64,000 bases of DNA, from the NCBI RefSeq assembly GCF_022808865.1, contig NZ_JAKZLB010000003.1, positions 129,875 through 193,874 of the forward strand. Direction: 5' to 3'. This DNA comes from Geothrix oryzisoli (lineage in GTDB: Bacteria > Acidobacteriota > Holophagae > Holophagales > Holophagaceae). Under the pieces are notes generated by a model. The model ran no database searches. It worked only from the letters and a program-made list of their open reading frames with translations, and was not told where the DNA came from. Position numbers and translations under genes: made by a program. This document shows, piece after piece, positions 1-64,000 of the stretch (position 1 is the first letter of the stretch; the number at the start of each line of letters is the position of its first letter).

Positions 1-2
1 TG

Positions 3-710
3 GTCCCCTGCGTGACCAACGACCTGGAGGTTCCGGCGGATTCGGAGATCGTCATCGAGGGCTACGTGAACCCCGGCGAGCTGCGCCGCGAGGGCCCCTT
101 CGGCGACCACACCGGCTACTACTCCCTGGCAGACGACTATCCCGTGCTGCACGTGGAAGCCATCACCATGCGGAAGAACCCCGTCTTCCCCGCCACCATC
201 GTGGGCCGCCCGCCCCAGGAGGACGCCTACCTGGGCCTGGCCACGGAGCGGATCTTCCTGCCCCTGCTCCGCATGGTGCTGCCGGAAATCCGCGACATGC
301 ACCTGCCCGCGGCCGGGGCCTTCCACAACCTGGTGATCCTCTCCATGAAGAAGGAGTATCCGGGTCACCCGCAGAAGGTCATGAACGCCATCTGGGGCAC
401 GGGCCAGATCATGTTCACCAAGGGCATCGTGGTGGTGGACGAGGACATCGATCCCCACGACCTGAACGAGGTGCTCTTCCGCCTCACCAGCAACGTGGAC
501 CCCAAGCGCGACCTGCTCTTCACCGAAGGCCCGCTCGATGTGCTGGACCACAGCGCCGACCGCTTCGCCTTCGGCAGCAAGGTGGGCCTCGACGCCACCC
601 GCAAGAACCGCCCCTGGGATGGTTTCCCCCGCGAGTGGCCGCGCGACCTGGTCTTCCCGGAGGAGCTCCTCGATCGCATCGGCCAGCGGTGGAAGGACTA
701 CGGGCTCTGA
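3..710 (+). CDS. UbiD family decarboxylase, C-terminal part (5' end outside window)
   Basis: The open frame enters from the left edge, so only the last 235 codons are present. The protein reads as the C-terminal part of the UbiD (3-octaprenyl-4-hydroxybenzoate carboxy-lyase) family, which uses prenylated FMN to decarboxylate aromatic or unsaturated acids. The segment NPGELRREGPFGDHTGYYS near the start is the family's conserved E-G-x-F-G-D-H-x-G-Y-Y block, followed by PATIVGRPPQEDAY and the oligomerisation region. It may serve ubiquinone/menaquinone (futalosine) synthesis or aromatic degradation; the window cannot decide. The stop is followed by a repeat-rich gap that faces a convergent gene. 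Confidence 0.9.
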   Translation, partial: VPCVTNDLEVPADSEIVIEGYVNPGELRREGPFGDHTGYYSLADDYPVLHVEAITMRKNPVFPATIVGRPPQEDAYLGLATERIFLPLLRMVLPEIRDMHLPAAGAFHNLVILSMKKEYPGHPQKVMNAIWGTGQIMFTKGIVVVDEDIDPHDLNEVLFRLTSNVDPKRDLLFTEGPLDVLDHSADRFAFGSKVGLDATRKNRPWDGFPREWPRDLVFPEELLDRIGQRWKDYGL

Positions 711-736
711 CCCGCGCGACGGCGGGACTTCCCCCA

Positions 737-785
737 GAGCAAAGCGAAGCCCGGCTGGGCCGGGCTTCGCGCGGGGGTCCGGGGG
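737..785. repeat. 49-bp direct repeat, copy 1, with 10-bp hairpin
   Basis: This 49-base unit recurs at 877-925 with only two differences. It contains the perfect hairpin GAAGCCCGGC-TGG-GCCGGGCTTC, so it may terminate transcription of the UbiD gene. The spacer between the copies holds no gene. Confidence 0.8.
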
Positions 786-876
786 GAGGCTCCACCTCCG
801 CGAGCCTGAAGGGCGAGTGGAAGCCCCGTCCGCGTGGCGTCAGGTGGAGGCGCGCAGCGCGACCTTGGCTCCCGGA

Positions 877-925
877 GAGTAAAGCGAAGCCCGGCTGGGC
901 CGGGCTTTGCGCGGGGGTCCGGGGG
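877..925. repeat. 49-bp direct repeat, copy 2
   Basis: Second copy of the unit at 737-785; the two mismatches (one in the hairpin arm) leave the stem mostly intact. It overlaps the start of the REP-like palindrome at 919-950. Confidence 0.8.
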
Positions 926-950
926 TGTGCGCGTAGCGCGTAAACCCCGG
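919..950 (-). repeat. REP-like 32-bp element after a stop codon
   Basis: An imperfect palindrome beginning CCGGGG and ending CCCCGG with an inner GCGCG-TA-GCGCG core. It lies 6 bases past the stop codon of the minus-strand beta-barrel gene. It matches 30 of 32 bases of the element at 8748-8779 downstream of bamD, and its core recurs after ppk at 22263-22330. Confidence 0.75.
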
Positions 951-956
951 AGAATA

Positions 957-1490
957 TTAAAACCGGATGGTCACGCCCGCCTGGAGTCCGTCCGCGGTGA
1001 AGCCGGAGTCGACCTTGCTGTAGGTGTAGCGGAGTTCCGTGCCCACGGTGGCGTTCCACTGGTAGCCCACGCCGGCGGCCAGGCCCAGCTTGGTGGTGTT
1101 GGCGGTCACCTTCGTGAAGGCGTCCTTGGTCTCGAAGGACCAGCGCACCACGGCGAGGCCACCGGTGACATAAAGCCCCTCGGGCTTGCCGGCGATGAAG
1201 TAGAGGTAGTCGCCGCCCAGGCTCAGGTCCCAGGCGCTCTGCTTGAGGCTGCCGAAGGAGGCCTCGGGGAACACGCTGTAGTCCAGGCGGGGCCGCAGCA
1301 TGTGGCCATCGCCCAGATCGAAGGTGCCGTGGACGCCGACGCCGGGTCCGGGCTTGCTGTCCACGAAGTCCTTCAGATCGCCCAAAGGGATGTTCACCAG
1401 GCCCTGCACGCCGTACCGGGGGGCTTCGGCCCGGAGGGATAGCGCAGCAGCAGCCAGGACAGCCAGGGTCAGTGGGGACGAGATCTTCAT
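957..1490 (-). CDS. Outer-membrane beta-barrel protein (paralogue 1)
   Basis: A 177-residue secreted protein. Residues 1-22 form a signal peptide ending in LRAEA. The rest alternates polar and hydrophobic residues as in small beta-barrels, and the last residue is Phe (TIRF), the usual C-terminal signature for BAM insertion. The ATG follows GGAGG with good spacing; the longer upstream frame lacks a better start. It is clearly paralogous to the protein at 2211-2765: both share PRLDY-FPE, LGxDYLYF-GKP, YVTGGLA and TTKLGLAAG-GYQ. The function is unknown; passive porin-like or structural roles are possible. Confidence 0.85.
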   Translation of the reverse strand: MKISSPLTLAVLAAAALSLRAEAPRYGVQGLVNIPLGDLKDFVDSKPGPGVGVHGTFDLGDGHMLRPRLDYSVFPEASFGSLKQSAWDLSLGGDYLYFIAGKPEGLYVTGGLAVVRWSFETKDAFTKVTANTTKLGLAAGVGYQWNATVGTELRYTYSKVDSGFTADGLQAGVTIRF

Positions 1491-1645
1491 GGTTCCTCCG
1501 GAATGGCGCGCGGACCCAGGATGGGACGACCGGGCGCCCGGGGCCATGGTGCCACAAAAACCGGGTGCGCAGGCCTCGGCAAAACCCGTGAAAGCGAGAC
1601 TAGAAATAAAGATCTAGTTCGAGTTAAACCTGTCCTGAACGAGAT

Positions 1646-1695
1646 CTCCACCAACGAAGAAGGCGCCCGTCCGGGCGCCTTCTTCGTTGGTGGAG
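1646..1695. terminator. Long perfect hairpin after rplS
   Basis: A 24-bp perfect inverted repeat with a 2-base centre (arms 1646-1669 and 1672-1695). The GC-rich core GGCGCCCG is flanked by AAGAA/TTCTT, so it can act as an intrinsic terminator on both strands. It sits immediately downstream of the rplS stop. Confidence 0.85.
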
Positions 1696-1703
1696 AATGG
1701 AAT

Positions 1704-2063
1704 CTACTCGCCGTTCTCGGTGCGGCGCTCCTTGAGGCGGCCGGCCTTGCCGAGCTTCTCGCGCAGGAAGTAGAGCTTGGCGCGGCGGACCTTGCCGTGG
1801 CGCACGACTTCGAGCTTGTCGATGGTGGGGCTGTTGAGGGGGAAGATGCGCTCCACACCCACGCCGCTCGCGACCTTGCGGACGGTGAAGGAGGTGCGCA
1901 TGCCGCCGCCCTTGATGCCGATGACGATGCCCTGGAAGAGCTGGATGCGCTCCTTCTCGCCTTCCTTCACCTTGACGTGCACCTTGACGGTGTCGCCGGG
2001 GGTGATGCGGGGCAGGTCGGACCGAAGCAGGCTCGCTTCAAGCTGGTCGATGATGTGGCTCAT
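1704..2063 (-). CDS. rplS: 50S ribosomal protein L19 (bL19)
   Basis: A 119-residue protein of the usual L19 length. It contains the diagnostic segments [47 protein letters not shown] and [12 protein letters not shown]19 sits at the 30S-50S interface of the ribosome. The chosen ATG follows AGGAG and gives the family N-terminus MSHIIDQLE; the upstream extension has no family resemblance. In most bacteria rplS directly follows trmD. Here an outer-membrane protein gene separates them. Confidence 0.97.
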
Positions 2064-2165
2064 GTGGGCTCCTGGGCCAGCGGTCCCGGGCCGGAATCGG
2101 CGGACATGGCTCGATGTCCCCGGAGTCGGGGAGTCCATCAGTGTATCGGAAAAGGCTGGAAAGGA

Positions 2166-2196
2166 AAGGGGGCATTCCCGGAGGAAGCCCCCTTGC
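2166..2196. terminator. Hairpin between barrel gene and rplS
   Basis: AAGGGGGC and GCCCCCTT arms enclose a short loop in the gap between the stop of the 2211-2765 gene and the start of rplS. It may terminate or attenuate read-through into rplS. Confidence 0.55.
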
Positions 2197-2210
2197 CCCT
2201 GAACCTCAGC

Positions 2211-2765
2211 CTAGAAGCGGAAGGTGGCGCCCACCTGGATCATGTCGAGGTCGCCTTCCCAGGCGCTGCTCTTCAGGTAGCGGACGTCAGCTCCGACCGT
2301 CTTGTTGAACTGGTAGCCCATGCCGGCGGCTAGGCCCAGCTTGGTGGTGGTCTCGCTGGTGGATGCGCTGGCGCCCAGGTAGGAGGTGCTCAGCTCGGCC
2401 TTCCACTTCACCAGCGCGAGGCCGCCGGTGACATAGAAACCCTGGGGCTTGCCTTCCACGAAGTACAGATAATCGGCGCCAAGCGCAATGTTGGAGAGCT
2501 TGTGGTTGGTCGAGTAGCCGCCCCAGCCCCAGGAGTACTCGGGGAACCAGGTGTAGTCCAGGCGGGGGCGGATCATGTGGCCGCTCTGGAGGTCGAAGGT
2601 GGCCTGGGCGCCGACGGTGAAGCCCACCTTGCTGTCCACCGCGTCCTTGAGGTCGCTCTGGGGGATGTTGAGGCCCGCCTGGAGCCCGAAGCGGGGGCCT
2701 TCCTGGGCGCTGAGGGCGGGGGCCACCAGCGCGGCGGCAGCCAGGATGAGTGCGCGGATCGTCAT
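2211..2765 (-). CDS. Outer-membrane beta-barrel protein (paralogue 2)
   Basis: A 184-residue paralogue of the 957-1490 product with a signal peptide (residues 1-20, ending ALSAQ), the same DYLYF-GKP and YVTGGLA blocks, and a terminal TFRF. The ATG follows AAGGAG. The two copies flank rplS, so one has been placed between trmD and rplS and the other just after rplS. A duplication around the ribosomal gene is the simplest explanation. Function unknown. Confidence 0.85.
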   Translation of the reverse strand: MTIRALILAAAALVAPALSAQEGPRFGLQAGLNIPQSDLKDAVDSKVGFTVGAQATFDLQSGHMIRPRLDYTWFPEYSWGWGGYSTNHKLSNIALGADYLYFVEGKPQGFYVTGGLALVKWKAELSTSYLGASASTSETTTKLGLAAGMGYQFNKTVGADVRYLKSSAWEGDLDMIQVGATFRF

Positions 2766-2910
2766 GAGATCTCCTTGAGGCCCATGGGGGGCCGGGGTTC
2801 ATTGGGCGGATCCGGGGCCTCTGAGGCCGCGGTCGCCCGATGGGGCTAAATGTTACCTACGCATCTTGTATCTGGAGGTCTAGTCCGGATCCAAGAAAAT
2901 CGACCTGGTT

Positions 2911-3696
2911 CTACTTCCAGCCCTTCCAGCCCTTGGGTTTGGACCGGTTCCAGTCCTCGGGATGCTCCACCTGCCAGGCGCACCACTGGGCGGGGCGATC
3001 CAGGGAGGGCAGGCGGTCCCGCAGGTAGGCGGTCCAGAGGTCCGGCCTCAGGCGCTTCGTCCGGGCCATGGCCTCCCGCAGGCGCCAGAGGCGGATGGCG
3101 CCGTGGTCGCCGCCCTGGAGGACCGCCGGCACGTCGAGGCCTTCGAAGGTCGCGGGCCGGGTGTAGTGGGGGTGGTCCAGCAGGCCCGTGGCGAAGCTGT
3201 CCGCCTCGGCGGAGGCCTGGTTGCCCAGGACGCCCGGCAGCCAGCGGCAGACCGCGTCGATGAGGTAGAGGGCGGGCAGCTCGCCGCCGCTGAGGACCGC
3301 CTCGCCCACACTCAGCTCCTCGTCCACGCAGTGGGCCACGGCGCGCTGGTCCAGGCCCTCGTAGCGCGTGCAGACCAGGATCAGCTGATCGAGGCGGGCC
3401 AGCTCCAGCACCTTGGCGTGGGTGAGCGGCGGGGCCGCAGGGCTGAAGTGGATGACGCGGCCGGCGCCTTCCCGGGGGACGGTGGCCAGGGTGTCCCGCA
3501 GCACCTCGGGCCGCAGCACCATGCCGGGTCCGCCGCCGAAGGGGGTGTCGTCCACATGGCCGAACGGGTTGCCCGCGAAGGGCCGGTAGCTGTGGGTGTG
3601 GAGGCCGTGGCCCAGCTCGCGGAAGGCCCGGCCCGTGATGCCGAGGCGCGCGGCCTCGAAGAACTCCGGGAAGAGGGTGAGGGCGTCGATGCGCAT
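2911..3696 (-). CDS. trmD: tRNA (guanine-37-N1)-methyltransferase TrmD
   Basis: A 261-residue SPOUT methyltransferase that forms m1G37 next to the anticodon and so prevents +1 frameshifting. Visible family blocks are RIDALTLFPEFF at the N-terminus, DDTPFGGGPGMVLRPE, LVCTRYEGLDQR, the trefoil-knot SAM loop SVGEAVLSGGELPALYLID, and LDHPHYTRP. The ATG overlaps the stop of the upstream ExoD-like gene (TGATG), so translation is probably coupled. An alternative GTG one codon earlier is possible. rpsP and rimM, the usual upstream neighbours, are not in this window. Confidence 0.96.
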   Translation of the reverse strand: MRIDALTLFPEFFEAARLGITGRAFRELGHGLHTHSYRPFAGNPFGHVDDTPFGGGPGMVLRPEVLRDTLATVPREGAGRVIHFSPAAPPLTHAKVLELARLDQLILVCTRYEGLDQRAVAHCVDEELSVGEAVLSGGELPALYLIDAVCRWLPGVLGNQASAEADSFATGLLDHPHYTRPATFEGLDVPAVLQGGDHGAIRLWRLREAMARTKRLRPDLWTAYLRDRLPSLDRPAQWCAWQVEHPEDWNRSKPKGWKGWK

Positions 3697-4298
3697 CACT
3701 TCACCATCGCGTGGAAGGCCCTCGTGAAGGTCCGGAGGATGAGGTCGAAGCTGAAGGCGAAGTACAGGGTGTTGGCCAGGGAGGCGATGGCGCCGATCCA
3801 GGCCCAGGTGGGGCGCTCCTCCAGCAGGGCCGCCCCCATGAGGCAGAGGGTGGCGGCGGGCAGCTGGTTGCCGAAGGGCAGGGGCACGGGGATGGCCAGC
3901 AGGAAGCCGGTCCAGGCGATGCAGGCCCCCGCCCAGCGGTGGTGGATAGGCCGGCGCCCGGCGCCGCGCCAGCGGAGGCGGTCCAGCTGGGTCTCCAGCC
4001 TGGCCAGGGCGTTTTTGATGCGGCCCTTGTGGATGGGCTGGGCCTGGATCCGCCGGGGCACCCAGGGGTGGGGCGTGCCCCAGGCCATCTGGACCCCGAG
4101 GGCCATGAGGCCGATGCCGCCCACGGGGGCCAGGCCGAGGTTGAGGCCGGGCACCAGGTTCGGCAGGGAAAGCAGGAGGGTCAGGAAGCCGTAGGTCTGC
4201 TCCCCGGCGGCATCCAGGAGTTCGCCGAGCGTGATCTCACCTTCCGCGTCCAGCAGGGCGTGGAGGGTCTCGAAGAAGGGTTTCGGCGCGGGCTGCAC
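3696..4298 (-). CDS. ExoD-like membrane protein (exopolysaccharide synthesis family)
   Basis: About 200 residues with three to four hydrophobic segments and the ExoD family layout: a short polar start, GEITLGELLDAAGEQTYG, then LLLSLPNLVPG, a charged loop, and a hydrophobic C-terminal half with FLLAIPVPLPFGN. ExoD was named from exopolysaccharide mutants of Rhizobium, but its molecular role is unclear. The GTG at 4298 is preferred because it puts the start just before the conserved region. A GTG at 4385 would overlap rlmN. It lies between rlmN and trmD and overlaps trmD by one base. Confidence 0.75.
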   Translation of the reverse strand: MQPAPKPFFETLHALLDAEGEITLGELLDAAGEQTYGFLTLLLSLPNLVPGLNLGLAPVGGIGLMALGVQMAWGTPHPWVPRRIQAQPIHKGRIKNALARLETQLDRLRWRGAGRRPIHHRWAGACIAWTGFLLAIPVPLPFGNQLPAATLCLMGAALLEERPTWAWIGAIASLANTLYFAFSFDLILRTFTRAFHAMVK

Positions 4299-4332
4299 CT
4301 CACCAGGATGACGGGAAAAGAGCCCCCAGTCT

Positions 4333-5433
4333 TCAGGCCCCTGCCTTCGGTCCCCGGGCCTGCCCCTCCCGCACCAGCTGGCCACAGGCGCCGGCCACGT
4401 CCTGGCCCCGGCTCCGCCGGACGCTCACCGGCAGGCCCGTGTCCGACAGCAGGCGGCAGAGGGCGCCGACGCGGGCTTCGTCCGGGGGCTCGAAGCCGCT
4501 GCCCTCATGGGGATTGAAGGGGATCAGGTTCACCTTGGCGGGGAAGCGCCGGGCGAAGGCCGCCAGGCGCCGGCCATCCTCCAGGCTGTCGGTGACACCC
4601 TTCAGCAGCACGTACTCGAGGGTGATGCGCTCGCCGGATTGCAGGGGGAAGGTGGCCAGGGCCGCGGCCAGGGCATCGAGGTTCCAGACCCGGTTCACGG
4701 GCATGATGGCCGAGCGGTGGGCGTCCGTGGTGGCGTTGAGGCTGAGGGCCAGGCGCGGCCGCTTCGGGAAGGCGGCCAGCCGCTCGATGCCGCTCACCAG
4801 GCCGGAGGTGGACACGGTGATGCGCCGGGGCGGGATGGCCAGGCCTTTGGGATCCGTGAGGAGGGCGAAGGCGGCCATGAGGTGGTCGAGGTTGTGCAGC
4901 GGCTCCCCCATGCCCATGAACACCAGGTTCACGGGGCGGCCTTCGGGGTGGCCGTGGTGGTTCAGCATGGCCACCACCTGGCCCACGATCTCGGCGGCCG
5001 AGAGGTTCCGCACGATGCCCATCTGCCCCGTGGCGCAGAAGGTGCAGCCCATGGCGCAGCCCACCTGACTGGAGAGGCAGAGGGTCACCCGGTCGTTGTA
5101 GGGCATGAACACGCCTTCGATCTGCTTCCCGTCCGCGAGCTCGAACGCGTGCTTGGTGGATCCGTCCTCCGAGGCCTGGCTCTGGACAAGGGCGGGCCAG
5201 ACCAGGTCCACCTCGGCCTCCAGGCGGGCCCGCAGGGCCTTGGACAGGCTGGAGAACTGCTCCCAGCGGGTCCAGCGCTGCCGGTAGAGGCCCTCGAAGA
5301 GCTGGCCGCCCCGCCAGGCGGGTTCGCCCAGCGCCGTCGCGAGCGCCTTCAGGCCCGCCGCCCCCAGGCCCGCGGCGTTGGGACGCCCGGCGGTGCCGGC
5401 CTCCGGGGCTGGCCGGTCCCAAAGCTGGGGCAT
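4333..5433 (-). CDS. rlmN: 23S rRNA/tRNA (adenine-C2)-methyltransferase RlmN
   Basis: A 366-residue radical-SAM enzyme that methylates C2 of A2503 in 23S rRNA and A37 in some tRNAs. The iron-sulphur motif CxxxCxxC is at C126, C130 and C133 (QVGCAMGCTFCATG). The GMGEPLHN segment and the C-terminal SRGQDVAGACGQL, which contains the methyl-carrying Cys, are also present. The ATG begins two bases after the stop of the small upstream gene, so the two are almost certainly cotranscribed. Confidence 0.96.
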   Translation of the reverse strand: MPQLWDRPAPEAGTAGRPNAAGLGAAGLKALATALGEPAWRGGQLFEGLYRQRWTRWEQFSSLSKALRARLEAEVDLVWPALVQSQASEDGSTKHAFELADGKQIEGVFMPYNDRVTLCLSSQVGCAMGCTFCATGQMGIVRNLSAAEIVGQVVAMLNHHGHPEGRPVNLVFMGMGEPLHNLDHLMAAFALLTDPKGLAIPPRRITVSTSGLVSGIERLAAFPKRPRLALSLNATTDAHRSAIMPVNRVWNLDALAAALATFPLQSGERITLEYVLLKGVTDSLEDGRRLAAFARRFPAKVNLIPFNPHEGSGFEPPDEARVGALCRLLSDTGLPVSVRRSRGQDVAGACGQLVREGQARGPKAGA

Positions 5434-5434
5434 C

Positions 5435-5698
5435 TCAGTCCATCCGGATCTTGAAGGACTTCATGAGGCGCTTGTCATCCTCGGAGAAGGGCTGTTCCGG
5501 CCCCTCCTGCGGAAAGGTCTCGTCGGACCCCTCCCCGCGCAGCCGGATGGGCGCCGCCTCCAGGATGAGCATGAGGCCGTAGCCCTGGGCCTGGATCTGG
5601 AAGGTGAGGTCACGGCAGTGATCGTCCTCGGCCAGGGCCTTCACCAGTGAATCGCCCAGTTCGCTGACCAGGTGATGCAGGTTCTCAGGCAGATCCAT
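5435..5698 (-). CDS. Small hypothetical protein
   Basis: An 87-residue acidic, soluble-looking protein with no membrane segment and no motif that I recognise. It starts with ATG shortly after the MscS-type gene and ends two bases before rlmN, which supports a real, cotranscribed gene. No function is proposed. Confidence 0.6.
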   Translation of the reverse strand: MDLPENLHHLVSELGDSLVKALAEDDHCRDLTFQIQAQGYGLMLILEAAPIRLRGEGSDETFPQEGPEQPFSEDDKRLMKSFKIRMD

Positions 5699-5732
5699 GG
5701 GGCCTCCGTCTTCCAGGATACCAGCGCCGTCC

Positions 5733-7157
5733 CTAGGCCAGGCTGAACCAGGCGCGGACCTGCCGGGCCCACTGGGCGCGGCGTGATTCCTTGGGCAGGC
5801 CCGCCTCCGCCTCGCCCTGGGCCCGCTGCTCCATCAGGTCCACCAGGCGCTCCAGGAGTTCCGGTTCGCGTCGGAGGGAGGTTTCGAAGGCCTCCTTGGG
5901 GACCTCCACGATCTCGGCTTCGGTGCGGGCCACCACGGTGGCATTCCGGGGGGCCCCGGTCAGCAGGCTGGCCTCGCCGAACCACTGGCCCGGGCCCAGC
6001 TCCGCCACGGGTTTCCAGAAGAGGCCGGTATAGGGTTCCAGGCGCTCCTCCGCCCGCACCACCTGGAGGGTGCCGCGATGGACGGCGAAGAGGGAATCGC
6101 CAGGCTCGCCTTCCCGGATGACGCCTTCCCCCGGCGCCAGGCTCCGCAGGCGGAGGCGCCCGCGGAGGTCTTCCGCCCAGTGTTCGGGAAGGCCCAGCTG
6201 GCGGACGAGATCGTGCATCAGCGCGGGGTCCGGGTTGGCCTCGGGCCGCACCACCAGCGGGCTGGGGCCATGGGGTCCCATGAGGCGGAAGCCCTCCCTG
6301 GGCAGGACCGTGGCGGCAAGACGGGTGGCCTGGAAGGTGGCCTGGCGCCCGTGCCGGAAGCCCAGGGCCCAGAAGCGCAGCTCCAGCACGGCGCCGCCCA
6401 GGTCGGAGCTGTGGACCACCACCTCGGGGCAGCGGTCCGGGGGATGGGGCAGGCCCGCCAGGGCGAGGGTGAGGGCCTCCAGAGCCCGGTGCAGGTCGGG
6501 ACGGGGCTCGACGACGACCTTGGCCGTGCGGCGGTGGAAGCCCGAGGGCGCGTAGAGGTTCGTCACCACGGCCTGGGCGATGGCCCGGTTGGGCAATACG
6601 TCCATGTCGCCGTTCTCGGTGCGGAGCTGCACCGTGCGCCAGGTCATGGCCTCCACCTGCCCGATGAGGGTCTCGCGGCCCGGGCCGCCCCGCAGGTTCC
6701 CGGTGATCTCCACCCAGTCGCCCACCTGGAAGGCGGGGTCCAGATGCAGGGAGATGCCGGCGAACAGGTTCCCCAGGACCTCCTGCAGGCTGAGGCCCAC
6801 CACGGCCGCCGCGATGGCGCCCGTGCCCAGCAGCTGGCCCAGGCTCACCTGCAGGACTTCGCGGAGGATGCCGCCGGCCGCCACCAGGTAGAGGGCCACC
6901 ACGATGAGGTCCCGCGCGAAACCCGGGGTGGCGGTCTTCCGCTGGCTCAGCAGGGGATCGAGCAGCAGGAAGGAGACCAGACGCACCGCCCCGTAGGCGA
7001 GCAGGGCCCAAAGGACGAAACCCGCGACCCGATGGAGGGCCGGATGGGCGTTCAGGCGGGGCAGCACCAGGGCTGCCAGCAGCAGGAGCAGCCCGAGGAG
7101 GATCCAGGCCGCGATCCGGCGCGGCGCGCTGACCTTCTCCCTCAAGTCGCGGAACAT
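5733..7157 (-). CDS. MscS-type channel with C-terminal cyclic-nucleotide-binding domain
   Basis: A 474-residue inner-membrane protein. Three to four hydrophobic helices (residues about 15-135) lead into the MscS pore helix GAIAAAVVGLSLQEVLGNLFAG. The beta domain follows, with FQVGDWVEI, MTWRTVQLRTENGD and PNRAIAQ. Residues about 335-440 form a cNMP-binding fold (PGEGVIREGEPGDSLFAVHRG, WFGEASLLTGAPRNATVVA), including the GE-x(9)-R-x-A phosphate cassette. Such fusions are known as cyclic-nucleotide-gated relatives of MscS (bCNG family). The likely role is osmotic or ligand-gated ion flux. Confidence 0.9.
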   Translation of the reverse strand: MFRDLREKVSAPRRIAAWILLGLLLLLAALVLPRLNAHPALHRVAGFVLWALLAYGAVRLVSFLLLDPLLSQRKTATPGFARDLIVVALYLVAAGGILREVLQVSLGQLLGTGAIAAAVVGLSLQEVLGNLFAGISLHLDPAFQVGDWVEITGNLRGGPGRETLIGQVEAMTWRTVQLRTENGDMDVLPNRAIAQAVVTNLYAPSGFHRRTAKVVVEPRPDLHRALEALTLALAGLPHPPDRCPEVVVHSSDLGGAVLELRFWALGFRHGRQATFQATRLAATVLPREGFRLMGPHGPSPLVVRPEANPDPALMHDLVRQLGLPEHWAEDLRGRLRLRSLAPGEGVIREGEPGDSLFAVHRGTLQVVRAEERLEPYTGLFWKPVAELGPGQWFGEASLLTGAPRNATVVARTEAEIVEVPKEAFETSLRREPELLERLVDLMEQRAQGEAEAGLPKESRRAQWARQVRAWFSLA

Positions 7158-7173
7158 GGGGGAGAGGATACGC

Positions 7174-7731
7174 CTATTCGAGGGCGCGGAAGGCCGCCAC
7201 CGCCCGGCGGGGATCGCCCTCCCAGAAGGGCCGGATGGCGGCGATCCCCGCGAGGCGCGGGTGGCTCAGCGACCCGGCGTTCGACGGATCGACGCCGCCC
7301 AGCGCGAGGAGGCGCGGGCCCTCTGCGGGCAGCGTGTCCAGGAACCGCCGCAGGCGCCCGGCTCCCCAGGGGCCGCTCTTGCCGGGGCTGGGGAAGATGG
7401 GGGAGACGAGCAGCTGGTCCGTGTGGCACCGCCGGGCCCACTGGTTTTCGTCGTGCAGGGGGCGGGAGAGGGGGACCAGCCCCGGCTCCACCTCGGGATG
7501 GGCTTCCGGCGCGTGGAGGCCGCACCCCGCTGCGAAGGCCACATCCAGGCGGCCGGTCACCCAGAGGGGCACCCCCGGTGCGGTGTCCTGGCACCAGACC
7601 GCGGCCTCCAGCAGCGCCCGGGCCCCCAGCTGCTTCTCCCGGATGAGGAAGCCGTCCACGCCCGCGCGCAGCACGGCCGCCCAGCGGGAGCGGTCGAAGC
7701 CGAGGCCGGGGGTGAGGGCGAGGAGGATCAT
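7174..7731 (-). CDS. ThiE/TenI-like thiamine phosphate synthase family protein
   Basis: A 185-residue TIM-barrel fragment related to thiamine phosphate synthase and TenI. It keeps FLIREK (the phosphate-binding Lys block), CGLHAPE, LLVSPIFPSPGKSGPWG and LLALGGVDPSNAG. Several ThiE catalytic features are weak, and no other thi gene is nearby, so the enzyme could be a TenI-like or diverged homologue. Its ATG overlaps the stop of the aldo/keto reductase gene by four bases (ATGA), indicating translational coupling. Confidence 0.75.
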   Translation of the reverse strand: MILLALTPGLGFDRSRWAAVLRAGVDGFLIREKQLGARALLEAAVWCQDTAPGVPLWVTGRLDVAFAAGCGLHAPEAHPEVEPGLVPLSRPLHDENQWARRCHTDQLLVSPIFPSPGKSGPWGAGRLRRFLDTLPAEGPRLLALGGVDPSNAGSLSHPRLAGIAAIRPFWEGDPRRAVAAFRALE

Positions 7732-8717
7732 CCGAAGAGGCCCGAGAGCAGGGCGGGGTCCACCTTGGGGAGGCCCAGGACCGCGGCGTTCTCCACCACA
7801 TGCTCCGGCCGCCCCATGCCGCAGAGGGCCACGGTCACCCCCGGGCAGGAACGGGGGAACTGGAGGGCGGCCTGCGCCGGGGTCGCGCCCCCCAGCGCCG
7901 CCACCAGGTCCGCGGGGAGCTGGGAGAGGATCCTGGCCTGCATGATCGAGGCGGATGTCTGCACGGAGAGCCCCGCGGCCCGGGCCGCCTGGAGGGGCGT
8001 CATCCGCTCGCCCCTGAACGCCTGGGTGGGGGCCAGGAAGGCTTCGGGCAGGGCGAGGTTCAGGGGCAGCTGGATCCAGCGGAAGTGGTGGCCGGCCCCC
8101 CCGACGGCTTCCGCGGCCAGGAGCAGGCGCTCGAGGCTGAGATGGCCGGGCTGTCCCGGGGGCACCCGGAATCCGTTCCAGGTGGCCACGCCGTAGGCGC
8201 CGATCTTCCCGGCTGCGACGAACCCTTCGCAGGCTTCGAAAGCCTGCTGGATGCGGGCATGGAAGGCCTCGGGGCCCAGGTGGGGGAGTTGTTGCTCCGG
8301 GTTGTGGAGGTGGAAGAGGTCCACCGCGTCCACGCCCAGCGCGCCCAGGCTCACCCCGAGCTGGTGGGCCAGGTAGCGGGGCGCCAGGGCGTGGCAGCCA
8401 TCCACCACCTCCTCGGCCCGGAGGATGCCGGGGGCTTCCAGGACCCGGTGGAACCAGGCCCCGGGGTCCTCCCCGGTGCTCCCGTCACCCATGGGCAGGT
8501 AGCCGGCCTTCGTGGAGATGAAATAGCCGCTCCGGGGCTGGCCGGCGAAGGCGGCGCCCAGGGCCCGTTCCGAACGGCCGCCCCGGTAGTTGGCGGCGGT
8601 GTCGAACACTGTCCCGCCCGCCGTCAGGAAGGCCCGGGCGGCCTGCGCATAACCCGCATCCGCCTCGGCCGTGGCGGGGCCCAGGTAGGTGCCGAGACCG
8701 AGGCTGCTCAGTTCCAT
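7728..8717 (-). CDS. Aldo/keto reductase family protein
   Basis: A 329-residue TIM-barrel oxidoreductase that probably reduces carbonyls with NADPH. The catalytic tetrad is recognisable: Asp and Tyr in VFDTAANYRGGRSERALG, Lys in STKAGY, and His in LFHLHNPEQQ. The ATG at 8717 gives the family start MELSSLGLGTYLG; upstream codons read through a repeat element and are not protein-like. It forms a two-gene unit with the ThiE/TenI-like gene. Confidence 0.88.
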   Translation of the reverse strand: MELSSLGLGTYLGPATAEADAGYAQAARAFLTAGGTVFDTAANYRGGRSERALGAAFAGQPRSGYFISTKAGYLPMGDGSTGEDPGAWFHRVLEAPGILRAEEVVDGCHALAPRYLAHQLGVSLGALGVDAVDLFHLHNPEQQLPHLGPEAFHARIQQAFEACEGFVAAGKIGAYGVATWNGFRVPPGQPGHLSLERLLLAAEAVGGAGHHFRWIQLPLNLALPEAFLAPTQAFRGERMTPLQAARAAGLSVQTSASIMQARILSQLPADLVAALGGATPAQAALQFPRSCPGVTVALCGMGRPEHVVENAAVLGLPKVDPALLSGLFG

Positions 8718-8747
8718 GGCGTGCCCCGAGGTTGAGTTGAAGCGAGG

Positions 8748-8779
8748 CCGGGGGTGTGCGCGCAGCGCGAAAACCCCGG
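8748..8779 (-). repeat. REP-like 32-bp element after bamD
   Basis: Imperfect palindrome CCGGGG...CCCCGG with a central GCGCGCAGCGCG. It begins 6 bases past the bamD stop and matches 30 of 32 bases of the copy at 919-950. Confidence 0.75.
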
Positions 8780-8785
8780 ACAGCC

Positions 8786-9715
8786 TCAACTATCCAGGTC
8801 TTCCTTCACGTTGCCGGTGCCCATGGTCACCAGGCGGTCCGCCGCGCGGCGCGCCCACTCGGAGCCGGGGTAGCTCTCCACCAGCTTCTGGTAGTAGCTC
8901 CTGGCCTCGTCGCGGAAGCCCTTGATCCGGTCGGTGGTGTAGGCGGTGAACTCCTTCGAGAACTCGATCGCCTGTTCCCGGGACATGTCGCTCAGATCGG
9001 TCTTCTGGAGTTTGGCGGCGTAGTCCTTCTGGTACTGCGCCACCTCTTCCTGGGTGAACAGGCGCTGGCGCATGGCCTCGCCCAGGTAGAAGTAGGCGCG
9101 CTCGCGGTCCACATAGTCGGGGTAGGTCTCCAGCAGGGCCTTCAGGCGTCGCTCGGCCCCGGGATAGTAGTAGATGTTCACGTAGAAGATGCCCACCACC
9201 AGCTCGTGCTCGGCAATGCGCCGCCAGCACTGGAGGACCTTGGCCTTGGCCTCCCGGGCGTAGGGACTGCCGGGCGACTCGGTCAGCAGCTCCTGGAAGC
9301 CGTCCAGGGCCTTGCGGGTCTCGGTCTGGTCGCGCTCGGCGCTCTCGATGGAGGAGAAGTGGCAGAGGGCCCGGTGGTACAGGGCGTAGTCCCGCCATTC
9401 GTGGCGGGGGAAGTAGTTCAGGAAGCTGGTGTACTCCACCTCGGCCTCGGGGAAGCTCGGGCTCGGCTGGAAGAAGAAGCTGTCGCCCAGCATGAGCTTG
9501 GCCTTGGGGAACTCGGGCGAACCGGGGAGGTACTGTTCCAGCTGACGGAGGGTCACCCGGGCCTCGTTGAACTTGCCCTGCTTCATCTGCTTGTCCGCGG
9601 TGGCCAGCAGCACGGTCGAGACGACGGTTTTGTCCACCGTCTTCGGTTTGCGGCAGCCCAAACCCAGCCCCAGGACGAGGAGGCTGAGGGAGAGGGCGGT
9701 GAGGATGCGCTTCAT
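8786..9715 (-). CDS. bamD: Outer-membrane assembly lipoprotein BamD-like
   Basis: A 309-residue lipoprotein. The signal peptide ends at the lipobox LGLGC with lipidated C21. The body is made of tetratricopeptide-like helical repeats (ADKQMKQGKFNEARVTLRQL, FPEAEVEYTSFLNYFP, AERRLKALLETYP, ARSYYQKLVESYPGSEWA) typical of BamD/YfiO, the essential partner of BamA in beta-barrel insertion. Its ATG overlaps the stop of the upstream hydrolase gene (ATGA), so it is translated from the same mRNA. A REP-like element follows the stop. Confidence 0.88.
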   Translation of the reverse strand: MKRILTALSLSLLVLGLGLGCRKPKTVDKTVVSTVLLATADKQMKQGKFNEARVTLRQLEQYLPGSPEFPKAKLMLGDSFFFQPSPSFPEAEVEYTSFLNYFPRHEWRDYALYHRALCHFSSIESAERDQTETRKALDGFQELLTESPGSPYAREAKAKVLQCWRRIAEHELVVGIFYVNIYYYPGAERRLKALLETYPDYVDRERAYFYLGEAMRQRLFTQEEVAQYQKDYAAKLQKTDLSDMSREQAIEFSKEFTAYTTDRIKGFRDEARSYYQKLVESYPGSEWARRAADRLVTMGTGNVKEDLDS

Positions 9716-10713
9716 GCGGACTCCGGAGACAGCATTTCAGACATGGCGGGACGGAGCGAAGGGTTCCACGGACGAAGAGAAGGATCCCACGCCTGGCGGA
9801 GCTTCTCGAGCCACGGCTCGACCAGGGCCTGGGCCTGGGCCCGCCGCCGGTCGTGGAAGACTTCATGGTAGAAACCGGCCAGCCGGTGGCGTTCCAGCAG
9901 GCCCGGCCTCACGGCGGACCACAGGGCCTCGGAGGCGTCGGGGTCCACCACCGTGTCCTCGCCGGATTCCAGCAGGAGCATGGGACGGTCCAGCTCCTGG
10001 CCCAGGGGCAGGAGCTCGGCCCGCCCTTCGTCCAGGGCGGCGCCGAAGGCGGCGGTGGCCCAGCGGTGGCAGAGGGGGTCCGTCTCGTAGCGCTGCACGA
10101 GGACCGGGTCCGAGCAGACGCGGCTCTTGTCGCCGTGCAGCTGGATGGGCCGGTGGGGCAGGAGCCAGCGCAGGAGGCGGGAGAGCACGACCAGGGCCCG
10201 GGAATTGGAGCGTACGGCCACGCTGGGGCTCGACAGGATCAGCCCATCCAGTGTGTCCGCATGCCAGAGCAGGGTCAGCAGCGAGACCAGCCCGCCGAAG
10301 CTGTGGCCCAGCACCACCTGGGGGCAGACGGGCAGGGGCGGCATGGGCACGCCGTCCACGATCCGGGCCGTGGCCCCGGTGCGCTCGGCGTCGTGGCGCC
10401 GCTCCTGGCGGAGGAAGAGGGCGAAGTCGTCCACGAAGGCGCGGATGCCGTCCGCATCGCCCCGGATGCCGCCGGACCGGCCGAAGCCGCTGTGGTCCAT
10501 GCTCGACACGGACCAGCCCAGGCCGTGCAGCCAGTGGGCCGTATGCCGGTAGCGTTCGCCATGCTCCCCGTATCCGTGGGAAATGACCACCCGGCCCCTG
10601 GGTTCCGGGTGCTCCCAGCGTGCCCAGGCCAGGGTCACGCCCCCATGGCCGGACAGGACCCCACGGGCGGTGGGCTCCAGATCGGCGGGCAGCACAGGGG
10701 TCGTGTCATGCAT
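9712..10713 (-). CDS. Alpha/beta hydrolase (monoacylglycerol lipase/lysophospholipase-like)
   Basis: A 333-residue serine hydrolase of the Hydrolase_4 type. The oxyanion region is VVISHGYGEHGERY, the nucleophile elbow is GHSFGG, the acid residue lies in LLESGEDTVVDP and the catalytic His is probably in GFYHEVFHD. The family cleaves monoacylglycerols or lysophospholipids. The ATG at 10713 sits 85 bases from divergent prfB, so their promoters share this gap. It is translationally coupled to bamD, which suggests an envelope lipid role. Confidence 0.85.
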   Translation of the reverse strand: MHDTTPVLPADLEPTARGVLSGHGGVTLAWARWEHPEPRGRVVISHGYGEHGERYRHTAHWLHGLGWSVSSMDHSGFGRSGGIRGDADGIRAFVDDFALFLRQERRHDAERTGATARIVDGVPMPPLPVCPQVVLGHSFGGLVSLLTLLWHADTLDGLILSSPSVAVRSNSRALVVLSRLLRWLLPHRPIQLHGDKSRVCSDPVLVQRYETDPLCHRWATAAFGAALDEGRAELLPLGQELDRPMLLLESGEDTVVDPDASEALWSAVRPGLLERHRLAGFYHEVFHDRRRAQAQALVEPWLEKLRQAWDPSLRPWNPSLRPAMSEMLSPESA

Positions 10714-10798
10714 CCGATCAGAATACCTTGGGGACGGCCGATCCCCGATCCGCTTAAACTTAAAGGTTCCCCGGAAGGTCGGGCTGGAGAGGCGGACG

Positions 10799-11905
10799 AT
10801 GGATTTCGAGACCCTGGTGCGGGCCAAGAATGAACTGGAGCCCCGGGTCCGGCAGCTGGTCGCCCACCTCGACCCCGAGCGCAAGGCCCTGGAACTGGAA
10901 CAGATCGAGGAGCGGACCACGGCCCCCGGCTTCTGGGATGATCCGGATGCCGCCAAGCCCCTCCTCCAGAAGCGGGGCTCGATCACCGATGACATCGCCC
11001 TGGCCAAGCGCCTCTCGGGCGGACTGGAGGACCTGGAGACCGGTCTGGAGCTGGCCCGCGAGGATGCGGACATGCTGATCGAGGCCGAGAGCGTCGAGGG
11101 CAGCCTCCGCAAGGCCATCGAGGACGCCGAGCTCCGCATGATGCTCAGCGGCGACCTCGACGACAACCACGCCATCGTGGCCATCGCCCCCGGGGCGGGC
11201 GGTACCGAGAGCCAGGACTGGGCGGCCATGCTGCTCCGCATGTACCTGCGCTTCTGCGAGTCCAAGGGCTGGGCCACGGAGATGATCGACTACCAGGACG
11301 GCGAGGAGGCGGGCATCAAGGGCGCCACCTTCATCGTCAACGCCCCCTTCTCCTACGGCTACCTGCGCGCCGAGGCCGGCGTCCACCGCCTCGTGCGCAT
11401 CAGCCCCTTCGATTCCGCCAAGCGGCGCCACACGAGCTTCGCGGCGGTGTACGTCAGCCCCGAACTGGACGACACCATCAACGTCGACATCCCCGAGAAG
11501 GACCTCAAGATCGACGTGTTCCGGGCCAGCGGGGCCGGCGGCCAGCACGTGAACCGCACCGAATCGGCCGTGCGCTTCACCCACCTGCCCACGGGCATCG
11601 TGGTGAGCTGCCAGAACGAGCGCAGCCAGATCAAGAACCGCGCGACGGCCCTGAAGGTGCTGCAGGGGCGGCTCTACGAGCTGGAACAGCGCAAGTTCCT
11701 GGACAAGGTGGCCGCCGCCAGCGGCGACAAGGCCGACGTGGCCTGGGGCAGCCAGATCCGCAGCTACGTGCTCCAGCCCTACCAGATGGTGAAGGACCAC
11801 CGCACCGGCGAGGAGACGAGCCAGACCCAGAAGGTGCTGGACGGGGACATCGACGCCTTCATCCGGGCCCAGCTGCTGGCCAAGTCCCTCAAGACCGAGG
11901 GCTGA
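10799..11905 (+). CDS. prfB: Peptide chain release factor 2
   Basis: A 368-residue class I release factor that reads UGA and UAA. The anticodon-like tripeptide Ser-Pro-Phe (RISPFDSAKRRH) identifies RF2, and GAGGQHVNRTESAVR carries the catalytic GGQ. The reading frame is continuous: the programmed +1 frameshift found in many prfB genes near codon 25 is absent, so RF2 is not autoregulated that way here. The gene is divergent from the hydrolase-bamD operon and convergent with the next membrane protein gene. Confidence 0.96.
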   Translation: MDFETLVRAKNELEPRVRQLVAHLDPERKALELEQIEERTTAPGFWDDPDAAKPLLQKRGSITDDIALAKRLSGGLEDLETGLELAREDADMLIEAESVEGSLRKAIEDAELRMMLSGDLDDNHAIVAIAPGAGGTESQDWAAMLLRMYLRFCESKGWATEMIDYQDGEEAGIKGATFIVNAPFSYGYLRAEAGVHRLVRISPFDSAKRRHTSFAAVYVSPELDDTINVDIPEKDLKIDVFRASGAGGQHVNRTESAVRFTHLPTGIVVSCQNERSQIKNRATALKVLQGRLYELEQRKFLDKVAAASGDKADVAWGSQIRSYVLQPYQMVKDHRTGEETSQTQKVLDGDIDAFIRAQLLAKSLKTEG

Positions 11906-11909
11906 GCCG

Positions 11910-12410
11910 CTACTCGCCCTTGGCGATCTTCTCCTGCTCGTCCTTGGGGAGACGGAAGACCCAGCGGCCCGTGATGCGGTCCCAGAGGTCGAAGCAGCAG
12001 AGCCAGTTGAGGAGACCGGCGACCATCACATAGGTGGCCCCGTACTCCTGCGTGAGCGTGCGCACGGGCTCGGTGCCCGCCCCGCCGAAGGCCCAGGCGA
12101 AGGCGCCATAGACCGGTCCGATGCCCAGGGTGCCGAACGCGCCGAGGGTGGGGAGCCAGGCTCCCGCCACGGGCACGAAGACGCCGCCCTTCACGCCGTC
12201 CACGGCGCCGGCCTGCAGCTGGAACGCCGCCAGCAGGCAGAAGAGCAGCCAGACCCCGAAGAAGGCCTTGGCCCGGCCCTTCTCGCCGATGACCCAGTAC
12301 CCCGCTCCCGGCACCAGCCACTGCAGCAGCAGCGGCTTCCAGGCCGCCAGGATGGCCTTCTTGCGGCGGAGGGGCATGGGGAGCCTGGGCGCGGGCGTGG
12401 GTTCAGACAT
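11910..12410 (-). CDS. Hypothetical integral membrane protein
   Basis: 166 residues with a proline-rich polar start, then LLLQWLVPGAGYWVIGEKGRAKAFF, a block common in small acidobacterial membrane proteins of unknown function, and four to five hydrophobic stretches. The last segment (LNWLCCFDLWDRITGRW) contains paired cysteines. It is convergent with prfB (4-base gap). No function can be assigned. Confidence 0.7.
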   Translation of the reverse strand: MSEPTPAPRLPMPLRRKKAILAAWKPLLLQWLVPGAGYWVIGEKGRAKAFFGVWLLFCLLAAFQLQAGAVDGVKGGVFVPVAGAWLPTLGAFGTLGIGPVYGAFAWAFGGAGTEPVRTLTQEYGATYVMVAGLLNWLCCFDLWDRITGRWVFRLPKDEQEKIAKGE

Positions 12411-12490
12411 GCCTCCAGCTTACCCCAGCCCGGCAGGCAAGGAGGGTCCGGCCCCACCCCTGGCGGGCGGGCTGCCGGGAGCGATGCGGG

Positions 12491-14575
12491 TCATGGCTTT
12501 GCGGGCGGCAGACCGAGGCCCCAGAAATAGGTGTCGAGGAAGGGCGTGTAGTCCTTCTTGGTGATGAATTTGAGGAGGTCGAAGAGCCGCGCCGTGCTGG
12601 CGAACTTCCAGCGGAAGTTGGTCTGGCTTGATTTCAGCCAGGTGAGGAAGACCTGGTCGCCCAGCTCCTGGTGGAGCGCATGGAGCAGGACCGGCCCCTT
12701 GGCATAGAGGAGGTCCCTCCGGGCCAGGAAGGACTCGTAGCGGTCGTCGAAATGGATGTCATTGGCGAGCGGGATGGGCCCCTGGTCCTTCGAGCGTTCC
12801 GCGTCGGACCTCCAGGTGGCGATGTCCTTGTCGAAGCGGCCTTTGCCCTTGTAGTCCCGTTCGTAGAGACCGGCGCAATAGTCGGCGAAGGATTCCGTCA
12901 CCCACTGGTCGTGCCGGCTGGGCATCTTCACCACGATGCCCCAGTACTGGTGGGCGATCTCGTGGGCCAGGACATGGCGCACGTCCATGGTGCTGATGGA
13001 GATGTTCCTCCCCCGGTAGCGCCCGACCAGGTCGGCGAGCTCCTGCATCTGCCGGATCGTCTGGGCCTGCTCGAACGCGTCCCGGGTGATGTACATCATC
13101 CCCGGCGGCGCCTGGCCATAGCCCCATTCGTTCTTCTCGATGATCAGGAATTCCTTGAAGGGGAAGGGCCCGAGGAAGGTCTCGTAGTAGCGGATGACGT
13201 TGCGGGTCTGTTCCTTGAAGACCTTGTTCACGGCCCCTGGCTTGAAGCCGTAGGTGGCGATCCTCACCGTCAGCCCATCGCGGACCTCCTCATCCACGGA
13301 ATATTTCCCGCCCAGGATGGTGGCGAAACAGATGGGCCGGTCCGTCCGGGTCTCCACGAGGTTCCAGACCCCATCCTTCTCCCGGCGGACGGTGTCCCCG
13401 GGGAGGAAGGCCTGCCATTCGCCCTGTGTCCGGACCGTGCCGTGGAAGGTGTACCACTCGCCGCTGAGGTTCTCGAGGGTGGGATACCAGCCTTCCTTGA
13501 CGCCGAGCTGCCAGTAGTTGTCGCCCCGGGGCCGGATCAGGAAGTCGCCGTCGTATTCCAGCCGGAGCGTGAGTGGCACCCCGCGGGTCGCCGGGGCCGG
13601 AAAGCACACCGCGAGCTTGTCGTGGGAGTGGCTGAAGGCCAGGGCGGCCCCCGTCCCATCCACCACCCGCTTGATCCGGAGATGGCGGGTTCCGGTGGGT
13701 TCCGCGAGGGTGGACCAGAGGTCGAAGGTGACCACCCGCAGCCCATCCTCGAGCGGCATGAGGGTCTCCTGGACCGTCATTGCCGCCTGCCGGTTGTCCG
13801 CGGTCCGGAGGTCCACCTCCAGGGCGTTGATCCGGACATGCACGGGCGTCGGGTCCTTGCGGGGGTTCCACCCGAGGAACTGCCGGGAGACGGTCACCGG
13901 ATCATGCCAGTCCCCGAGGTCCGGGATGGAACTCCTGAGCGGGCGCACGACGGCCAGGGTCTCTTCCATGGCGTCGACGCCGTCGTACCGGTAGAGCCAG
14001 CGCTGGTCGTTCCTCTCCAGCTCGATGAAGGCCACCATCCGGCCCGGAGCGTTCATGGCCTGGGCGGCCAGCAGATGGTCCGGGAAGTACCCATCCACCT
14101 TCTGCCACCGCTCCACGAAGGCGGCCAGGCCCGTCAAGTCTCCCGAGCTGTCGCCGCCCCAGGTCGGGAAGGAGGCCCCGGCCAGCAGGATCCGGGCCCG
14201 GGTGAAGGGGAAGGCGACCATGCGGGTCTGGCCTTCCCGGGTCGGGGTGACCATCCCCAGGTCCTTGCAGTTGCGCTCGAGGATGGGCCATTCGGGCTCG
14301 AAGGATGAGACGTAGGTCAAGCTGCCATTCCCTTCCAGGAAGAGCCCGACCTTCTGGTCCCCACGCAGCAGCGGGGCCCAGTGTCCCGTGAACTGGATGT
14401 GCGCGTTCCCCACGGTGAAGGTGGCCTGCTGCTCGAGATTCCGGACCGGCCCGGGCTTGAGGGCCGCCACGGCCCCGAAGGGATCCGGGACTTCCTGGCC
14501 GGCGAGTCCCGCGCCGCCGAGGCACAGCCCGAGGCTCAACAGCATCCGCAACCACAGGGATTCCATGACGGTCAT
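12491..14575 (-). CDS. Secreted M1-family metallopeptidase (aminopeptidase N-like)
   Basis: A 694-residue protein with an N-terminal signal peptide (MESLWLRMLLSLGLCLGGAGLAGQ). Around residue 535 lies the zinc motif HEIAHQYWG, with the third ligand Glu about 19 residues on in VTESFADYCAGL. This HExxH-x18-E pattern defines gluzincin M1 peptidases. The exopeptidase GAMEN loop is replaced by GQAPPGMMYI, so substrate choice may differ from classical aminopeptidase N. The beta-rich N-terminal 400 residues fit the M1 saddle domain. The ATG at 14575 or 14566 could be used. Confidence 0.85.
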   Translation of the reverse strand: MTVMESLWLRMLLSLGLCLGGAGLAGQEVPDPFGAVAALKPGPVRNLEQQATFTVGNAHIQFTGHWAPLLRGDQKVGLFLEGNGSLTYVSSFEPEWPILERNCKDLGMVTPTREGQTRMVAFPFTRARILLAGASFPTWGGDSSGDLTGLAAFVERWQKVDGYFPDHLLAAQAMNAPGRMVAFIELERNDQRWLYRYDGVDAMEETLAVVRPLRSSIPDLGDWHDPVTVSRQFLGWNPRKDPTPVHVRINALEVDLRTADNRQAAMTVQETLMPLEDGLRVVTFDLWSTLAEPTGTRHLRIKRVVDGTGAALAFSHSHDKLAVCFPAPATRGVPLTLRLEYDGDFLIRPRGDNYWQLGVKEGWYPTLENLSGEWYTFHGTVRTQGEWQAFLPGDTVRREKDGVWNLVETRTDRPICFATILGGKYSVDEEVRDGLTVRIATYGFKPGAVNKVFKEQTRNVIRYYETFLGPFPFKEFLIIEKNEWGYGQAPPGMMYITRDAFEQAQTIRQMQELADLVGRYRGRNISISTMDVRHVLAHEIAHQYWGIVVKMPSRHDQWVTESFADYCAGLYERDYKGKGRFDKDIATWRSDAERSKDQGPIPLANDIHFDDRYESFLARRDLLYAKGPVLLHALHQELGDQVFLTWLKSSQTNFRWKFASTARLFDLLKFITKKDYTPFLDTYFWGLGLPPAKP

Positions 14576-14722
14576 GACGCCTCTTGTTCGTGAGCAGGGG
14601 GATGGACGGCCCATTGCGTGAAGGTACGATCCCCGGTTTCCCTGCTCCGGGCAATCGTGTCCCCCCGAACGGGCTCATATCGCCTCCAAACGGGCGGCCT
14701 CCCTGCAGGGCGCCTCCTCCTC

Positions 14723-14826
14723 GGGAGGCTTTCGTGCGGAAACGAAGAGGGGGCCGATTGGCCCCCTCTTCGTTGAAAGTCCGTCAGCGCCAGGACTAGT
14801 CCGTGGCGAACGGCGGCAGCGCGATG
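14723..14826 (-). repeat. Segmental duplication, copy 1 (rpsR 3' end and terminator)
   Basis: This 104-base block matches 14989-15092 at 100 positions. It contains a full copy of the rpsR terminator hairpin and the antisense of the last rpsR codons. It shows that the rpsR 3' end has been duplicated downstream of the gene. Confidence 0.9.
14741..14774. terminator. Duplicated rpsR terminator hairpin
   Basis: Perfect 15-bp stem AACGAAGAGGGGGCC / GGCCCCCTCTTCGTT with a GATT loop. It is identical to the hairpin at 15007-15040. Confidence 0.85.
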
Positions 14827-14936
14827 CGAGGGAGGATGCGGGTCGCTCCGAAGGCTCTGGGGGAGCCTTCGGAGCGGGGCCCCGCCGGCCCGCGGGCGCG
14901 CGGTATGGGTTAGACGAGGGCGCGCTGGTGGACGGC
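14796..14936 (-). pseudogene. Relic of rpsR 3' end, split by an inserted hairpin
   Basis: Antisense codons from the stop at 14796-14798 match the end of rpsR (decoded LPPFATD against LLPFATD). After 14826 the match is broken by about 65 bases carrying a perfect 13-bp hairpin (GCTCCGAAGGCTC and its complement). It then resumes through GCGGGCGCGC to the block at 14913-14936, identical to 15116-15139. No start or usable frame remains. The region 14576-15061 holds no other gene. Confidence 0.75.
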
Positions 14937-14988
14937 AGAAGGCGACCGGCCCCGAAGGGGCGGCGGGGCTCCAGTGGAGCCCTGCCGA

Positions 14989-15092
14989 GGGAGGCTTTCG
15001 TGCGGAAACGAAGAGGGGGCCGATTGGCCCCCTCTTCGTTGAAAGTCCATCAGCACCAGGGCTAGTCCGTGGCGAACGGCAGCAGCGCGATG
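14989..15092 (-). repeat. Segmental duplication, copy 2 (native rpsR end)
   Basis: The native partner of the 14723-14826 copy, covering the rpsR terminator and the last ten rpsR codons. Confidence 0.9.
15007..15040. terminator. rpsR terminator
   Basis: Perfect 15-bp GC-rich stem ending in CTCTTCGTT, 21 bases after the rpsR stop on the minus strand. Confidence 0.85.
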
Positions 15093-15328
15093 TTGCGGGC
15101 GCGCTTGATGGCTTCGACGAGGGCGCGCTGGTGGACGGCGCACACACCGCTGGTGCGGCGGGGCAGCACCTTGCCGCGCTCGGGGGTGAAGGCCTGGAGG
15201 GTCTTCACGTCCTTGTAGTCGATCATGGTGGACTTCTCGACGCAGAACTTGCAGAACTTCGCGCGTCGTCCCCCAAAAGCCTTCTTCTTCTTGGGCTTGC
15301 CCTTCTTGGCGTCAGCTCGGCGCTTCAT
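15062..15328 (-). CDS. rpsR: 30S ribosomal protein S18 (bS18)
   Basis: An 88-residue basic protein with the S18 core [33 protein letters not shown] and [16 protein letters not shown]. The N-terminal KFCKFC pair resembles a zinc-binding form. S18 binds S6 on the 30S platform. The ATG overlaps the rpsF stop by four bases (ATGA). The usual downstream neighbour rplI is absent and replaced by a terminator and a duplicated segment. Confidence 0.97.
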
Positions 15329-15714
15329 CCGACCACCTCCTCAGGTGCGCGATCCTTGATGCCGGCCTGGGCCTTGCGCTTGGCCTCGCGCTCGATGCGC
15401 TGCTTGGCGCGGCCCGCGGCCTTCTCGGCCTCGTCCATGCGGACGCTCAGGTACTTGATGACCGAATCGTTGTTGCGGAAGCGGCGCTCCAGCTCGGCGA
15501 TGAGGTCGGGCCCGGCGTTCATCTCGAAGAGCGTGTAGTAGCCCTCGCTGAACTTCTGGACTTCGTAGGCCAGCTTCTTGCGGCCCCACTTGTCGGTCTT
15601 GAGCAGTTCGCCACCCTGCTCCGCAATGATCCCCTCGAACTGCTTGACGAGCTCATCGCTCTGCTCGTCCGTCAGCGTGGGGGAGGCGATGAAGATGGTC
15701 TCGTAGTGACGCAT
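15325..15714 (-). CDS. rpsF: 30S ribosomal protein S6 (bS6)
   Basis: A 129-residue protein with the S6 fold signature [50 protein letters not shown] and [18 protein letters not shown] basic tail extends beyond the core. The start is set by AAGGAGG directly upstream. S6 pairs with S18, encoded next in an overlapping frame. Confidence 0.97.
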
Positions 15715-15859
15715 CTGTCCTCCTTGTGGATGTGAAGCCCCCCAATGGGTTCCGGGGAGCAAGGAAGACGCCCTCCAGCGGAGGACGCGAACAGGTAGTT
15801 TCGCGTGGAAAGGGCTTGAGATCAATGGAAAGTCTGGAACCAGCCCCGCCTGTCCAAAC

Positions 15860-15896
15860 GCCAGGAAAGCGGGGGTGGGGCCCCCGCTTTCCTGGC
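15860..15896. terminator. Strong hairpin after the coiled-coil lipoprotein gene
   Basis: A 16-bp perfect stem (GCCAGGAAAGCGGGGG and complement) with a TGGGG loop. It separates the lipoprotein gene from rpsF and can act on both strands. Confidence 0.85.
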
Positions 15897-15915
15897 TCAC
15901 CCATTGGGGGGGCCC

Positions 15916-17031
15916 TCAATCCGTCACAGCGAACACCACGCGGTCGTTGCGCAGGCGCTCGGGATCGAGGATGCGGATGGTGGCGTTCTTCCGGTCATCG
16001 GCGAGGATCACGGTGTAGTCCTTGTCCTTCTGGAGGGAGCCGGGCACCACGTTCACCTTGCTGATCTTGGCGAGGCCCACGTCGGAAGCCTGGATCTGGA
16101 CCGTGGGATTCGGCTCATCCAGGGGCAGGTCCTTCTCGAAGCGGGAGGCGACGGCCTTGGGACCCATGCGGTCCTTGGCGAAGACCGGCACCACGATGAC
16201 GCCCTCGTTGACCAGCTGCCGGCGCTGGCCGACCAGGTAGTGCATCGAGTTGAGCTTGGCCTTCTGGGCCTGGCTCAGGGTCGTCAGCTCGCTCACCTGG
16301 GACATCAGGGTGCTCTTCTCGGTGTGGAGGGCGTCCACCTCCTCCTGCACCTTGGTCCGCTCAGCCTGCAGGTCCTGCACCTGGCCGGAGAGGTCATCGC
16401 GATCCTTCTGCAGGGCCGCCCGCTGGTTGTGCAGATACTCGGTGGGGCCGATGGCGGCCTTGCCCTGGGTGACGGCCGTGAGGTAGGCGCCGCCAGCATA
16501 CTGCTGGTAGACCTGCCAGCCAGGCTGGAGGTCTTCCAGGATGTTCGCCCGGGCGGCGAGCGTCCTGGCCTTTTCCTCCGAGAGACCCTTGCCCTTCAGG
16601 AAGCGCAGGGCCATGGCGAAGTGGTTGTCCTTCTCGGTGGCGATCTGGGGCTTGGGCAGCTGGGCCTGGAGCCGGGCCACCTTGGCATTGAGTTCACCGA
16701 TCTGCTTGTCGCGGTCCAGGATCTCCTGCAGGAGGGCGGCGGTGCTGTTGTTCTTCTCGGCCTTGACGCGCGTCTCCAGGAGGGCGCGCTGGTCCTCCGT
16801 CAACGGGATGCCCGTGGCGTTGGGTTGCAGCCCGGCCTTGGCCATGGCCTCGGCCTGGGCCTTGGCGGCGCCCTGGGCCTGACCTTCAGCCTGCTGGGCC
16901 TCGGCGACCTTGCTGGCGAAATCCTTGGATTCGGTGGATTCGGACTGGGCCTTCTTGTCGCATCCAGAAGTGATGGCCAGTGGCAGAGCTGCGAGGGCGA
17001 GGCCGAGGGTGAAGGTCTTCAGGAAGGTCAT
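15916..17031 (-). CDS. Coiled-coil lipoprotein of unknown function
   Basis: A 371-residue protein starting from an ATG preceded by GAGGAGGTG. A hydrophobic signal (residues 1-23) ends at TSGC-DKK, giving a probable lipidated C24, although the lipobox is not ideal. Alanine/glutamine-rich helices follow. A long coiled coil (NQRAALQKDRDDLSGQVQDL and onward, about residues 200-260) leads to a beta-rich C-terminal part. An envelope spacer or scaffolding role is plausible but unproven. It has its own terminator and splits pth from rpsF. Confidence 0.75.
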   Translation of the reverse strand: MTFLKTFTLGLALAALPLAITSGCDKKAQSESTESKDFASKVAEAQQAEGQAQGAAKAQAEAMAKAGLQPNATGIPLTEDQRALLETRVKAEKNNSTAALLQEILDRDKQIGELNAKVARLQAQLPKPQIATEKDNHFAMALRFLKGKGLSEEKARTLAARANILEDLQPGWQVYQQYAGGAYLTAVTQGKAAIGPTEYLHNQRAALQKDRDDLSGQVQDLQAERTKVQEEVDALHTEKSTLMSQVSELTTLSQAQKAKLNSMHYLVGQRRQLVNEGVIVVPVFAKDRMGPKAVASRFEKDLPLDEPNPTVQIQASDVGLAKISKVNVVPGSLQKDKDYTVILADDRKNATIRILDPERLRNDRVVFAVTD

Positions 17032-17279
17032 GCACACCTCCTCAGGGAACATTGGACCTGAAGGGTGGTGCCGCCTCTGGATTCATGCAAGTCAATGTAG
17101 ATACACCATTTGTTCTATCGACTGCCCCTCCCTGCGGAGGTGTGCCCGGCCTAAGCGCCATGATCTCTTCACTCAAGGGAGGCCGGTCCGAGCCACGGCC
17201 ATGAAAGTTTTTCCGTGGCGACCGCCCGAGCAGGCTGGAGGGAGCCCTTCGACCAGGGTTCCCGTCGGCACCAAGTGCA

Positions 17280-17882
17280 TCACCCGAGGTCTGCGGGCAC
17301 TCTCTGGTCTCCGGCCGGTTCCCAGAAGGTCGCCGGGTTCACCAGGTTCGCCAGGCCACCCAGATCCTCGGTGGCGTCCAGCAGCTCCAGGAAGCGGGCG
17401 AAGGGATCGTCCAGGGCGTCGATGCGCGCCCATTCCGGGTCGGTCCAGGGCTCCAGCACGAAGTCCACCAGGGGCCGCTGGAAAGGGCCGATGCCCAGGC
17501 GCAGGCGGGCGATGTCCGTGGTGCCCAGGCACTCGAAGACGGAGCGGAGGCCGTTGTGGCCGCCGGCCGAGCCGTCGAGCCGGAAGCGGCCCGTGCCCAG
17601 GGGCAGGTCCTTGTCGTCGTAGAGCAGCACCATGCGCCGGGGATAGAGACCCGCGGCCCCGGCCTGGGCGCAGGCCTCTCCGGACAGGTTCATGTAGGTG
17701 GCGGGGACCAGGGCCTGGAGGTGACCCGTCAGCGGATAGAGCGCGCCGGACGGAAACCGCTTCGAAGGCGACGGCGCCAGGCCCCGGTCCGCCATCCAGC
17801 GCTGGAGCATGAGGCGACCCAGGTTGTGTCGGGTGTCCTGGTAGTCGGGGCCGGGGTTGCCGAGGGGAACGAGGGTCCACAT
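17280..17882 (-). CDS. pth: Peptidyl-tRNA hydrolase
   Basis: A 200-residue enzyme that frees peptidyl-tRNAs dropped by ribosomes. The family blocks LVPLGNPGPDYQDTRHNLG (catalytic His and Asn), PATYMNLSGEA, LLYDDKDLPLG and GSAGGHNGLRSV are intact. It lies downstream of rplY, as in many bacteria, but with a TetR gene and a DUF6448 gene between them. The 250 bases on its 3' side up to 17031 contain no gene that I can support; they must hold the promoter of the minus-strand lipoprotein gene. Confidence 0.96.
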   Translation of the reverse strand: MWTLVPLGNPGPDYQDTRHNLGRLMLQRWMADRGLAPSPSKRFPSGALYPLTGHLQALVPATYMNLSGEACAQAGAAGLYPRRMVLLYDDKDLPLGTGRFRLDGSAGGHNGLRSVFECLGTTDIARLRLGIGPFQRPLVDFVLEPWTDPEWARIDALDDPFARFLELLDATEDLGGLANLVNPATFWEPAGDQRVPADLG

Positions 17883-17937
17883 GGGTTGAAGCTATCAGCT
17901 ATCAGCGGTCGGCTGTCAGGCGGACCAGTTCACGGCC

Positions 17938-18540
17938 TCAGTGCTGGTGGTGGGCTTCCGCTTCGGGGCCTTCGGCGGGGGAACCGCCCCGGGCGGCCGT
18001 CTGGTAGACGCCATCCACGTAGTGGAGGAAGGTCACGTAGGCGGCCACGGCCTTGCGGCCGGAGGCGGGATCCGGCGTGGCCTGGCTCCGGGCGGCCCGG
18101 GCCTCCTTGAAGCGGGCCTCGAGGCCCGGCTTGAGGACGCCGTGCATGAGCTCGAACACGGGCTTCAGGTCGCCGGAGGCCAGCGCCTGGTCCGCGGCGG
18201 GGATGGCAAGGCCGAAGTCCAGGCCCGCGGGCTTGAGGCCCGTGTAGGGGGCGCCTTCGCCGGCGCGGTGGATCCGCACCAGCGTTTCAAAGAAGTAGGC
18301 TTCGGCCAGCTCCTTCGCCTCCGGGCCCAGGGCGCCGACCTTGAGGGTGCGGGCGAAGGCTGCGCGGATCTGGGCCTCGTCCTCCGCCTTCACCCAGGCG
18401 AGAACGGGGTTCACGTCGCCCTTGGCCAGCGCCTGCCGGGCGGCGACGACCACGGGACCGTCCAGGGCATCGCAGTGGGCGCCCAGGGGCAGGGCGACCA
18501 GGAGGGCCGTCAACAGGGCCGGGAAGGGGAACCTTCGCAT
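17938..18540 (-). CDS. DUF6448 family secreted protein
   Basis: A 200-residue protein with a signal peptide ending at GAHC. The mature part starts CDALDGPVVVAARQAL and continues KGDVNPVLAWVKAEDEAQIRA, YFFETLVRIHRAGEGAPYTGLKP and IPAADQAL, which I recognise as the DUF6448 pattern. Residue His22-Cys23 after the signal and the conserved HRAGEGAPYTG could bind a cofactor; function is unknown. It starts 26 bases after the TetR gene and is probably cotranscribed with it. Confidence 0.8.
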   Translation of the reverse strand: MRRFPFPALLTALLVALPLGAHCDALDGPVVVAARQALAKGDVNPVLAWVKAEDEAQIRAAFARTLKVGALGPEAKELAEAYFFETLVRIHRAGEGAPYTGLKPAGLDFGLAIPAADQALASGDLKPVFELMHGVLKPGLEARFKEARAARSQATPDPASGRKAVAAYVTFLHYVDGVYQTAARGGSPAEGPEAEAHHQH

Positions 18541-18566
18541 GGGAAACTCCGAGGGATGCCGCCGGT

Positions 18567-19160
18567 TCAGCGGGTGGAAGGGGGTTGGAGGAGGGCGAGC
18601 AGGGTCGCGCAGGTTTCGCCGGGATCCGTGGCCCGGCCCTGGCCGGCGGCCTGGGCGTAGACGAGGTGCATGAGCAGCCCGAAGACCACGGTCACCAGGG
18701 CCTTCGGCGGCAGGTCGGTGCGGACGGCCTCCTGCTGCTGGGCCTCCCGGAGCGCCTCCAGGAGGAAGGCCTGGGTCCGGGTGACCACGCCCCGCAGGCG
18801 CACCGCGGCGGCCTCCGGCAGGGCCAGGGCGAACTGCTCGGAAAACATCAGCCGCCCGATGCCCCGGTGGCCGCCGATCACCTTCGCGCGGGCCCGGATG
18901 AGGGACTGGATGCGCTCCAGGGGCGGGTCCGTCGCCCGGGGGAAGGTGCCGAGGATCAGCTCCTCCACCCGCAGGACCACGGCCTCCAGCAGCTCCTCCC
19001 GGTTGGCGATGTGGCGGAAGGGCGCCCCGCTGCTCACCCCTAGCTCCGAGGCCAAGGCGCTGGTGGTGAGGGCGGCGATGCCCCGGGTCTCGATGATGCG
19101 CAGGGCGGCGTCTGCGATCTCCGCGCGTTTCGGGGTGAGCTCCAGGGTTGATCGGTCCAT
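18567..19160 (-). CDS. TetR/AcrR family transcriptional regulator
   Basis: A 197-residue regulator. The N-terminal helix-turn-helix reads KRAEIADAALRIIETRGIAALTTSALASELGVSSGAPFRHIANREELLEAV; the C-terminal half is a helical ligand-binding domain. Its own promoter contains a perfect palindromic operator, so it is probably autoregulated together with the DUF6448 gene. The predicted -10 lies about 7 bases before the ATG, which suggests a leaderless mRNA. Confidence 0.9.
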   Translation of the reverse strand: MDRSTLELTPKRAEIADAALRIIETRGIAALTTSALASELGVSSGAPFRHIANREELLEAVVLRVEELILGTFPRATDPPLERIQSLIRARAKVIGGHRGIGRLMFSEQFALALPEAAAVRLRGVVTRTQAFLLEALREAQQQEAVRTDLPPKALVTVVFGLLMHLVYAQAAGQGRATDPGETCATLLALLQPPSTR

Positions 19161-19166
19161 GGTTCG

Positions 19167-19194
19167 AATGTAAGTAAGTACTTACTTTTGTCAA
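19167..19194 (-). promoter_or_regulatory. TetR promoter with palindromic operator
   Basis: On the minus strand TTGACA (19189-19194) is followed after 16 bases by TACATT (19167-19172). The 16-base perfect palindrome AAGTAAGTACTTACTT (19172-19187) fills the spacer, a classic position for repression by the adjacent TetR protein. Confidence 0.8.
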
Positions 19195-19200
19195 GCACTC

Positions 19201-19230
19201 AAAAAAACGGGCACCGCGAGGCGCCCGTTT
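19201..19230 (-). terminator. rplY intrinsic terminator
   Basis: On the minus strand an AAACGGGC/GCCCGTTT stem is followed by an uninterrupted run of T residues. It lies about 25 bases past the rplY stop. Confidence 0.9.
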
Positions 19231-19255
19231 CTGGCTGACGGCTGATCGCCGGAAG

Positions 19256-19903
19256 CTACTTCTTCTCTTCCTTCTTGCCCTTCTTGGCCACTTCCGGCTC
19301 GGCAGCAGCCGCGGCGGGAGCGGCGGCTTCCTCTTCCTCGGCAGCCTTGCCGCGGACGGAGCAGACCGTCTGGTGCGCATCGCCGATGAAGGCGACATTG
19401 GGCATGAGAGCGATCTGCTCGAAGCGGATGCTGTCACCCACGGCCAGGTTGGTCACGTCCACGTCGATGTGGGCGGGGATGATGCTGGGCAGGCACTCGA
19501 GCTCGATCTCGCGGTGGGCGAAGTCGAGGACGCCGCCCATGCTCTTCACGCCGATGGAGGTGCCGACCAGGCGCACGGGCACCTTCACGCGCACCTTGTG
19601 GGTCATGTCCACACGCATGAAGTCCACGTGGGCCAGACGGCCGGTGATGGGGTCGCGCTGCAGGTCCTTGATGATGACGTGGCGCTTGATGTCCGTGCCC
19701 TCGCGCTGGAGGAACATCACGGAGTTCATGCCGGCATCGCTGGCCAGCACACGGGCCACGGCCTTGGGGCTGATGGCGATGGCGATGGGGGCTTCGTTCA
19801 GGCCGTAGACGACGGCCGGGATCATGCCGCTCTTCTTGAGGTCGCGGATGGCGGCCTTGCCGAAGGTCTCGCGCTTGGGAACGATCAGGACTTCCTGGGA
19901 CAT
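19256..19903 (-). CDS. rplY: 50S ribosomal protein L25/general stress protein Ctc (bL25)
   Basis: A 215-residue long-form L25. The N-terminal 5S-rRNA-binding domain (RETFGKAAIRDLKKSGMIPAVVYG, HVIIKDLQRDPITGRLAHVDF) is followed by the Ctc C-terminal beta domain (VPVRLVGTSIGVKSMGGVLDF) and an acidic/Ala/Lys-rich tail. The ATG follows GGAGG. The 160-base gap on its 5' side up to ppk is divergent and must hold both promoters. Confidence 0.96.
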   Translation of the reverse strand: MSQEVLIVPKRETFGKAAIRDLKKSGMIPAVVYGLNEAPIAIAISPKAVARVLASDAGMNSVMFLQREGTDIKRHVIIKDLQRDPITGRLAHVDFMRVDMTHKVRVKVPVRLVGTSIGVKSMGGVLDFAHREIELECLPSIIPAHIDVDVTNLAVGDSIRFEQIALMPNVAFIGDAHQTVCSVRGKAAEEEEAAAPAAAAAEPEVAKKGKKEEKK

Positions 19904-20063
19904 GGGATTCCTCCTACCTGGCAGCCCCGGCACGGGCCTGGCTGCCCTCTCGTTGGTGGTGGGTCCGGGCGGACCGTACGGCGTCTCCTCATGGAGGGCC
20001 GAATCCCCGATTCTGCCCTAGAAAGCCCGGAAAACAAAGGAAGTTCTTGGCGAGTGGCACTCT

Positions 20064-22256
20064 ATGGCCTGTACCATCAGGGCGTTACATCCGGACGATA
20101 CGCTCCGGACCCAGAGGCCTCCCGTGTTCCACCCCATCCCCCGCCCCGAGGAACTGCTCAATCGCGAACTGAGCTGGCTGGATTTCAACGCCCGGGTCAT
20201 GGAGGAGGCGGAGGATTCCACGGTGCCCCTGCTGGAGCGGGTGAAGTTCCTCAGCATCGTGTCCAGCAACTGGGACGAGTTCTTCATGGTGCGGGTGGCC
20301 GGCATCTGGCGGCAGATCGACGCCGGCATCAACCAGCCCGGCCCCGATGGCCTCACGCCCCGCCAGCTGCTGGAGCGGGTGTCCTCCCGGATCCACGCCT
20401 ACTCGGCCCGCCAGCATGAGCTCTTCCACGCCATCCTCGAGCCCCAGCTGGAGGCCGCGGGCATCCGCATCCTGGATCCGAGGCACCTGGACGAGGCCCA
20501 GGGGGCGTTCCTCCTGGACTACTTCGAGCGCAGCCTGCTGCCCCTGATCACGCCCCTCGCCGTGGACACCGGCCATCCCTTCCCCCGCCTGGGCAACCGG
20601 GCCCTGGTGCTGGTGGTGGAGCTGGAGCCGGATGAGGACCTGCTGGACGGGGACCTGCCGGCCTCGGAGCTCTCGTTCATCCATGTGCCCACGGGCCTGG
20701 CCTCGCGGTTCCTGCGGGTGCCATCGGCCCCCGGGACGCATGCGTTCGTGATGCTCGAGGACGTGGTGCGCCACCACCTGTCCCGCCTCTTCCTGGGCTA
20801 CACGGTGAAGAGCTGCCACGCGATCCGGGTGACCCGCGACTCGGACCTGCCGGTGGAGGAGGACCCCTCCGAGGACCTGCTCAAGACCGTGGAGGAGAGC
20901 CTGCGTGACCGCCGCCGCGGCGCCGTGGTCCGCCTCCAGTACGAGCACGGTCTGTCGGCCAAGGTGCTGGACATGCTCATCGAGGAGATGGAGCTGAGTC
21001 CCGAGGACCTCTATCCCAGCCTGGGCCTGACGGCTTTCTCGGATCTGATGCAGCTCTGCAGCCAGCTGGACCTTCCGCACCTCAAGGATACGCCGCTGCC
21101 CCCCCTGCCCGTGCCCCAGCTCGACCAGGCGGGGAGCCTCTTCGACGTCATCGCCCGCAACGACATCCTCCTGCACCACCCCTACCAGAGCTTCGACGAC
21201 AGCGTGGTGCGCTTCGTGCGGGAGGCGGCGGAGGATCCCAAGGTCCTCGCCATCAAGATGACCCTCTACCGCGTGACGGCCAGCAGCCCCGTGGCGGCGG
21301 CCCTGGAGCGCGCCGCGGAGCGGGGCAAGCAGGTGGCAGCCATCGTGGAGCTGCGGGCGCGCTTCGACGAGGCCGCCAACATCGCCTGGGCGCGCCGCCT
21401 GGAGAAGACCGGCGTGCATGTGGTCTACGGCCTGCCCAACCACAAGATCCACTGCAAGGCCTGCCTCGTGGTACGCCAGGAGGCCGGCGGCATCAAACGG
21501 TACTGCCACCTGGGCACGGGCAACTACAACGAGCGCACCAGCCGCCTCTACTCGGACCTGGGCCTCTTCACCGCCCGGCCGGAATTCGGCGAGGATCTCT
21601 CCAACCTCTTCAACATGCTCACGGGCTATACCCGCCCGCCGCGGTTCAACCAGATCCTGCTGGCCCCCCAGTACCTGAAGAAGGCCCTCAAGGAGCGCAT
21701 CCAGCGGGAGATCGGCCATGCGCGGAAGGGGCGCTCCGCCCGCATGGTGCTCAAGATGAACGCCCTGGTGGATCCCCAGCTCATCCAGCTGCTCTACGAG
21801 GCCAGCCGCGAGGGCGTGAAGGTGGATCTCATCGTGCGGGGCACCTGCTGCCTGCGGCCCGGCGTTCCCGGGTTGTCGGAGAACATCCGGGCGCTGTCGA
21901 TCCTGGACCGGTTCCTGGAGCATGCCCGGGTGTACCACTTCGCGAACGACGGGCGGCCCGAGACCCTTCTCTCCAGCGCCGACCTCATGCCGCGGAACCT
22001 CGACCGCCGGGTGGAGCTGGCCTTCCCCCTTGTCGATCCCATCCTGGCGGCCCAGGTGATGGAGATGGTGGAGCTCCAGCTGCACGACACGCTCAAGGGC
22101 CGGGTGCTCGGGCCGGATGGCGAGGTGCTGCGCCGGGGCCTGGACTTCCAGGACCCCCCGCTCCGCAGCCAGCTCCGCATCTACGAGCACACCCTGCTGG
22201 CCAGCGGCGTGGGCGCCCTGACCCAGAAGCTGGGGCCGCTGGACCCGGACATTTGA
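20064..22256 (+). CDS. ppk: Polyphosphate kinase 1
   Basis: A 730-residue enzyme that makes polyphosphate from ATP. The order of domains is N-terminal (RELSWLDFNARVMEEAED, NWDEFFMVRVAG), head domain (DTGHPFPRLGNRALVL), and the two phospholipase-D-like C-terminal domains. NHKIHCKACLVVRQ carries the autophosphorylated His, and YCHLGTGNYNERTSRLYSDL and SADLMPRNLDRRVE are the usual ATP-site blocks. The ATG used yields a slightly long N-terminus; other starts are possible. A hairpin and a REP-like element follow the stop. Confidence 0.97.
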   Translation: MACTIRALHPDDTLRTQRPPVFHPIPRPEELLNRELSWLDFNARVMEEAEDSTVPLLERVKFLSIVSSNWDEFFMVRVAGIWRQIDAGINQPGPDGLTPRQLLERVSSRIHAYSARQHELFHAILEPQLEAAGIRILDPRHLDEAQGAFLLDYFERSLLPLITPLAVDTGHPFPRLGNRALVLVVELEPDEDLLDGDLPASELSFIHVPTGLASRFLRVPSAPGTHAFVMLEDVVRHHLSRLFLGYTVKSCHAIRVTRDSDLPVEEDPSEDLLKTVEESLRDRRRGAVVRLQYEHGLSAKVLDMLIEEMELSPEDLYPSLGLTAFSDLMQLCSQLDLPHLKDTPLPPLPVPQLDQAGSLFDVIARNDILLHHPYQSFDDSVVRFVREAAEDPKVLAIKMTLYRVTASSPVAAALERAAERGKQVAAIVELRARFDEAANIAWARRLEKTGVHVVYGLPNHKIHCKACLVVRQEAGGIKRYCHLGTGNYNERTSRLYSDLGLFTARPEFGEDLSNLFNMLTGYTRPPRFNQILLAPQYLKKALKERIQREIGHARKGRSARMVLKMNALVDPQLIQLLYEASREGVKVDLIVRGTCCLRPGVPGLSENIRALSILDRFLEHARVYHFANDGRPETLLSSADLMPRNLDRRVELAFPLVDPILAAQVMEMVELQLHDTLKGRVLGPDGEVLRRGLDFQDPPLRSQLRIYEHTLLASGVGALTQKLGPLDPDI

Positions 22257-22262
22257 GCCTCT

Positions 22263-22330
22263 CCGGGGGTTCCCCTCGCAACACATGCGTTGCGAGGAGC
22301 TAGGGTCGCGCTGCGCGCACACCCCCGCGG
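22263..22330 (+). repeat. REP-like element after ppk, interrupted by a hairpin
   Basis: It starts CCGGGGGTT six bases after the ppk stop. A hairpin CCTCGCAAC-ACATGC-GTTGCGAGG interrupts it, and then TCGCGCTGCGCGCACACCCCCG follows, matching the elements at 919-950 and 8748-8779 in the same orientation relative to the gene. Confidence 0.6.
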
Positions 22331-22446
22331 TCCCCCACGCCGAGGCCAGGGGACCTTGCCTCGGCTGGAACTCTGACGGGAGAAGACCGCGCCGTGCGGT
22401 GTCGGCCATTCATTCCCCGTGGCAGACTAATGGGCTGGAGATCCGC

Positions 22447-23481
22447 ATGACCAAGATCAGCCGCGCCGCCCTGTTCGAAGCCCTGAATGCCTACACCGTC
22501 CCCGGGACCAACGCCACCCTCACCACGCTGAAGGCCGTGAAGGGCATCGATGTCACCGAGGGCAAGGTGACGGTGCTGCTCCAGCTCATGGACGCCTACC
22601 GGGATCGCGTGGCGGCCATCAAGGAGGCCCTGGAGGGCCTGATCCGCCGGCAGCCCGGGGTCACGGACGTGGAGATCGAGATCGGCTGGGAGAAGACCGC
22701 CCAGGTGGAGTTCAAGAACCTCATCCCCGGCATCAAGCGCTGCGTGGTGGTGGGCTCCGGCAAGGGCGGCGTGGGCAAGAGCACGGTCACGGCCAACCTG
22801 GCCATCGCCCTGTCCCAGCTGGGCCTGAAGGTGGGGCTGCTGGACTCGGACATCTACGGTCCCTCCATCCCCATGATGCTGGGCCTCAAGGACTCGCCCC
22901 TGGGCACGCCGGACGGCCAGATCCTGCCCCTCGAGAAGTTCGGCATCAAGGTCATGTCCATGGGCCTGCTCATCGAGGAGGACCGGCCGGTCATCTGGCG
23001 CGGCGCCATGCTCAACAAGGCCCTCCAGCAGTTCCTGAAGGACGTGGCCTGGGGCGACCTGGACGTGCTGCTCATCGACCTGCCGCCCGGCACCGGCGAC
23101 GTGCAGCTCACGCTCATCCAGAACGCCCAGGTGGACGGCGCGGTCATCGTCAGCACGCCGCAGGACGTGGCCTTCCTCGACGCCAAGAAGGCCATCGGGA
23201 TGTTCGGCACGGTGAAGGTGCCCGTGCTCGGCATCATCGAGAACATGAGCAGCTTCATCTGCCCCGGCTGCGGGAAGGAGACCCAGATCTTCGGCCACGG
23301 CGGCGTGAAGGCCGCGGCCATCCGCATGGAGCTCCCCTTCCTGGGCGAGGTGCCCATCGACCTGGCCATCCGCGAGGGTGGGGACAGCGGCAAGCCCTTC
23401 GTGGCGGAGCATCCCCACAGCATCCAGACCAAGGTCTTCCAGGACATGGCCGAGACGCTCAAGGGCGTGCTGAAGCTCTAG
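22447..23481 (+). CDS. mrp: Mrp/ApbC family Fe-S cluster carrier ATPase
   Basis: A 344-residue protein with an N-terminal MIP18/DUF59-like domain (residues 1-90) and a P-loop ATPase of the Mrp/NBP35 family. The deviant Walker A is GSGKGGVGKSTVTANLA, with DSDIYGPSIP, LLIDLPPGTGDVQL and the cluster-binding CPGCG. It transfers 4Fe-4S clusters to apoproteins. The ATG at 22447 matches the family N-terminus. The 190-base gap upstream contains the REP-like element. Confidence 0.95.
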   Translation: MTKISRAALFEALNAYTVPGTNATLTTLKAVKGIDVTEGKVTVLLQLMDAYRDRVAAIKEALEGLIRRQPGVTDVEIEIGWEKTAQVEFKNLIPGIKRCVVVGSGKGGVGKSTVTANLAIALSQLGLKVGLLDSDIYGPSIPMMLGLKDSPLGTPDGQILPLEKFGIKVMSMGLLIEEDRPVIWRGAMLNKALQQFLKDVAWGDLDVLLIDLPPGTGDVQLTLIQNAQVDGAVIVSTPQDVAFLDAKKAIGMFGTVKVPVLGIIENMSSFICPGCGKETQIFGHGGVKAAAIRMELPFLGEVPIDLAIREGGDSGKPFVAEHPHSIQTKVFQDMAETLKGVLKL

Positions 23482-23484
23482 GGT

Positions 23485-24015
23485 CTAAGGTCTCCCGAAC
23501 GCCTCGAGGCGGAGCGGCCGGGCCACGGTGAGCGTGGCCCGGCCCCCATCCTGGATGGTCAGCCGGCTCCCAGGTCCCAGGCGGAACCCCTCGTCCGGGG
23601 CCGCGAGGGTGCGGCCATCCGGCAGGGTCAGGGACTGGAAGGCCACGAAGCGGTACTCGCCGCGCAGCAGATGGACCAGCCCCACCAGCCGGGTGCCCGC
23701 GGGCAGCAGCAGGGCCCGGTGCCGGGAGTCGTACACCGGTGCCTCCAGGCTGAGGTGGAGGAGGGTGCGCCCGGGATCGGTTGGGGGCGCTGTGAGGTCC
23801 CCCTCGATCCGCAGGGGCAGCTCGAGCCCGGCCGGCACCGCATAGACCGGCTCGCCCTCCTGGAGCCGGAGCTCCGCGGCACCCTTGGCCGGGGCCGGGG
23901 AGGGCAGCTGCAGGATGGGGGCGCGGGGCGACGGCGGTGGCAGGGGCGCGGGGCCCGCGCTCAGCAGGCCCACCCTCAGCAGGCACGGGATCATCAGCGG
24001 GAGCAGGATCGGCAT
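23485..24015 (-). CDS. Secreted protein with TrbI/VirB10-like beta segment
   Basis: 176 residues with a hydrophobic start, a Pro-rich linker (residues 22-45) and a beta-rich remainder. The stretch APVYDSRHRALLLPAGTRLVGLV resembles the start of the VirB10/TrbI outer-membrane channel domain. The homology is limited and no type IV secretion genes are nearby, so the similarity may reflect only a shared fold. It lies 7 bases from the phosphate-binding lipoprotein gene, suggesting cotranscription. Confidence 0.6.
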   Translation of the reverse strand: MPILLPLMIPCLLRVGLLSAGPAPLPPPSPRAPILQLPSPAPAKGAAELRLQEGEPVYAVPAGLELPLRIEGDLTAPPTDPGRTLLHLSLEAPVYDSRHRALLLPAGTRLVGLVHLLRGEYRFVAFQSLTLPDGRTLAAPDEGFRLGPGSRLTIQDGGRATLTVARPLRLEAFGRP

Positions 24016-24022
24016 GGGGGCC

Positions 24023-25027
24023 TCAGTTCAGCTTGCCCGCGCCCATGGCGGCGAGGTCGCCGGGAATGGCCACGGCGCCGAAGCTGGTCACGGCCGCCTG
24101 GCCCTCGCGGGACAGCACGAAGCGGAGGAACTCCTTCACGGCGGGATCCAGGGCCCGGCCCGGGGCCTTGTTCACGTAGATGTAGAGGAACCGGGTCAGG
24201 GGATAGGTCGCGTTCTGGATGGTCTCGAGGGTGGGTTCCACGAAGCGGTCGCTGCCGAAGGAGGCCACGGGCACGCCCTTCACCATGCGGTTGGCGTATT
24301 GCAGGGGACCGTAGCTGATGCCGCCCCCGTCCACCGCCGGGGCCTCCACCACCGCGAACTGGTCCATGAAGGCCTTCACGCCGGGCTTGAAGTCGCCCTT
24401 CTTCATCACGTGCTCGCGGAAGAACGCGCGGGTGCCGGAGTTCTCGTCGCGGCCGTAGGCCTGGATGTCCCGCTGCTTCCAGTCGCCTCCGAGGCCGAGG
24501 TCGCCCCACCGCTGGATGTCGCGCTTGGCTCCGGCCTTGCGGGTGGTGGAGAAGATGGCGTCGATCTCCTCCATGCGGAGCTGCTTCACCGGGTTGTTGG
24601 CGTTGACGTAGACCACGAGGGCGTCGACGGCCACGGGGATCCGGGTGGGCGCGTAGCCGTACTTGGCCTGGAAGGACGCCAGTTCCTGGTCCGTCATCTC
24701 GCGGCTCATCTGCCCGACGAGGGCGCTGCCGTCCAGGAGGGCCCGCGGCGCCGTGGCCGAACCCTTGCAGATGAAGTTGGTGGTCAGGCGCGGATGGAAT
24801 TTCTTGAAGTCCTCGCCCCAGAGCACCATCAGGGGCTCCATGGAATCCGAACCCACGCTCTTTAGCTCGCCGGAGACGGTGTGCTCGGCCGCGTAGGCGG
24901 GCAGATCCACCGGCTTCGCGGCGACCGGGGCTGCGGCCGCCTTCGGCTTGGCGGGGAGCTCCTCCACCGGCTGGCAGGCCAGGCCGAACAGGAGCAGGGA
25001 CGAGGCGGCGAGCGCACGAAGGGACAT
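24023..25027 (-). CDS. PstS-like phosphate-binding lipoprotein
   Basis: A 334-residue lipoprotein with lipobox FGLAC (C18), then an Ala/Pro/Lys linker and a PBP-like domain. Family blocks are LKSVGSDSMEPLMVLWGEDF, GSATAPRALLDGSALVGQMSREM, YVNANNPVKQL, GRDENSGTRAFF and YPLTRFLYIYVNK. The SGTR block contacts phosphate in PstS. No pstCAB genes are adjacent, so it may be a solitary sensor or scavenging protein. The ATG at 25027 follows GGAGGAT. Confidence 0.88.
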   Translation of the reverse strand: MSLRALAASSLLLFGLACQPVEELPAKPKAAAAPVAAKPVDLPAYAAEHTVSGELKSVGSDSMEPLMVLWGEDFKKFHPRLTTNFICKGSATAPRALLDGSALVGQMSREMTDQELASFQAKYGYAPTRIPVAVDALVVYVNANNPVKQLRMEEIDAIFSTTRKAGAKRDIQRWGDLGLGGDWKQRDIQAYGRDENSGTRAFFREHVMKKGDFKPGVKAFMDQFAVVEAPAVDGGGISYGPLQYANRMVKGVPVASFGSDRFVEPTLETIQNATYPLTRFLYIYVNKAPGRALDPAVKEFLRFVLSREGQAAVTSFGAVAIPGDLAAMGAGKLN

Positions 25028-25123
25028 GGGATCCTCCGGATCCATTGCGCCATGCGGAGGTGACGGCGCCGTGAAACCGGGGCTCCTTCGCCGTGACCGG
25101 CCGGAATGGAGCTATCCTGGGCC

Positions 25124-25567
25124 ATGGCCAAGCCGCACATCCCTGAGACCCTCGCTCCGGATCTCCTGGAGCGCCTGCGCGAACGGTTCCACCCCTGGCC
25201 GCTCATCAGCGGCTGGGGGCTCACCATCGAAAGTGTGGCGCCCGGCCAGGCGACGATGGTGCTCCAGCCCACCAAGGCCGTGATCAACGGCTCCCGGGGG
25301 ACGGTGAACGGCGGCGTGCTGGCCACCATCGCCGACATGGTGAGCGCCCTCGCCCTCAGCACGGCCTTCGATGGGGCCATGCCGTTCGCCACCTCCGACC
25401 TGCACATCCGCTACCTGGAGCCCGCCCGGGGCGAGGTGCGCGGCGAGGCCCAGGTGGTGCGGATCTCCGGCCGCAGCGGCATCCTGGCCTGCCGGCTCAC
25501 CTGCGGTGAGCACCTGGTGGCCCACAGCACGGCCAACTTCGCCATCAAGCCCGGCATCGGCGGCTGA
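25124..25567 (+). CDS. PaaI-type hotdog-fold thioesterase
   Basis: About 147 residues of the hotdog thioesterase superfamily. The core VNGGVLATIADMVSALALSTAF matches the PaaI pattern HGG-x-LAT-x-AD with Asn in place of the usual His. TSDLHIRYLEPARG and TANFAIKPG follow. The substrate is presumably an acyl-CoA. An in-frame ATG at 25106 is an alternative start. The next gene starts immediately after the stop. Confidence 0.82.
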   Translation: MAKPHIPETLAPDLLERLRERFHPWPLISGWGLTIESVAPGQATMVLQPTKAVINGSRGTVNGGVLATIADMVSALALSTAFDGAMPFATSDLHIRYLEPARGEVRGEAQVVRISGRSGILACRLTCGEHLVAHSTANFAIKPGIGG

Positions 25568-25568
25568 G

Positions 25569-26612
25569 GTGAAGGGCCGGGCGCCATTCCCCGAGGCGCG
25601 GGACGCGCGGCAGGATGGACCCATCAGGCGCCTGCGCTACACCCTGGCGCTGCTGGTGGCGGTCATCGTGTGCGGCGGGCTGGGCTACCACTGGCTGTCG
25701 CACCTCAATGCCCTCGACAGCTTCTACATGGCCATCACCACCCTGTTCACCGTGGGTTTCCGGGAGCTGGGGGAGGTGAACGCCCGGACCAAGATCTTCA
25801 CGATCTTCTACCTCATCGTCGGTCTGGGCGTGGCCACCTATGCCCTCTCGAACCTGACCGCCCTGCTCCTGGAGGGCGACCTCAAGGGCTACATCATGGA
25901 GCGCCGCATGCAGAAACGCCTGGATGACCTCAAGGACCACATCATCGTCTGCGGCTTCGGGAAGATGGGCTTCCAGGCCGCCTGGGAACTGAAGAAGGCC
26001 GGCGTCCCCTTCGTGATCATCGAGCAGGATGAGACCAAGGGCCGCAGCCCCCGCTTCGCCGGGGAGCTGATCCTCTACGGCAATGCCATGGAGGAGCTGA
26101 TGCTGGAGCGCGCGGGCGTCCGGACGGCCCGGGGGCTCATCACGGCCCTCACCACCGATGCCGACAACGTCCTGGTGACGCTCACCGTGAAGCAGCTGCG
26201 GCCGGATCTGCCGGTGGTGGCCCGCAGTGCCAAGCTGGGCACCGAACGCCAGCTGAGGGCCGCCGGGGCCGATCACATCGTGAGCCCCTACGAGATCGGC
26301 GGCCGCCGCATGGCGGGCCTGCTGCTCAAGCCCGAGATGATGAACTTCTTCGACATCGTGCTGCAGCAGGAGCAGCTCGAGCTTGGGCTGGAGCGCATCG
26401 CCATCGCGCCGGACTCCCCGCTGGTGGGCCAGACCCTGCGGGAGGCCCGCCTGCGCCATGCCACGGGCTCGTTGCTGGTGGGCCTGGTGCATCCGGGCTC
26501 GGGGCTGCGATTCAACCCCTCGGGCGAGGAGCGTTTCCAGACGGGGGACGAGCTGCTGGTCATGGGGCCCGCGGACGCCCTGGAAATCCTCACGCGGCTG
26601 GCCAAGGGCTGA
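25569..26612 (+). CDS. Two-helix K+ channel with RCK (TrkA-N/TrkA-C) domains
   Basis: A 347-residue protein: TM1 (YTLALLVAVIVCGGLGYHWL), pore loop, TM2 (FYLIVGLGVATYALSNLTALLL), TrkA-N with HIIVCGFGKMGFQAAWELKKAG, and TrkA-C (about residues 255-347). The filter reads T-V-G-F-R rather than T-V-G-Y-G, which could alter selectivity. The best start in frame is GTG at 25569, which lies one base past the preceding stop. It is followed 3 bases later by a Kef-type antiporter gene, so the pair forms a K+ handling unit. Confidence 0.88.
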   Translation: MKGRAPFPEARDARQDGPIRRLRYTLALLVAVIVCGGLGYHWLSHLNALDSFYMAITTLFTVGFRELGEVNARTKIFTIFYLIVGLGVATYALSNLTALLLEGDLKGYIMERRMQKRLDDLKDHIIVCGFGKMGFQAAWELKKAGVPFVIIEQDETKGRSPRFAGELILYGNAMEELMLERAGVRTARGLITALTTDADNVLVTLTVKQLRPDLPVVARSAKLGTERQLRAAGADHIVSPYEIGGRRMAGLLLKPEMMNFFDIVLQQEQLELGLERIAIAPDSPLVGQTLREARLRHATGSLLVGLVHPGSGLRFNPSGEERFQTGDELLVMGPADALEILTRLAKG

Positions 26613-26615
26613 GGC

Positions 26616-28640
26616 ATGGAGGGGCATGCGCGCCTCCTGCTGGATCTGGCGACGGTGTTGGGCGTCGCCGCACTGACGTCGGTGCTGTTCCAGAAGCTGA
26701 AGCAGCCGGCGGTCCTGGGCTACCTGCTGGCGGGCATGATCGTGGGCCCCCATGTGCCCGTGCCGCTGGTGGCGGACCTGGGCAATGTGCGGCTCATGGG
26801 CGAGCTGGGTGTCATCCTGCTGATGTTCACCATCGGCCTGGAGTTCAGCCTGCCGAAGCTGCTCCATGCGGGACCGCCGGCCCTGCTCACGGGCACCCTC
26901 CAGGTGGGCACCCAGCTGGTGGTCGGCTTCCTCGTGGCCCGCCTGCTGGGGTGGACCCCCCTGGAGAGTGCCTTCTTCGGGGCCAGCCTGGCCATCGCCT
27001 CCACCATGATCCTCGCCAAGCTCTTCGACGAGCGCGGCATCCGCGGCCCGCTGAAGGAGACCGTGCTGGGCGTCCTGCTGGTGGAGGACCTCCACGCCGT
27101 GCTGCTGCTGGCGGCCCTCACGGCGGCGGCCTCCCTGGGCGGCCCCAGCGCCGGGGCCATCGCGGGCACCCTGCTGAAGCTGGCGGTGTTCCTCGCCGTG
27201 TTGGTGGGCGCGGGGCGGCTGGTGGTGCCCCCCGCCGTGCGCTGGGTGGCGGATCACGCGCGCGACGAGGTCCTGCTGGTGGTGGGTGCCGGCCTCTGCT
27301 TCGGGCTGGCGCAGCTCGCCGCCTGGGCGGGCTTCTCCGTGGCCATGGGCGCCTTCGTGGCGGGGATGCTGGTCTGCGAATCCGGCCGGGGGCGCAAGGT
27401 GGAGCACCTGGTCCATCCCCTGCGGGACCTCTTCGCGGCCATGTTCTTCGTGGCGGTGGGCATGCTGATGGAGCCCGCCGCCGTCTGGCGCGACTGGCCC
27501 CTGGTGCTGCTCTTCACCACGCTGGTCATCGTCGTGAACGCGGTGTCCGTGATGGTGGGGGCCACCCTGGCCGGCCTGCCTCTGGCCCTCGGCGTGCGCG
27601 CCGGCCTCGCCCTGGGGCAGGTGGGGGAGTTCGGCTTCATCCTCCTGAGTGCCGGCATCGGCCTCGGCGTCGTGGATCCCTCCCGCTACGCCCTGCTGGC
27701 CGCCATCTGCGTGGCCACCGCCCTGGCCACGCCGGCCCTCCTGTCCGCCGGAGAGCCCGCGGCCCGGTTCCTGGACCGGCACCTGCCGGCCCCGCTGAGG
27801 ACCTACCTGAGTCTCTACCAGTCCTGGGCCGCGGCCCTGCGGGCGCCGGCCTTGCGCAAGGCCCCCGGGGCCGCCGTGCGCCGGACCTTCCTGCACCTGC
27901 TGCTGGATGCCGTCCTCATCGGCCTGGTGGGGGCCCTGGCGCCGCGGGTGATGCGGCTCGGGGCCGCCTGGCTCGAGGGGAGCGGCACCTTGGGGCACAC
28001 CCTGGCCCAGGGCGCCGTGCTGCTGGCTGCGGCCAGCCTGGTGGCCCTGCTGGTGAGCCGCATGGTGCGCCGCAGCCGAGTCCTGGCGGAGCGTCTTCTG
28101 GACTTGCCGGGCCCCGGCGGCCTGGGCGCCCGCCCTGACACCCGCCGCGCCTTCCGCACCGGACTGCGCCTCGGCGTGCTGCTGCTCACGGGCCTGCCCG
28201 TGCTGGCGGCCGTCTCGGCCCTCATCCCCCTCGCCTCCATCGGAGCCCTGGGCGCGGCCTCGGCGCTGGCCATTCCGCTGCTGCTCTGGCGCCGGGCCCG
28301 GGGCCTCCAGAGGGATCTCGAGGCGAGCTCCGACTGGATGGGCGAGGACGCCCGAGATCCTTGGGGCACCTCGGAAGCCGCTGCGGCCACCCCCTCCGGG
28401 GGCTGGCGCACCCTTCGCATCGGGGCCCGCTGCCCCTCCCTGGGGCGGACCCTGGAGGAGCTGGACCTGCCCGGCGGGGCGGGTGTGGCCCTGGTGGCCC
28501 TGCTGAGGGAAGGCCACCTGCTGGAGCCGCGGTCCGAGACCCGGCTCCAGCCCGGGGACCTGCTGGCCCTCAGCGGCCCGGCCTCGGCGCTGGATGAGGC
28601 CGAGGCCCTGCTGGGGCGGGAGCCGGGCCCGGGGATCTGA
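26616..28640 (+). CDS. Kef-type K+/H+ antiporter (CPA2) with TrkA-C tail
   Basis: A 674-residue membrane protein. The CPA2 core (residues about 5-385) includes QPAVLGYLLAGMIVGPH, ELGVILLMFTIGLEFSLPKL, ASLAIASTMILAKL, VLLVEDLHAVLLL and AGLALGQVGEFGFILLSAGIG. A second hydrophobic block (residues about 425-560) replaces the TrkA-N domain of KefB/C. The C-terminal 75 residues form a TrkA-C-like domain ending QPGDLLALSGPASALDEAE. It probably exchanges K+ or Na+ for H+. Confidence 0.9.
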   Translation: MEGHARLLLDLATVLGVAALTSVLFQKLKQPAVLGYLLAGMIVGPHVPVPLVADLGNVRLMGELGVILLMFTIGLEFSLPKLLHAGPPALLTGTLQVGTQLVVGFLVARLLGWTPLESAFFGASLAIASTMILAKLFDERGIRGPLKETVLGVLLVEDLHAVLLLAALTAAASLGGPSAGAIAGTLLKLAVFLAVLVGAGRLVVPPAVRWVADHARDEVLLVVGAGLCFGLAQLAAWAGFSVAMGAFVAGMLVCESGRGRKVEHLVHPLRDLFAAMFFVAVGMLMEPAAVWRDWPLVLLFTTLVIVVNAVSVMVGATLAGLPLALGVRAGLALGQVGEFGFILLSAGIGLGVVDPSRYALLAAICVATALATPALLSAGEPAARFLDRHLPAPLRTYLSLYQSWAAALRAPALRKAPGAAVRRTFLHLLLDAVLIGLVGALAPRVMRLGAAWLEGSGTLGHTLAQGAVLLAAASLVALLVSRMVRRSRVLAERLLDLPGPGGLGARPDTRRAFRTGLRLGVLLLTGLPVLAAVSALIPLASIGALGAASALAIPLLLWRRARGLQRDLEASSDWMGEDARDPWGTSEAAAATPSGGWRTLRIGARCPSLGRTLEELDLPGGAGVALVALLREGHLLEPRSETRLQPGDLLALSGPASALDEAEALLGREPGPGI

Positions 28641-28649
28641 GCGACAGGA

Positions 28650-30140
28650 TCAGCGGGATCCGGAAGGATTCACGGCCCCAGTGACGGGCAGGGCCACCTT
28701 GCCGTGCGGCAGCCGGGCCGGCATCTCCGCCAGTTCCCAGGCGGTGACGGCCATGGCCTGGGCGCCCTGCACCAGCTGGTCCGGCACCAGGTGGTCCGGG
28801 TAGTCCATCTGGCTGTGGTGGGTGCCCAGGAAGTAGTCCACCGGTTCCTGGATGGCGGCGAAGGCGGGCACGCCGGCCCGGTCGAATGGCGCGTGGTCGG
28901 TGCTGCCCATGACGCGGAGCGAGAGGTCCTTCACGCCCAGGTCGTTCAGGGGGGCGATGGCCTGGGCCATGAGGCCGCGGCAGGCCTCGCGGCCCTGCAG
29001 GGTGAATCCCTTCACCATGCCGGTGCCCATGTCGTCCACCAGCACGGCCTGGATGGCGTCCAGTTCGGCCTTGTGAGCCTCCACGTAGGCGCGGGAGCCC
29101 AGCAGGCCCTGCTCCTCGCCGCTCCAGAGGACCACGCGGAGGGTGCGCCGGGGCTTGAGGCCCGTGGCCTGGAAGGCGCGCAGCACCTCCAAGGCCACGG
29201 AGCTGCCCGTGGCGTTGTCCGTGGCGCCGGTGCCCAGGTCCCAGCTGTCCAGGTGGCCGCCCACGATGACGACTTCACCGGGTTTCTCCCGACCGGGGAT
29301 TTCGCCCACCACGTTGTGGGCCTGGACGGGCGTGGCCGAGAAACCGCCGCCCAGGGTCAGCTCCAGCTTCACCGGCTCCTTCCGGGAGAGGAGGCGCAGC
29401 AGCATCTTGTAGGGCTCCTGCGGCACATAGGCCGCGGGGAGCGCGGGCTTCTTCGGATCGCGTCCGGCCCCGCCGCTGGTGAAGCTGAGGCCGTTCTTGC
29501 GGCCCGACATGGACAGGGTGGCCAGGGCGCCCTCGTCGAGGAGGAACTGCGCCATGGCGGCCTGCTCCGCCTGGTAGGCCTCGAAGTCACCGCCCCGGCG
29601 GGGCAGGGGCGGGCGCTTGTCGTCGGGGTTGGTGCGCAGCAGGATGCGGCCCTTCAGCTGCCCCCTGAAGGCTTTCAGTTCCTCCAGGTTGCGGGCGTCC
29701 ACCAGGAGCAGGTCGCCCTTCACGGCGCCCCGGGTGCCCGGGGTCCAGGCCAGCTGATCGACCCGGAAGCGGATGCCGTTGTGGGTGAGCAGGCGGGCGC
29801 TGTCCACCCCGCGCGTCCAGGCCAGGCCGAAGTCGTAGGCCTCCTCATGGACATTGACCGCGCCGAGCCGCTTCATCTCCCCCATGGCCCAGGCCTGGGC
29901 CTGCCGCAGCTGCCCCGATCCCGTGAGGCGGGGTCCGATCACGTCGCACAGGTACTCCACTCGGGCGACCAGCTCGGCGTGTTCCTTGATGTCGCGCAGC
30001 AGCCTGCCGGCAGGGGTGTCCGGGTAGTCCTTCAGCACCGGCACGGGCGAAGGCGTCGGCGGGGCGGCCGCAAACGGCGACTGGGCCTGGAGGAGGGCGG
30101 CCAGGGTCAGGCCGAACAGGGCGGCGGGGATCCGCGGCAT
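28650..30140 (-). CDS. Secreted M28-family zinc peptidase
   Basis: A 496-residue protein with a signal peptide ending ALLQA. The C-terminal catalytic domain has the two-zinc site of M28: GGHLDSWDLGTGATDNATGSS (His, Asp), SGEEQGLLGSRAY (catalytic Glu and ligand Glu), STDHAPFDRAGVP and THHSQMDYPD. A PA-like insert lies between residues 130 and 260. The family includes aminopeptidases and carboxypeptidases (Q-type). It is divergent from the arsenic operon, whose promoter lies in the shared 103-base gap. Confidence 0.9.
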   Translation of the reverse strand: MPRIPAALFGLTLAALLQAQSPFAAAPPTPSPVPVLKDYPDTPAGRLLRDIKEHAELVARVEYLCDVIGPRLTGSGQLRQAQAWAMGEMKRLGAVNVHEEAYDFGLAWTRGVDSARLLTHNGIRFRVDQLAWTPGTRGAVKGDLLLVDARNLEELKAFRGQLKGRILLRTNPDDKRPPLPRRGGDFEAYQAEQAAMAQFLLDEGALATLSMSGRKNGLSFTSGGAGRDPKKPALPAAYVPQEPYKMLLRLLSRKEPVKLELTLGGGFSATPVQAHNVVGEIPGREKPGEVVIVGGHLDSWDLGTGATDNATGSSVALEVLRAFQATGLKPRRTLRVVLWSGEEQGLLGSRAYVEAHKAELDAIQAVLVDDMGTGMVKGFTLQGREACRGLMAQAIAPLNDLGVKDLSLRVMGSTDHAPFDRAGVPAFAAIQEPVDYFLGTHHSQMDYPDHLVPDQLVQGAQAMAVTAWELAEMPARLPHGKVALPVTGAVNPSGSR

Positions 30141-30190
30141 GGGAACTCCTGATGGGAAGGCTGGAACCAGGAAACATCAGAAAACGAGGT

Positions 30191-30244
30191 ATGGCAAGCC
30201 GAGAGTCCGGCGGTATGATGACGATGTTTCGGGAAATAGCGAAA
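30191..30244 (+). promoter_or_regulatory. arsR1 operon promoter and operator
   Basis: ATGGCA (30191-30196) and a perfect-looking TATGAT (30214-30219) are 17 bases apart. Downstream lies TTTCG-N8-CGAAA (30227-30244), the same operator spacing as at 33402-33419. The operator abuts the ATG, so ArsR binding would block both initiation of transcription and the leader. Confidence 0.7.
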
Positions 30245-30633
30245 TGACCTCCGACCCCCTCCGTCCCCTCGTGGACACCCTCAAGACCCTGGCCCATCCG
30301 GTGCGCCTGCGCATCCTGGCCCTGCTGCATGCGGGCGAGCTTTGCGTCTGCGAGGTGGCCGAGGTGCTGGGTCTGGCGCCCTCCACCGTGTCCGAGCACC
30401 TGACCGGCCTGCGCCGCACGGGCCTGGTGCGCGAGTGGAAGGTCGGCCGCTGGGTTCACGTGGCCCTCTCCGACGAGGCCGCCGTGCGCCCCCTGCTGGA
30501 GGCCCTCTGGCCCCTCATGGCCGGCGCCGAGGCCGAGCTTTCCCGCGACCGCGCCCAGGCGCTCGCCCTGCGCTGCGATCCCTGTGACCCCACCGCCTGT
30601 CCCCCTGCACGAACCCCCAAGGAGCCCGCATGA
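30244..30633 (+). CDS. arsR: ArsR family arsenic-responsive repressor (ArsR1)
   Basis: A 129-residue winged-helix repressor. LKTLAHPVRLRILALLHAGELCVCEVAEVLGLAPSTVSEHLTGLRRTGL contains the helix-turn-helix and the ELCVCEV metal site that senses As(III). An extra C-terminal tail carries three more cysteines (LRCDPCDPTACP). It starts the island and overlaps the next gene by four bases. Confidence 0.93.
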   Translation: MTSDPLRPLVDTLKTLAHPVRLRILALLHAGELCVCEVAEVLGLAPSTVSEHLTGLRRTGLVREWKVGRWVHVALSDEAAVRPLLEALWPLMAGAEAELSRDRAQALALRCDPCDPTACPPARTPKEPA

Positions 30634-30971
30634 CCACCCAGCCCCAGACCGAGGCCGCGACCGAAACCACCGGCCTCGATGAGACGACCCTCAACCTCAT
30701 CGCCCTGGGCGCCGCCATCGGCGCCAACGCCGAGCGCGCCTTCCGCGCCCATCAGAGCCGGCTGGCCGAGCTGGGCGTCTCCAACGACGACATGATCGAG
30801 GCCGTCAACATGGCCCTGCGCGTGAAGGGCGATCCCCACTCGCAGATCATGGCCCTGGCCCAGACGACGCTGGTGGGCGAGAGCGCCGGCGGCTGCTGCG
30901 GCGGTTCCTGCGCCTGCGAGGAGGCGGGCGGCCAGAAGGGCGACTGCGGCGACGACTGCGACTGCAAGTAG
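30630..30971 (+). CDS. AhpD-like small protein without redox Cys, with Cys-rich tail
   Basis: 113 residues. Residues 15-80 follow the carboxymuconolactone decarboxylase/AhpD helical fold ([22 protein letters not shown]). In related proteins of arsenic operons this block reads GANCEPC, but here both cysteines are Ala (A34, A37), so disulphide chemistry is lost. The C-terminus instead gains seven cysteines (C89, C90, C94, C96, C106, C110, C112) in a glycine/aspartate-rich metallothionein-like tail. An As(III)-binding chaperone role is inferred. Translation is coupled to arsR1. Confidence 0.75.
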
Positions 30972-30979
30972 GAGGATCC

Positions 30980-32074
<1,095 letters not shown>

Positions 32075-32077
32075 GCC

Positions 32078-32491
32078 ATGGGCATCTTCGAGGGCAGGGG
32101 CATGGTGATCCAGGGGCTGCGCTTCCTGGCGCCGAAGGACGCGCTGGCCGTGCTGAACGAGGGCGCGGTCCTGGTGGACCTCCGCCTCGACGAGCTGGCG
32201 GAGATGAAGGCCTTCCAGGTGCCGGAGACGATCCGCATCCCCCACGAGGAACTCCCCGGCCTGCTCGCCGAGCTGCCCGCGGACCGGCCCCTGCTCCTGG
32301 CCGACAGCTCTGGCGTCTACACCAAGGAAGCCGCGCACCTGCTGCTCGACCACGGCTTCACCCAGGTGGCCTGCCTCAACGGCGGCATGCTCCTCTGGGA
32401 CCAGGAGGGCCTGCCCGTGGCGACCGACGCCGCGGCCCTCCTCTACGGACCCTGCCCCTGCGTCCTGCGCCCCCGGAAAGGCCACCGATGA
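32078..32491 (+). CDS. Rhodanese-fold protein lacking the catalytic Cys
   Basis: A 137-residue rhodanese-like domain: APKDALAVLNEGAVLVDLR, IRIPHEELPG, LLLADSSGVYTKEAAHLLLDHGF and ACLNGGMLLW. The active-site loop CxxGxR is replaced by D76-S-S-G79, so sulphur transfer is unlikely. A CxC pair (C126, C128) has been added near the C-terminus. This parallels the Cys swap in the AhpD-like protein two genes upstream. It overlaps the next gene by four bases. Confidence 0.8.
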   Translation: MGIFEGRGMVIQGLRFLAPKDALAVLNEGAVLVDLRLDELAEMKAFQVPETIRIPHEELPGLLAELPADRPLLLADSSGVYTKEAAHLLLDHGFTQVACLNGGMLLWDQEGLPVATDAAALLYGPCPCVLRPRKGHR

Positions 32492-32970
32492 TCCGCCCAG
32501 TCCTGCCCACCGACGCCCCGGCCCTGGCCGACATCTACAACCCCTACGTGCGGGACACCATCATCACCTTCGAGGAGGAACCGGTTTCCGCGGCCGAGAT
32601 GGGGGCGCGCATCGCCAAGGTGACCGCGACCTATCCCTGGCTCGTGTGGGAGGAGGACGGCGGGGTGATCGGCTACGCCTACGGCGCCACCTGGCGGACC
32701 CGGCACGCCTACCGCTTCGCCGTGGAGACCACGGTCTACCTGGCCCAGGGCCACCACGGGAAGGGACGGGGCGCCGCGCTCTACCAGGCGCTGCTGGACG
32801 AACTCCGGCAGCAGGGCTTCCACTCGGCCCTGGGCTGCCTGGGCCTGCCCAACGAGCCCAGCGTGCGGCTGCACGAGAAGCTCGGCTTCCGGAAGGTGGG
32901 CCACATGACCGAAGCCGGCTGGAAGTTCGGCGCCTGGGTGGATGTGGGCTTCTGGGAACGGATGCTGTGA
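32488..32970 (+). CDS. arsN: GNAT acetyltransferase, ArsN/PAT-like
   Basis: A 160-residue GNAT protein of the phosphinothricin acetyltransferase group ([81 protein letters not shown]). Members in ars operons (ArsN1) acetylate arsinothricin. That substrate is inferred from context. Confidence 0.82.
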
Positions 32971-32980
32971 AGGAGCCACG

Positions 32981-33400
32981 GTGACCTCGATCCTCTTCCT
33001 CTGCGTGGCCAACAGCGCCCGGTCCCAGCTGGGCGAAGGTCTGGCGCGCCTCCTGTTCCCGGACTTCCGCATCCAGAGCGCCGGCAGCCGGCCCAGCGGC
33101 GTGAACCCGTACGCCATCGAGGTCCTGGCGGAGCGGGGCATCGACGCCTCGACGCACACCTCCAAGCCCGTGTCGGCCATCGATCCGGCCTCCGTGGACC
33201 TGGTGATCACGCTCTGCGCCGAGGAAGTCTGCCCTGCCTTCCTGGGCAAGGCCGAGCGCCTGCACTGGCCCATCCCGGATCCCGCCAGCGATGATCCTTC
33301 GCTGACGCCCGAGGACCTGCGGGCCCGCTTCCGCGCCGCCCGGGACGAGATCGCCCGCCGGTTGGAGGCGCTCGGGCGGGAGCGGGGCTGGATTTCTTGA
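32981..33400 (+). CDS. arsC: Arsenate reductase, thioredoxin-coupled (LMW-PTP type)
   Basis: 139 residues starting at GTG after AAGGAG. The phosphatase-type loop C8-VANSA-R14 binds arsenate; C79 and C84 (TLCAEEVC) correspond to the relay pair of the S. aureus enzyme. DLVITLC and HWPIPDPAS are family blocks. It reduces As(V) to As(III), with a thioredoxin such as the CAKC protein at the end of the island as a possible partner. Confidence 0.93.
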
Positions 33401-33454
33401 ATTTCGAAAAAAATCGAAATTAGGGCTTGCGCGCTATTTCGACAAACCTAGAAT
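33401..33454 (+). promoter_or_regulatory. arsR2 promoter with ArsR operator
   Basis: A perfect inverted repeat ATTTCGA-N6-TCGAAAT (33401-33420) includes TTTCG-N8-CGAAA, as before arsR1. It is followed by TTGCGC (33427-33432), a 16-base spacer and TAGAAT (33449-33454). The 9-mer CGCTATTTC within the spacer is the reverse complement of 30233-30241 at the first promoter. Confidence 0.75.
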
Positions 33455-33471
33455 TAAGCCAGGAGGAGACC

Positions 33472-33807
33472 ATGACCGGGCGTGTGGAACAGGCGGCAGA
33501 GCGGCTGAAAGCCCTCGGACACCCCGTCCGCCTGGCCATCCTGCGCCGCGTGGTGCAGGGCCCCGAGGCGGGGACGCCCGCCGGAGAGCTGCAGTCGCGC
33601 CTGGACATCCCGGCCTCCACCCTCAGCCATCATCTGGCCACCCTCGCCGACGCCGGCCTGGTGCAGGTGGCCCGGGAAGGCACCACGCTCCGCTACCGCG
33701 CCGACTTCGGCGTGCTGCATGCGCTCACCGACTACATCTGGCAGGACTGCTGCGCCGGTGGCGCCGCGGAACCGCCGCCCCCTTCGCCCTGCTGCGACAG
33801 GGACTGA
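33472..33807 (+). CDS. ArsR family repressor (ArsR2)
   Basis: A 111-residue winged-helix protein (RLKALGHPVRLAILRRVV, LQSRLDIPASTLSHHLATLADAGL). It lacks the CVC motif in the recognition region and instead has CC pairs near the C-terminus (QDCCAGG and PCCDRD), like the C-terminal As(III) sites of AfArsR-type repressors. The ATG follows AGGAGGAG. A separate promoter suggests the second half of the island is independently tuned. Confidence 0.88.
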   Translation: MTGRVEQAAERLKALGHPVRLAILRRVVQGPEAGTPAGELQSRLDIPASTLSHHLATLADAGLVQVAREGTTLRYRADFGVLHALTDYIWQDCCAGGAAEPPPPSPCCDRD

Positions 33808-33875
33808 CCTTCCATCGTCCTGGGACCTGGATGCCGCCGGCATCCCCGGGGACCGTTCATCTGAAAGGCACCGCC

Positions 33876-34727
33876 ATGGATTCCGAAACACTCAAATCTG
33901 CCGTCCGCGACCGCTATGCGGGCTTCGTCACCAAGAACCAGAGCTGCTGTGGTCCTTCCACTTCCTGTGGTTGTGCGCCCGGCGACGCCAGCCTGGAACT
34001 GGGCTACGACCCGAAGGACCTGGCCGCCGTGCCCGAAGGCGCCAACCTGGGCCTGGGCTGCGGCAATCCCGTGGCCCTGGCCGCGCTGAAGCCCGGCGAG
34101 ACCGTGCTGGACCTGGGCTCCGGCGCGGGCTTCGACGCCTTCCTCGCCGCCCAGCGCGTGGGCCCCGGAGGCCATGTCATCGGCGTGGACATGACGCCGG
34201 AGATGATCGCCCGGGCCACGGCCCTGGCCCGGAAACACGGCTACGGGAATGTCGAGTTCCGCCAGGGCGACATCGAGGCCCTGCCCGTGGACGACGCCAG
34301 CGTGGACGTCATCCTCTCCAACTGCGTGGTGAACCTCGCCCCGGACAAGGCCAAGGTCTTCCGTGAGGCCTTCCGCGTGCTGAAGGCCGGCGGCCGCCTC
34401 CATGTTTCCGACCTCGTGCTGGCCCGGCCCCTGCCCGAGGCGCTGCTCCAGGATCTGGACGCCTACGCCGCCTGCATCTCCGGCGCCATGCTGAAGGACG
34501 ACTACCTGGCCGCCATCCGCGCCGCGGGTTTCGAGGGCGTGACCGTGGCCTCCGAGCGGGGCTTCGGCCTGGCGGAACTCTCGCCGGAATTGATGGCGCT
34601 GGCGAAGGAGCGCTACCCGGGCATGAGTCCGGAGGAACTGGAGCGTCTGGCCAGCTCAGTGCTCAGCGTCCAGGTGGAGGCCACCAAGACTGTGAAGGCC
34701 TGCTGCGCGCCCGGCTGCTGCGGGTGA
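33876..34727 (+). CDS. arsM: Arsenite S-adenosylmethionine methyltransferase
   Basis: A 283-residue class I methyltransferase. VLDLGSGAGFDAFLAA binds SAM. The conserved As(III)-binding cysteines correspond to C62 (LGLGCGNP), C150 (LSNCVVNL) and C200 (YAACISGAM). It makes mono- to trimethylated arsenicals. Extra Cys clusters occur at both ends (SCCGPSTSCGC and CCAPGCCG). Confidence 0.94.
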   Translation: MDSETLKSAVRDRYAGFVTKNQSCCGPSTSCGCAPGDASLELGYDPKDLAAVPEGANLGLGCGNPVALAALKPGETVLDLGSGAGFDAFLAAQRVGPGGHVIGVDMTPEMIARATALARKHGYGNVEFRQGDIEALPVDDASVDVILSNCVVNLAPDKAKVFREAFRVLKAGGRLHVSDLVLARPLPEALLQDLDAYAACISGAMLKDDYLAAIRAAGFEGVTVASERGFGLAELSPELMALAKERYPGMSPEELERLASSVLSVQVEATKTVKACCAPGCCG

Positions 34728-34734
34728 GGGTGCC

Positions 34735-35808
34735 ATGACGGATGCTTCGAAAAGCTGTGCTTGTGCTGCGCCGACGCCGACTCCGCGCGGCGGCTTCTGG
34801 ACCTCGGGGGGGTGGCTGCTGGCCGCCCTCCCGGTCTGGGTCGGGCTCTACCTGATCCTCCAGCCCATCGCCGGCTGGCTGGCCTTCCGGGCTCTGGGGC
34901 TGGCCCCCGGCAGCCGCCTGGGCGAGGCCGTGGCCTTCTTCGCCTATGACGCGCCCAAGGTGCTGATGCTCCTCGGGGCTGTGGTGCTGGGCGTCAGCTT
35001 CGTGCAGACGTTCATCAGCCCCGAGCGCACCCGCGACCTGCTGGCGAAGCGCACCGGCGCCTGGAGCAACCTCCTGGCCTCGCTGCTGGGCATCGCCACC
35101 CCCTTCTGCTCCTGTTCGGCGGTGCCGCTCTTCATCGGCTTCGTGCGGGTGGGCGTGCCCCTGGGCGCCACCTTCAGCTTCCTGGTGTCGGCGCCCATGG
35201 TGAACGAGGTGGCGCTGTTCCTGCTGTTCGGCCTCTTCGGCTGGCGCATCGCCCTCCTCTACACCGTGACGGGCGTGGCGGTGGCCTTCGTGGCGGGCTG
35301 GATCCTCGGGAAGCTCCGCATGGAGCGCCATCTGGAGCCCTGGATCCTGGAGATCCCCTTCGAAGCGTCCAAGGCCTCCGACGCCCCCATGCGGCTCGCC
35401 GCGCGCCTGGACCTGGCGCTCCAGGCGACGAAGGACATCGTGGGGAAGGTGTGGATCTATGTCCTCATGGGCATCGCGGTCGGCGCCTTCCTCCACGGCT
35501 ATGTGCCCGCGGAGCTGCTGGCCCGCGTCATGGGCAAGTCCGCCTGGTGGAGCGTGCCCCTGGCGGTGCTCATCGGCGTGCCCCTGTACTCCAACGCCGC
35601 CGGCATCATCCCCATCGTGCAGGTGCTGCTGGCCAAGGGCGCGGCCCTGGGCACGGCCCTGGCCTTCATGATGGCCGTCACGGGCCTGTCGCTGCCGGAG
35701 ACCGTCATCCTGCGGAAGGTGCTCAAGCCCCGGCTGCTGGCGGTGTTCCTGGGCGTGGTGGCCGCGGGGATCGTGCTGGTGGGCTTCCTGTTCAACGCGC
35801 TGCTATGA
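34735..35808 (+). CDS. ArsP/SO_0444-type permease
   Basis: A 357-residue membrane protein of the DUF318 permease family with eight to nine helices. The hallmark GIATPFCSCSAVPLFIGFVR lies in the first half and VPLYSNAAGIIPIVQ in the second. ArsP members export trivalent methylarsenicals, which would suit the product of the adjacent arsM. The N-terminus carries SCAC. Confidence 0.88.
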   Translation: MTDASKSCACAAPTPTPRGGFWTSGGWLLAALPVWVGLYLILQPIAGWLAFRALGLAPGSRLGEAVAFFAYDAPKVLMLLGAVVLGVSFVQTFISPERTRDLLAKRTGAWSNLLASLLGIATPFCSCSAVPLFIGFVRVGVPLGATFSFLVSAPMVNEVALFLLFGLFGWRIALLYTVTGVAVAFVAGWILGKLRMERHLEPWILEIPFEASKASDAPMRLAARLDLALQATKDIVGKVWIYVLMGIAVGAFLHGYVPAELLARVMGKSAWWSVPLAVLIGVPLYSNAAGIIPIVQVLLAKGAALGTALAFMMAVTGLSLPETVILRKVLKPRLLAVFLGVVAAGIVLVGFLFNALL

Positions 35809-35827
35809 CGGGCAAAGGAAACCACCT

Positions 35828-35925
35828 ACGCAGAGAGCGCGGAGAAAGCAGAGGTGCGCGGAGAAAGTCCGGCCCTCCTTCTCTGCGTCACTCCTGTCCC
35901 TCCGCGTTCTCTGCGTGTGTTTTTT
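35828..35925. repeat. Imperfect inverted repeat with T-run after the permease gene
   Basis: Arms ACGCAGAGAGCGCGGAG (35828-35844) and CTCCGCGTTCTCTGCGT (35900-35916) pair at 16 of 17 positions, and a partial third copy (GAGGTGCGCGGAGAAAG) lies inside. The right arm is followed by six T residues, so it may also terminate transcription. The unit looks like a dispersed intergenic repeat; no other copy is seen in this window. Confidence 0.65.
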
Positions 35926-35951
35926 GACCCGAGTAACCATGAGGTGATGCC

Positions 35952-36182
35952 ATGAAGATCGAAGTGCTGGGCAGCGGCTGCGCCAAGTGCAAGCTGCTGG
36001 CGGAGCGGGCCGAGGAAGCCGCGAAGGGGCTGGGGGTGGACTTCACGCTGGTGAAGGTGACGGAATACCCGGACATCGTGGCCCGGGGCGTGATGTCCAC
36101 GCCCGGCCTGGTGGTGGATGGCGTGGTGAAAAGCCAGGGCCACGTGCCCACGGTGGCAGCCATCAAGGACCTGCTGCGGTAG
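35952..36182 (+). CDS. Small thioredoxin-like protein (redox-active disulphide protein 2 type)
   Basis: A 76-residue protein with MKIEVLGSGCAKCKLL, the CxxC redox pair, and STPGLVVDGVVKSQG with the cis-Pro loop. The family (TM0996/MTH895) often accompanies ArsP-type permeases and arsenic genes. It may reduce ArsC or carry thiols. Confidence 0.9.
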   Translation: MKIEVLGSGCAKCKLLAERAEEAAKGLGVDFTLVKVTEYPDIVARGVMSTPGLVVDGVVKSQGHVPTVAAIKDLLR

Positions 36183-36209
36183 GATTTCCCCACACCACGA
36201 GGGGCGTTC

Positions 36210-37256
36210 ATGCGCATCGGCATCCTGGGTTATGGCCGCTTCGGGCGCGCTCTGGGCGAGCTGCTCCGCGAGGCCGGCCATGGCTATCGGGCCTGGGATC
36301 CCGCCGTGGAGGTCCCCGTGGAGCGCCGGGCGACCGGTCTCCAGGATCTGGCGGACGCGGAGGCCCTGGTGCTGGCGGTCCCCGTGGCCGCCCAGGCCGC
36401 GGCCCTGGCGGGCCTTCGCCCCCACCTCCGGCCGGACCAGCTGGTCTTCGACGTGGGCAGTGTGAAGTCGGGCCCCTGCGCCCTGATGGACGCCCAGCTG
36501 GGGGCCGCCATCCCCCACGCGGGAACGCACCCCCTCTTCGGGCCCGTGAGCCTGGCCCGGGCCGAGCGGCCGCTGCGCGTGGTGCTCTGCCCCTCGGCCC
36601 ACCATCCTGCCGCCGCAGACCGGGTGCAGGCCCTGTTCGAGAGCCTGGACTGCGAGGTGCTGCGCCAGAGCCCCGAGGACCACGACCGGGTGATGGCCAC
36701 CACCCATGCCCTCACCTTCTTCATCGCCAAGGGGCTGCTGGCGGTGGGCGCCGGGGCCGAGCTGCCCTTCACGCCGCCCTCCTTCCACGCGATCGCCCGC
36801 ACGCTGGAGTCCGTGCGCGAGGACGCCGGCCACCTCTTCGCCGCCCTCCAGAACCAGAATCCCTTCGCCGCCGGGGCCCGAGAGGGCCTGCTGGAGGCCC
36901 TCTCCGCCATCCACCAGACCCTGGCGGAAGCCGTGGCCGAGGGTGCGGACGAGCAGCAGCTGGCCATCCCCAGCCTGGGGGAGCGCTCCCCCATCCTCCA
37001 GGAGACCCGCGACCACATCGACACCCTGGACCAGGAGCTGGTGGCCCTCCTGGCCCGCCGCACGGAACTGGTGCTCCGCGCCGGCCGAGCCAAGGCCGAG
37101 CTGGGCCTGCCCGTGCACGATCCCGAGCGCGAGAGCGCTCAGCTCCAGGCCCGCCGTGCCTGGGCCCTGGAAGCGGGCCTGGACAGCCAAGGGGTCGAGG
37201 AGGTCTTCCGGGCCGTGCTGCGGGCTTCGCGCTCCGCTCAGGGCGCCAAGGGCTGA
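36210..37256 (+). CDS. tyrA: Prephenate dehydrogenase-chorismate mutase fusion
   Basis: A 348-residue bifunctional enzyme for tyrosine synthesis. The N-terminal NAD-binding domain starts MRIGILGYGRFGRALGELL and the prephenate part has FDVGSVKSGP, GTHPLFGP and THALTFFIAKG. From about residue 265 a chorismate mutase (AroQ-type) helix set follows: RDHIDTLDQELVALLARRTELVLRAGRAKAE. The order is dehydrogenase then mutase, the reverse of E. coli TyrA. It is convergent with the sigma-factor gene and overlaps its 3' end. Confidence 0.88.
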   Translation: MRIGILGYGRFGRALGELLREAGHGYRAWDPAVEVPVERRATGLQDLADAEALVLAVPVAAQAAALAGLRPHLRPDQLVFDVGSVKSGPCALMDAQLGAAIPHAGTHPLFGPVSLARAERPLRVVLCPSAHHPAAADRVQALFESLDCEVLRQSPEDHDRVMATTHALTFFIAKGLLAVGAGAELPFTPPSFHAIARTLESVREDAGHLFAALQNQNPFAAGAREGLLEALSAIHQTLAEAVAEGADEQQLAIPSLGERSPILQETRDHIDTLDQELVALLARRTELVLRAGRAKAELGLPVHDPERESAQLQARRAWALEAGLDSQGVEEVFRAVLRASRSAQGAKG

Positions 37257-38290
37257 CCGCCCTCCGCCGCGCCCGCCCAGGCCACCACCAGGATGCCTGC
37301 GGGCCGGTCTGCGGGCCGGGTTTCTCGGGTGATCTGGAGCTCCAGCGGCCAGGCCTCCGCCAGCCAGGGGGCTTCCAGGATCTGGAGGGCCTTCCCGTCA
37401 GGACCGGGACCCTGGAGATCCAGGTGCCTCCAGCCCTGGGCCGTCCTGATCCAGAGGACCGGATGCTCTCCAGCGGGGAGAGCCGGGAAGTTCGAGAGGG
37501 TGAGCACGGCGATCCCGGCGCCGGGGGCGCTGCGGAAGCTGGCGTGGAGGCCCATCTCCCCTGGGGCGGCCCCGGGCGGGGTCAGGCGCAGGGCCTTCGT
37601 CTGGCTGTCGGCCAGCAGGTGGAGGGCCCGCTGCTCGCTTCGGTCCTGGACGGCGTGCCGCTGGTAGATCCAGGTTCCCGTGACTCCCACGGCGGCAGCC
37701 AGGATGGCCACCAGGCCGCCCAGGTGCCGCTCCAGGCTCCGCAGGCCGCTGCGGATCCGGGTCTTCGCGGTGCCGAGGGGGACCTGGAGGGCCCGGGCCA
37801 CCTCCTCGTGGGTGAGGTCAGCGAAGAAGGCCAGCCGCAGGGCCGCCCGTTGGGGTTCCGGCAGGGCCGCCAGCGCTTCCGACACCGCGTCCCGCTGGAC
37901 TTCGCGCCAGAGGGCCTCGTCCGGAAGGGGGTCCTCCGCGGAGAGGGCCGCCTGCTCGAGGGGATCGCCGGCGGCCTGGGGGCGTCGGGCGCGGGCCCGC
38001 AGCTCGTCCAGCATCCGGTGGCGGCTGATGCCGAGGAGCCAGGTGCGGAAGGATCCTTTGGCTGGGTCGAAATCAGCCGCCTTCCGCCACACGGCGAGGA
38101 AGGTGTCCTGCACGACCTCCTCGGCCGCCGCCCGGTCCAGGGAGCGGCAGGCCAAGTGGAACACCAGGGGCGCATAGCGCCGGTGCAGCTGCTGCAGGGC
38201 CTCCTCCCGGCCCTCCCGGACCCGCTGGACGAGGATCGCGTCCTCCTCACCGGGGGGGCTGGCAGGGGAAGGGGGGACCGGGGCGGTCAT
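37238..38290 (-). CDS. ECF sigma factor fused to a transmembrane, anti-sigma-K-like domain
   Basis: 350 residues in one frame. Residues about 20-100 are sigma region 2 (VRFG-type block EEALQQLHRRYAPLVFHLAC, EEVVQDTFLAVWRKA, FRTWLLGISRHRMLDELR). About 137-190 are region 4 (LPEPQRAALRLAFFADLTHEE, LQVPLGTAKTRIRSGLRSLE). A single hydrophobic helix (about 191-208, GGLVAILAAAVGVTGTWIY) follows. The remainder, with AVLTLSNFPALPAGEHPVLWI, resembles the extracytoplasmic RskA/anti-sigma-K domain. Normally these are two proteins. The ATG at 38290 is preferred to a TTG at 38356. It follows the Rieske gene. Confidence 0.82.
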   Translation of the reverse strand: MTAPVPPSPASPPGEEDAILVQRVREGREEALQQLHRRYAPLVFHLACRSLDRAAAEEVVQDTFLAVWRKAADFDPAKGSFRTWLLGISRHRMLDELRARARRPQAAGDPLEQAALSAEDPLPDEALWREVQRDAVSEALAALPEPQRAALRLAFFADLTHEEVARALQVPLGTAKTRIRSGLRSLERHLGGLVAILAAAVGVTGTWIYQRHAVQDRSEQRALHLLADSQTKALRLTPPGAAPGEMGLHASFRSAPGAGIAVLTLSNFPALPAGEHPVLWIRTAQGWRHLDLQGPGPDGKALQILEAPWLAEAWPLELQITRETRPADRPAGILVVAWAGAAEGGQPLAP

Positions 38291-38352
38291 CGTGGCTTCA
38301 TCCTCTTCCCTCAAGCCTTCCTGGGCCAGTCCCGGCGGCCTAGGAATCCGGG

Positions 38353-38832
38353 TCAAAGCCGGGTCTCGGGGGGGACGGTGCTGGCGGTGTCCACCAGCAG
38401 CAGCCCCTGCGGGTCGGTCTCCTTCACCTCCAAGTGCCGCAGGTGGCGCTTGGCGGGCCCTTGCGTGACCTCGCCGTGGCCGTCGTACTCGCTGCCGTGG
38501 CAGGGGCAGGCGAAGCCGGCGGCGCCGTCCGCATGGACGATGCAGCCGAGATGCGTGCAGATGCCGGACAGGGCGTAGATCCCGCGCTCGTCCGCCATGA
38601 GGAAGAAGGCACCGAGCCGCCGGTAGTCCAGCACCTTGCCGGGTGTCAGGTCCGCCCGCGTGGCCTCGGTGAGCTTCAGCGGGTGGGGATCGGGCGGCAG
38701 CTCCGGCGGAACGGCAGGCTGCGCCCCGCCCGGGAGGGCCGCGCCCGCCAGCAGGAGGCCGAGGGTGGCGCAGAAGGCGCGTCGCGGGTGGACGGAGACC
38801 AGGGGTGGGCCGTCGGGATGCGCCATCGTCAT
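38353..38832 (-). CDS. Tat-exported Rieske 2Fe-2S protein
   Basis: A 159-residue protein. HPRRAFCATLGLLLAGAAL is a twin-arginine-type signal. The Rieske cluster ligands are in ICTHLGCIVH and FACPCHGSEYDGHGEV (Cys-x-His, Cys-x-x-His, with the two bridge cysteines). No cytochrome b is adjacent, so its electron partner is unknown. Its ATG overlaps the stop of the metallophosphoesterase gene (ATGA). Confidence 0.88.
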   Translation of the reverse strand: MTMAHPDGPPLVSVHPRRAFCATLGLLLAGAALPGGAQPAVPPELPPDPHPLKLTEATRADLTPGKVLDYRRLGAFFLMADERGIYALSGICTHLGCIVHADGAAGFACPCHGSEYDGHGEVTQGPAKRHLRHLEVKETDPQGLLLVDTASTVPPETRL

Positions 38833-39770
38833 GCCGGTGTCCCCGCGCCCTTCAGCGACTCGGCGAGAGGCTTCTCGGCCAGCACCAGGAGTCCCTCGCC
38901 GGTCTTCAGCTGGGGTTGGGTGTGGATCTGCCGGAAGCCGAGGCCCCGGTAGGGGTGGGCCGGGTCCCAGGGTACCGGCGCCCGCTTGGGGGCGGAGCCG
39001 GGGGCCGGCAGGGGGAAGATGAGCGAGGTGGCCGCGTGGTGCTGGATGTGGCCCGTGCGGTGGTGGTGCTCCTGGTGGATGTGGCCGTAGAACACCGTCA
39101 CGAAGCGGTGGTCCTTCAGCAGGTCCAGGGCCTTCTGGCCGTCCAGGGTGGCCCAGTCCCAGTCGGGATAGAGGTCGAAGAGGGGCCGGTGCGCGAAGAT
39201 CACCAGGGGCTCGTCCTTGGGCGTGTGGCTCAGCTCCCCCGCCAGCCACTTCAGCTGCTCGGCGCCGAGGATGGAGCCCACCTGGGACACGTTGTCCAGG
39301 GCGATGAAGTTCACGCCCCGGTGCGTGAAGGCGTAGTGCGAGATGCCGAAGGCCTCCCGGTAGGCTTCGCCGCGGTCCTCCGCTGCGTCATGTTCCCCCG
39401 GCAGGTAGCGGATCTGCCGGACCCGCAGCCGGCTGGCCTGCTGCTTGAACTCCGCCATGCGCTTGCGGCGGAGGAGCGGATCGTCGGTGTCGTGGGTGAG
39501 GTCGCCCGTGAAGATGACGAAGTCCGGCTGGGGATCGAGGGCATTCACCGCGTCGATGGCCTTGCCCAGGGTGCCGGTCGCATCCGGGTTGACCTTGGGC
39601 CCCTCGAAGCCCCAGTGGGTGTCTGACAGCTGCACCCAGTAGAAGTCCGAGGCTTTGGCGCCGCCCGCGGGGCCGAGCGCCTCCGCGAAGCCCGGAAGCC
39701 CCGTGGCGAACACGGCGCCCCCGATGCCCATGACCTTCAGGAAGGTCAGCCGATCCATCTGCGATCCCAT
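38829..39770 (-). CDS. Secreted calcineurin-like metallophosphoesterase
   Basis: A 313-residue protein with an N-terminal export signal (DRLTFLKVMGIGGAVFATG). The two-metal site is DTHWG (D-x-H), FTGDLTHD, LPGEHD (Glu replacing Asn of GNHD), FAHRPL and GHIHQEHHH. It hydrolyses phosphate esters of unknown identity. The ATG at 39770 follows GGAGGAGG. It heads a run of metallophosphoesterase, Rieske and sigma-fusion genes on the minus strand. Confidence 0.87.
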   Translation of the reverse strand: MGSQMDRLTFLKVMGIGGAVFATGLPGFAEALGPAGGAKASDFYWVQLSDTHWGFEGPKVNPDATGTLGKAIDAVNALDPQPDFVIFTGDLTHDTDDPLLRRKRMAEFKQQASRLRVRQIRYLPGEHDAAEDRGEAYREAFGISHYAFTHRGVNFIALDNVSQVGSILGAEQLKWLAGELSHTPKDEPLVIFAHRPLFDLYPDWDWATLDGQKALDLLKDHRFVTVFYGHIHQEHHHRTGHIQHHAATSLIFPLPAPGSAPKRAPVPWDPAHPYRGLGFRQIHTQPQLKTGEGLLVLAEKPLAESLKGAGTPA

Positions 39771-39886
39771 GCGCCCCTCCTCCCGGGCTCGGCCCGGCGT
39801 TCCGTTCCCTCACTCGAGGGGACACAGAGGGATACGCCAGTCTTGGGGGATTGGATGTCGGGTCGGAGGATCGACCCCGATTTGGC

Positions 39887-40588
39887 CTACCAGGGCAGGT
39901 CCAGGGCCTTGCAGAGGAAGGCGACCAGGGGGGAGGCCTGCCGGCAGGCGGCGGCCACCTGGTCGACGAAATCCGGCGCCAGCACCTGGGCGTTCGTGAA
40001 GCCGACCGAGGTGTAGAAGTCCTTGAGCTTGAGGTCCTCCGCGCAGGGGTGGCCGGGGTCGAAGCCCTGGGGAACCCGCTTCAGTGCATCGCCTTCGATC
40101 TCCAGTCCGGACTTCCGGAGGGCCTTCCAGGCGGCGGGCTTGGCGGCGATGGCCTGGCGGACCTTGAACAGCGCCTCGGGATCCGGATGCCAGAGGCCGC
40201 CGCCCGCGAAGCTGCCGCCGGGCTCCAGGTGGAGGTAGAAGCCAGGCCCGTGGACGCCGCCGGCCTGCGCGGTCCGGTGGGGGAAGTGCGCCGCGACGTG
40301 AGTCTTGTAGGGCGTCTTGTCCTTGGCGAACCGCGTGTCGCGGTAGATCCGGAACAGGGAGCCACCCGAGGGCCGCGGATCGGCGAGGAAGTGGCGGCTG
40401 AGGGGGGCCAGGGGGCCGCTGAAGGCGGCGATGAGCCGCAGCATGGGCTCCCGGGCCTCAGCCTCGTACCGCGCCTTGTGCTCCAGGAACCACGCGCGCT
40501 CGTTGTGCGCCTTCAGGTCCTTCAGGAACCGGAAGAGGCCGGGTCCCAGCGGGTTCTCCAGTCCAGAAGGAGTCGTCTTGGCCGCCAC
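39887..40588 (-). CDS. DUF2461 family protein
   Basis: A 233-residue protein with the DUF2461 pattern: LFRFLKDLKAHNERAWFLEHKARYE, GSLFRIYRDTRFAKDKTPYKTH, GGVHGPGFYLHLEPG, GGLWHPDPEALFKVRQAI. The biochemical function of the family is unknown. It stands alone between two terminators. Confidence 0.85.
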   Translation of the reverse strand: MAAKTTPSGLENPLGPGLFRFLKDLKAHNERAWFLEHKARYEAEAREPMLRLIAAFSGPLAPLSRHFLADPRPSGGSLFRIYRDTRFAKDKTPYKTHVAAHFPHRTAQAGGVHGPGFYLHLEPGGSFAGGGLWHPDPEALFKVRQAIAAKPAAWKALRKSGLEIEGDALKRVPQGFDPGHPCAEDLKLKDFYTSVGFTNAQVLAPDFVDQVAAACRQASPLVAFLCKALDLPW

Positions 40589-40630
40589 ATCGCCTCCGGA
40601 AGGGGGCCTTCAGGTTACGCCCAAAACAAG

Positions 40631-40650
40631 GCGGGCCCCATTTCGGGGGC
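40631..40650. terminator. GC-rich hairpin in the gap before sod
   Basis: GGGCCCC-ATTTC-GGGGCCC in the 228-base gap between the DUF2461 start and the sod stop. It has no T-run, so activity is uncertain. The gap holds no gene. Confidence 0.45.
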
Positions 40651-40713
40651 CCAACCGCGAGCACGCGTTGAAAGGCGCCGAGGCGCCAGCGCGCATGGGC
40701 TTGCTTGAACGAC

Positions 40714-40737
40714 GAAGGCCGCCTTTCGGCGGCCTTC
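40714..40737. terminator. Terminator hairpin after sod
   Basis: Perfect GAAGGCCGCC-TTTC-GGCGGCCTTC stem, about 80 bases past the superoxide dismutase stop. Confidence 0.75.
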
Positions 40738-40816
40738 TGCGTCGGTGGCATAACCTCCTCGCCGGGTCCCGACTACGCAGGCTGCCCCGCAGCCTGCTTC
40801 GTCACCCGGCGGTCGG

Positions 40817-41395
40817 TCACTTGCCGAAGCGCTTGCTGACTTCGCTCCACTTGATGTTCTCGACGAACGCCTCGAGGTACTTCGCGCGGGCGGTGCCGTA
40901 GTCGACCATGAACGCGTGCTCCCACGAGTCCAGCACCACGAGCAGGTCCTGCTCGATGGGCAGGCCCAGGTGGTGCTCGGCCACGAAGTAGGTGTGCAGC
41001 TTGCCGTCACGGCGGTTGCGGGTGAGCAGGGCCCAGCCGGGGCCGCCCATGGCGGTGGCCTTGAGGTCGGCGAGGACCTTGTCCTTGCCGCCCGCGGCCT
41101 CCAGGGCGGCCTTGAGGCCGGCGCTGATGTCGCTGTCGGCGCCCAGGTTCTCGAAGTAGAGCTCATGCAGGAAGGAGCCGTTGAAGGCCACGGCCTCGCG
41201 GCGCTTCAGCTCGCTGTACTCGTTGTAGGAGTAGTTGGGCTTGGTGTTGTCGGCGGTCGCCAGCCGCTCCTCGATCTCGTTCAGCTTGGTGACGTAGCCC
41301 TTGTAGAGGCCGAAGTGCTGATCCAGCTGGGAATCGCTGAGCCCCTTCAGGGCGCCGCCCTTCAGATGGTCGTAGTTCTTCGCGGTGTAGGCCAT
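40817..41395 (-). CDS. Fe/Mn-family superoxide dismutase
   Basis: A 192-residue protein. It starts MAYTAKNYDHLKGGALKGLSD, unlike canonical SodA/B, but keeps the fold and metal ligands: His in DQHFGLYKGYV, His in NGSFLHELYFENLG, and Asp/His in VLDSWEHAFMVDYG. The glycine-rich GGPGWALLTRN matches the usual G-S-GW-W block. It removes superoxide and closes the oxidative-stress group. The ATG follows AAGGAG. The 195 bases upstream hold its promoter region only. Confidence 0.88.
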   Translation of the reverse strand: MAYTAKNYDHLKGGALKGLSDSQLDQHFGLYKGYVTKLNEIEERLATADNTKPNYSYNEYSELKRREAVAFNGSFLHELYFENLGADSDISAGLKAALEAAGGKDKVLADLKATAMGGPGWALLTRNRRDGKLHTYFVAEHHLGLPIEQDLLVVLDSWEHAFMVDYGTARAKYLEAFVENIKWSEVSKRFGK

Positions 41396-41590
41396 GGTGT
41401 CTCCTTGGCTGCGCTGAGCGCGGATGATTAGTTTACTGAAAAAGTCGGAAATTGGATGAAACAGACCCAATGTTCAGGTGCGGGTCCGGTATCCGACGCG
41501 GTGGCCGGGCTTGGCCCGGACACCGCGTCGGGGTGCATGAGGGGGGATGCAGAGGACGCGGAGCGGCCGGGCGGTCCCCCCTCGTTTGGA

Positions 41591-42034
41591 TCACCCCAGC
41601 ATCTCCCGGAGGAACCACGCCTCTTTCTGATGGACCTGCACGAAGCGGGTGAGCAGGTCCGCGGTGCCGGGATCGCCGGCGCCGCCGGCCAGTTCGATGC
41701 CCTCGTGCATGAGGGAGATGGTGGTCTCTTCGTTGGCCAGGGCCTCCTTCAGCATGGCCTCGGGATCCAGGCGGGCGGCGGGGTTGGAGATGTCGGCCTT
41801 GGTCTGGGCCTCGATCTGGGCCGGGGCGTGGATCGGCACGCCGCCCAGCATGCGGATGCGCTCCGCCAGCTCGTCCACCGTGCCGTCGGCGGCGGTGTAC
41901 AGGTCCTCGAAGCGCAGGTGGTAGTCGCGGAAGTGGGGGCCGGTGACGGTCCAGTGGTAACGCTTGGCATTCAGGGCCAGCACGAAGGCGGTGGCCAGCT
42001 CGGTGTTCAGGTGGTCGATGACGGAACGGTTCAT
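41591..42034 (-). CDS. dps: Dps family ferritin-like DNA-protection protein
   Basis: 147 residues. The inter-subunit ferroxidase ligands are visible in KRYHWTVTGPHFRDYHLRFEDLYTAADGTVDELAERIRMLGG (His, His, Asp, Glu). Dps oligomers oxidise iron with peroxide and protect DNA. It follows the DUF3501-like gene by 9 bases. Confidence 0.93.
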   Translation of the reverse strand: MNRSVIDHLNTELATAFVLALNAKRYHWTVTGPHFRDYHLRFEDLYTAADGTVDELAERIRMLGGVPIHAPAQIEAQTKADISNPAARLDPEAMLKEALANEETTISLMHEGIELAGGAGDPGTADLLTRFVQVHQKEAWFLREMLG

Positions 42035-42043
42035 GGTCTCTCC

Positions 42044-42607
42044 TCAGGAAGGCCAGGCCTCCCAGGCGGCTGGCGCGGGCCAGCGGCCGGGGACCTCGGC
42101 GTGGTTGGAGACGAGGGCGGCGATGCGGCGGCCGTCCGGAATCAGGTAGCGCAGGGCGAGCACCGAGGGCAGGCGGTCGCTGGGGCCGGCGGTGCCGCGG
42201 TCCACGGACGGGGCCACGAGGGTGCCGTCCGAGAGCTCCAGCCGCAGCTGGTCCGGGAAGGTGTGCAGGGCCGCCAGGCGGCGGTCCCGCAGGTCATCCG
42301 GAAAGCCCAGCATCAGGGTGGCGGCGATGCTGCGGCCGGTCCCCTCGCGCCGCGGCGCCAGCACCGCGAAGGAGGCGCGGGCCTCGGCCAGGTCCCCCGC
42401 CGGGGCGGAGTCCAGCGTCATGCCCTCGGCCCAGAGGGTCTCGGCCACCTGGTCCGCCACGCTCTCCGCCGTTTCCGGCTGGAAGCTGATGCCCTCCGCC
42501 AGCTCCAGCCGCAGGGCCGCCTGGCGCGCCAGAAAAGCCTGGCGGGCCTGGAAGCGGGCGCGCTCGGTGGCGGGGTCGAAGGCGGGCGTCACCGGCAACT
42601 CAGACAT
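42044..42607 (-). CDS. DUF3501-like protein
   Basis: 187 residues. The pattern ARQAFLARQAALRLELAEGISF, SIAATLMLGFPDDLRDRRLAAL and a Leu-Arg-Tyr segment near the end resembles DUF3501, a family often found next to rubrerythrin. The match is partial and made from memory. The ATG at 42607 overlaps the rubrerythrin stop by 8 bases, which supports coupling. Confidence 0.6.
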   Translation of the reverse strand: MSELPVTPAFDPATERARFQARQAFLARQAALRLELAEGISFQPETAESVADQVAETLWAEGMTLDSAPAGDLAEARASFAVLAPRREGTGRSIAATLMLGFPDDLRDRRLAALHTFPDQLRLELSDGTLVAPSVDRGTAGPSDRLPSVLALRYLIPDGRRIAALVSNHAEVPGRWPAPAAWEAWPS

Positions 42608-43073
42608 GTTTCGCGATGTCGGCCGCGGGCTCGGCAAAGGTGGGCTTGGCGCCGGCCTGCAGCTTGGTGAGGGCCTCCTGGAAGCGGCCGGCGTGGAAGC
42701 GCTCCACCTTGGCCAGGGTCTCGAACCAGGCGGCGATCTCGGGGTAGCCCTCTTCCTTGGCCAGGCGGGCGAACTCGGGATACATGTCCGTGTACTCGTA
42801 GGTCTCGCCGGCCACCGCGGACTTCAGGTTGGTCAGCGTGTCGCCCAGGGGCAGGCCCGTCGCGGGATCCGCGGCCTTCTCCGCCAGGAACATCAGGTGC
42901 TTCAGGGCGTGGCCCGTTTCGCCATCAGCGCTGTGCTTGAAGAGGTCGGCCACTTCCTTCAGGCCTTCCTTCTCGGCCACTTGGGACATCCAGGTGTAGC
43001 GTCGGTTCGCCTGGCTCTCGCCGGCAAAGGCAGCCTTGAGGTTCTGGTGGGTCTTGGAGTCGGTGAAGGACAT
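42600..43073 (-). CDS. Rubrerythrin (diiron domain only)
   Basis: A 157-residue four-helix diiron protein. Metal ligands are in AGESQANRRY, ADGETGHALKH (ExxH), AGETYEYTDMY and VERFHAGRF (ExxH). The C-terminal rubredoxin domain of classical rubrerythrins is missing, so an external donor is needed. It reduces peroxide. RBS AGGAG precedes the ATG; a TTGACT box on the minus strand about 70 bases upstream may belong to its promoter. Confidence 0.92.
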   Translation of the reverse strand: MSFTDSKTHQNLKAAFAGESQANRRYTWMSQVAEKEGLKEVADLFKHSADGETGHALKHLMFLAEKAADPATGLPLGDTLTNLKSAVAGETYEYTDMYPEFARLAKEEGYPEIAAWFETLAKVERFHAGRFQEALTKLQAGAKPTFAEPAADIAKHV

Positions 43074-43240
43074 GGGATCTCCTCTTGGGCCGCAATCGGC
43101 GGCATCAAGGTAGAGCCATCCCCGTGCCAAAGCAATAAGTCAAATCATTGAATTAATTCTGGAAATTCCAAGGGTCGCGATCGCGCACCATCCTCGACCG
43201 GCCGGGAGCCGGATCCACGATATGTCGAGAGGTCCGAGGG

Positions 43241-43720
43241 TCAGCGGACCTTGGAAAGGCTGCTGCAGATCTGGGAGGCATCCACGCTGAGGGCCCGGCC
43301 GAAGCCGAGCACCAGGCGCCCGGCCGAGGGGCGGAGGAGGAAGAAGGAGAAGTCCCCCAGTTCGAGGGTCGGTTCCGCTTGCGGGAACCGCGCCAGGTAG
43401 GCTTCGGCCGCCGCCTCGTGGCGATCCGAGCCCCTGGGGATCTCCTCGGCCCGTCCCTGCACCGTGACGCGGGGCAGGGCCAGGGGATCCTGGCCCTCCT
43501 CCACGGGCACCATGAGCATCAGGCTGACCCGCGCATCGGCCCGCATGTCGCGGGTGTGCTGGGCCAGGCTGCTCACATGGACGAGGAAGCCCGAGCCATC
43601 CGCGGCCGGAACCACGGGCGCCATGGACACGAAGGGCCCGCCGTCCCGCAGGGTGCCGAGGGCGGCCACGGGAAGCCCGGTCAGCAGGGCGTGGAGCGTC
43701 GCTTCCGTGTTCGGATCCAT
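43241..43720 (-). CDS. Pyridoxamine 5'-phosphate oxidase-like/HugZ-type protein
   Basis: A 159-residue split-barrel flavin-type protein: LLTGLPVAALGTLRDGGPFVSMAPVVPAADG, SSLAQHTRDMRADARVSLMLM, RVTVQGRAEEIP and FFLLRPSAGRLVLGFGRA. The same architecture occurs in HugZ haem-utilisation proteins. The ATG at 43720 follows AAGGAG. It lies just upstream of the rubrerythrin gene, and redox or haem use is plausible. Confidence 0.8.
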   Translation of the reverse strand: MDPNTEATLHALLTGLPVAALGTLRDGGPFVSMAPVVPAADGSGFLVHVSSLAQHTRDMRADARVSLMLMVPVEEGQDPLALPRVTVQGRAEEIPRGSDRHEAAAEAYLARFPQAEPTLELGDFSFFLLRPSAGRLVLGFGRALSVDASQICSSLSKVR

Positions 43721-43825
43721 GCAGGTCTCCTTCCCCGGGGCGGGACCCTCCATCATCCTCCGGACGGGAAGGGCGGTCTGCACCCCAGAGTGCGGCGGGG
43801 CCATACCCCGCCATGAACCCGGATC

Positions 43826-44584
43826 CTAGTGCCCCACCCAGTGTCCGAGGTACTCCCAGCAGGCCCGGTGGACCTCCGCGAATCCCTCCGCCTGGGGCAC
43901 CAGGAACTGGAGCTGAAAGGGTCGGGGCCGCCCCTGCCAGTCGGCTCCCACCGGCGTGGGCTCGAACCCCTCTCGACGGGCGAGGGCCATGGCCCGGGGC
44001 AGGTGCCAGGCCGAACTGACCAGGGCCACGCGATGCCAGCCGAAGCGGCCCTGGAGCCGGCGGTAGGCGACCAGTTCATCGCGGGTGATCCAGCAGGGCT
44101 CCTCCACCACCAGGATCGCGGAGTCGGGGATGCCCAGGCCCCGCCAGAGGAGGCGGGTCTCTTCGCCGAGGTTCCGATCCCCGCTCACGGCATCATGGGT
44201 GGCGCCGCTGGCCACGAGGACCCGGGCCTTCCCGGCATGCCAGAGCCGGGCGGCGAGAACGATCCGGTCCCCCGCGTGGTTCGCCTGGGGCTGCCCAAAA
44301 GGATCTACCTGGCTCCCCCCGCCGAGGACGCACACCGCATCGAACGGCTGGACCGTGGTCATCTGCAGGGGAGGGATCGGGGCCTCCAGGCGTCTCGTGA
44401 GGATGGAGCCCAGGTAGACGTTCCCCGCGATCGCCTCCAGCACCGCGGCGCTCAGGAAGAGCAGGGCCGGAACCCGCTGCCGCCGGATGAAGCAGCGGAG
44501 GCAGCCGGCGAACAGGAGCAGCCAGAGGAGGCCCGCCGGCATGACCAGCAGGGCCAGGGTCTTCTGCAGGGAGAGCAGGGTCAT
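43826..44584 (-). CDS. DUF218/YdcF-like membrane protein
   Basis: 252 residues with two N-terminal membrane helices and a DUF218 domain (FDAVCVLGGGSQVDPFG, DRIVLAARLWHAGKARVLVASG, LGEETRLLWRGLGIPDSAI, VALVSSAWHLPRAMALARREGF). Family members such as ElyC and SanA act in envelope biogenesis and antibiotic resistance. The ATG overlaps the beta-lactamase stop (ATGA). Confidence 0.85.
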   Translation of the reverse strand: MTLLSLQKTLALLVMPAGLLWLLLFAGCLRCFIRRQRVPALLFLSAAVLEAIAGNVYLGSILTRRLEAPIPPLQMTTVQPFDAVCVLGGGSQVDPFGQPQANHAGDRIVLAARLWHAGKARVLVASGATHDAVSGDRNLGEETRLLWRGLGIPDSAILVVEEPCWITRDELVAYRRLQGRFGWHRVALVSSAWHLPRAMALARREGFEPTPVGADWQGRPRPFQLQFLVPQAEGFAEVHRACWEYLGHWVGH

Positions 44585-45468
44585 GGTGCCTCCGGAGCGG
44601 CTTCGGACAAGAACGCCCCGGCCACGATGCGTCCCACGTCTGCCAGTGCGGCCTCGCGGTCGCGGGCGGAGGCGGTGGAGCCAGTGAGGTAGGCGGCTAC
44701 GAGGATGGGTGCCCGGCCGGGCGGACGGAGGATGGCCACATCGTTCACGGTGCCCCGCGCCCCGGTGCCGGTCTTGTCGCCGACGATCCAGCCCGCGGGC
44801 AGGCCCGCCCGCAGCCGGGTCACACCTGTGGTGCAGCCCCGCATCCAGCCCTCCAGGCGCTGGCGGGAGGCCGGATGGAGGGCTTCGCCCAGGAGCAGGA
44901 GCTTCAGAGTGTCCACCATGGCCGACGGGGTGGTGGTGTCCCGGGGGTCGCCGGGGATGGCGGTGTTCAGGGCGGGCTCTGTGCGGTCCAGGCGGGTCAC
45001 GGGATCGCCAAGCGAGCGGGCGAAGGCCGTCACGGCCCCGGGCCCGCCGAGGTGGCCCAGCAGCAGGTTGGCGGCGGTGTTGTCGCTGACCTCCACTGCG
45101 GCGGCGCAGAGGTCCGCGAGGGTCATGCGGCCCTCCGCCACCCGCGCGGTGGTGATGGGCGCGTACTCGAGCAGGTCCGCCCTGGTGTAGCGAAGGGCGC
45201 GGTCCAGCCCATCGGGGCCCCGGTCCACCCGGGCCAGCACGGCCCCGGCCAGCAGGACCTTGAACGTGCTGCACATGGGGAAGCGTTCGCCCCCCCGGTG
45301 GTCCAGGCGGCGGCCTGAGCCCGTGTCGAGCGCCGCCACGCCGAGGCGCCCCCCGACCCGCGCCTCCAGGGCTGCCAGAGGGTCCGAAGCAGAAGAAGCC
45401 AGCGGCGCTGGCGGGGCCGCCAGGAGGGGCAGCAGCGCGAGGATGGCCGCGAGCAGGGTCCGGACCAT
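44581..45468 (-). CDS. bla: Class A beta-lactamase
   Basis: A 295-residue secreted enzyme with a signal peptide to about residue 27. All catalytic motifs are intact: S67-T-F-K70, S128-D-N130, E164-PAL-N168 (omega loop) and K232-T-G234. RAGLPAGWIVGDKTGTG is typical of the PER/L2-like branch. A Cys precedes the catalytic Ser, but the partner Cys of class A carbapenemases after KTG is absent. Host base composition suggests an old chromosomal gene. It is coupled to a DUF218 gene. Confidence 0.93.
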   Translation of the reverse strand: MVRTLLAAILALLPLLAAPPAPLASSASDPLAALEARVGGRLGVAALDTGSGRRLDHRGGERFPMCSTFKVLLAGAVLARVDRGPDGLDRALRYTRADLLEYAPITTARVAEGRMTLADLCAAAVEVSDNTAANLLLGHLGGPGAVTAFARSLGDPVTRLDRTEPALNTAIPGDPRDTTTPSAMVDTLKLLLLGEALHPASRQRLEGWMRGCTTGVTRLRAGLPAGWIVGDKTGTGARGTVNDVAILRPPGRAPILVAAYLTGSTASARDREAALADVGRIVAGAFLSEAAPEAP

Positions 45469-45516
45469 GGGGGCTCCATGAAAGCCCCCCGTTCTACCAC
45501 GGAGAGCCGGCGCGGC

Positions 45517-45687
45517 CTACTCGGGCTGGCCGCCCTCCGGCGTGTCGTCCTGGCCTTCGGGTTCCGGAATGTCGTTGCCCTGGGCGTCCTTCTTCAGCGC
45601 CTTCTTCTGCAGCTTCTCTTCCTTCTTCTTCTGGCGGGCCAGGTCCTTCTGCCGCTTCTCGAAGTTGTAGTTGGGCTTTCTGGCCAT
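45517..45687 (-). CDS. Small Lys/Glu-rich protein
   Basis: A 56-residue protein: MARKPNYNFEKRQKDLARQ, a run of Lys/Glu, and an acidic Pro/Gly-rich tail. The start MARKPNYNFEKRQK occurs in small uncharacterised proteins of many soil bacteria, so I regard it as real. No function known. Confidence 0.65.
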   Translation of the reverse strand: MARKPNYNFEKRQKDLARQKKKEEKLQKKALKKDAQGNDIPEPEGQDDTPEGGQPE

Positions 45688-45738
45688 GGCGCGTCCGATC
45701 TCAAAAAAGGTTGAAGCCTGTGAAGCCCTTTCCTTAGT

Positions 45739-46215
45739 CTACCGCCTCGTCCGGCGAAGTGCCTGGATCAGGTCGTCCAGCCGCTGGAGGAAGGTGGAGC
45801 GGTCCCGCGCCGTGAAGGGGGCCGGGCCGGTGCCCAGCTCGCCCATGGCCCGCAGGTGCGTCATCAGCTCGCGGCTGGCCAGGGCGTCGCCGATGGAATC
45901 CGGAGAGTACACCCGGCCTTTGGCATCCAGGGCCCGGGCGCCCTTCTCCAGGCAGCGGGCCGCCAGGGGGATGTCCGCCGTCACCGCGATGTCCGAGGCC
46001 GTGATGCGCTCCACGATCCAGTCGTCGGCGCCATCGAACTGCCCCCGTGCCACCACCACCGACTCGAACAGCGGATTCCGCGGCACCCGCAGGGGCGTGT
46101 TGGACACCAGGAGGACCCGGAGCCCGCAGCGGGTGGCCACGCGGAAGACCTCCTCCTTCACGGGGCAGGCGTCGGCATCCACGAAGATGCGGATGGCGGC
46201 CGGTTCGTCGCTCAT
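45739..46215 (-). CDS. YaiI/YqxD family protein (DUF188)
   Basis: 158 residues with FVDADACPVKEEVFRVA at the N-terminus, ADDWIVERITASDIAVTADIPLA and LMTHLRAMGELGTGPAPFTARDRSTFLQRLD. The family is related to PIN-like nucleases; its role is unknown. The ATG overlaps the stop of the flavin reductase gene (ATGA). Confidence 0.92.
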   Translation of the reverse strand: MSDEPAAIRIFVDADACPVKEEVFRVATRCGLRVLLVSNTPLRVPRNPLFESVVVARGQFDGADDWIVERITASDIAVTADIPLAARCLEKGARALDAKGRVYSPDSIGDALASRELMTHLRAMGELGTGPAPFTARDRSTFLQRLDDLIQALRRTRR

Positions 46216-46739
46216 GCTCCGGTCCCGAGCAGGGCCTGGATCGCCGCCGCGACGCGCCCCGCCTGGGCCGGGTCCGCCAGCCGCCCCTCCGCGTCCAGGC
46301 TCGATGCCGCCAGCGTGAGGCAGAGCGAGGCCTCGGGCACCACCCGCGCCGACATCACCGCCAGGGTGTGGGCGAGGGAAGCCTGGGCCTTGGCACCGCC
46401 CTCCGGCGATGGCGACGCGCTCCAGGCCGCCGCGGGCTTGCCCACGCAGGCGCCCGAGGAGACCACCCACTCCAGCAGGTTCTTCAGCACCGCGGGCATG
46501 GCGTGGATGTATTCGGGCGTGCAGATGAGGAGGGCATCCGCGGCCTGGATGCGGGCCCGCAGGTCGGCCACGGGCTCCGGCGCGGGCTCGAGGTCCCGCT
46601 CGGGGCTGAAGTGGGGCAGGTCGTCCAGCCGCTCCCAGAACTCGAAGGCCGCGGCCGGCGCCAGGCGGGCCGCCTCCCGCAGGAGCCGCGCGTTGAGGGA
46701 GCCGGGCCGCAGGCTCCCGGCCAAGGCGAGGATCCGCAT
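46212..46739 (-). CDS. NADPH-dependent FMN reductase-like flavoprotein
   Basis: A 175-residue flavodoxin-fold enzyme: MRILALAGSLRPGSLNARLL binds the FMN phosphate, and ADALLICTPEYIHAMPAVLKNLLEWV is the family signature. It reduces quinones or other acceptors with NAD(P)H. It is in a tight run with its neighbours. Confidence 0.88.
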   Translation of the reverse strand: MRILALAGSLRPGSLNARLLREAARLAPAAAFEFWERLDDLPHFSPERDLEPAPEPVADLRARIQAADALLICTPEYIHAMPAVLKNLLEWVVSSGACVGKPAAAWSASPSPEGGAKAQASLAHTLAVMSARVVPEASLCLTLAASSLDAEGRLADPAQAGRVAAAIQALLGTGA

Positions 46740-46954
46740 CAGGCCTTCCGCCGCCAGACCAGCACCACGCCCACGGCGATGGCGGCCAGGCCCGCCCAGG
46801 ACGGAATGCGCACCGTCTCCTTCTCCTTCAGGGTGAACTCCAGCGGGCCCAGCTTGGCGTCGTGGCTGCCCTTCGTATAGCTGAACTCCGGCCAGGCCAG
46901 GGCCGCGGCCCCGAGGGCGATGAGGGCCAGCCCGACGAGCGGCTTGAGACGCAT
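46739..46954 (-). CDS. Small two-helix membrane protein
   Basis: 71 residues with hydrophobic segments at both ends and a central KLGPLEFTLKEKETVRIP loop. This layout is shared by small DUF3185-like proteins. The start follows GGAGG, and the stop overlaps the flavin reductase start. Confidence 0.65.
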   Translation of the reverse strand: MRLKPLVGLALIALGAAALAWPEFSYTKGSHDAKLGPLEFTLKEKETVRIPSWAGLAAIAVGVVLVWRRKA

Positions 46955-47050
46955 GGGACCTCCAGGGGACGGTTCCATTCCAGCATGACGGGTCCCGGAA
47001 GGGGGCAGGCTCCGGGCGGAACCTCCCGGCCCGGGCGAGGGGACTTGGCC

Positions 47051-47398
47051 TCACGGCCCTGTGAGCGGCGCCTCGGCGAGCCGGCGCGCCCATTCGGCCT
47101 GCCGGGTCTTGAGGGTCTCCTTCAACGCCCAGGGGCTCAGATCCTCCTCGAGGACCTCCAGGAGCACGAACTCGAAGGCGGCCTCCCCCAGGCGGGTCCA
47201 GGCCGCCTGCAGGTCCCGGTCCAGGTGACGGCCGGCGTTGAGGGTGTGCCAGAGGCCGTTCTGGGTGGTGTCGAGGTTCGGGGCCGAGCCGGCCCAGGCG
47301 CGGCCCGTGGCCCGTTCCCGGACGGCGTAGATCCCGGGGCGCGGCCGGCGCTCCTTGTAGGCCCTCCGCGCCGCCTTCCGGTCGAAGGGCTCAGCCAT
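47051..47398 (-). CDS. GIY-YIG nuclease family protein
   Basis: A 115-residue single-domain protein: RPGIYAVRERATGRAWAGSAPNLDTTQNGLWHTLNAG with a diverged GIY...YIG (AGS) core, and FEFVLLEVL. It may be an inactive or specialised member. It overlaps the DUF2239 gene by 8 bases. Confidence 0.75.
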   Translation of the reverse strand: MAEPFDRKAARRAYKERRPRPGIYAVRERATGRAWAGSAPNLDTTQNGLWHTLNAGRHLDRDLQAAWTRLGEAAFEFVLLEVLEEDLSPWALKETLKTRQAEWARRLAEAPLTGP

Positions 47399-48005
47399 GG
47401 GCGCCCCCTTCCTCCGCCGGAAAGGCCGGACCCGCCAGCCTCCATGCGTGGTCGCCCACATCGGCGGGCCAGGCGCGGAGGATCGCCTGGAAGGTCTCCC
47501 GGCTCCCGGCGTACAGGGCGCGCAGCGCCTCCTCGAAGCCCGGTTCGTCACCCGCCATGGCGGTCATGAAGCGGTGGGCGGCCTCCTGGGCCTCCCGGCG
47601 GCGCTCCTTCCCGCCGCTGGCCTGGCGGGCCTCCTCCACCAGCCTGCGCAGGGCCACGGAGGCCCCCCCGGGCTGGGCGTTCAGCCAGTCCCAGTGCCGG
47701 GGCAGCAGGGTGACTTCGCGGGCCACCACGCCGAGCTTCGGCCGCCCCCGGCCGCGGGGAGGGAGCGCCGCGGCCTCCTCGCGGCCCGCCCCGGGGGGCG
47801 ACAGCCGGGCCACCACCGCCTCGGCGGTGCCGCGCAGGTCCAGGTCGACCACCCGGCCGGTCGCATCCTCGAAGGTCAGGAGGGGGGCCGTGGCCCCCTG
47901 GTCCAGGGCCGCCTTCACGGCCAAGGCCACTTCGGGAAGGGGCCCCGAGGCGAGCCGTCGAGTCCCCTGGAAGGCGGTGCAGAGCTTGACTGGATTTTCG
48001 GGCAT
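47391..48005 (-). CDS. DUF2239 family protein
   Basis: 204 residues: CTAFQGTRRLASGPLPEVALAVK, GRGRPKLGVVAREVTLLPRHW, LNAQPGGASVALRRLVEEAR, FMTAMAGDEPGFEEALRALYAG. The family is of unknown function and usually paired with the GIY-YIG protein, as here. Its promoter contains a perfect 11-bp inverted repeat. Confidence 0.85.
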   Translation of the reverse strand: MPENPVKLCTAFQGTRRLASGPLPEVALAVKAALDQGATAPLLTFEDATGRVVDLDLRGTAEAVVARLSPPGAGREEAAALPPRGRGRPKLGVVAREVTLLPRHWDWLNAQPGGASVALRRLVEEARQASGGKERRREAQEAAHRFMTAMAGDEPGFEEALRALYAGSRETFQAILRAWPADVGDHAWRLAGPAFPAEEGGAHG

Positions 48006-48036
48006 GGCGTAGATCTCCGTCCGGAGGGACGAAGAT

Positions 48037-48080
48037 AATTTACCCGGATGAATTTAGTGGGTCAATAATATCCGGGTAAA
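48037..48080 (-). promoter_or_regulatory. Promoter and operator upstream of DUF2239 gene
   Basis: On the minus strand TTGACC (48060-48065), 17 bases, TAAATT (48037-48042). Perfect 11-bp arms TTTACCCGGAT (48039-48049) and ATCCGGGTAAA (48070-48080) surround the -35 and overlap the -10, with centre-to-centre spacing of 31 bases. The binding protein is not in the window. Confidence 0.7.
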
Positions 48081-48107
48081 AAAGTGAAATCCGCCTCCGG
48101 GCGGCGC

Positions 48108-48494
48108 TCAGCCAACCTGGTCCACGCACCACTTCACGCCACCCCGGGCGGCCATGAAGAGGAACAGGAAGCAGAAGACGACCGCCGGCTCACCCTGGTT
48201 CACCGCGGGCCAGAAGGCGGCGCCGAGCTGGAACTTCCAGTGGAACTGGGTGTAGGCCACGGCCATCATGCCGCTGAGGACGAAGGCCGCCAGGCGCGTC
48301 TGGAAGCCCACCAGGATGGCCAGGCCGCCCACCAGCTCGAGGACGCCGCCGATCCAGATCTGCGAGCCCACCGGGGGCCGGAAGCCGCCCGCCACGCCGA
48401 AGAGCTTCTGGAACCCGTGGAAGACGAACAGCAGGCCCGCCACGATCCGCAGCAGGGCGTAGGTGTGATCGGCGTACTTCTCGAGCCACTTCAT
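48108..48494 (-). CDS. DoxX family membrane protein
   Basis: A 128-residue four-helix protein: YALLRIVAGLLFVFHGFQKLFG, GGVLELVGGLAILVGFQTRLAAFVL, MAVAYTQFHW and VFCFLFLFMAARGG. DoxX relatives act in redox or thiosulphate metabolism. It has an independent upstream region. Confidence 0.9.
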   Translation of the reverse strand: MKWLEKYADHTYALLRIVAGLLFVFHGFQKLFGVAGGFRPPVGSQIWIGGVLELVGGLAILVGFQTRLAAFVLSGMMAVAYTQFHWKFQLGAAFWPAVNQGEPAVVFCFLFLFMAARGGVKWCVDQVG

Positions 48495-48566
48495 GCGGAC
48501 CTCCGGGCAGGTTGTGGTGACATTTTGCCCAGAACCGCGCCGGAGGGAAGCGTCCAGGCGGCGGGC

Positions 48567-48866
48567 CTACCCATGCACCGGCGTGGCCGCGCCCGCGCCC
48601 ACCACGGTGATCCAGGGGCGGACGGTCCAGCGGTGTACCAGGCCGTGGAGGACATAGGGATCCGCCGCCGCGAACCGCTGGGCCGCCGCCGGGGAATCGC
48701 CCTGGAACAGGAGGATCGACATGTCCACCGGGTCCGCCACGGCGCCGCCGAGCACCAGCTCGCCTCGGTGGTGGGCCTCCCAGGCCAGCGCGAGGTGCTC
48801 CTTCCGGAACTCTCCCCGGCGCTCCACATATTCCGGACCGACCTCATAAATCAGGAGGAAATGCAT
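48567..48866 (-). CDS. YciI-like protein
   Basis: A 99-residue ferredoxin-like fold protein: MHFLLIYEVGPEYVERRGEFRKEHL, GELVLGGAVADPVDMSILLFQG, FAAADPYVLHGLVHRWTVRPW. The conserved His and Asp of the YciI family are present. The role is unknown. Confidence 0.88.
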   Translation of the reverse strand: MHFLLIYEVGPEYVERRGEFRKEHLALAWEAHHRGELVLGGAVADPVDMSILLFQGDSPAAAQRFAAADPYVLHGLVHRWTVRPWITVVGAGAATPVHG

Positions 48867-49080
48867 GGATATACCTCTGCAATGGGAAGGCGGCCCACAA
48901 GGACCGGCCTCCATGAGAGTAAAGATGGGGCGAAGTGGTTGACGGCGCCCCCGTCTTTTTCCAGGAGGGATGGGGCGCGTGGCGGCCTTGCGGCATCCTG
49001 AGCCGCCGCAAGGCCTGGGCCGGACCTCCGTAAACGATCCGCGGCCGCGGGCGTAACTCAGCATCAGCCAGGGGCCTGCC

Positions 49081-49974
49081 ATGCATTCCATCTTCTTCGA
49101 CCAAGGCCGGCGCCTGCGCAACGGGTGGTGGGCGCTCCTCTACCTGGCCATCCTGGTGACCTGCGCCAGCGCCTTCCAGGGGCTGGTGGCCCCGCTGCTG
49201 AAGCGGGCTGGGATCCGCGGCGGCGATTGGGTGGTGGGCCTCCTGTTCCTGTTCAGCCTGCTGGCGGCCTGGCTCTGCACCCGGCTCCGGGGTGAGTCCC
49301 TGGCCAGCACCGGCTGGCAGCTGAACGGCCGCTGGGTCCGGGAAGCCGCCTGGGGCACGCTGCTCGGGATCGGCGTCATGCTGCTGGCGGCGGGGCTGCT
49401 CTGGGCGGTGGGCGGAGTCACCTGGGAACTGGATCCCGGGCGCAGCTTCAGGAGCCTCGGGCTTGGCTTCGGGATGTTCGCGCTGGTGGCCCTGTGGGAG
49501 GAGAACCTGTTCCGGGGCTTCGTCTTCCAGCGGCTGGTGGCGGGCCTGGGAGCCTGGCCCGCCCAGGTGATCCTCGCGCTCTTCTTCGCCGGGGCCCACT
49601 GGGGCAACCCCGGCATGCACGGCGCCACCAAGGTCTGGGCCACCCTCGACATCGCCCTGGCCGCGGTGTTCCTGGGGCTGGCCTACCTCCGCACCCGCAG
49701 CCTGGCCCTGCCCATCGGCATCCACCTGGGGTGGAACTGGGCCCAGGGCCATGTCCTGGGCTTCGGGGTCAGCGGCACCTCGGTCGCGCACGGCTGGGTC
49801 CGTCCCGTGTTCCAGGGGAAACCGGAGTGGGTGAGCGGGGGCGCCTTCGGGCTGGAGGCCAGCGTCTTCGGGGTGGCCGCCGTGCTGGTGGGCATCCTCC
49901 TGCTGGGGTGGTGGCGGGGCTCGGCGCCGGCTTCTGCCGTGGCACCGGCCTCCCCGGGCCTCGGTTCCCTCTGA
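49081..49974 (+). CDS. CPBP family intramembrane glutamic protease
   Basis: 297 residues with seven to eight membrane helices. The catalytic motifs are WEENLFRGFVFQRL (EExxxR), FAGAHWGN and IGIHLGWNW, as in Rce1/CPBP proteases. Members cleave prenylated proteins or bacteriocin leaders. The 214-base gap upstream carries the divergent YciI promoter region. Confidence 0.9.
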   Translation: MHSIFFDQGRRLRNGWWALLYLAILVTCASAFQGLVAPLLKRAGIRGGDWVVGLLFLFSLLAAWLCTRLRGESLASTGWQLNGRWVREAAWGTLLGIGVMLLAAGLLWAVGGVTWELDPGRSFRSLGLGFGMFALVALWEENLFRGFVFQRLVAGLGAWPAQVILALFFAGAHWGNPGMHGATKVWATLDIALAAVFLGLAYLRTRSLALPIGIHLGWNWAQGHVLGFGVSGTSVAHGWVRPVFQGKPEWVSGGAFGLEASVFGVAAVLVGILLLGWWRGSAPASAVAPASPGLGSL

Positions 49975-50008
49975 GCCCGGGCCGCAACCGGGACCGCGGC
50001 CGCCGGTC

Positions 50009-50326
50009 TCAGCCCTTGGGCCCCGGGCCCTTCCGGGCGGGCTTGCGCCGGCGCTCCGGCTTCTTCGGCCTGGCCGGTGGCTGGGTGGCGCTGTCGTAGA
50101 GGGTCTCCAGGCGGATGGCCTTGGCCGAGGTGTCCGCCGCCTTGTGGATCTCCTTCAGCACCGAGGCCACCAGATCCAGGTCCGCCGCATCGCCCTTCAG
50201 CAGCTCCTGGAAGGCCCTGGACTTCAGCTCCTCCAGCCGCTTCGACTGCCGCTTCCCCGCCGCCCAGTTCAGCAGCTTGGAGAACAGCTCATAGCCGAGC
50301 TTGAGTTCAGGGGTGGGGAGGGACAT
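50009..50326 (-). CDS. Hypothetical basic-tailed protein
   Basis: 105 residues: an amphipathic helical N-terminal two thirds and a Lys/Arg/Pro-rich tail. It starts 9 bases after the YidC-like gene and is probably cotranscribed, so it could act with it at the membrane or ribosome. No family recognised. Confidence 0.55.
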   Translation of the reverse strand: MSLPTPELKLGYELFSKLLNWAAGKRQSKRLEELKSRAFQELLKGDAADLDLVASVLKEIHKAADTSAKAIRLETLYDSATQPPARPKKPERRRKPARKGPGPKG

Positions 50327-50335
50327 GGGTGCGGA

Positions 50336-50986
50336 TCAGGCCGTCAGGGACCTCCGCCGGGCCAGCAGTCCGCGCAGCGCCAGCGCCTGGACCACGGTGA
50401 CGGCGTTCGAGGTGGCCCAGTAGAGGCCCAGGGCGGAGGGCAGGGCGGCGACGGCGATCACCGAGATCACCACGGGAATCCCGATCATGAGCAGCATGGA
50501 GGCGTTGCCGGTGGCGCCGGGCATAAGGGCCGTGCCCAAAAGCATGAGGGCGCCGACGAGGATGGTCAGTGCGAGGTTGGGCCGCGCGAGGTTGGGGATC
50601 CACAGGAACCGGGAGCTGAACACCATGCGCTTGAGGACCTGGAAGATGCCCAGGCCGAAGAGCCCCTGGGAGCCCATGTTCAGCACGGACACCTTGTCCA
50701 GGAAGGTGATGCCGTGCTGGCGGTACAGCGCCATGGTCTGGGTGGCCAGCTCGGTCGGGTTGTCCTTGAGTTTCTCGCGCAGCTTCTCCAGCTCGGGCTT
50801 GATTCGCTCCATGGCCTCCTTGTTCTTCTGGGCCTTGTAGGCGGCCGTCAGCGACACGGGCATCAGCGCCGTGCGGGCCATCAGCGTGAGGGCGATGATC
50901 GCCGCCGCCTCCGAAAGCCCCAGGTGCGCTCCGAGAAAGCCAAGGGCGGTCTCAAGGAGGTGGGTCCACATGGTCCACAGTGGCAT
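50336..50986 (-). CDS. Short YidC/Oxa1-type membrane insertase
   Basis: 216 residues comprising only the five-helix Oxa1 core (LTLMARTALMPVSLTAAYKAQKN, cytosolic coiled hairpin with IKPELEKLREKLKDNP, and SALGLYWATSNAVTVVQAL). The large periplasmic domain of Gram-negative YidC is absent, and rnpA/mnmE are not nearby. It is probably a second, accessory insertase. Confidence 0.85.
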   Translation of the reverse strand: MPLWTMWTHLLETALGFLGAHLGLSEAAAIIALTLMARTALMPVSLTAAYKAQKNKEAMERIKPELEKLREKLKDNPTELATQTMALYRQHGITFLDKVSVLNMGSQGLFGLGIFQVLKRMVFSSRFLWIPNLARPNLALTILVGALMLLGTALMPGATGNASMLLMIGIPVVISVIAVAALPSALGLYWATSNAVTVVQALALRGLLARRRSLTA

Positions 50987-51069
50987 CGGGGCTCCTGGGT
51001 CAGGGTGGAAGGATGGTGACAGATCTGCCTAAAAGGGGTGGCCTTTACGTCGGGAACCTTGTCGCGGCC

Positions 51070-51528
51070 CTAGTCTCCGAACAGGTTCTGCACCTTGTCG
51101 TCCCAGACGAAGGTCTGCAGCTCCCAGTGGTCCGTGGCCTTGTAGAACACCACCGAGTAGCGGATGGCGGTGTTCTGCAGCTTCTCAACGGCGAGGAACC
51201 TCAGGAAGGAGGTCCCGGCCTTCTGCTGGGCGATGAACTCGTACCCGATGCTGGCGCCGAACCGCTCCTTCACCGCCGTGCGGCTGGTGATGGTCTGCAT
51301 GGTGAGCGTGTCGATCTCGTTCAGCGAGACCTTCCAGTGCGGCTTGAGCAGATCCAGCCCGGCCTTGTAGTCCCCCGCCACGAACTGCTTGAGGCAGCTT
51401 TCCACCAGGGCCCTGGCGTCGGCTTCGGTCTTCAGGGGCCGGACCTCGGTCTTGTCGGCGGCCACCAGGGCGGCAGGGAGGAGGAGGCAGAGGGCGAGTC
51501 TGGTGGGCATGGTCATGGTCGTTTCCAT
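51070..51528 (-). CDS. Secreted protein of unknown function
   Basis: 152 residues with a signal peptide ending LVAA. The mature part (ADARALVESCLKQFVAGDYKAGLDLLKPHW, YEFIAQQKAGTSFLRFLAVEKL, VFYKATDHWELQTFVWDDKV) resembles NTF2-like or DUF-type folds but is not assigned. ATG codons at 51516 and 51510 are also possible. It is the last host-like gene before the AT-rich insert. Confidence 0.65.
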   Translation of the reverse strand: METTMTMPTRLALCLLLPAALVAADKTEVRPLKTEADARALVESCLKQFVAGDYKAGLDLLKPHWKVSLNEIDTLTMQTITSRTAVKERFGASIGYEFIAQQKAGTSFLRFLAVEKLQNTAIRYSVVFYKATDHWELQTFVWDDKVQNLFGD

Positions 51529-51539
51529 GGAAAATCGCC

Positions 51540-51662
51540 TTAACGAAGGAAGCCAACCGGCCATGCCGGGGCCGAGGCGCTGAGCGGAGCCGAGGAAGCG
51601 AGAAGTTGAGTGAGAGCGGAGGGCATAGCAGGCGGAGTCTAACTTGAACGGAGGGTTAGGCC
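51540..51662 (-). other. attC-like half-site at the 3' end of the AT-rich cassette
   Basis: Read on the minus strand after the cassette gene: GGCCTAAC, a 5-base spacer (CCTCC), GTTCAAG, then TTAGAC. This follows the R''-spacer-L'' order of integron attC sites. A GTTAAGGC near 51540-51547 could be the other end, but the inner right arm is not well conserved. Confidence 0.4.
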
Positions 51663-51672
51663 GATGCTCGGT

Positions 51673-52947
51673 TCATAGATAATTTTCGATTTCAGTTTTT
51701 TTCTTCAGATTTAAGGATAGAGGTGCTTTTGTTGAGGCTCTCAATATTAGTTCTTTACTAACCAGTAAATCAAGAGATGAGTCAAAGGTAACTGCATCTT
51801 TACAATAATGATTGCGGAGTGTTTCTTCACGGATAGTATTTTTGCCCCAATATCTATGCCGATGAAGGCAAAGCAATATTTGGCGCGCATCGGTATCAAT
51901 ATCAGAACGTCTTGTAAATCCAATAACAGAGTCATCAAGTGTTTCTAAAATATTTTCATAACTATCAATGCCAAAATAGTGACTATGCGTTTGTCGAATA
52001 GTCGCAACGTCGGAGGAACCGATCATAACCACCTCAAACCCATCTCTTGCAGGGAATGACTTTTCATTTTCAACATATGCTTGAATTGCTTTTTCGCTGG
52101 CACGATCAACAATATCCCAACTTACGAATGCGCCCTTATTCCAATCAAATATGATAATCCAATTGTTAAAACCTGTTTTTCGGGCGGATTCGACTGAAAC
52201 AAGTTTTTTAATTATACCCTCGTTTACATATCCTTCTAAAATTTTGTTTCTATCCGAGTTTTTGATGATTTCTTCTGCTGATCGACGATATTGATCAATA
52301 TCAAGTTTTTGAATCGGAGATGGTTCTCTATAACATTCGATTTCATAAAAAATATCTGAAAGTTTTTTAAAATACGCGAGGACATCCGAATGACCTTCGC
52401 ATTCCTTCAAGTGGTATCCATAAATAACAGAAGTTCTTTCAATGCTTTCAGCCCAATAGTGTTGAATTCTGCTTCTAATTTGTAATTCAATTTTGTGCCC
52501 ATGACGCTCAAGAATTAAGTGAAGGGACCGGTAACCACTATCGTCACGCCCCTTTTCTCGATAATCGACCTCTCTAATTAGTTTTAAATCTTTCTGTTGT
52601 GCTACTTTGTCTTGAAGGTATCTCAATAAAGAATCAACCGTATTGTTACCTTGAACTATAATTCTACATCCACCAATATCTTGCAATTGAGTCAATCTAA
52701 CACTAAATCTATTAAGTTTCCTTATGATTTGTGGCTTTCTTTTAAGTCTTTGAGCGATATAATAATTTTCGCCGAATTTTGACAACCAATCTTGTAACTC
52801 AAGGGTGATTTCAGTCAACGGCTGGAGATGGTTACCGCGGTATAAATCGAAAATCGATTCGGCATCAAAAAGCTCCTCCTCGGAGGTATAGGAATCCTTT
52901 GCTAATGCAATTCCAGCTTTATCAACTTTTGTATTTGACAACTTCAT
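51673..52947 (-). CDS. RelA/SpoT-domain protein in an AT-rich insert
   Basis: A 424-residue protein. Residues about 65-180 show the RelA/SpoT nucleotidyltransferase core: RFSVRLTQLQDIGGCRIIV, REKGRDDSGYRSLHLILE and ELQIRSRIQHYWAES, with Arg, Asp, Glu and Tyr in the usual places. No HD hydrolase, TGS or ACT domain is present. The C-terminal 220 residues are not recognised. The gene has about 36% G+C and different codon choice, unlike everything around it. It could be a small alarmone synthetase or a toxSAS-type toxin involved in defence. Confidence 0.85.
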   Translation of the reverse strand: MKLSNTKVDKAGIALAKDSYTSEEELFDAESIFDLYRGNHLQPLTEITLELQDWLSKFGENYYIAQRLKRKPQIIRKLNRFSVRLTQLQDIGGCRIIVQGNNTVDSLLRYLQDKVAQQKDLKLIREVDYREKGRDDSGYRSLHLILERHGHKIELQIRSRIQHYWAESIERTSVIYGYHLKECEGHSDVLAYFKKLSDIFYEIECYREPSPIQKLDIDQYRRSAEEIIKNSDRNKILEGYVNEGIIKKLVSVESARKTGFNNWIIIFDWNKGAFVSWDIVDRASEKAIQAYVENEKSFPARDGFEVVMIGSSDVATIRQTHSHYFGIDSYENILETLDDSVIGFTRRSDIDTDARQILLCLHRHRYWGKNTIREETLRNHYCKDAVTFDSSLDLLVSKELILRASTKAPLSLNLKKKTEIENYL

Positions 52948-52965
52948 GGCAGCCTCTGAATGAAC

Positions 52966-52973
52966 GGCCTAAC
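52966..52973. repeat. GGCCTAAC boundary of the AT-rich insert
   Basis: Inverted counterpart of GTTAGGCC at 51655-51662. On the minus strand it reads GTTAGGCC, the form of an integron recombination core, 26 bases before the start codon. The remaining 180 bases up to 53155 contain no gene. Confidence 0.5.
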
Positions 52974-53138
52974 TTTTAATTAAATGACCTTCCTGCTGGG
53001 TGGATCCTTGATTCGGTATGAATCAAAGCCATCGGCCCGTACTCAGGTCGATGGATCGAATAGTGGCTTGGGCTTTCCTTAGTTTTGAAAACGCGAGCCC
53101 AGCATACCTGCGTCCCGGGTCATCTACGCCCGGAAATC

Positions 53139-53333
53139 CCTGAACGGTGCCGATTCAGCCCCTGAACGGTGCGGGCGGGTTGGCTTCCCAGCTCCCGCCC
53201 ATCAGCGTCGTCCGCACGGGGACGCCGGGGGTCTTCACGCCGCGGTGGGCCATGCAGGTGTGGACGGCGACGAGCTGGACGCCCCAGGCGGCTTGGCGGA
53301 GGCGGAACTGGAGGGCGTCGGCGGTGGGCTGGG
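53139..53333 (-). repeat. Duplicated folE 3' end, displaced copy
   Basis: Matches 55357-55551 closely over about 150 bases, then with increasing mismatches. It includes the folE stop region and the CCTGAACGGT hairpin downstream. Confidence 0.85.
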
Positions 53334-53340
53334 CTGTCAT
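53155..53340 (-). pseudogene. Truncated FolE C-terminal fragment
   Basis: 61 codons starting at an ATG that overlaps the stop of the fibronectin-type gene. From residue 13 it reads the FolE C-terminus (AAWGVQLVAVHTCMAHRGVK and on to WEANPPAPFRG). It lacks the N-terminal two thirds, including the first Cys and the His zinc ligands, so it cannot be an active cyclohydrolase by itself. It could still be translated by coupling. Confidence 0.8.
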
Positions 53341-55286
53341 TCGTGGGAATCCACCAGGTCCGTGGAGAAGAACGAGGGCTTCACCAGGATGTGCAGGTGG
53401 TTCCCGCCATCGAAGGAGGCCTTGTAGAGGGGGGAGTCGACGGAGGGAACCGGCACGAGGCTCTCGACCCAGCCCTGGGCAGGCTGGGTGAAAAGGAACA
53501 GCCCGTTCTTCTGGGCGAAGGCCACTGCGACCCTCGACCCGTCGGGGGACAGGGCGACCGAGGGCGAATCGGAGATGCCCGTGGATGGAAACGATGTCAG
53601 GAGAACCGGCTGTTGCCAGGCGCCATTCACCTTCTGCATGGCCCAGAGGGCGTCGTTCGCGAGGTTGTTCACATCGGGAATCTTGTAGAAGACCCAGGCG
53701 GTGTTCGCGTCCGCCCACACGCCATCCTCGAAGTGGACACTGACGAACGTGCTCATGGTGTTGGGCAGGATCTGGCGGGTCCAGGTGCCATCTGCATTCC
53801 GGCTGTATTCCCGGCTGTCGGCCAGGGTGGTGAGCAGCACGTGAGGGGTACCCGAAGGATCGAGGAACAGGTGCCAGGTCCCCGCGAGGGTATTCGAAGG
53901 GTCGATGTCCTCCTGGACCCAGGCTCCGGCCACCTTGCGGGTGTAGCGCAGGCCCGCGGCCGTGTACAGGAGCGCCTGGGGACTGCCGGTCTGGTCCAGC
54001 CAGTAGGGGCCGGCGAAGGAGAGGGTGTCCGTCAAAGGCGCTTGGGCGATCACTTCGGTGATCCAGGCGCTCCCGTCAAACCAGGCGTGGTTCAGGGCCG
54101 TCGCCGACGCGGTCTGGATCGCGTAGAGGGCATGAGGCCGGGATTGGGCGTCCAGCCGCAGGGGATCCTTTAGGCCGTAGTACACGCTGGCAGGTGGCGC
54201 CCAGGCAGGCCAGGTGCCCCAGGGGGCGGGAAGGACTGTGAAGGGGGAACTCGTGCCGAGAGCCCAGAGTCCGTCGGGGGAGAGGGCGAAGCAGCCCACG
54301 GACAGGTCGGCTGTCTGCACGGTCGCCGTCAGGCTTGGTGCATTGGCAGGATTGGCGGGGGCGGCGTAGAGGGTCGGGCCGGTGGTCGCTTGCTGGCCGT
54401 CGGAGACGCTGATGGTGTAGAGGTAGTAGCCGAGGGGCAGGCTGGTGTCCTGGAACGAGGTGCTCGTACCGGGGAGAGTCGCCACGAGGACCGTGGGCCC
54501 ATAGCCGCCGGAAGCCACCCGGGTGATCTGGATCTGGGTCGCGGTCCTGCTCTGGTTCACCCAGGTGAGCCCCACCGCGCCGGGAAGGGCCTGGCCGGCG
54601 AAGGCGGTCGGCGCCAGGGGCGGGGGGGCGGCCCGCAGGCTCGGTCCCCTCGTCGTACTGGAGGTGGTTCCGGACCAGGCGGTGACACGGTAAAGGTAGC
54701 CCTGGGATTCGGCCACGGCCTTGTCCACGAAGCTGGTGGCGGCCGGGTTCGGCAGGGAAAGACTGGCCCAGGCTCCGGTGGGAGCGCCGGCGGTGTCGCA
54801 GGTGGCGCGTTCCAGGACGTAGCGGTCCGTGAGCAGGGAGAGCGTCTCCCACGTGATGAGGATCCCTCCGTCCGCCAGGGAATAAGTGGCAGTCAGATAG
54901 GTCGGGGGGAGCAAGGGGGTCTTGATCTCAGCGACATTGGAATACGGCCCATTCACGCCCCCCGCGACGGTGTAGATCCGGAAGTCGAAGGTTGTCAGTT
55001 CCGGGGGCGTCGCCTTGAAGGTCAGGATCACCGTGGTCGCGCTGCTGAAGATTGGGCTCGAGTTGATCAGGGTATAGGTCCCCGAGCCAACCCTGAACTC
55101 CAGGTTGTAGCCGTCGATGTTGCCCGAGGCCTGGGTCCAGGTGAGCGTGATCTGAGTCTGGGCCGGGTCGTAGGTGGCGCTGAGCTGGGGAGCGACCGGG
55201 GCGGCGGGACTGGAGGAGCCACCGCCCCCGCCACAGCCGATCAGGAACAGGCAGAACGCCAGAGCGAAGCCCCAGGCTCGTTTCAT
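53337..55286 (-). CDS. Secreted lipoprotein with fibronectin type III-like domains
   Basis: 649 residues. Lipobox LFLIGC with C18 and a poly-Gly/Ser linker. Three beta-sandwich repeats follow (about residues 33-120, 125-220 and 222-310), each with TWxxxxGNxDGYxLE-type strands as in FN3 domains. The C-terminal half has WD-like or propeller-type repeats (SPDGLWALGTSS, DPSGTPHVLLT, SPDGSRVAVAFAQ). It is probably a surface-exposed binding protein. It sits between the two folE 3' ends, as if inserted there. Confidence 0.8.
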   Translation of the reverse strand: MKRAWGFALAFCLFLIGCGGGGGSSSPAAPVAPQLSATYDPAQTQITLTWTQASGNIDGYNLEFRVGSGTYTLINSSPIFSSATTVILTFKATPPELTTFDFRIYTVAGGVNGPYSNVAEIKTPLLPPTYLTATYSLADGGILITWETLSLLTDRYVLERATCDTAGAPTGAWASLSLPNPAATSFVDKAVAESQGYLYRVTAWSGTTSSTTRGPSLRAAPPPLAPTAFAGQALPGAVGLTWVNQSRTATQIQITRVASGGYGPTVLVATLPGTSTSFQDTSLPLGYYLYTISVSDGQQATTGPTLYAAPANPANAPSLTATVQTADLSVGCFALSPDGLWALGTSSPFTVLPAPWGTWPAWAPPASVYYGLKDPLRLDAQSRPHALYAIQTASATALNHAWFDGSAWITEVIAQAPLTDTLSFAGPYWLDQTGSPQALLYTAAGLRYTRKVAGAWVQEDIDPSNTLAGTWHLFLDPSGTPHVLLTTLADSREYSRNADGTWTRQILPNTMSTFVSVHFEDGVWADANTAWVFYKIPDVNNLANDALWAMQKVNGAWQQPVLLTSFPSTGISDSPSVALSPDGSRVAVAFAQKNGLFLFTQPAQGWVESLVPVPSVDSPLYKASFDGGNHLHILVKPSFFSTDLVDSHE

Positions 55287-55356
55287 GGGAGGACCTCGAA
55301 GGGAGAGACAGCGGGGTAAGCATACTCACCTCCCCGGTCTTCAGGGCCGGCCTGAC

Positions 55357-55551
55357 CCTGAACGGTCGGTTTTCAGGCCCTGAACGGTGCGGGCGGATTG
55401 GCTTCCCAGCTCCCGCCCATCAGCGTGGTCCGCACGGGGACGCCGGGGGTCTTCACGCCGCGGTGGGCCATGCAGGTGTGGACGGCGACGAGCTGGACGC
55501 CCCAGGCGGCGGGGCGGAGGTGGGCTTGGAGGGCGTCGGCGATCTGCTGGG
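55357..55551 (-). repeat. folE 3' end, native copy
   Basis: The part of folE and its downstream hairpin that is duplicated at 53139-53333. Confidence 0.85.
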
Positions 55552-55936
55552 CCATGCGCTCCTGCACCTGCAGGCGCCAGGCGTAGGCCTGCACCACGCG
55601 CACGAGCTTGCTGAGGCCCACGGTGCCGCCCGCCCCAGGGAGGTAGCCGACGGTGGCGTGGCCTTCGAAGGGGGCCAGGTGGTGCTCGCAGGTGCTCACG
55701 AAGGGGATGCGCTCGAGGATGACGGGCACGGGGGCCAGGTCGCCGGGCAGGGGCTTCAGCTCGGCCCCCAGGTCCACCCCGTAGCCCGCCAGCCGCTCGG
55801 CCCAGAAGTCCGCCACCCGCGAGGGCGTGTCCTTCAACTCCGGCGCGTCCGGATCCTGCCCCAGCCCCCGCAGCAGCGCACGGACGGCGGCCTCGGAGGC
55901 GGCGCGGTCGAAGGACGGGGCGGGGGAATCAGCCAT
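55373..55936 (-). CDS. folE: GTP cyclohydrolase I
   Basis: 187 residues. It makes 7,8-dihydroneopterin triphosphate from GTP, the first step of folate synthesis. The zinc site uses Cys and His in STCEHHLAPFEG and Cys in AVHTCMAHRGVK; LPGAGGTVGLSKLVRVVQAYAWRLQVQERM and TTLMGG are conserved. The 3' end is duplicated 2 kb downstream. It is divergent from purM. Confidence 0.95.
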   Translation of the reverse strand: MADSPAPSFDRAASEAAVRALLRGLGQDPDAPELKDTPSRVADFWAERLAGYGVDLGAELKPLPGDLAPVPVILERIPFVSTCEHHLAPFEGHATVGYLPGAGGTVGLSKLVRVVQAYAWRLQVQERMAQQIADALQAHLRPAAWGVQLVAVHTCMAHRGVKTPGVPVRTTLMGGSWEANPPAPFRA

Positions 55937-56028
55937 GGTCCGGTCAGTCTACGCCCGGGCGGCCCGGGAAGGTTTGGCATCGGCCTGAAATGCGGCCTGT
56001 GGGATCATGGGGGATTCGGGAGTTGGCG

Positions 56029-57063
56029 ATGAGCGAGAAGGTCAGTTACGCGTCCAGCGGGGTGGACATCAACCGCCAGGACGAGGCCCTGAAGCGCATC
56101 AAGCCCCTGGTGAAAGCCACCAAGACCCCCGGCGTCCGCAGCGACATCGGCCTCTTCGGCGGCCTGTACGACGCCCGGTTCCCCGAAGCCAAGCCCATCC
56201 TCGTCAGCAGCATGGATGGCGTGGGCACCAAGATGAAGGTGGCCCGGCGGGCCGGCATCTGGGACACGGTGGGCCAGGATCTGGTGAACCACTGCATCAA
56301 CGACATCCTCGTGCAGGGCGCCCGGCCGCTGTTCTTCCTGGACTACATCGCCGCCCAGCAGCTGGAGCCTGAGGTCATCGAGCAGATCGTCAAGGGCATG
56401 GCCACCGCCTGCCAGAACTCGGGCTCGGCCCTCATCGGCGGCGAGCTGGCGGAAATGCCCGGCGTCTATGCCGAGGGCGAGGTGGATGTGGCCGGCACCA
56501 TCGTGGGCGTGGTCGATGAGGCCGACCTGCTGCCGCGGCTCGACGCCATGGCCGAGGGCGATGTGCTGATCGGCCTGCCCAGCTCGGGCCTCCACACCAA
56601 CGGCTACTCCCTGGCCCGCAAGGTCTGCTTCGAGCTGGAGAAGCTCGAGGTGAACGACACCGTGCCCGGCACGGACCGGACGGTGGTCGAGGCCCTGCTG
56701 GCCATCCACCGCAGCTACCTGGCGCCGGTCATGCCCCTGGTGAAGGCCCACCAGGTGGTGGCCATGGCCCACATCACCGGCGGCGGCCTGACCGACAACC
56801 TCCCCCGCGTGCTGCCCAAGACGCTGGACGCCGAGATCGACACCGCCAGCTGGCAGATCCCGGCCCTGTTCCGCTTCCTCATGGAGAAGGGCGGCCTGGG
56901 CCTCGACGACGCCCGGCAGGCCCTGAACCTGGGCGTGGGCATGGTGCTGGTGGTGAAGCCCGAGCTGGCCGCCGAGGTCCTGGCCCGCCTGCACGAGGCG
57001 GAGGAACCGGCCTGGGTGCTGGGCCGCCTGGTGACGGGCGCCGGAAGCGTTCGCTACCGATAG
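56029..57063 (+). CDS. purM: Phosphoribosylformylglycinamidine cyclo-ligase
   Basis: A 344-residue AIR synthetase (fifth step of purine synthesis). It has SYASSGVDINRQDEAL, SSMDGVGTKMKVA, CINDILVQGARPLFFLDYIA, GGELAEMPGVY and AHITGGGLTDNLPRVLP. The ATG at 56029 matches the family N-terminus. The downstream 160 bases hold no gene. Confidence 0.96.
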   Translation: MSEKVSYASSGVDINRQDEALKRIKPLVKATKTPGVRSDIGLFGGLYDARFPEAKPILVSSMDGVGTKMKVARRAGIWDTVGQDLVNHCINDILVQGARPLFFLDYIAAQQLEPEVIEQIVKGMATACQNSGSALIGGELAEMPGVYAEGEVDVAGTIVGVVDEADLLPRLDAMAEGDVLIGLPSSGLHTNGYSLARKVCFELEKLEVNDTVPGTDRTVVEALLAIHRSYLAPVMPLVKAHQVVAMAHITGGGLTDNLPRVLPKTLDAEIDTASWQIPALFRFLMEKGGLGLDDARQALNLGVGMVLVVKPELAAEVLARLHEAEEPAWVLGRLVTGAGSVRYR

Positions 57064-57225
57064 ATCGTCAATTACTGGCTGAGCCGGACCGGGGAACGCA
57101 TATTGGGGCGTTGTCCGGGTTCCCGGCCGCCGCCCTTGTCCGCTGGGCTTGACCTCCGATGGGGGAGGCGCGTGATCCGCATGGCTTTCGGCCGTGCGGA
57201 GCCGCGGCCCGGGGGAGGAGGTCTC

Positions 57226-58980
57226 ATGGAACGCTTCGGTGTGGAATGCGAACCCAGCGGACGGAAGCGTCTGGCCGTGCCCTTCCGCGGCGTGCGGCTC
57301 CTGCGCAACCCCATGTACACCAAGGGCACGGCCTTCTCCCAGGAGGAGCGCCTGGCCCTGGGGCTGGAGGGGCTGCTGCCCCACTCGGTGACGAGCATGG
57401 AGCAGCAGGCCCGGCGGGTGCACGCCAGCATCCAGCGCAAGCAGGATCCCCTGGAGAAGTACATCGGGCTGGCGGCCCTCCAGGACCGCAATGAGCACCT
57501 GTTCTACCGGGTGCTCATCGACCACATCGAGGAGTACCTTCCCATCGTCTACACCCCCACCGTGGGGCGGGCCTGCCAGGAGTTCAGCCACATCTTCCGC
57601 CGTGCGCGCGGCATCTGGATCACGCCCGAGCACCGCGGCCACATCGCGCAGGTGCTGAAGAACGCGGCCTTCGATGACATCCGGCTCATCGTGGTGACGG
57701 ACAACGAGCGCATCCTCGGGCTGGGCGACCAGGGCGTGGGGGGCATGGGCATCCCCATCGGCAAGCTGGCCCTCTACACCGCGGCCGCGGGCATCCCGCC
57801 CTGGCAGACCCTGCCCGTGAGCCTGGATGTGGGCACGGACAACCTGGACCTGCTGGATGACGAGTTCTACCTGGGCTGGCGCTCCCGCCGCCTGCGGGGC
57901 CCCGAGTACGACGCCCTGGTGGACGAGTTCGTGCATGCGGTGCGCCAGACCTTCCCCAAGGCCCTGCTGCAGTGGGAGGACTTCAAGAAGTTCAACGCGT
58001 TCCACCTGCTGGACCGCTACCGGAAGGTGCTCACCAGCTTCAACGATGACATCCAGGGCACGGCGGCGGTGGGCGTGGCGGCCCTGATCGCCGGGGCGCG
58101 GGCCACGGGCACGCCCCTCCGGCGGCAGCGGGTCCTCTTCCTGGGATCCGGCGCGGCGGGCATCGGCATCTCCCGCCTGGTGCGGTCGACGCTGCGGCGC
58201 GAAGGCCTCGAAGGGGAGGACCTCATCCTGGCCATGGCCAACCTCGATGTGCAGGGGCTCCTGGTGGAGGACGATCCCGGCCTGGATCCGCTGCAGCGGG
58301 AGTTCGCCTGGCCGGTGGCGCTGGCCGAGCGCATGGGCCTGGGCCGCGGCCAGAAGCGGGACCTCCTCTCCGTGGTGAAGGCCTTCAAGCCCACCATGCT
58401 CATCGGCACCTCCGGCACCGCCGGCGCCTTCACCGAGGAGGCCATCCGCGCGATGGCCGCCCAGGTGGAGCGCCCCGTGGTGCTGCCCATGTCCAACCCC
58501 ACCAGCAAGGCGGAGGCCAAGCCACGGGATGTGCTGGCCTGGACGGAGGGCCGGGCCCTGGTGGCCACGGGCAGCCCCTTCGAACCGGTGTCGTACGAAG
58601 GCCGGGAGTACCGCATCGGCCAGAGCAACAACGTCTTCGTCTTCCCGGGCGTGGGCCTGGGCGTGCTGGTGGCCGAGGCCTGTGAAGTCACCGACGGGAT
58701 GTTCGCCGCCGCCGCCCGGCAGCTGGCGGAAGAGGTCCGGCCCGAAGACCTGTCGGTGGGGAGCCTCTTCCCCTCCGCCAGCCGGATCCGGGAGGTCACG
58801 GCCCACGTGGCCGCGGCCGTGGTGCGGGAAGCCCGGGAAATGGGCGTGGCGGTCCGTCCCCTGGCGGACGAGGACATCCCCGGCGCCATCGCGGCGGCCA
58901 TGTGGAACCCCTGCTACCTGCCGGCGGATCCTGCGCCGGAGCCCGCCAACGAGCGGCACCAGGAGGTGACGCTGGCCTGA
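57226..58980 (+). CDS. NAD(P)-dependent malic enzyme
   Basis: A 584-residue oxidative decarboxylase of malate to pyruvate, of the long (eukaryotic-like) class. Blocks: YTKGTAFSQEER, YIGLAALQDRNEHLFYRVL, PIVYTPTVGRACQ, VVTDNERILGLGDQGVGGMGIPIGKL, FNDDIQGTAAV, LFLGSGAAGIGISRL and MSNPTSKAEA. The ATG follows GGGGGAGGAGG, which settles the start over upstream codons. Confidence 0.95.
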   Translation: MERFGVECEPSGRKRLAVPFRGVRLLRNPMYTKGTAFSQEERLALGLEGLLPHSVTSMEQQARRVHASIQRKQDPLEKYIGLAALQDRNEHLFYRVLIDHIEEYLPIVYTPTVGRACQEFSHIFRRARGIWITPEHRGHIAQVLKNAAFDDIRLIVVTDNERILGLGDQGVGGMGIPIGKLALYTAAAGIPPWQTLPVSLDVGTDNLDLLDDEFYLGWRSRRLRGPEYDALVDEFVHAVRQTFPKALLQWEDFKKFNAFHLLDRYRKVLTSFNDDIQGTAAVGVAALIAGARATGTPLRRQRVLFLGSGAAGIGISRLVRSTLRREGLEGEDLILAMANLDVQGLLVEDDPGLDPLQREFAWPVALAERMGLGRGQKRDLLSVVKAFKPTMLIGTSGTAGAFTEEAIRAMAAQVERPVVLPMSNPTSKAEAKPRDVLAWTEGRALVATGSPFEPVSYEGREYRIGQSNNVFVFPGVGLGVLVAEACEVTDGMFAAAARQLAEEVRPEDLSVGSLFPSASRIREVTAHVAAAVVREAREMGVAVRPLADEDIPGAIAAAMWNPCYLPADPAPEPANERHQEVTLA

Positions 58981-59026
58981 GCGCCGCTGGGCCGGTCCAT
59001 CGGAGGGTGGTCAAGGCGGGCCATCG

Positions 59027-60124
59027 GTGGTCCACTGGCTCATCACCCAGCGGAGGATCGTCCTGACCAGCCCACCCGTGGCAGCCCGTCTCACCCGCCT
59101 CGGCCTGCTGGACCCTCTGCGCGGCATCCTGGCGGTGTGCGTCGCGGTGTACCACTTGGGCGTGTGGTTCAACATCTCGCAGTCGGGCGGGGGCGCGAAC
59201 ATCGCCATGGCGCGCCTGGGGAACTACAGCGTATCGGCCTTCTTCGTGCTGAGCGGCTTCGTGCTGTTCCGCACCACGCCCTGGAGCCGCGTGCGGAAGG
59301 AGGGGCCGGGCCGGTTCTACCTCCGCCGCTTCCTGCGGCTGGCGCCGGTGTTCTACCTCGTCTGCGCCCTGAATGTGGCCTTCCGCCTGGGTATGGGCCC
59401 CGAGGTCTCGCTCCGGTTCATCCTCGAGAACCTGACGCTGACCTTCGGCGCCATCCATCCCAACCACGCCCTGGTGACCGGCGGCTGGTATGTGGGGCTG
59501 GTGGCCCTGCTGTACTTCGCCTATCCCGCCCTGGCCTGGCTGCGCGAGCAGGGCGGGCTCTGGTTTCTCGGCGCGCTGGCCCTGGGCCTCTGGGCCTGGA
59601 GCCTGCCTTCGACCCTGCACGGCGTGATGGAGCAGCCCCTCTGGAACCGGTTCCATACCTACGTTCTGGCGCCCAACCAGCTGTTCCTCCTAGCCTGGGG
59701 CGCCCTGCTGGCGGGCCTGCACGCCGCCACGGGGAAGCGGCTGGAACCCAAGCTCGCACTGCTGCTGGCGCTGCCGCTGGTCTGGTTCCTGATCAAGCCC
59801 ACGCCCCAGTTCTTCGATCACCTGGCGGCCCTCACGGGCTGGCACCGCTACGGCTACCTGCTGGCGGTGACGGGGCTGGTGGCGCTGGCTGCCTTCACGC
59901 GGGATGGCGAGCCGGGCTGGTTCGGAAGGCAGCTCACCCGCCTGGGAGCCTGGAGCTACGGCATCTACCTGCTGCACCCCTTCACCATGAAGCTGGTGGC
60001 CCCGCGGGCCTCCGGCCTCCTGGGCTTCAGTCTGGCCCTGGGCCTGGCCCTCGTGGCGGCCCGGGCGGTCCACCGCTGGATCGAGGAGCCCCTGGGTAGG
60101 CTGGGGCGGGGCGCGAAGGGCTGA
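59027..60124 (+). CDS. Acyltransferase 3 family membrane protein
   Basis: 365 residues with about ten hydrophobic helices. It has LLDPLRGILAVCVAVYHLG, FFVLSGFVLFRT, FYLRRFLRLAPVFYLV and LGAWSYGIYLLHPFTM of the OafA/YrhL type. It probably O-acetylates a cell-surface sugar. The GTG start is tentative; later GTG codons are possible. Confidence 0.85.
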   Translation: MVHWLITQRRIVLTSPPVAARLTRLGLLDPLRGILAVCVAVYHLGVWFNISQSGGGANIAMARLGNYSVSAFFVLSGFVLFRTTPWSRVRKEGPGRFYLRRFLRLAPVFYLVCALNVAFRLGMGPEVSLRFILENLTLTFGAIHPNHALVTGGWYVGLVALLYFAYPALAWLREQGGLWFLGALALGLWAWSLPSTLHGVMEQPLWNRFHTYVLAPNQLFLLAWGALLAGLHAATGKRLEPKLALLLALPLVWFLIKPTPQFFDHLAALTGWHRYGYLLAVTGLVALAAFTRDGEPGWFGRQLTRLGAWSYGIYLLHPFTMKLVAPRASGLLGFSLALGLALVAARAVHRWIEEPLGRLGRGAKG

Positions 60125-61567
60125 TCAGCTCCCGCCGATCCGCGCGTAGAAGCTGGTGCGGCGGAGGTTCTCCTCGACCTTGAAGGCCTGCTGCATGGGG
60201 GGGAAGGCGCGCTGCTCACAGTCCGTGCGCTCGCAGAGGCGGCAGGTGACACCCACGGGAACCGGCGGCTGGTCCAGGCGCAGGCCGTCGGCGTAGATGA
60301 GCTCCTTGGCGTGGCCCATCTCGCAGCCCAGGCCCAGGGCCTGCATGGCGTGCTGGCCGCGGTAGCCGCCGGTGTCCTTCTGGATGGTGCGGGCGATGCA
60401 GAAGTACTTGCGGCCGTCCGGCATCTCGCTGAGCTGGGTGCGGATGAGGCCCGGTGTGAGGAAGGCCGCGTGGGCGTTCCAGCGCGGGCAGGCGCCCGAG
60501 AACCGGGCGAAGCGGATGCCCGAGGCGGAGAAGCTCTTGGAGATGTTCCCGGCGATGTCGATGCGCAGGAAGTGGAAGGGCACGCCTTCGGAGCCGGGCC
60601 GCCGCAGGGTCGTGAGGCGGTGGCAGACCTGCTCGAAGCTGGTCTGGAACCGGCGGGCCAGGATCTCGATGTCGTAGCGCTCGGCCCGGGCGGCCCGCAG
60701 GAAGCGGTCGTAGGGCATGAGCACGGCGCCGGCGAAGTAGTTGGCCAGGGCCACCCGGGCCAGGGCGCGCGAGGCGGGCGTGCGCAGGAGCGGGTGGTCG
60801 GCCAGGTGGTCCAGCAGGTCGCCGTGGTCCAGCAGGGCCAGCTGGTGGGCGAGCTGGAAGGTGCGGCTCCGCTGGGGCAGCAGCTCCGACAGGCTGAGGA
60901 TCCGGCGGTCGGGGTCGTAGCGGCGCAGCAGGCCGGGGCCCTCGGAGACGCGGTGGATGCGGATCTGGACGTCCCGCGCCTCGAAGGCCGCGGCGAGGGC
61001 CGGGTAGGGCTGGTCCGCGTCCAGGCCGGCGCTGGTCCAGAGCTCCTCCGCCACCGTCTCCAGCTCCGGGAAGTGGTTCATGGCCTGCTGGATGAAGTCG
61101 CCCACCTCCTCCGAGGGCAGCCGGGTGGCCTCGGGGTCGAAGCCCTGCCCGTCGCTGAGCTTGTCGGCCAGCGTGTCCAGGCTGTCCTGGCTGTGCTGGT
61201 AGGCGCGGTACAACTCGAAGACGCCCCGGGCCAGGGTGGGGCTGTTCTGCACCAGCTCCCGCACATCCTGGGCCTGGAGTCCCAGGGCCTCGAACAGGGG
61301 ATCGCCGAAGGCCTCCATGAGGTCGTCGGACAGGCGCTGGTCCTCTTCCGGGGCCAGGGCCCGCAGGTCCAGGTGGAACTGCTGGGCCAGCCGGATGAGC
61401 AGGGGCGCGGTGAGGGGGCGCTTGTTCCCCTCGATGAGGTTCAGGTAGCTGGGGCTGATGCCCAGGGATTCCGCCAGCTGGACCTGGCTCAGGCCCTCCT
61501 GGCGGCGGAGGAGGCGGATCTTGGCGCCGAGGCGGGCGGCGGGCTTGCTGGGGGCGGCGGAGGGCAT
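60125..61567 (-). CDS. XRE-family regulator, RamB/ScfR type (short-chain fatty acid metabolism)
   Basis: 480 residues. Residues 12-70 are an XRE helix-turn-helix (LGAKIRLLRRQEGLSQVQLAESLGISPSYLNLIEGNKRPL). A middle IrrE/ImmA-like domain has FQLAHQLALLDH in place of HExxH, so it is unlikely to be a protease. The C-terminal part (DUF2083) has CPRWNAHAAF, PVGVTCRLCERTDCEQRAFPPM with four Cys. Such proteins regulate glyoxylate-shunt and acetate or propionate genes, which fits its divergence from isocitrate lyase. Confidence 0.9.
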   Translation of the reverse strand: MPSAAPSKPAARLGAKIRLLRRQEGLSQVQLAESLGISPSYLNLIEGNKRPLTAPLLIRLAQQFHLDLRALAPEEDQRLSDDLMEAFGDPLFEALGLQAQDVRELVQNSPTLARGVFELYRAYQHSQDSLDTLADKLSDGQGFDPEATRLPSEEVGDFIQQAMNHFPELETVAEELWTSAGLDADQPYPALAAAFEARDVQIRIHRVSEGPGLLRRYDPDRRILSLSELLPQRSRTFQLAHQLALLDHGDLLDHLADHPLLRTPASRALARVALANYFAGAVLMPYDRFLRAARAERYDIEILARRFQTSFEQVCHRLTTLRRPGSEGVPFHFLRIDIAGNISKSFSASGIRFARFSGACPRWNAHAAFLTPGLIRTQLSEMPDGRKYFCIARTIQKDTGGYRGQHAMQALGLGCEMGHAKELIYADGLRLDQPPVPVGVTCRLCERTDCEQRAFPPMQQAFKVEENLRRTSFYARIGGS

Positions 61568-61721
61568 GGGGACCTCGTTTACATCAATTTACAAAATCAA
61601 TGGAGAGAATTGACAGATATTTTCAATTCAACCCCTATCAAATCAGCTGTTCATTGACTCACCACAGAATAGGTCAATCTTTGACATCACGCCACCCCCA
61701 ACCCCCCACCTGAGGTGCCCC
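61568..61721. promoter_or_regulatory. Divergent control region between regulator and aceA
   Basis: AT-rich. Two inverted repeats stand out: GAATTGA-N9-TCAATTC (61607-61629) and TTGAC-N14-GTCAA (61654-61677), with TTTACATCAATTTACAAAATC nearer the regulator start. They are candidate RamB-type operators controlling both genes. Confidence 0.55.
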
Positions 61722-62996
61722 ATGACCCCCAAGTTCCCCATCCCCCCCATCGAGGACGACCTCCAGGCGCACCGCTGGGAGGGCATCACCCGGCCCTATG
61801 GCCCGGAGACGGTCAAGAAGCTCCGCGGCAGCCTCCGCATCGAGCACACCCTGGCCAAGCTGGGGGCCCGCAAGCTCTGGAGGCTGCTCCAGAACGAGGA
61901 GCCCACCCGAGCCCTGGGCGCCCTCAGCGGCGGCCAGGCGGTCCAGATGGCCAAGGCCGGCCTCAAGGCCATCTACTGCTCCGGCTGGCAGGTGGCGGCG
62001 GACGCCAACCTCTCGGGCCAGACCTACCCGGACCAGAGCCTCTACCCCGCCAACTCCGTTCCGGCCCTGGTGAAGCGCCTCAACGGGGCCCTCCAGCGGG
62101 CCGATCAGGTCGAGCACGGTGAGGGCGGCGTGAGCCGCGACTGGTTCCTGCCCATCGTGGCGGACGCCGAGGCCGGCTTCGGCGGCCCCCTCAACGCCTA
62201 CGAGCTGATGAAGGGCATGATCGAGGCGGGCGCCTCGGGCGTCCACTTCGAGGACCAGCTCTCCAGCGAGAAGAAGTGCGGCCACCTCGGCGGCAAGGTC
62301 CTCATCCCCACGGGCCACTTCATCCGCACCCTGGTGGCGGCCCGCCTGGCGGCGGACGTCATGGACACGCCCACCCTCATCATCGCCCGCACGGACGCCG
62401 ACTCGGCCCGCCTCATCACCTCCGACATCGACGAGCGCGACCGGCCCTTCCTCACGGGGGAGCGCACGCCCGAGGGCTTCCACCGCATCACCGGCGGCGT
62501 CCAGATGGCCATCGCCCGCGCCAAGGCCTACGCGCCCTATGCCGACCTGATCTGGTGCGAGACCTCCACGCCCGACCTGAAGGAGGCCCGCGAGTTCGCC
62601 GAGGGCGTCCACGCCGAGTTCCCCGGCAAGCTGCTGGCCTACAACTGCTCGCCGTCCTTCAACTGGAAGAAGAAGCTCTCCGACGAGGAGATCGCCACCT
62701 TCCAGCGGGAGCTGAACGCCCTGGGCTACAAGTTCCAGTTCATCACCCTGGCGGGCTTCCACAGCCTGAACTTCGGAATGTTCGAGCTGGCCCATGCCTA
62801 CCGTACGGAGCACATGACCGCCTACGCCCGGCTGCAGGAGGCCGAGTTCGCCGCCGAGGCCCAGGGCTACACGGCCACCAAGCACCAGCGGGAGGTCGGC
62901 ACCGGCTACTTCGACGAAGTCGCCCAGGCCGTCAGCGGTGGCCTGGCTTCCACCCTGGCCCTGGTGGGTTCCACCGAGGCCCAGCAGTTCCGCTGA
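61722..62996 (+). CDS. aceA: Isocitrate lyase
   Basis: 424 residues. It cleaves isocitrate to glyoxylate and succinate. The catalytic KKCGH is present ([17 protein letters not shown]), with [38 protein letters not shown] and [11 protein letters not shown]. Malate synthase is not in the window. It is divergent from a glyoxylate-type regulator. Confidence 0.97.
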
Positions 62997-63019
62997 AGCG
63001 CAGAGCCAGGCCTGGTACG

Positions 63020-63430
63020 CTAGGGCTTTCCGGACACGGCCCGGAAGACGTCCAGCACCAGGCTCTGGCCCGGCACCGTGTTGGGGTAGCGCACGGCCAG
63101 GGAGAGCCGCAGGCCCGACTCACCCACCAGGTCGAAGCGGAAGGGCCGGTCCTGTTGGGCCCAGCGATCGGGGGCGACCGTCCAGCGGAGGGTCGCCCTC
63201 GGTTCGCCCGGGAGGATCTCCAGGTCCTGTCCCTCCGCGGTCTCCGCCCGCCAGTGGCCCACGGGCAGGAGCAGCTCCACCCGCCAGCGGCCGTCCTGCT
63301 TCCGCGCCAGGGCCGTGAGCTGCTCCACGCGTCGGCCCGCCAGGGTGGTCTCCAGCCGCCTCGGACCGCCGCAGGCCGCCAGCCCCGCCAGCAGGAGCAG
63401 CGCGGGGACCTGGGTCCAGGGAGCCGACAT
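63020..63430 (-). CDS. Hypothetical lipoprotein
   Basis: 136 residues with lipobox LAGLAAC (C20). The mature part is beta-rich (GRWRVELLLPVGHWRAETA, RATLRWTVAPDRW, FDLVGESGLRLSLAVRYPNT). Family not recognised. It follows the hydrolase gene at the edge of the window. Confidence 0.65.
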   Translation of the reverse strand: MSAPWTQVPALLLLAGLAACGGPRRLETTLAGRRVEQLTALARKQDGRWRVELLLPVGHWRAETAEGQDLEILPGEPRATLRWTVAPDRWAQQDRPFRFDLVGESGLRLSLAVRYPNTVPGQSLVLDVFRAVSGKP

Positions 63431-63454
63431 GGTACCTCCGGGTGGGAGGAGGGA

Positions 63455-64000
63455 CTACTTGGGGGCGGGGCCGCCCGTGGGTTTCTTCTCGGCCGGGGCC
63501 GGTCCGCCGGTCATGCCTTCCGGCGAAGCGGGGGCGGGGGCGGCACCCTTGGCCCGGGCCTCGGCATAGCGCTTCCCGGTGTGGTGGTAGGTGAGGTACT
63601 CGCCGAAGTAGACGGCCATGAGGTCGGAGCAGTCCTTGAAGTAGGCGAACCCGTGGTCGCCCCCTTCTTTCAGGTCCACGGCCACGCCAGGCAGGTCCTT
63701 CAAGGCCTGGGCGTTCTCGGCAGCGTCCTTGTCGTCCATGGAGGCCAGCACCAGGACGGAGGGACGGCTGCGGAGCACGGCGCCCTTCAGGCGGTCCCGG
63801 GCGCTGTCCCCGAAGGCACCCGTGCCGGCGGGGCTGAGGCTGAGGATGGCCACGGGCTTCACTTCCGGGGCGGCCAGGAGCACCGCGAAGGCTCCGACAC
63901 TGGAGCCCGCCAGGCCGAGGCGGCGCCCATCCACGCCCGGCTGCTTGCGGAGCCAGGTGGCGGCCTGGGCCAGGTCGGCGGGGATCTTGTCGAAGCCCAC
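63455..64000 (-). CDS. Alpha/beta hydrolase, dienelactone-hydrolase-like (5' end outside window)
   Basis: 181 codons of a gene that continues past the right edge. LGLAGSSVGAFAVLLAA is the nucleophile elbow (GxSxG), RPSVLVLASMDDKDA carries the acid, and GGDHGFAYF the catalytic His. A Pro/Gly/Lys-rich tail follows. Substrate unknown. Confidence 0.8.
   Translation of the reverse strand: MGFDKIPADLAQAATWLRKQPGVDGRRLGLAGSSVGAFAVLLAAPEVKPVAILSLSPAGTGAFGDSARDRLKGAVLRSRPSVLVLASMDDKDAAENAQALKDLPGVAVDLKEGGDHGFAYFKDCSDLMAVYFGEYLTYHHTGKRYAEARAKGAAPAPASPEGMTGGPAPAEKKPTGGPAPK

Follow-up and report, generated by a model that had tools for sequence, protein, structure and literature searches.

A SigK-like ECF sigma factor joined in one chain to an RskA-like membrane helix and extracytoplasmic domain in Geothrix oryzisoli

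In the 64,000-nucleotide stretch of Geothrix oryzisoli DNA analysed here (hereafter the window), one gene (37238..38290, minus strand) encodes a 350-aa protein in which an extracytoplasmic function (ECF) sigma factor, a single transmembrane helix and an RskA_C-like domain are joined, with loss of the cytoplasmic anti-sigma domain of RskA. Fused sigma domains of this kind form a single clade, are co-inherited with an exported metallophosphoesterase in Geothrix and lie behind a conserved promoter-like element. We consider it probable that the protein is a tethered sigma factor, silent at the membrane, which is freed by regulated intramembrane proteolysis and activates its own operon. Normally, these tasks are divided between two proteins, a sigma factor and a membrane-spanning inhibitor and sensor, but here one chain ties the sigma factor straight to the membrane. 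If this model is true, the protein would be a compact outside-to-promoter switch. Moreover, because the domain thought to silence the sigma factor is lost and the helix and sensor are kept, the fusion offers a clean test of anchoring alone as an off-switch.

The fusion gene and its sigma domain

The fusion gene is read from ATG to TGA in a single frame (38290..37238, minus strand) with no internal stops. Pfam identified Sigma70_r2 at residues 35-103 (E 3.6e-19) and Sigma70_r4_2 at residues 134-186 (E 1.1e-11), which, together with Kyte-Doolittle hydropathy, agrees with the initial annotation of one uninterrupted frame carrying sigma regions 2 and 4 and a single hydrophobic helix. The sigma domain (residues 1-187; 37729..38290, minus strand), delimited by Pfam and by alignment to SigK (PDB 4nqw) and E. 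coli sigmaE (PDB 6jbq), is of the ECF type, having regions 2 and 4 of sigma-70 and lacking regions 1 and 3 (Pfam, NCBIfam). It matched TIGR02937 with 99.7 bits against a cut-off of 42.9, and its second-best NCBIfam match was PRK09646 (SigK) at 128.7 bits, which is under the cut-off of 226 for that family. SigK aligned with residues 15-188 (E 6e-22) and was among the nearest solved homologues, with 37% identity over the aligned part; R. sphaeroides SigE scored above it. The sole cysteine of the sigma domain is Cys48, and both redox cysteines of SigK are missing. SigK proteins without these two cysteines tend to go with an altered RskA (PMC7509140). By these matches, the domain is a complete ECF sigma factor that resembles SigK.

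The first search of related genomes returned 12 full-length relatives, none with internal stops, which were 69-85% identical to the fusion in 11 cases and about 51% identical in Geothrix rubra. In six Geothrix pairs, dN/dS was mostly 0.1-0.4 in the sigma and C-terminal parts alike; it was higher but noisy in the short transmembrane and juxtamembrane stretches, and region 2 gave a high value once, in the closest pair. This pattern indicates purifying selection on both halves of the fusion. The initial annotation had named an assembly frameshift as a possible source of the fusion, but stop-free, full-length orthologues in many independent assemblies and the mostly low dN/dS values rule out a frameshift or an assembly chimera.

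The C-terminal domain and its relation to RskA

RskA_C (PF10099) matched residues 194-286 (E 3.2e-4), a match that, for the G. oryzisoli sequence taken singly, does not reach the curated cut-off. Every one of the 12 members aligned over the C-terminal part (best E 1.1e-9) and of the 11 aligned over the full length (best 2.7e-16) matched the family, some of them above the cut-off; a Chloroflexota fused member scored 50.2 bits, the cut-off being 29.4. In profile-profile comparison, the fused proteins aligned with separate RskAs at a probability of 98.7 (E 4e-16), in an alignment that extends weakly into the cytoplasmic part as well, and the C-terminal part alone gave a probability of 96.7 (E 3.8e-10). 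The relation to anti-sigma-K proteins proposed in the initial annotation thus holds.

Further searches of the fused proteins for RskA_N and zf-HC2 found neither in any of the 11. Separate RskAs from related loci carried, besides RskA_C, zf-HC2 in five of eight cases and RskA_N in two of eight. Between the sigma domain and the transmembrane helix, Pfam detected no zf-HC2, and region 4 leaves no room there for a zinc-finger; an anti-sigma domain hidden at the N-terminus or at the sigma-membrane junction was likewise ruled out by Pfam and by the 11-member alignment. The fusion thus keeps the sensor half of RskA, namely its transmembrane helix and extracytoplasmic domain, and has lost the cytoplasmic domain that grips the sigma factor. 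Correspondingly, of the "anti-sigma-like domain" first described, the transmembrane and extracytoplasmic part is present and the sigma-binding part is absent, and the suggestion that the protein acts as its own anti-sigma factor is, in the usual sense, unlikely given that RskA_N and zf-HC2 are missing from 11 of 11 fused proteins.

The extracytoplasmic part (residues about 232-350; 37241..37597, minus strand) is a predicted RskA_C-like beta-sandwich. The model of residues 222-350 is an eight-stranded sandwich with a pLDDT of 82, whose best PDB fold matches were Cu,Zn superoxide dismutase-like sandwiches (VIA-align Z 9.6, rmsd 2.8, 98 residues). Foldseek gave zero matches with E below 0.001 for this model, and RskA structures were absent among the fold matches. 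We take this likeness as that of a widely shared fold, which does not speak for any particular function.

The membrane junction and a model of proteolytic release

The single transmembrane helix (residues about 190-208; 37667..37723, minus strand) has a mean Kyte-Doolittle hydropathy of 1.91, compared with 1.12 for the next best stretch. Residues 5-190 of E. coli sigmaE correspond to residues 15-195 of the fusion model, and this alignment together with hydropathy indicates that the helix begins, at about residue 190, where ordinary ECF sigma factors end. Across 11 diverse fused members, the alignment is free of indels from region 4.2 to the point where the transmembrane helix begins. In the AlphaFold model, the recognition helix of region 4.2 runs on into the membrane helix as one unbroken helix (residues 172-227), with a pLDDT of about 60-80 along it and a mean pLDDT of 75.8 and a pTM of 0.41 for the whole model.

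On this basis, we propose that the SigK-type sigma domain would face the cytoplasm, joined by the final helix of region 4 to the transmembrane helix without a linker, and that the RskA-type extracytoplasmic domain would be the sensor. The anchored sigma factor would be kept off productive promoter binding by the tether and not by an anti-sigma domain. We infer that a signal at the extracytoplasmic domain would lead to site-1 cleavage, after which a site-2 protease would make the second cut and set the sigma domain free. The free sigma factor would then read [A/C]ATCC-N15-G[C/T]GTA and turn on its own operon, and in Geothrix this positive loop would raise the metallophosphoesterase, the Rieske protein and the fusion itself.

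Of the models, we prefer proteolytic release on the example of the FecR-type hybrid IutY, which is silent until cut, is released by Prc and RseP and has no activity once RseP is lost (PMC5411451). RskA, moreover, is a substrate of the site-2 protease Rip1 (PMC7509140). What counts against release is that a hydrophobic stub would stay attached to the DNA-recognition helix of the freed sigma factor. Site-2 protease (M50) homologues are encoded in the G. oryzisoli genome, which lends release weak support since site-2 proteases are near-universal.

Activity without release has to be allowed for because SigK also reaches a high-activity state in the presence of a membrane-anchored, truncated RskA (PMC7509140). 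The fusion might accordingly be a one-component membrane regulator, in which the anchored sigma factor recruits RNA polymerase at the membrane and the outer domain acts by conformation or clustering without proteolysis; we regard this as unlikely, though it is the main rival to release. That the outer domain sets the activity of such an anchored sigma factor directly, proteolysis and an anti-sigma domain both playing no part, is in our view likewise unlikely. An anchored, active sigma factor would be consistent with the lack of any anti-sigma domain to hold it off and with the loss of the cytoplasmic domain from a protein whose helix and sensor are kept under purifying selection. However, the modelled recognition helix enters the membrane helix without a linker, unlike what would be expected of a tethered DNA-binding protein, and the dependence of IutY on RseP also argues against it (PMC5411451).

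Comparison with known systems

IutY of Pseudomonas putida (ECF243) has the nearest known layout, with a cytosolic ECF sigma factor, one transmembrane helix and an extracytoplasmic anti-sigma-derived domain in a single chain (PMC5411451, PMC8999054). In the literature we found, it is the sole experimentally characterised protein that unites a sigma factor with a membrane anti-sigma module and is released by proteolysis, and it was termed unique. Its helix also seems to follow closely behind the sigma domain, as a truncation of <237 aa leaves about 50 periplasmic residues. IutY has a FecR-type domain, acts in cell-surface signalling with an outer-membrane receptor and responds to the siderophore aerobactin, whereas the Geothrix fusion has a SigK-type sigma domain and RskA_C, lies in an operon with metallophosphoesterase and Rieske genes and belongs to a clade spanning several phyla. 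Neither a FecR-type domain nor an outer-membrane receptor gene was found at the fusion, where the domain is RskA_C and the neighbours are the metallophosphoesterase, Rieske and tyrA genes. The fusion, apparently of single origin, seems to have arisen independently of IutY, from the SigK/RskA side.

To our knowledge, the C-terminal extensions of ECF41, ECF42 and CorE-type sigma factors are soluble and none spans the membrane. These proteins resemble the fusion in having a regulatory domain behind the sigma factor and no separate anti-sigma factor (PMC8999054). The SigK-RskA pair (ECF18/ECF19; PMC7509140, PDB 4nqw) shares with it a homologous transmembrane helix and C-terminal domain, but is encoded by two genes and has the cytoplasmic anti-sigma domain and the two SigK redox cysteines that the fusion lacks. 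Members of ECF48, ECF52 and ECF53, such as SCO4117, also carry a C-terminal transmembrane extension for which proteolytic activation has been proposed; they have been described from Actinobacteria only, and differ in possessing a zinc-finger anti-sigma domain between the sigma factor and the membrane and in their outer domains (PMC5826349, PMC8999054). The fusion is therefore different from the fused sigma factors described in the literature we found in having an RskA-type sensor without a zinc-finger or RskA_N anti-sigma domain, although an ECF group number for it may already exist.

Distribution and origin

The fusion was present in 16 of 47 sampled Geothrix genomes. Outside this genus, it occurred in another Holophagaceae genus (G416, L040), the Holophagaceae MAG UBA706 (L064), an Acidobacteria MAG (L046), four Chloroflexota genomes (L048-L050, L109) and a Deltaproteobacteria MAG labelled Myxococcota (L047). 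It was rare both among Chloroflexota (4 of 301 genomes) and in the phylum of L047 (1 of 297) at the threshold used. Altogether, the sigma-TM-RskA_C architecture was kept in at least 20 distinct loci from three phyla. In a maximum-likelihood tree of 62 sigma domains, sampling of which was steered by fused queries so that unfused members inside the fused clade could be missed, all 23 fused sigma domains were set apart from the rest by a single branch (support 98/97), and this branch was recovered in 98% of 200 bootstrap trees. The simplest reading is that the fusion arose once and was later transferred or lost, and it appears to be an old clade spanning phyla. The first account of the gene was correct on its architecture but overlooked this clade, as well as the conserved promoter-like element described below. 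In another locus (L105, G422), a second SigK-like sigma fragment lies at a contig end with AATCC-N15-GTGTA upstream and could be a further fusion.

The operon and its promoter-like element

In Geothrix, the operon runs from the metallophosphoesterase gene through the Rieske gene to the fusion, and the two upstream genes were confirmed as initially annotated. Cultured species with this operon include G. paludis, G. terrae, G. campi, G. limicola and G. rubra. The first encodes an exported metallophosphoesterase (38829..39770, minus strand; PF00149, E 2.2e-13). The second encodes a Rieske [2Fe-2S] protein (38353..38832, minus strand; PF00355, E 2e-12), its start overlapping the stop of the preceding gene; this protein is exported, probably by the Tat route, and has an RRAF motif near the N-terminus. 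The metallophosphoesterase was found in all 16 fusion-bearing Geothrix genomes and in none of the 31 that are fusion-free.

Upstream of the operon lies an ECF promoter-like element, CATCC-N15-GCGTAT (39832..39857, minus strand), which is conserved in fused loci with a fixed 15-base spacing and would be expected about 0.01 times per upstream region by chance. Nearly all fused loci have [A/C]ATCC-N15-G[C/T]GTA ahead of the fusion gene or its operon. CATCC-N15-G[C/T]GTAT lies upstream of the metallophosphoesterase gene in the fusion-bearing Geothrix genomes, exactly in 15 of 16 and with one mismatch in the other, and occurs in L046 too; variants are AATCC-N15-GCGTA in L064 and GATCC-N15-GTGTAT in the G416 region. 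Fusions without the metallophosphoesterase operon (L047, L048, L049, L050, L127) have a looser element upstream of the gene or a neighbour, which by chance would be expected about 0.01-0.03 times per 160 bases where counted, for a pattern picked after the sequences were seen. Of 42 unfused relatives, 4 have a strict form of the element upstream, where 0.2 would be expected. The conservation of this element upstream of the fusion gene or its operon points to autoregulation.

The operon element is the only instance of the motif that tracks the fusion in Geothrix. Apart from it, the G. oryzisoli genome has a single exact match (C3:229289), within an epimerase-like gene of the opposite strand, and the fusion's operon may therefore be the whole regulon. 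A larger regulon defined by exact motif matches was not supported by this search.

Neighbouring genes and possible partners

As the initial annotation stated, no separate anti-sigma gene adjoins the G. oryzisoli fusion, downstream of which lies a convergent tyrA-like gene; the 3' ends of the two genes overlap by 19 bp (37238-37256). None of the fused loci inspected has an anti-sigma gene next to the fusion, which is a single frame in each. Most unfused sigma relatives are closely followed by a gene with an anti-sigma-like start. An anti-sigma factor encoded elsewhere might control the fused sigma factor, the RskA tail being a leftover or a localisation tag, and other ECF sigma/anti-sigma pairs do exist in fusion-bearing genomes. 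We consider this improbable: besides the lack of an adjacent anti-sigma gene, RskA_C matches nothing in the G. oryzisoli genome but the fusion, and a C-terminal domain that is under purifying selection and kept across phyla argues against a leftover.

Self-inhibition through contacts between regions 2 and 4 or in the juxtamembrane stretch, lifted by a redox change or a partner such as the Rieske protein, would fit the recurrence of electron-transfer-type neighbours (Rieske in Holophagaceae, cupredoxin-like in L046, a propeller-cupredoxin-like lipoprotein in L127), but is highly improbable with the SigK redox cysteines missing, only Cys48 in the sigma domain, and neighbours that are not constant among fused loci, L047-L050 showing no obvious partner.

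Several neighbouring frames were named by reading the sequence. In L046, a short cupredoxin-like frame (about 3906-4270) with a CxxxCxxxHxxM-like copper motif sits between the metallophosphoesterase and the fusion, the position of the Rieske gene in Geothrix. In L127 (Chloroflexota, G616), a secreted beta-propeller lipoprotein with a cupredoxin-like end (1495-3006) comes before the fusion, with AATCC-N15-GTGTAG just upstream. Elsewhere in the window, an arsenic-type gene cluster (32942-35808, plus strand) comprises frames resembling a low-molecular-weight phosphatase/arsenate reductase, ArsR, an ArsM methyltransferase and a permease-like membrane protein.
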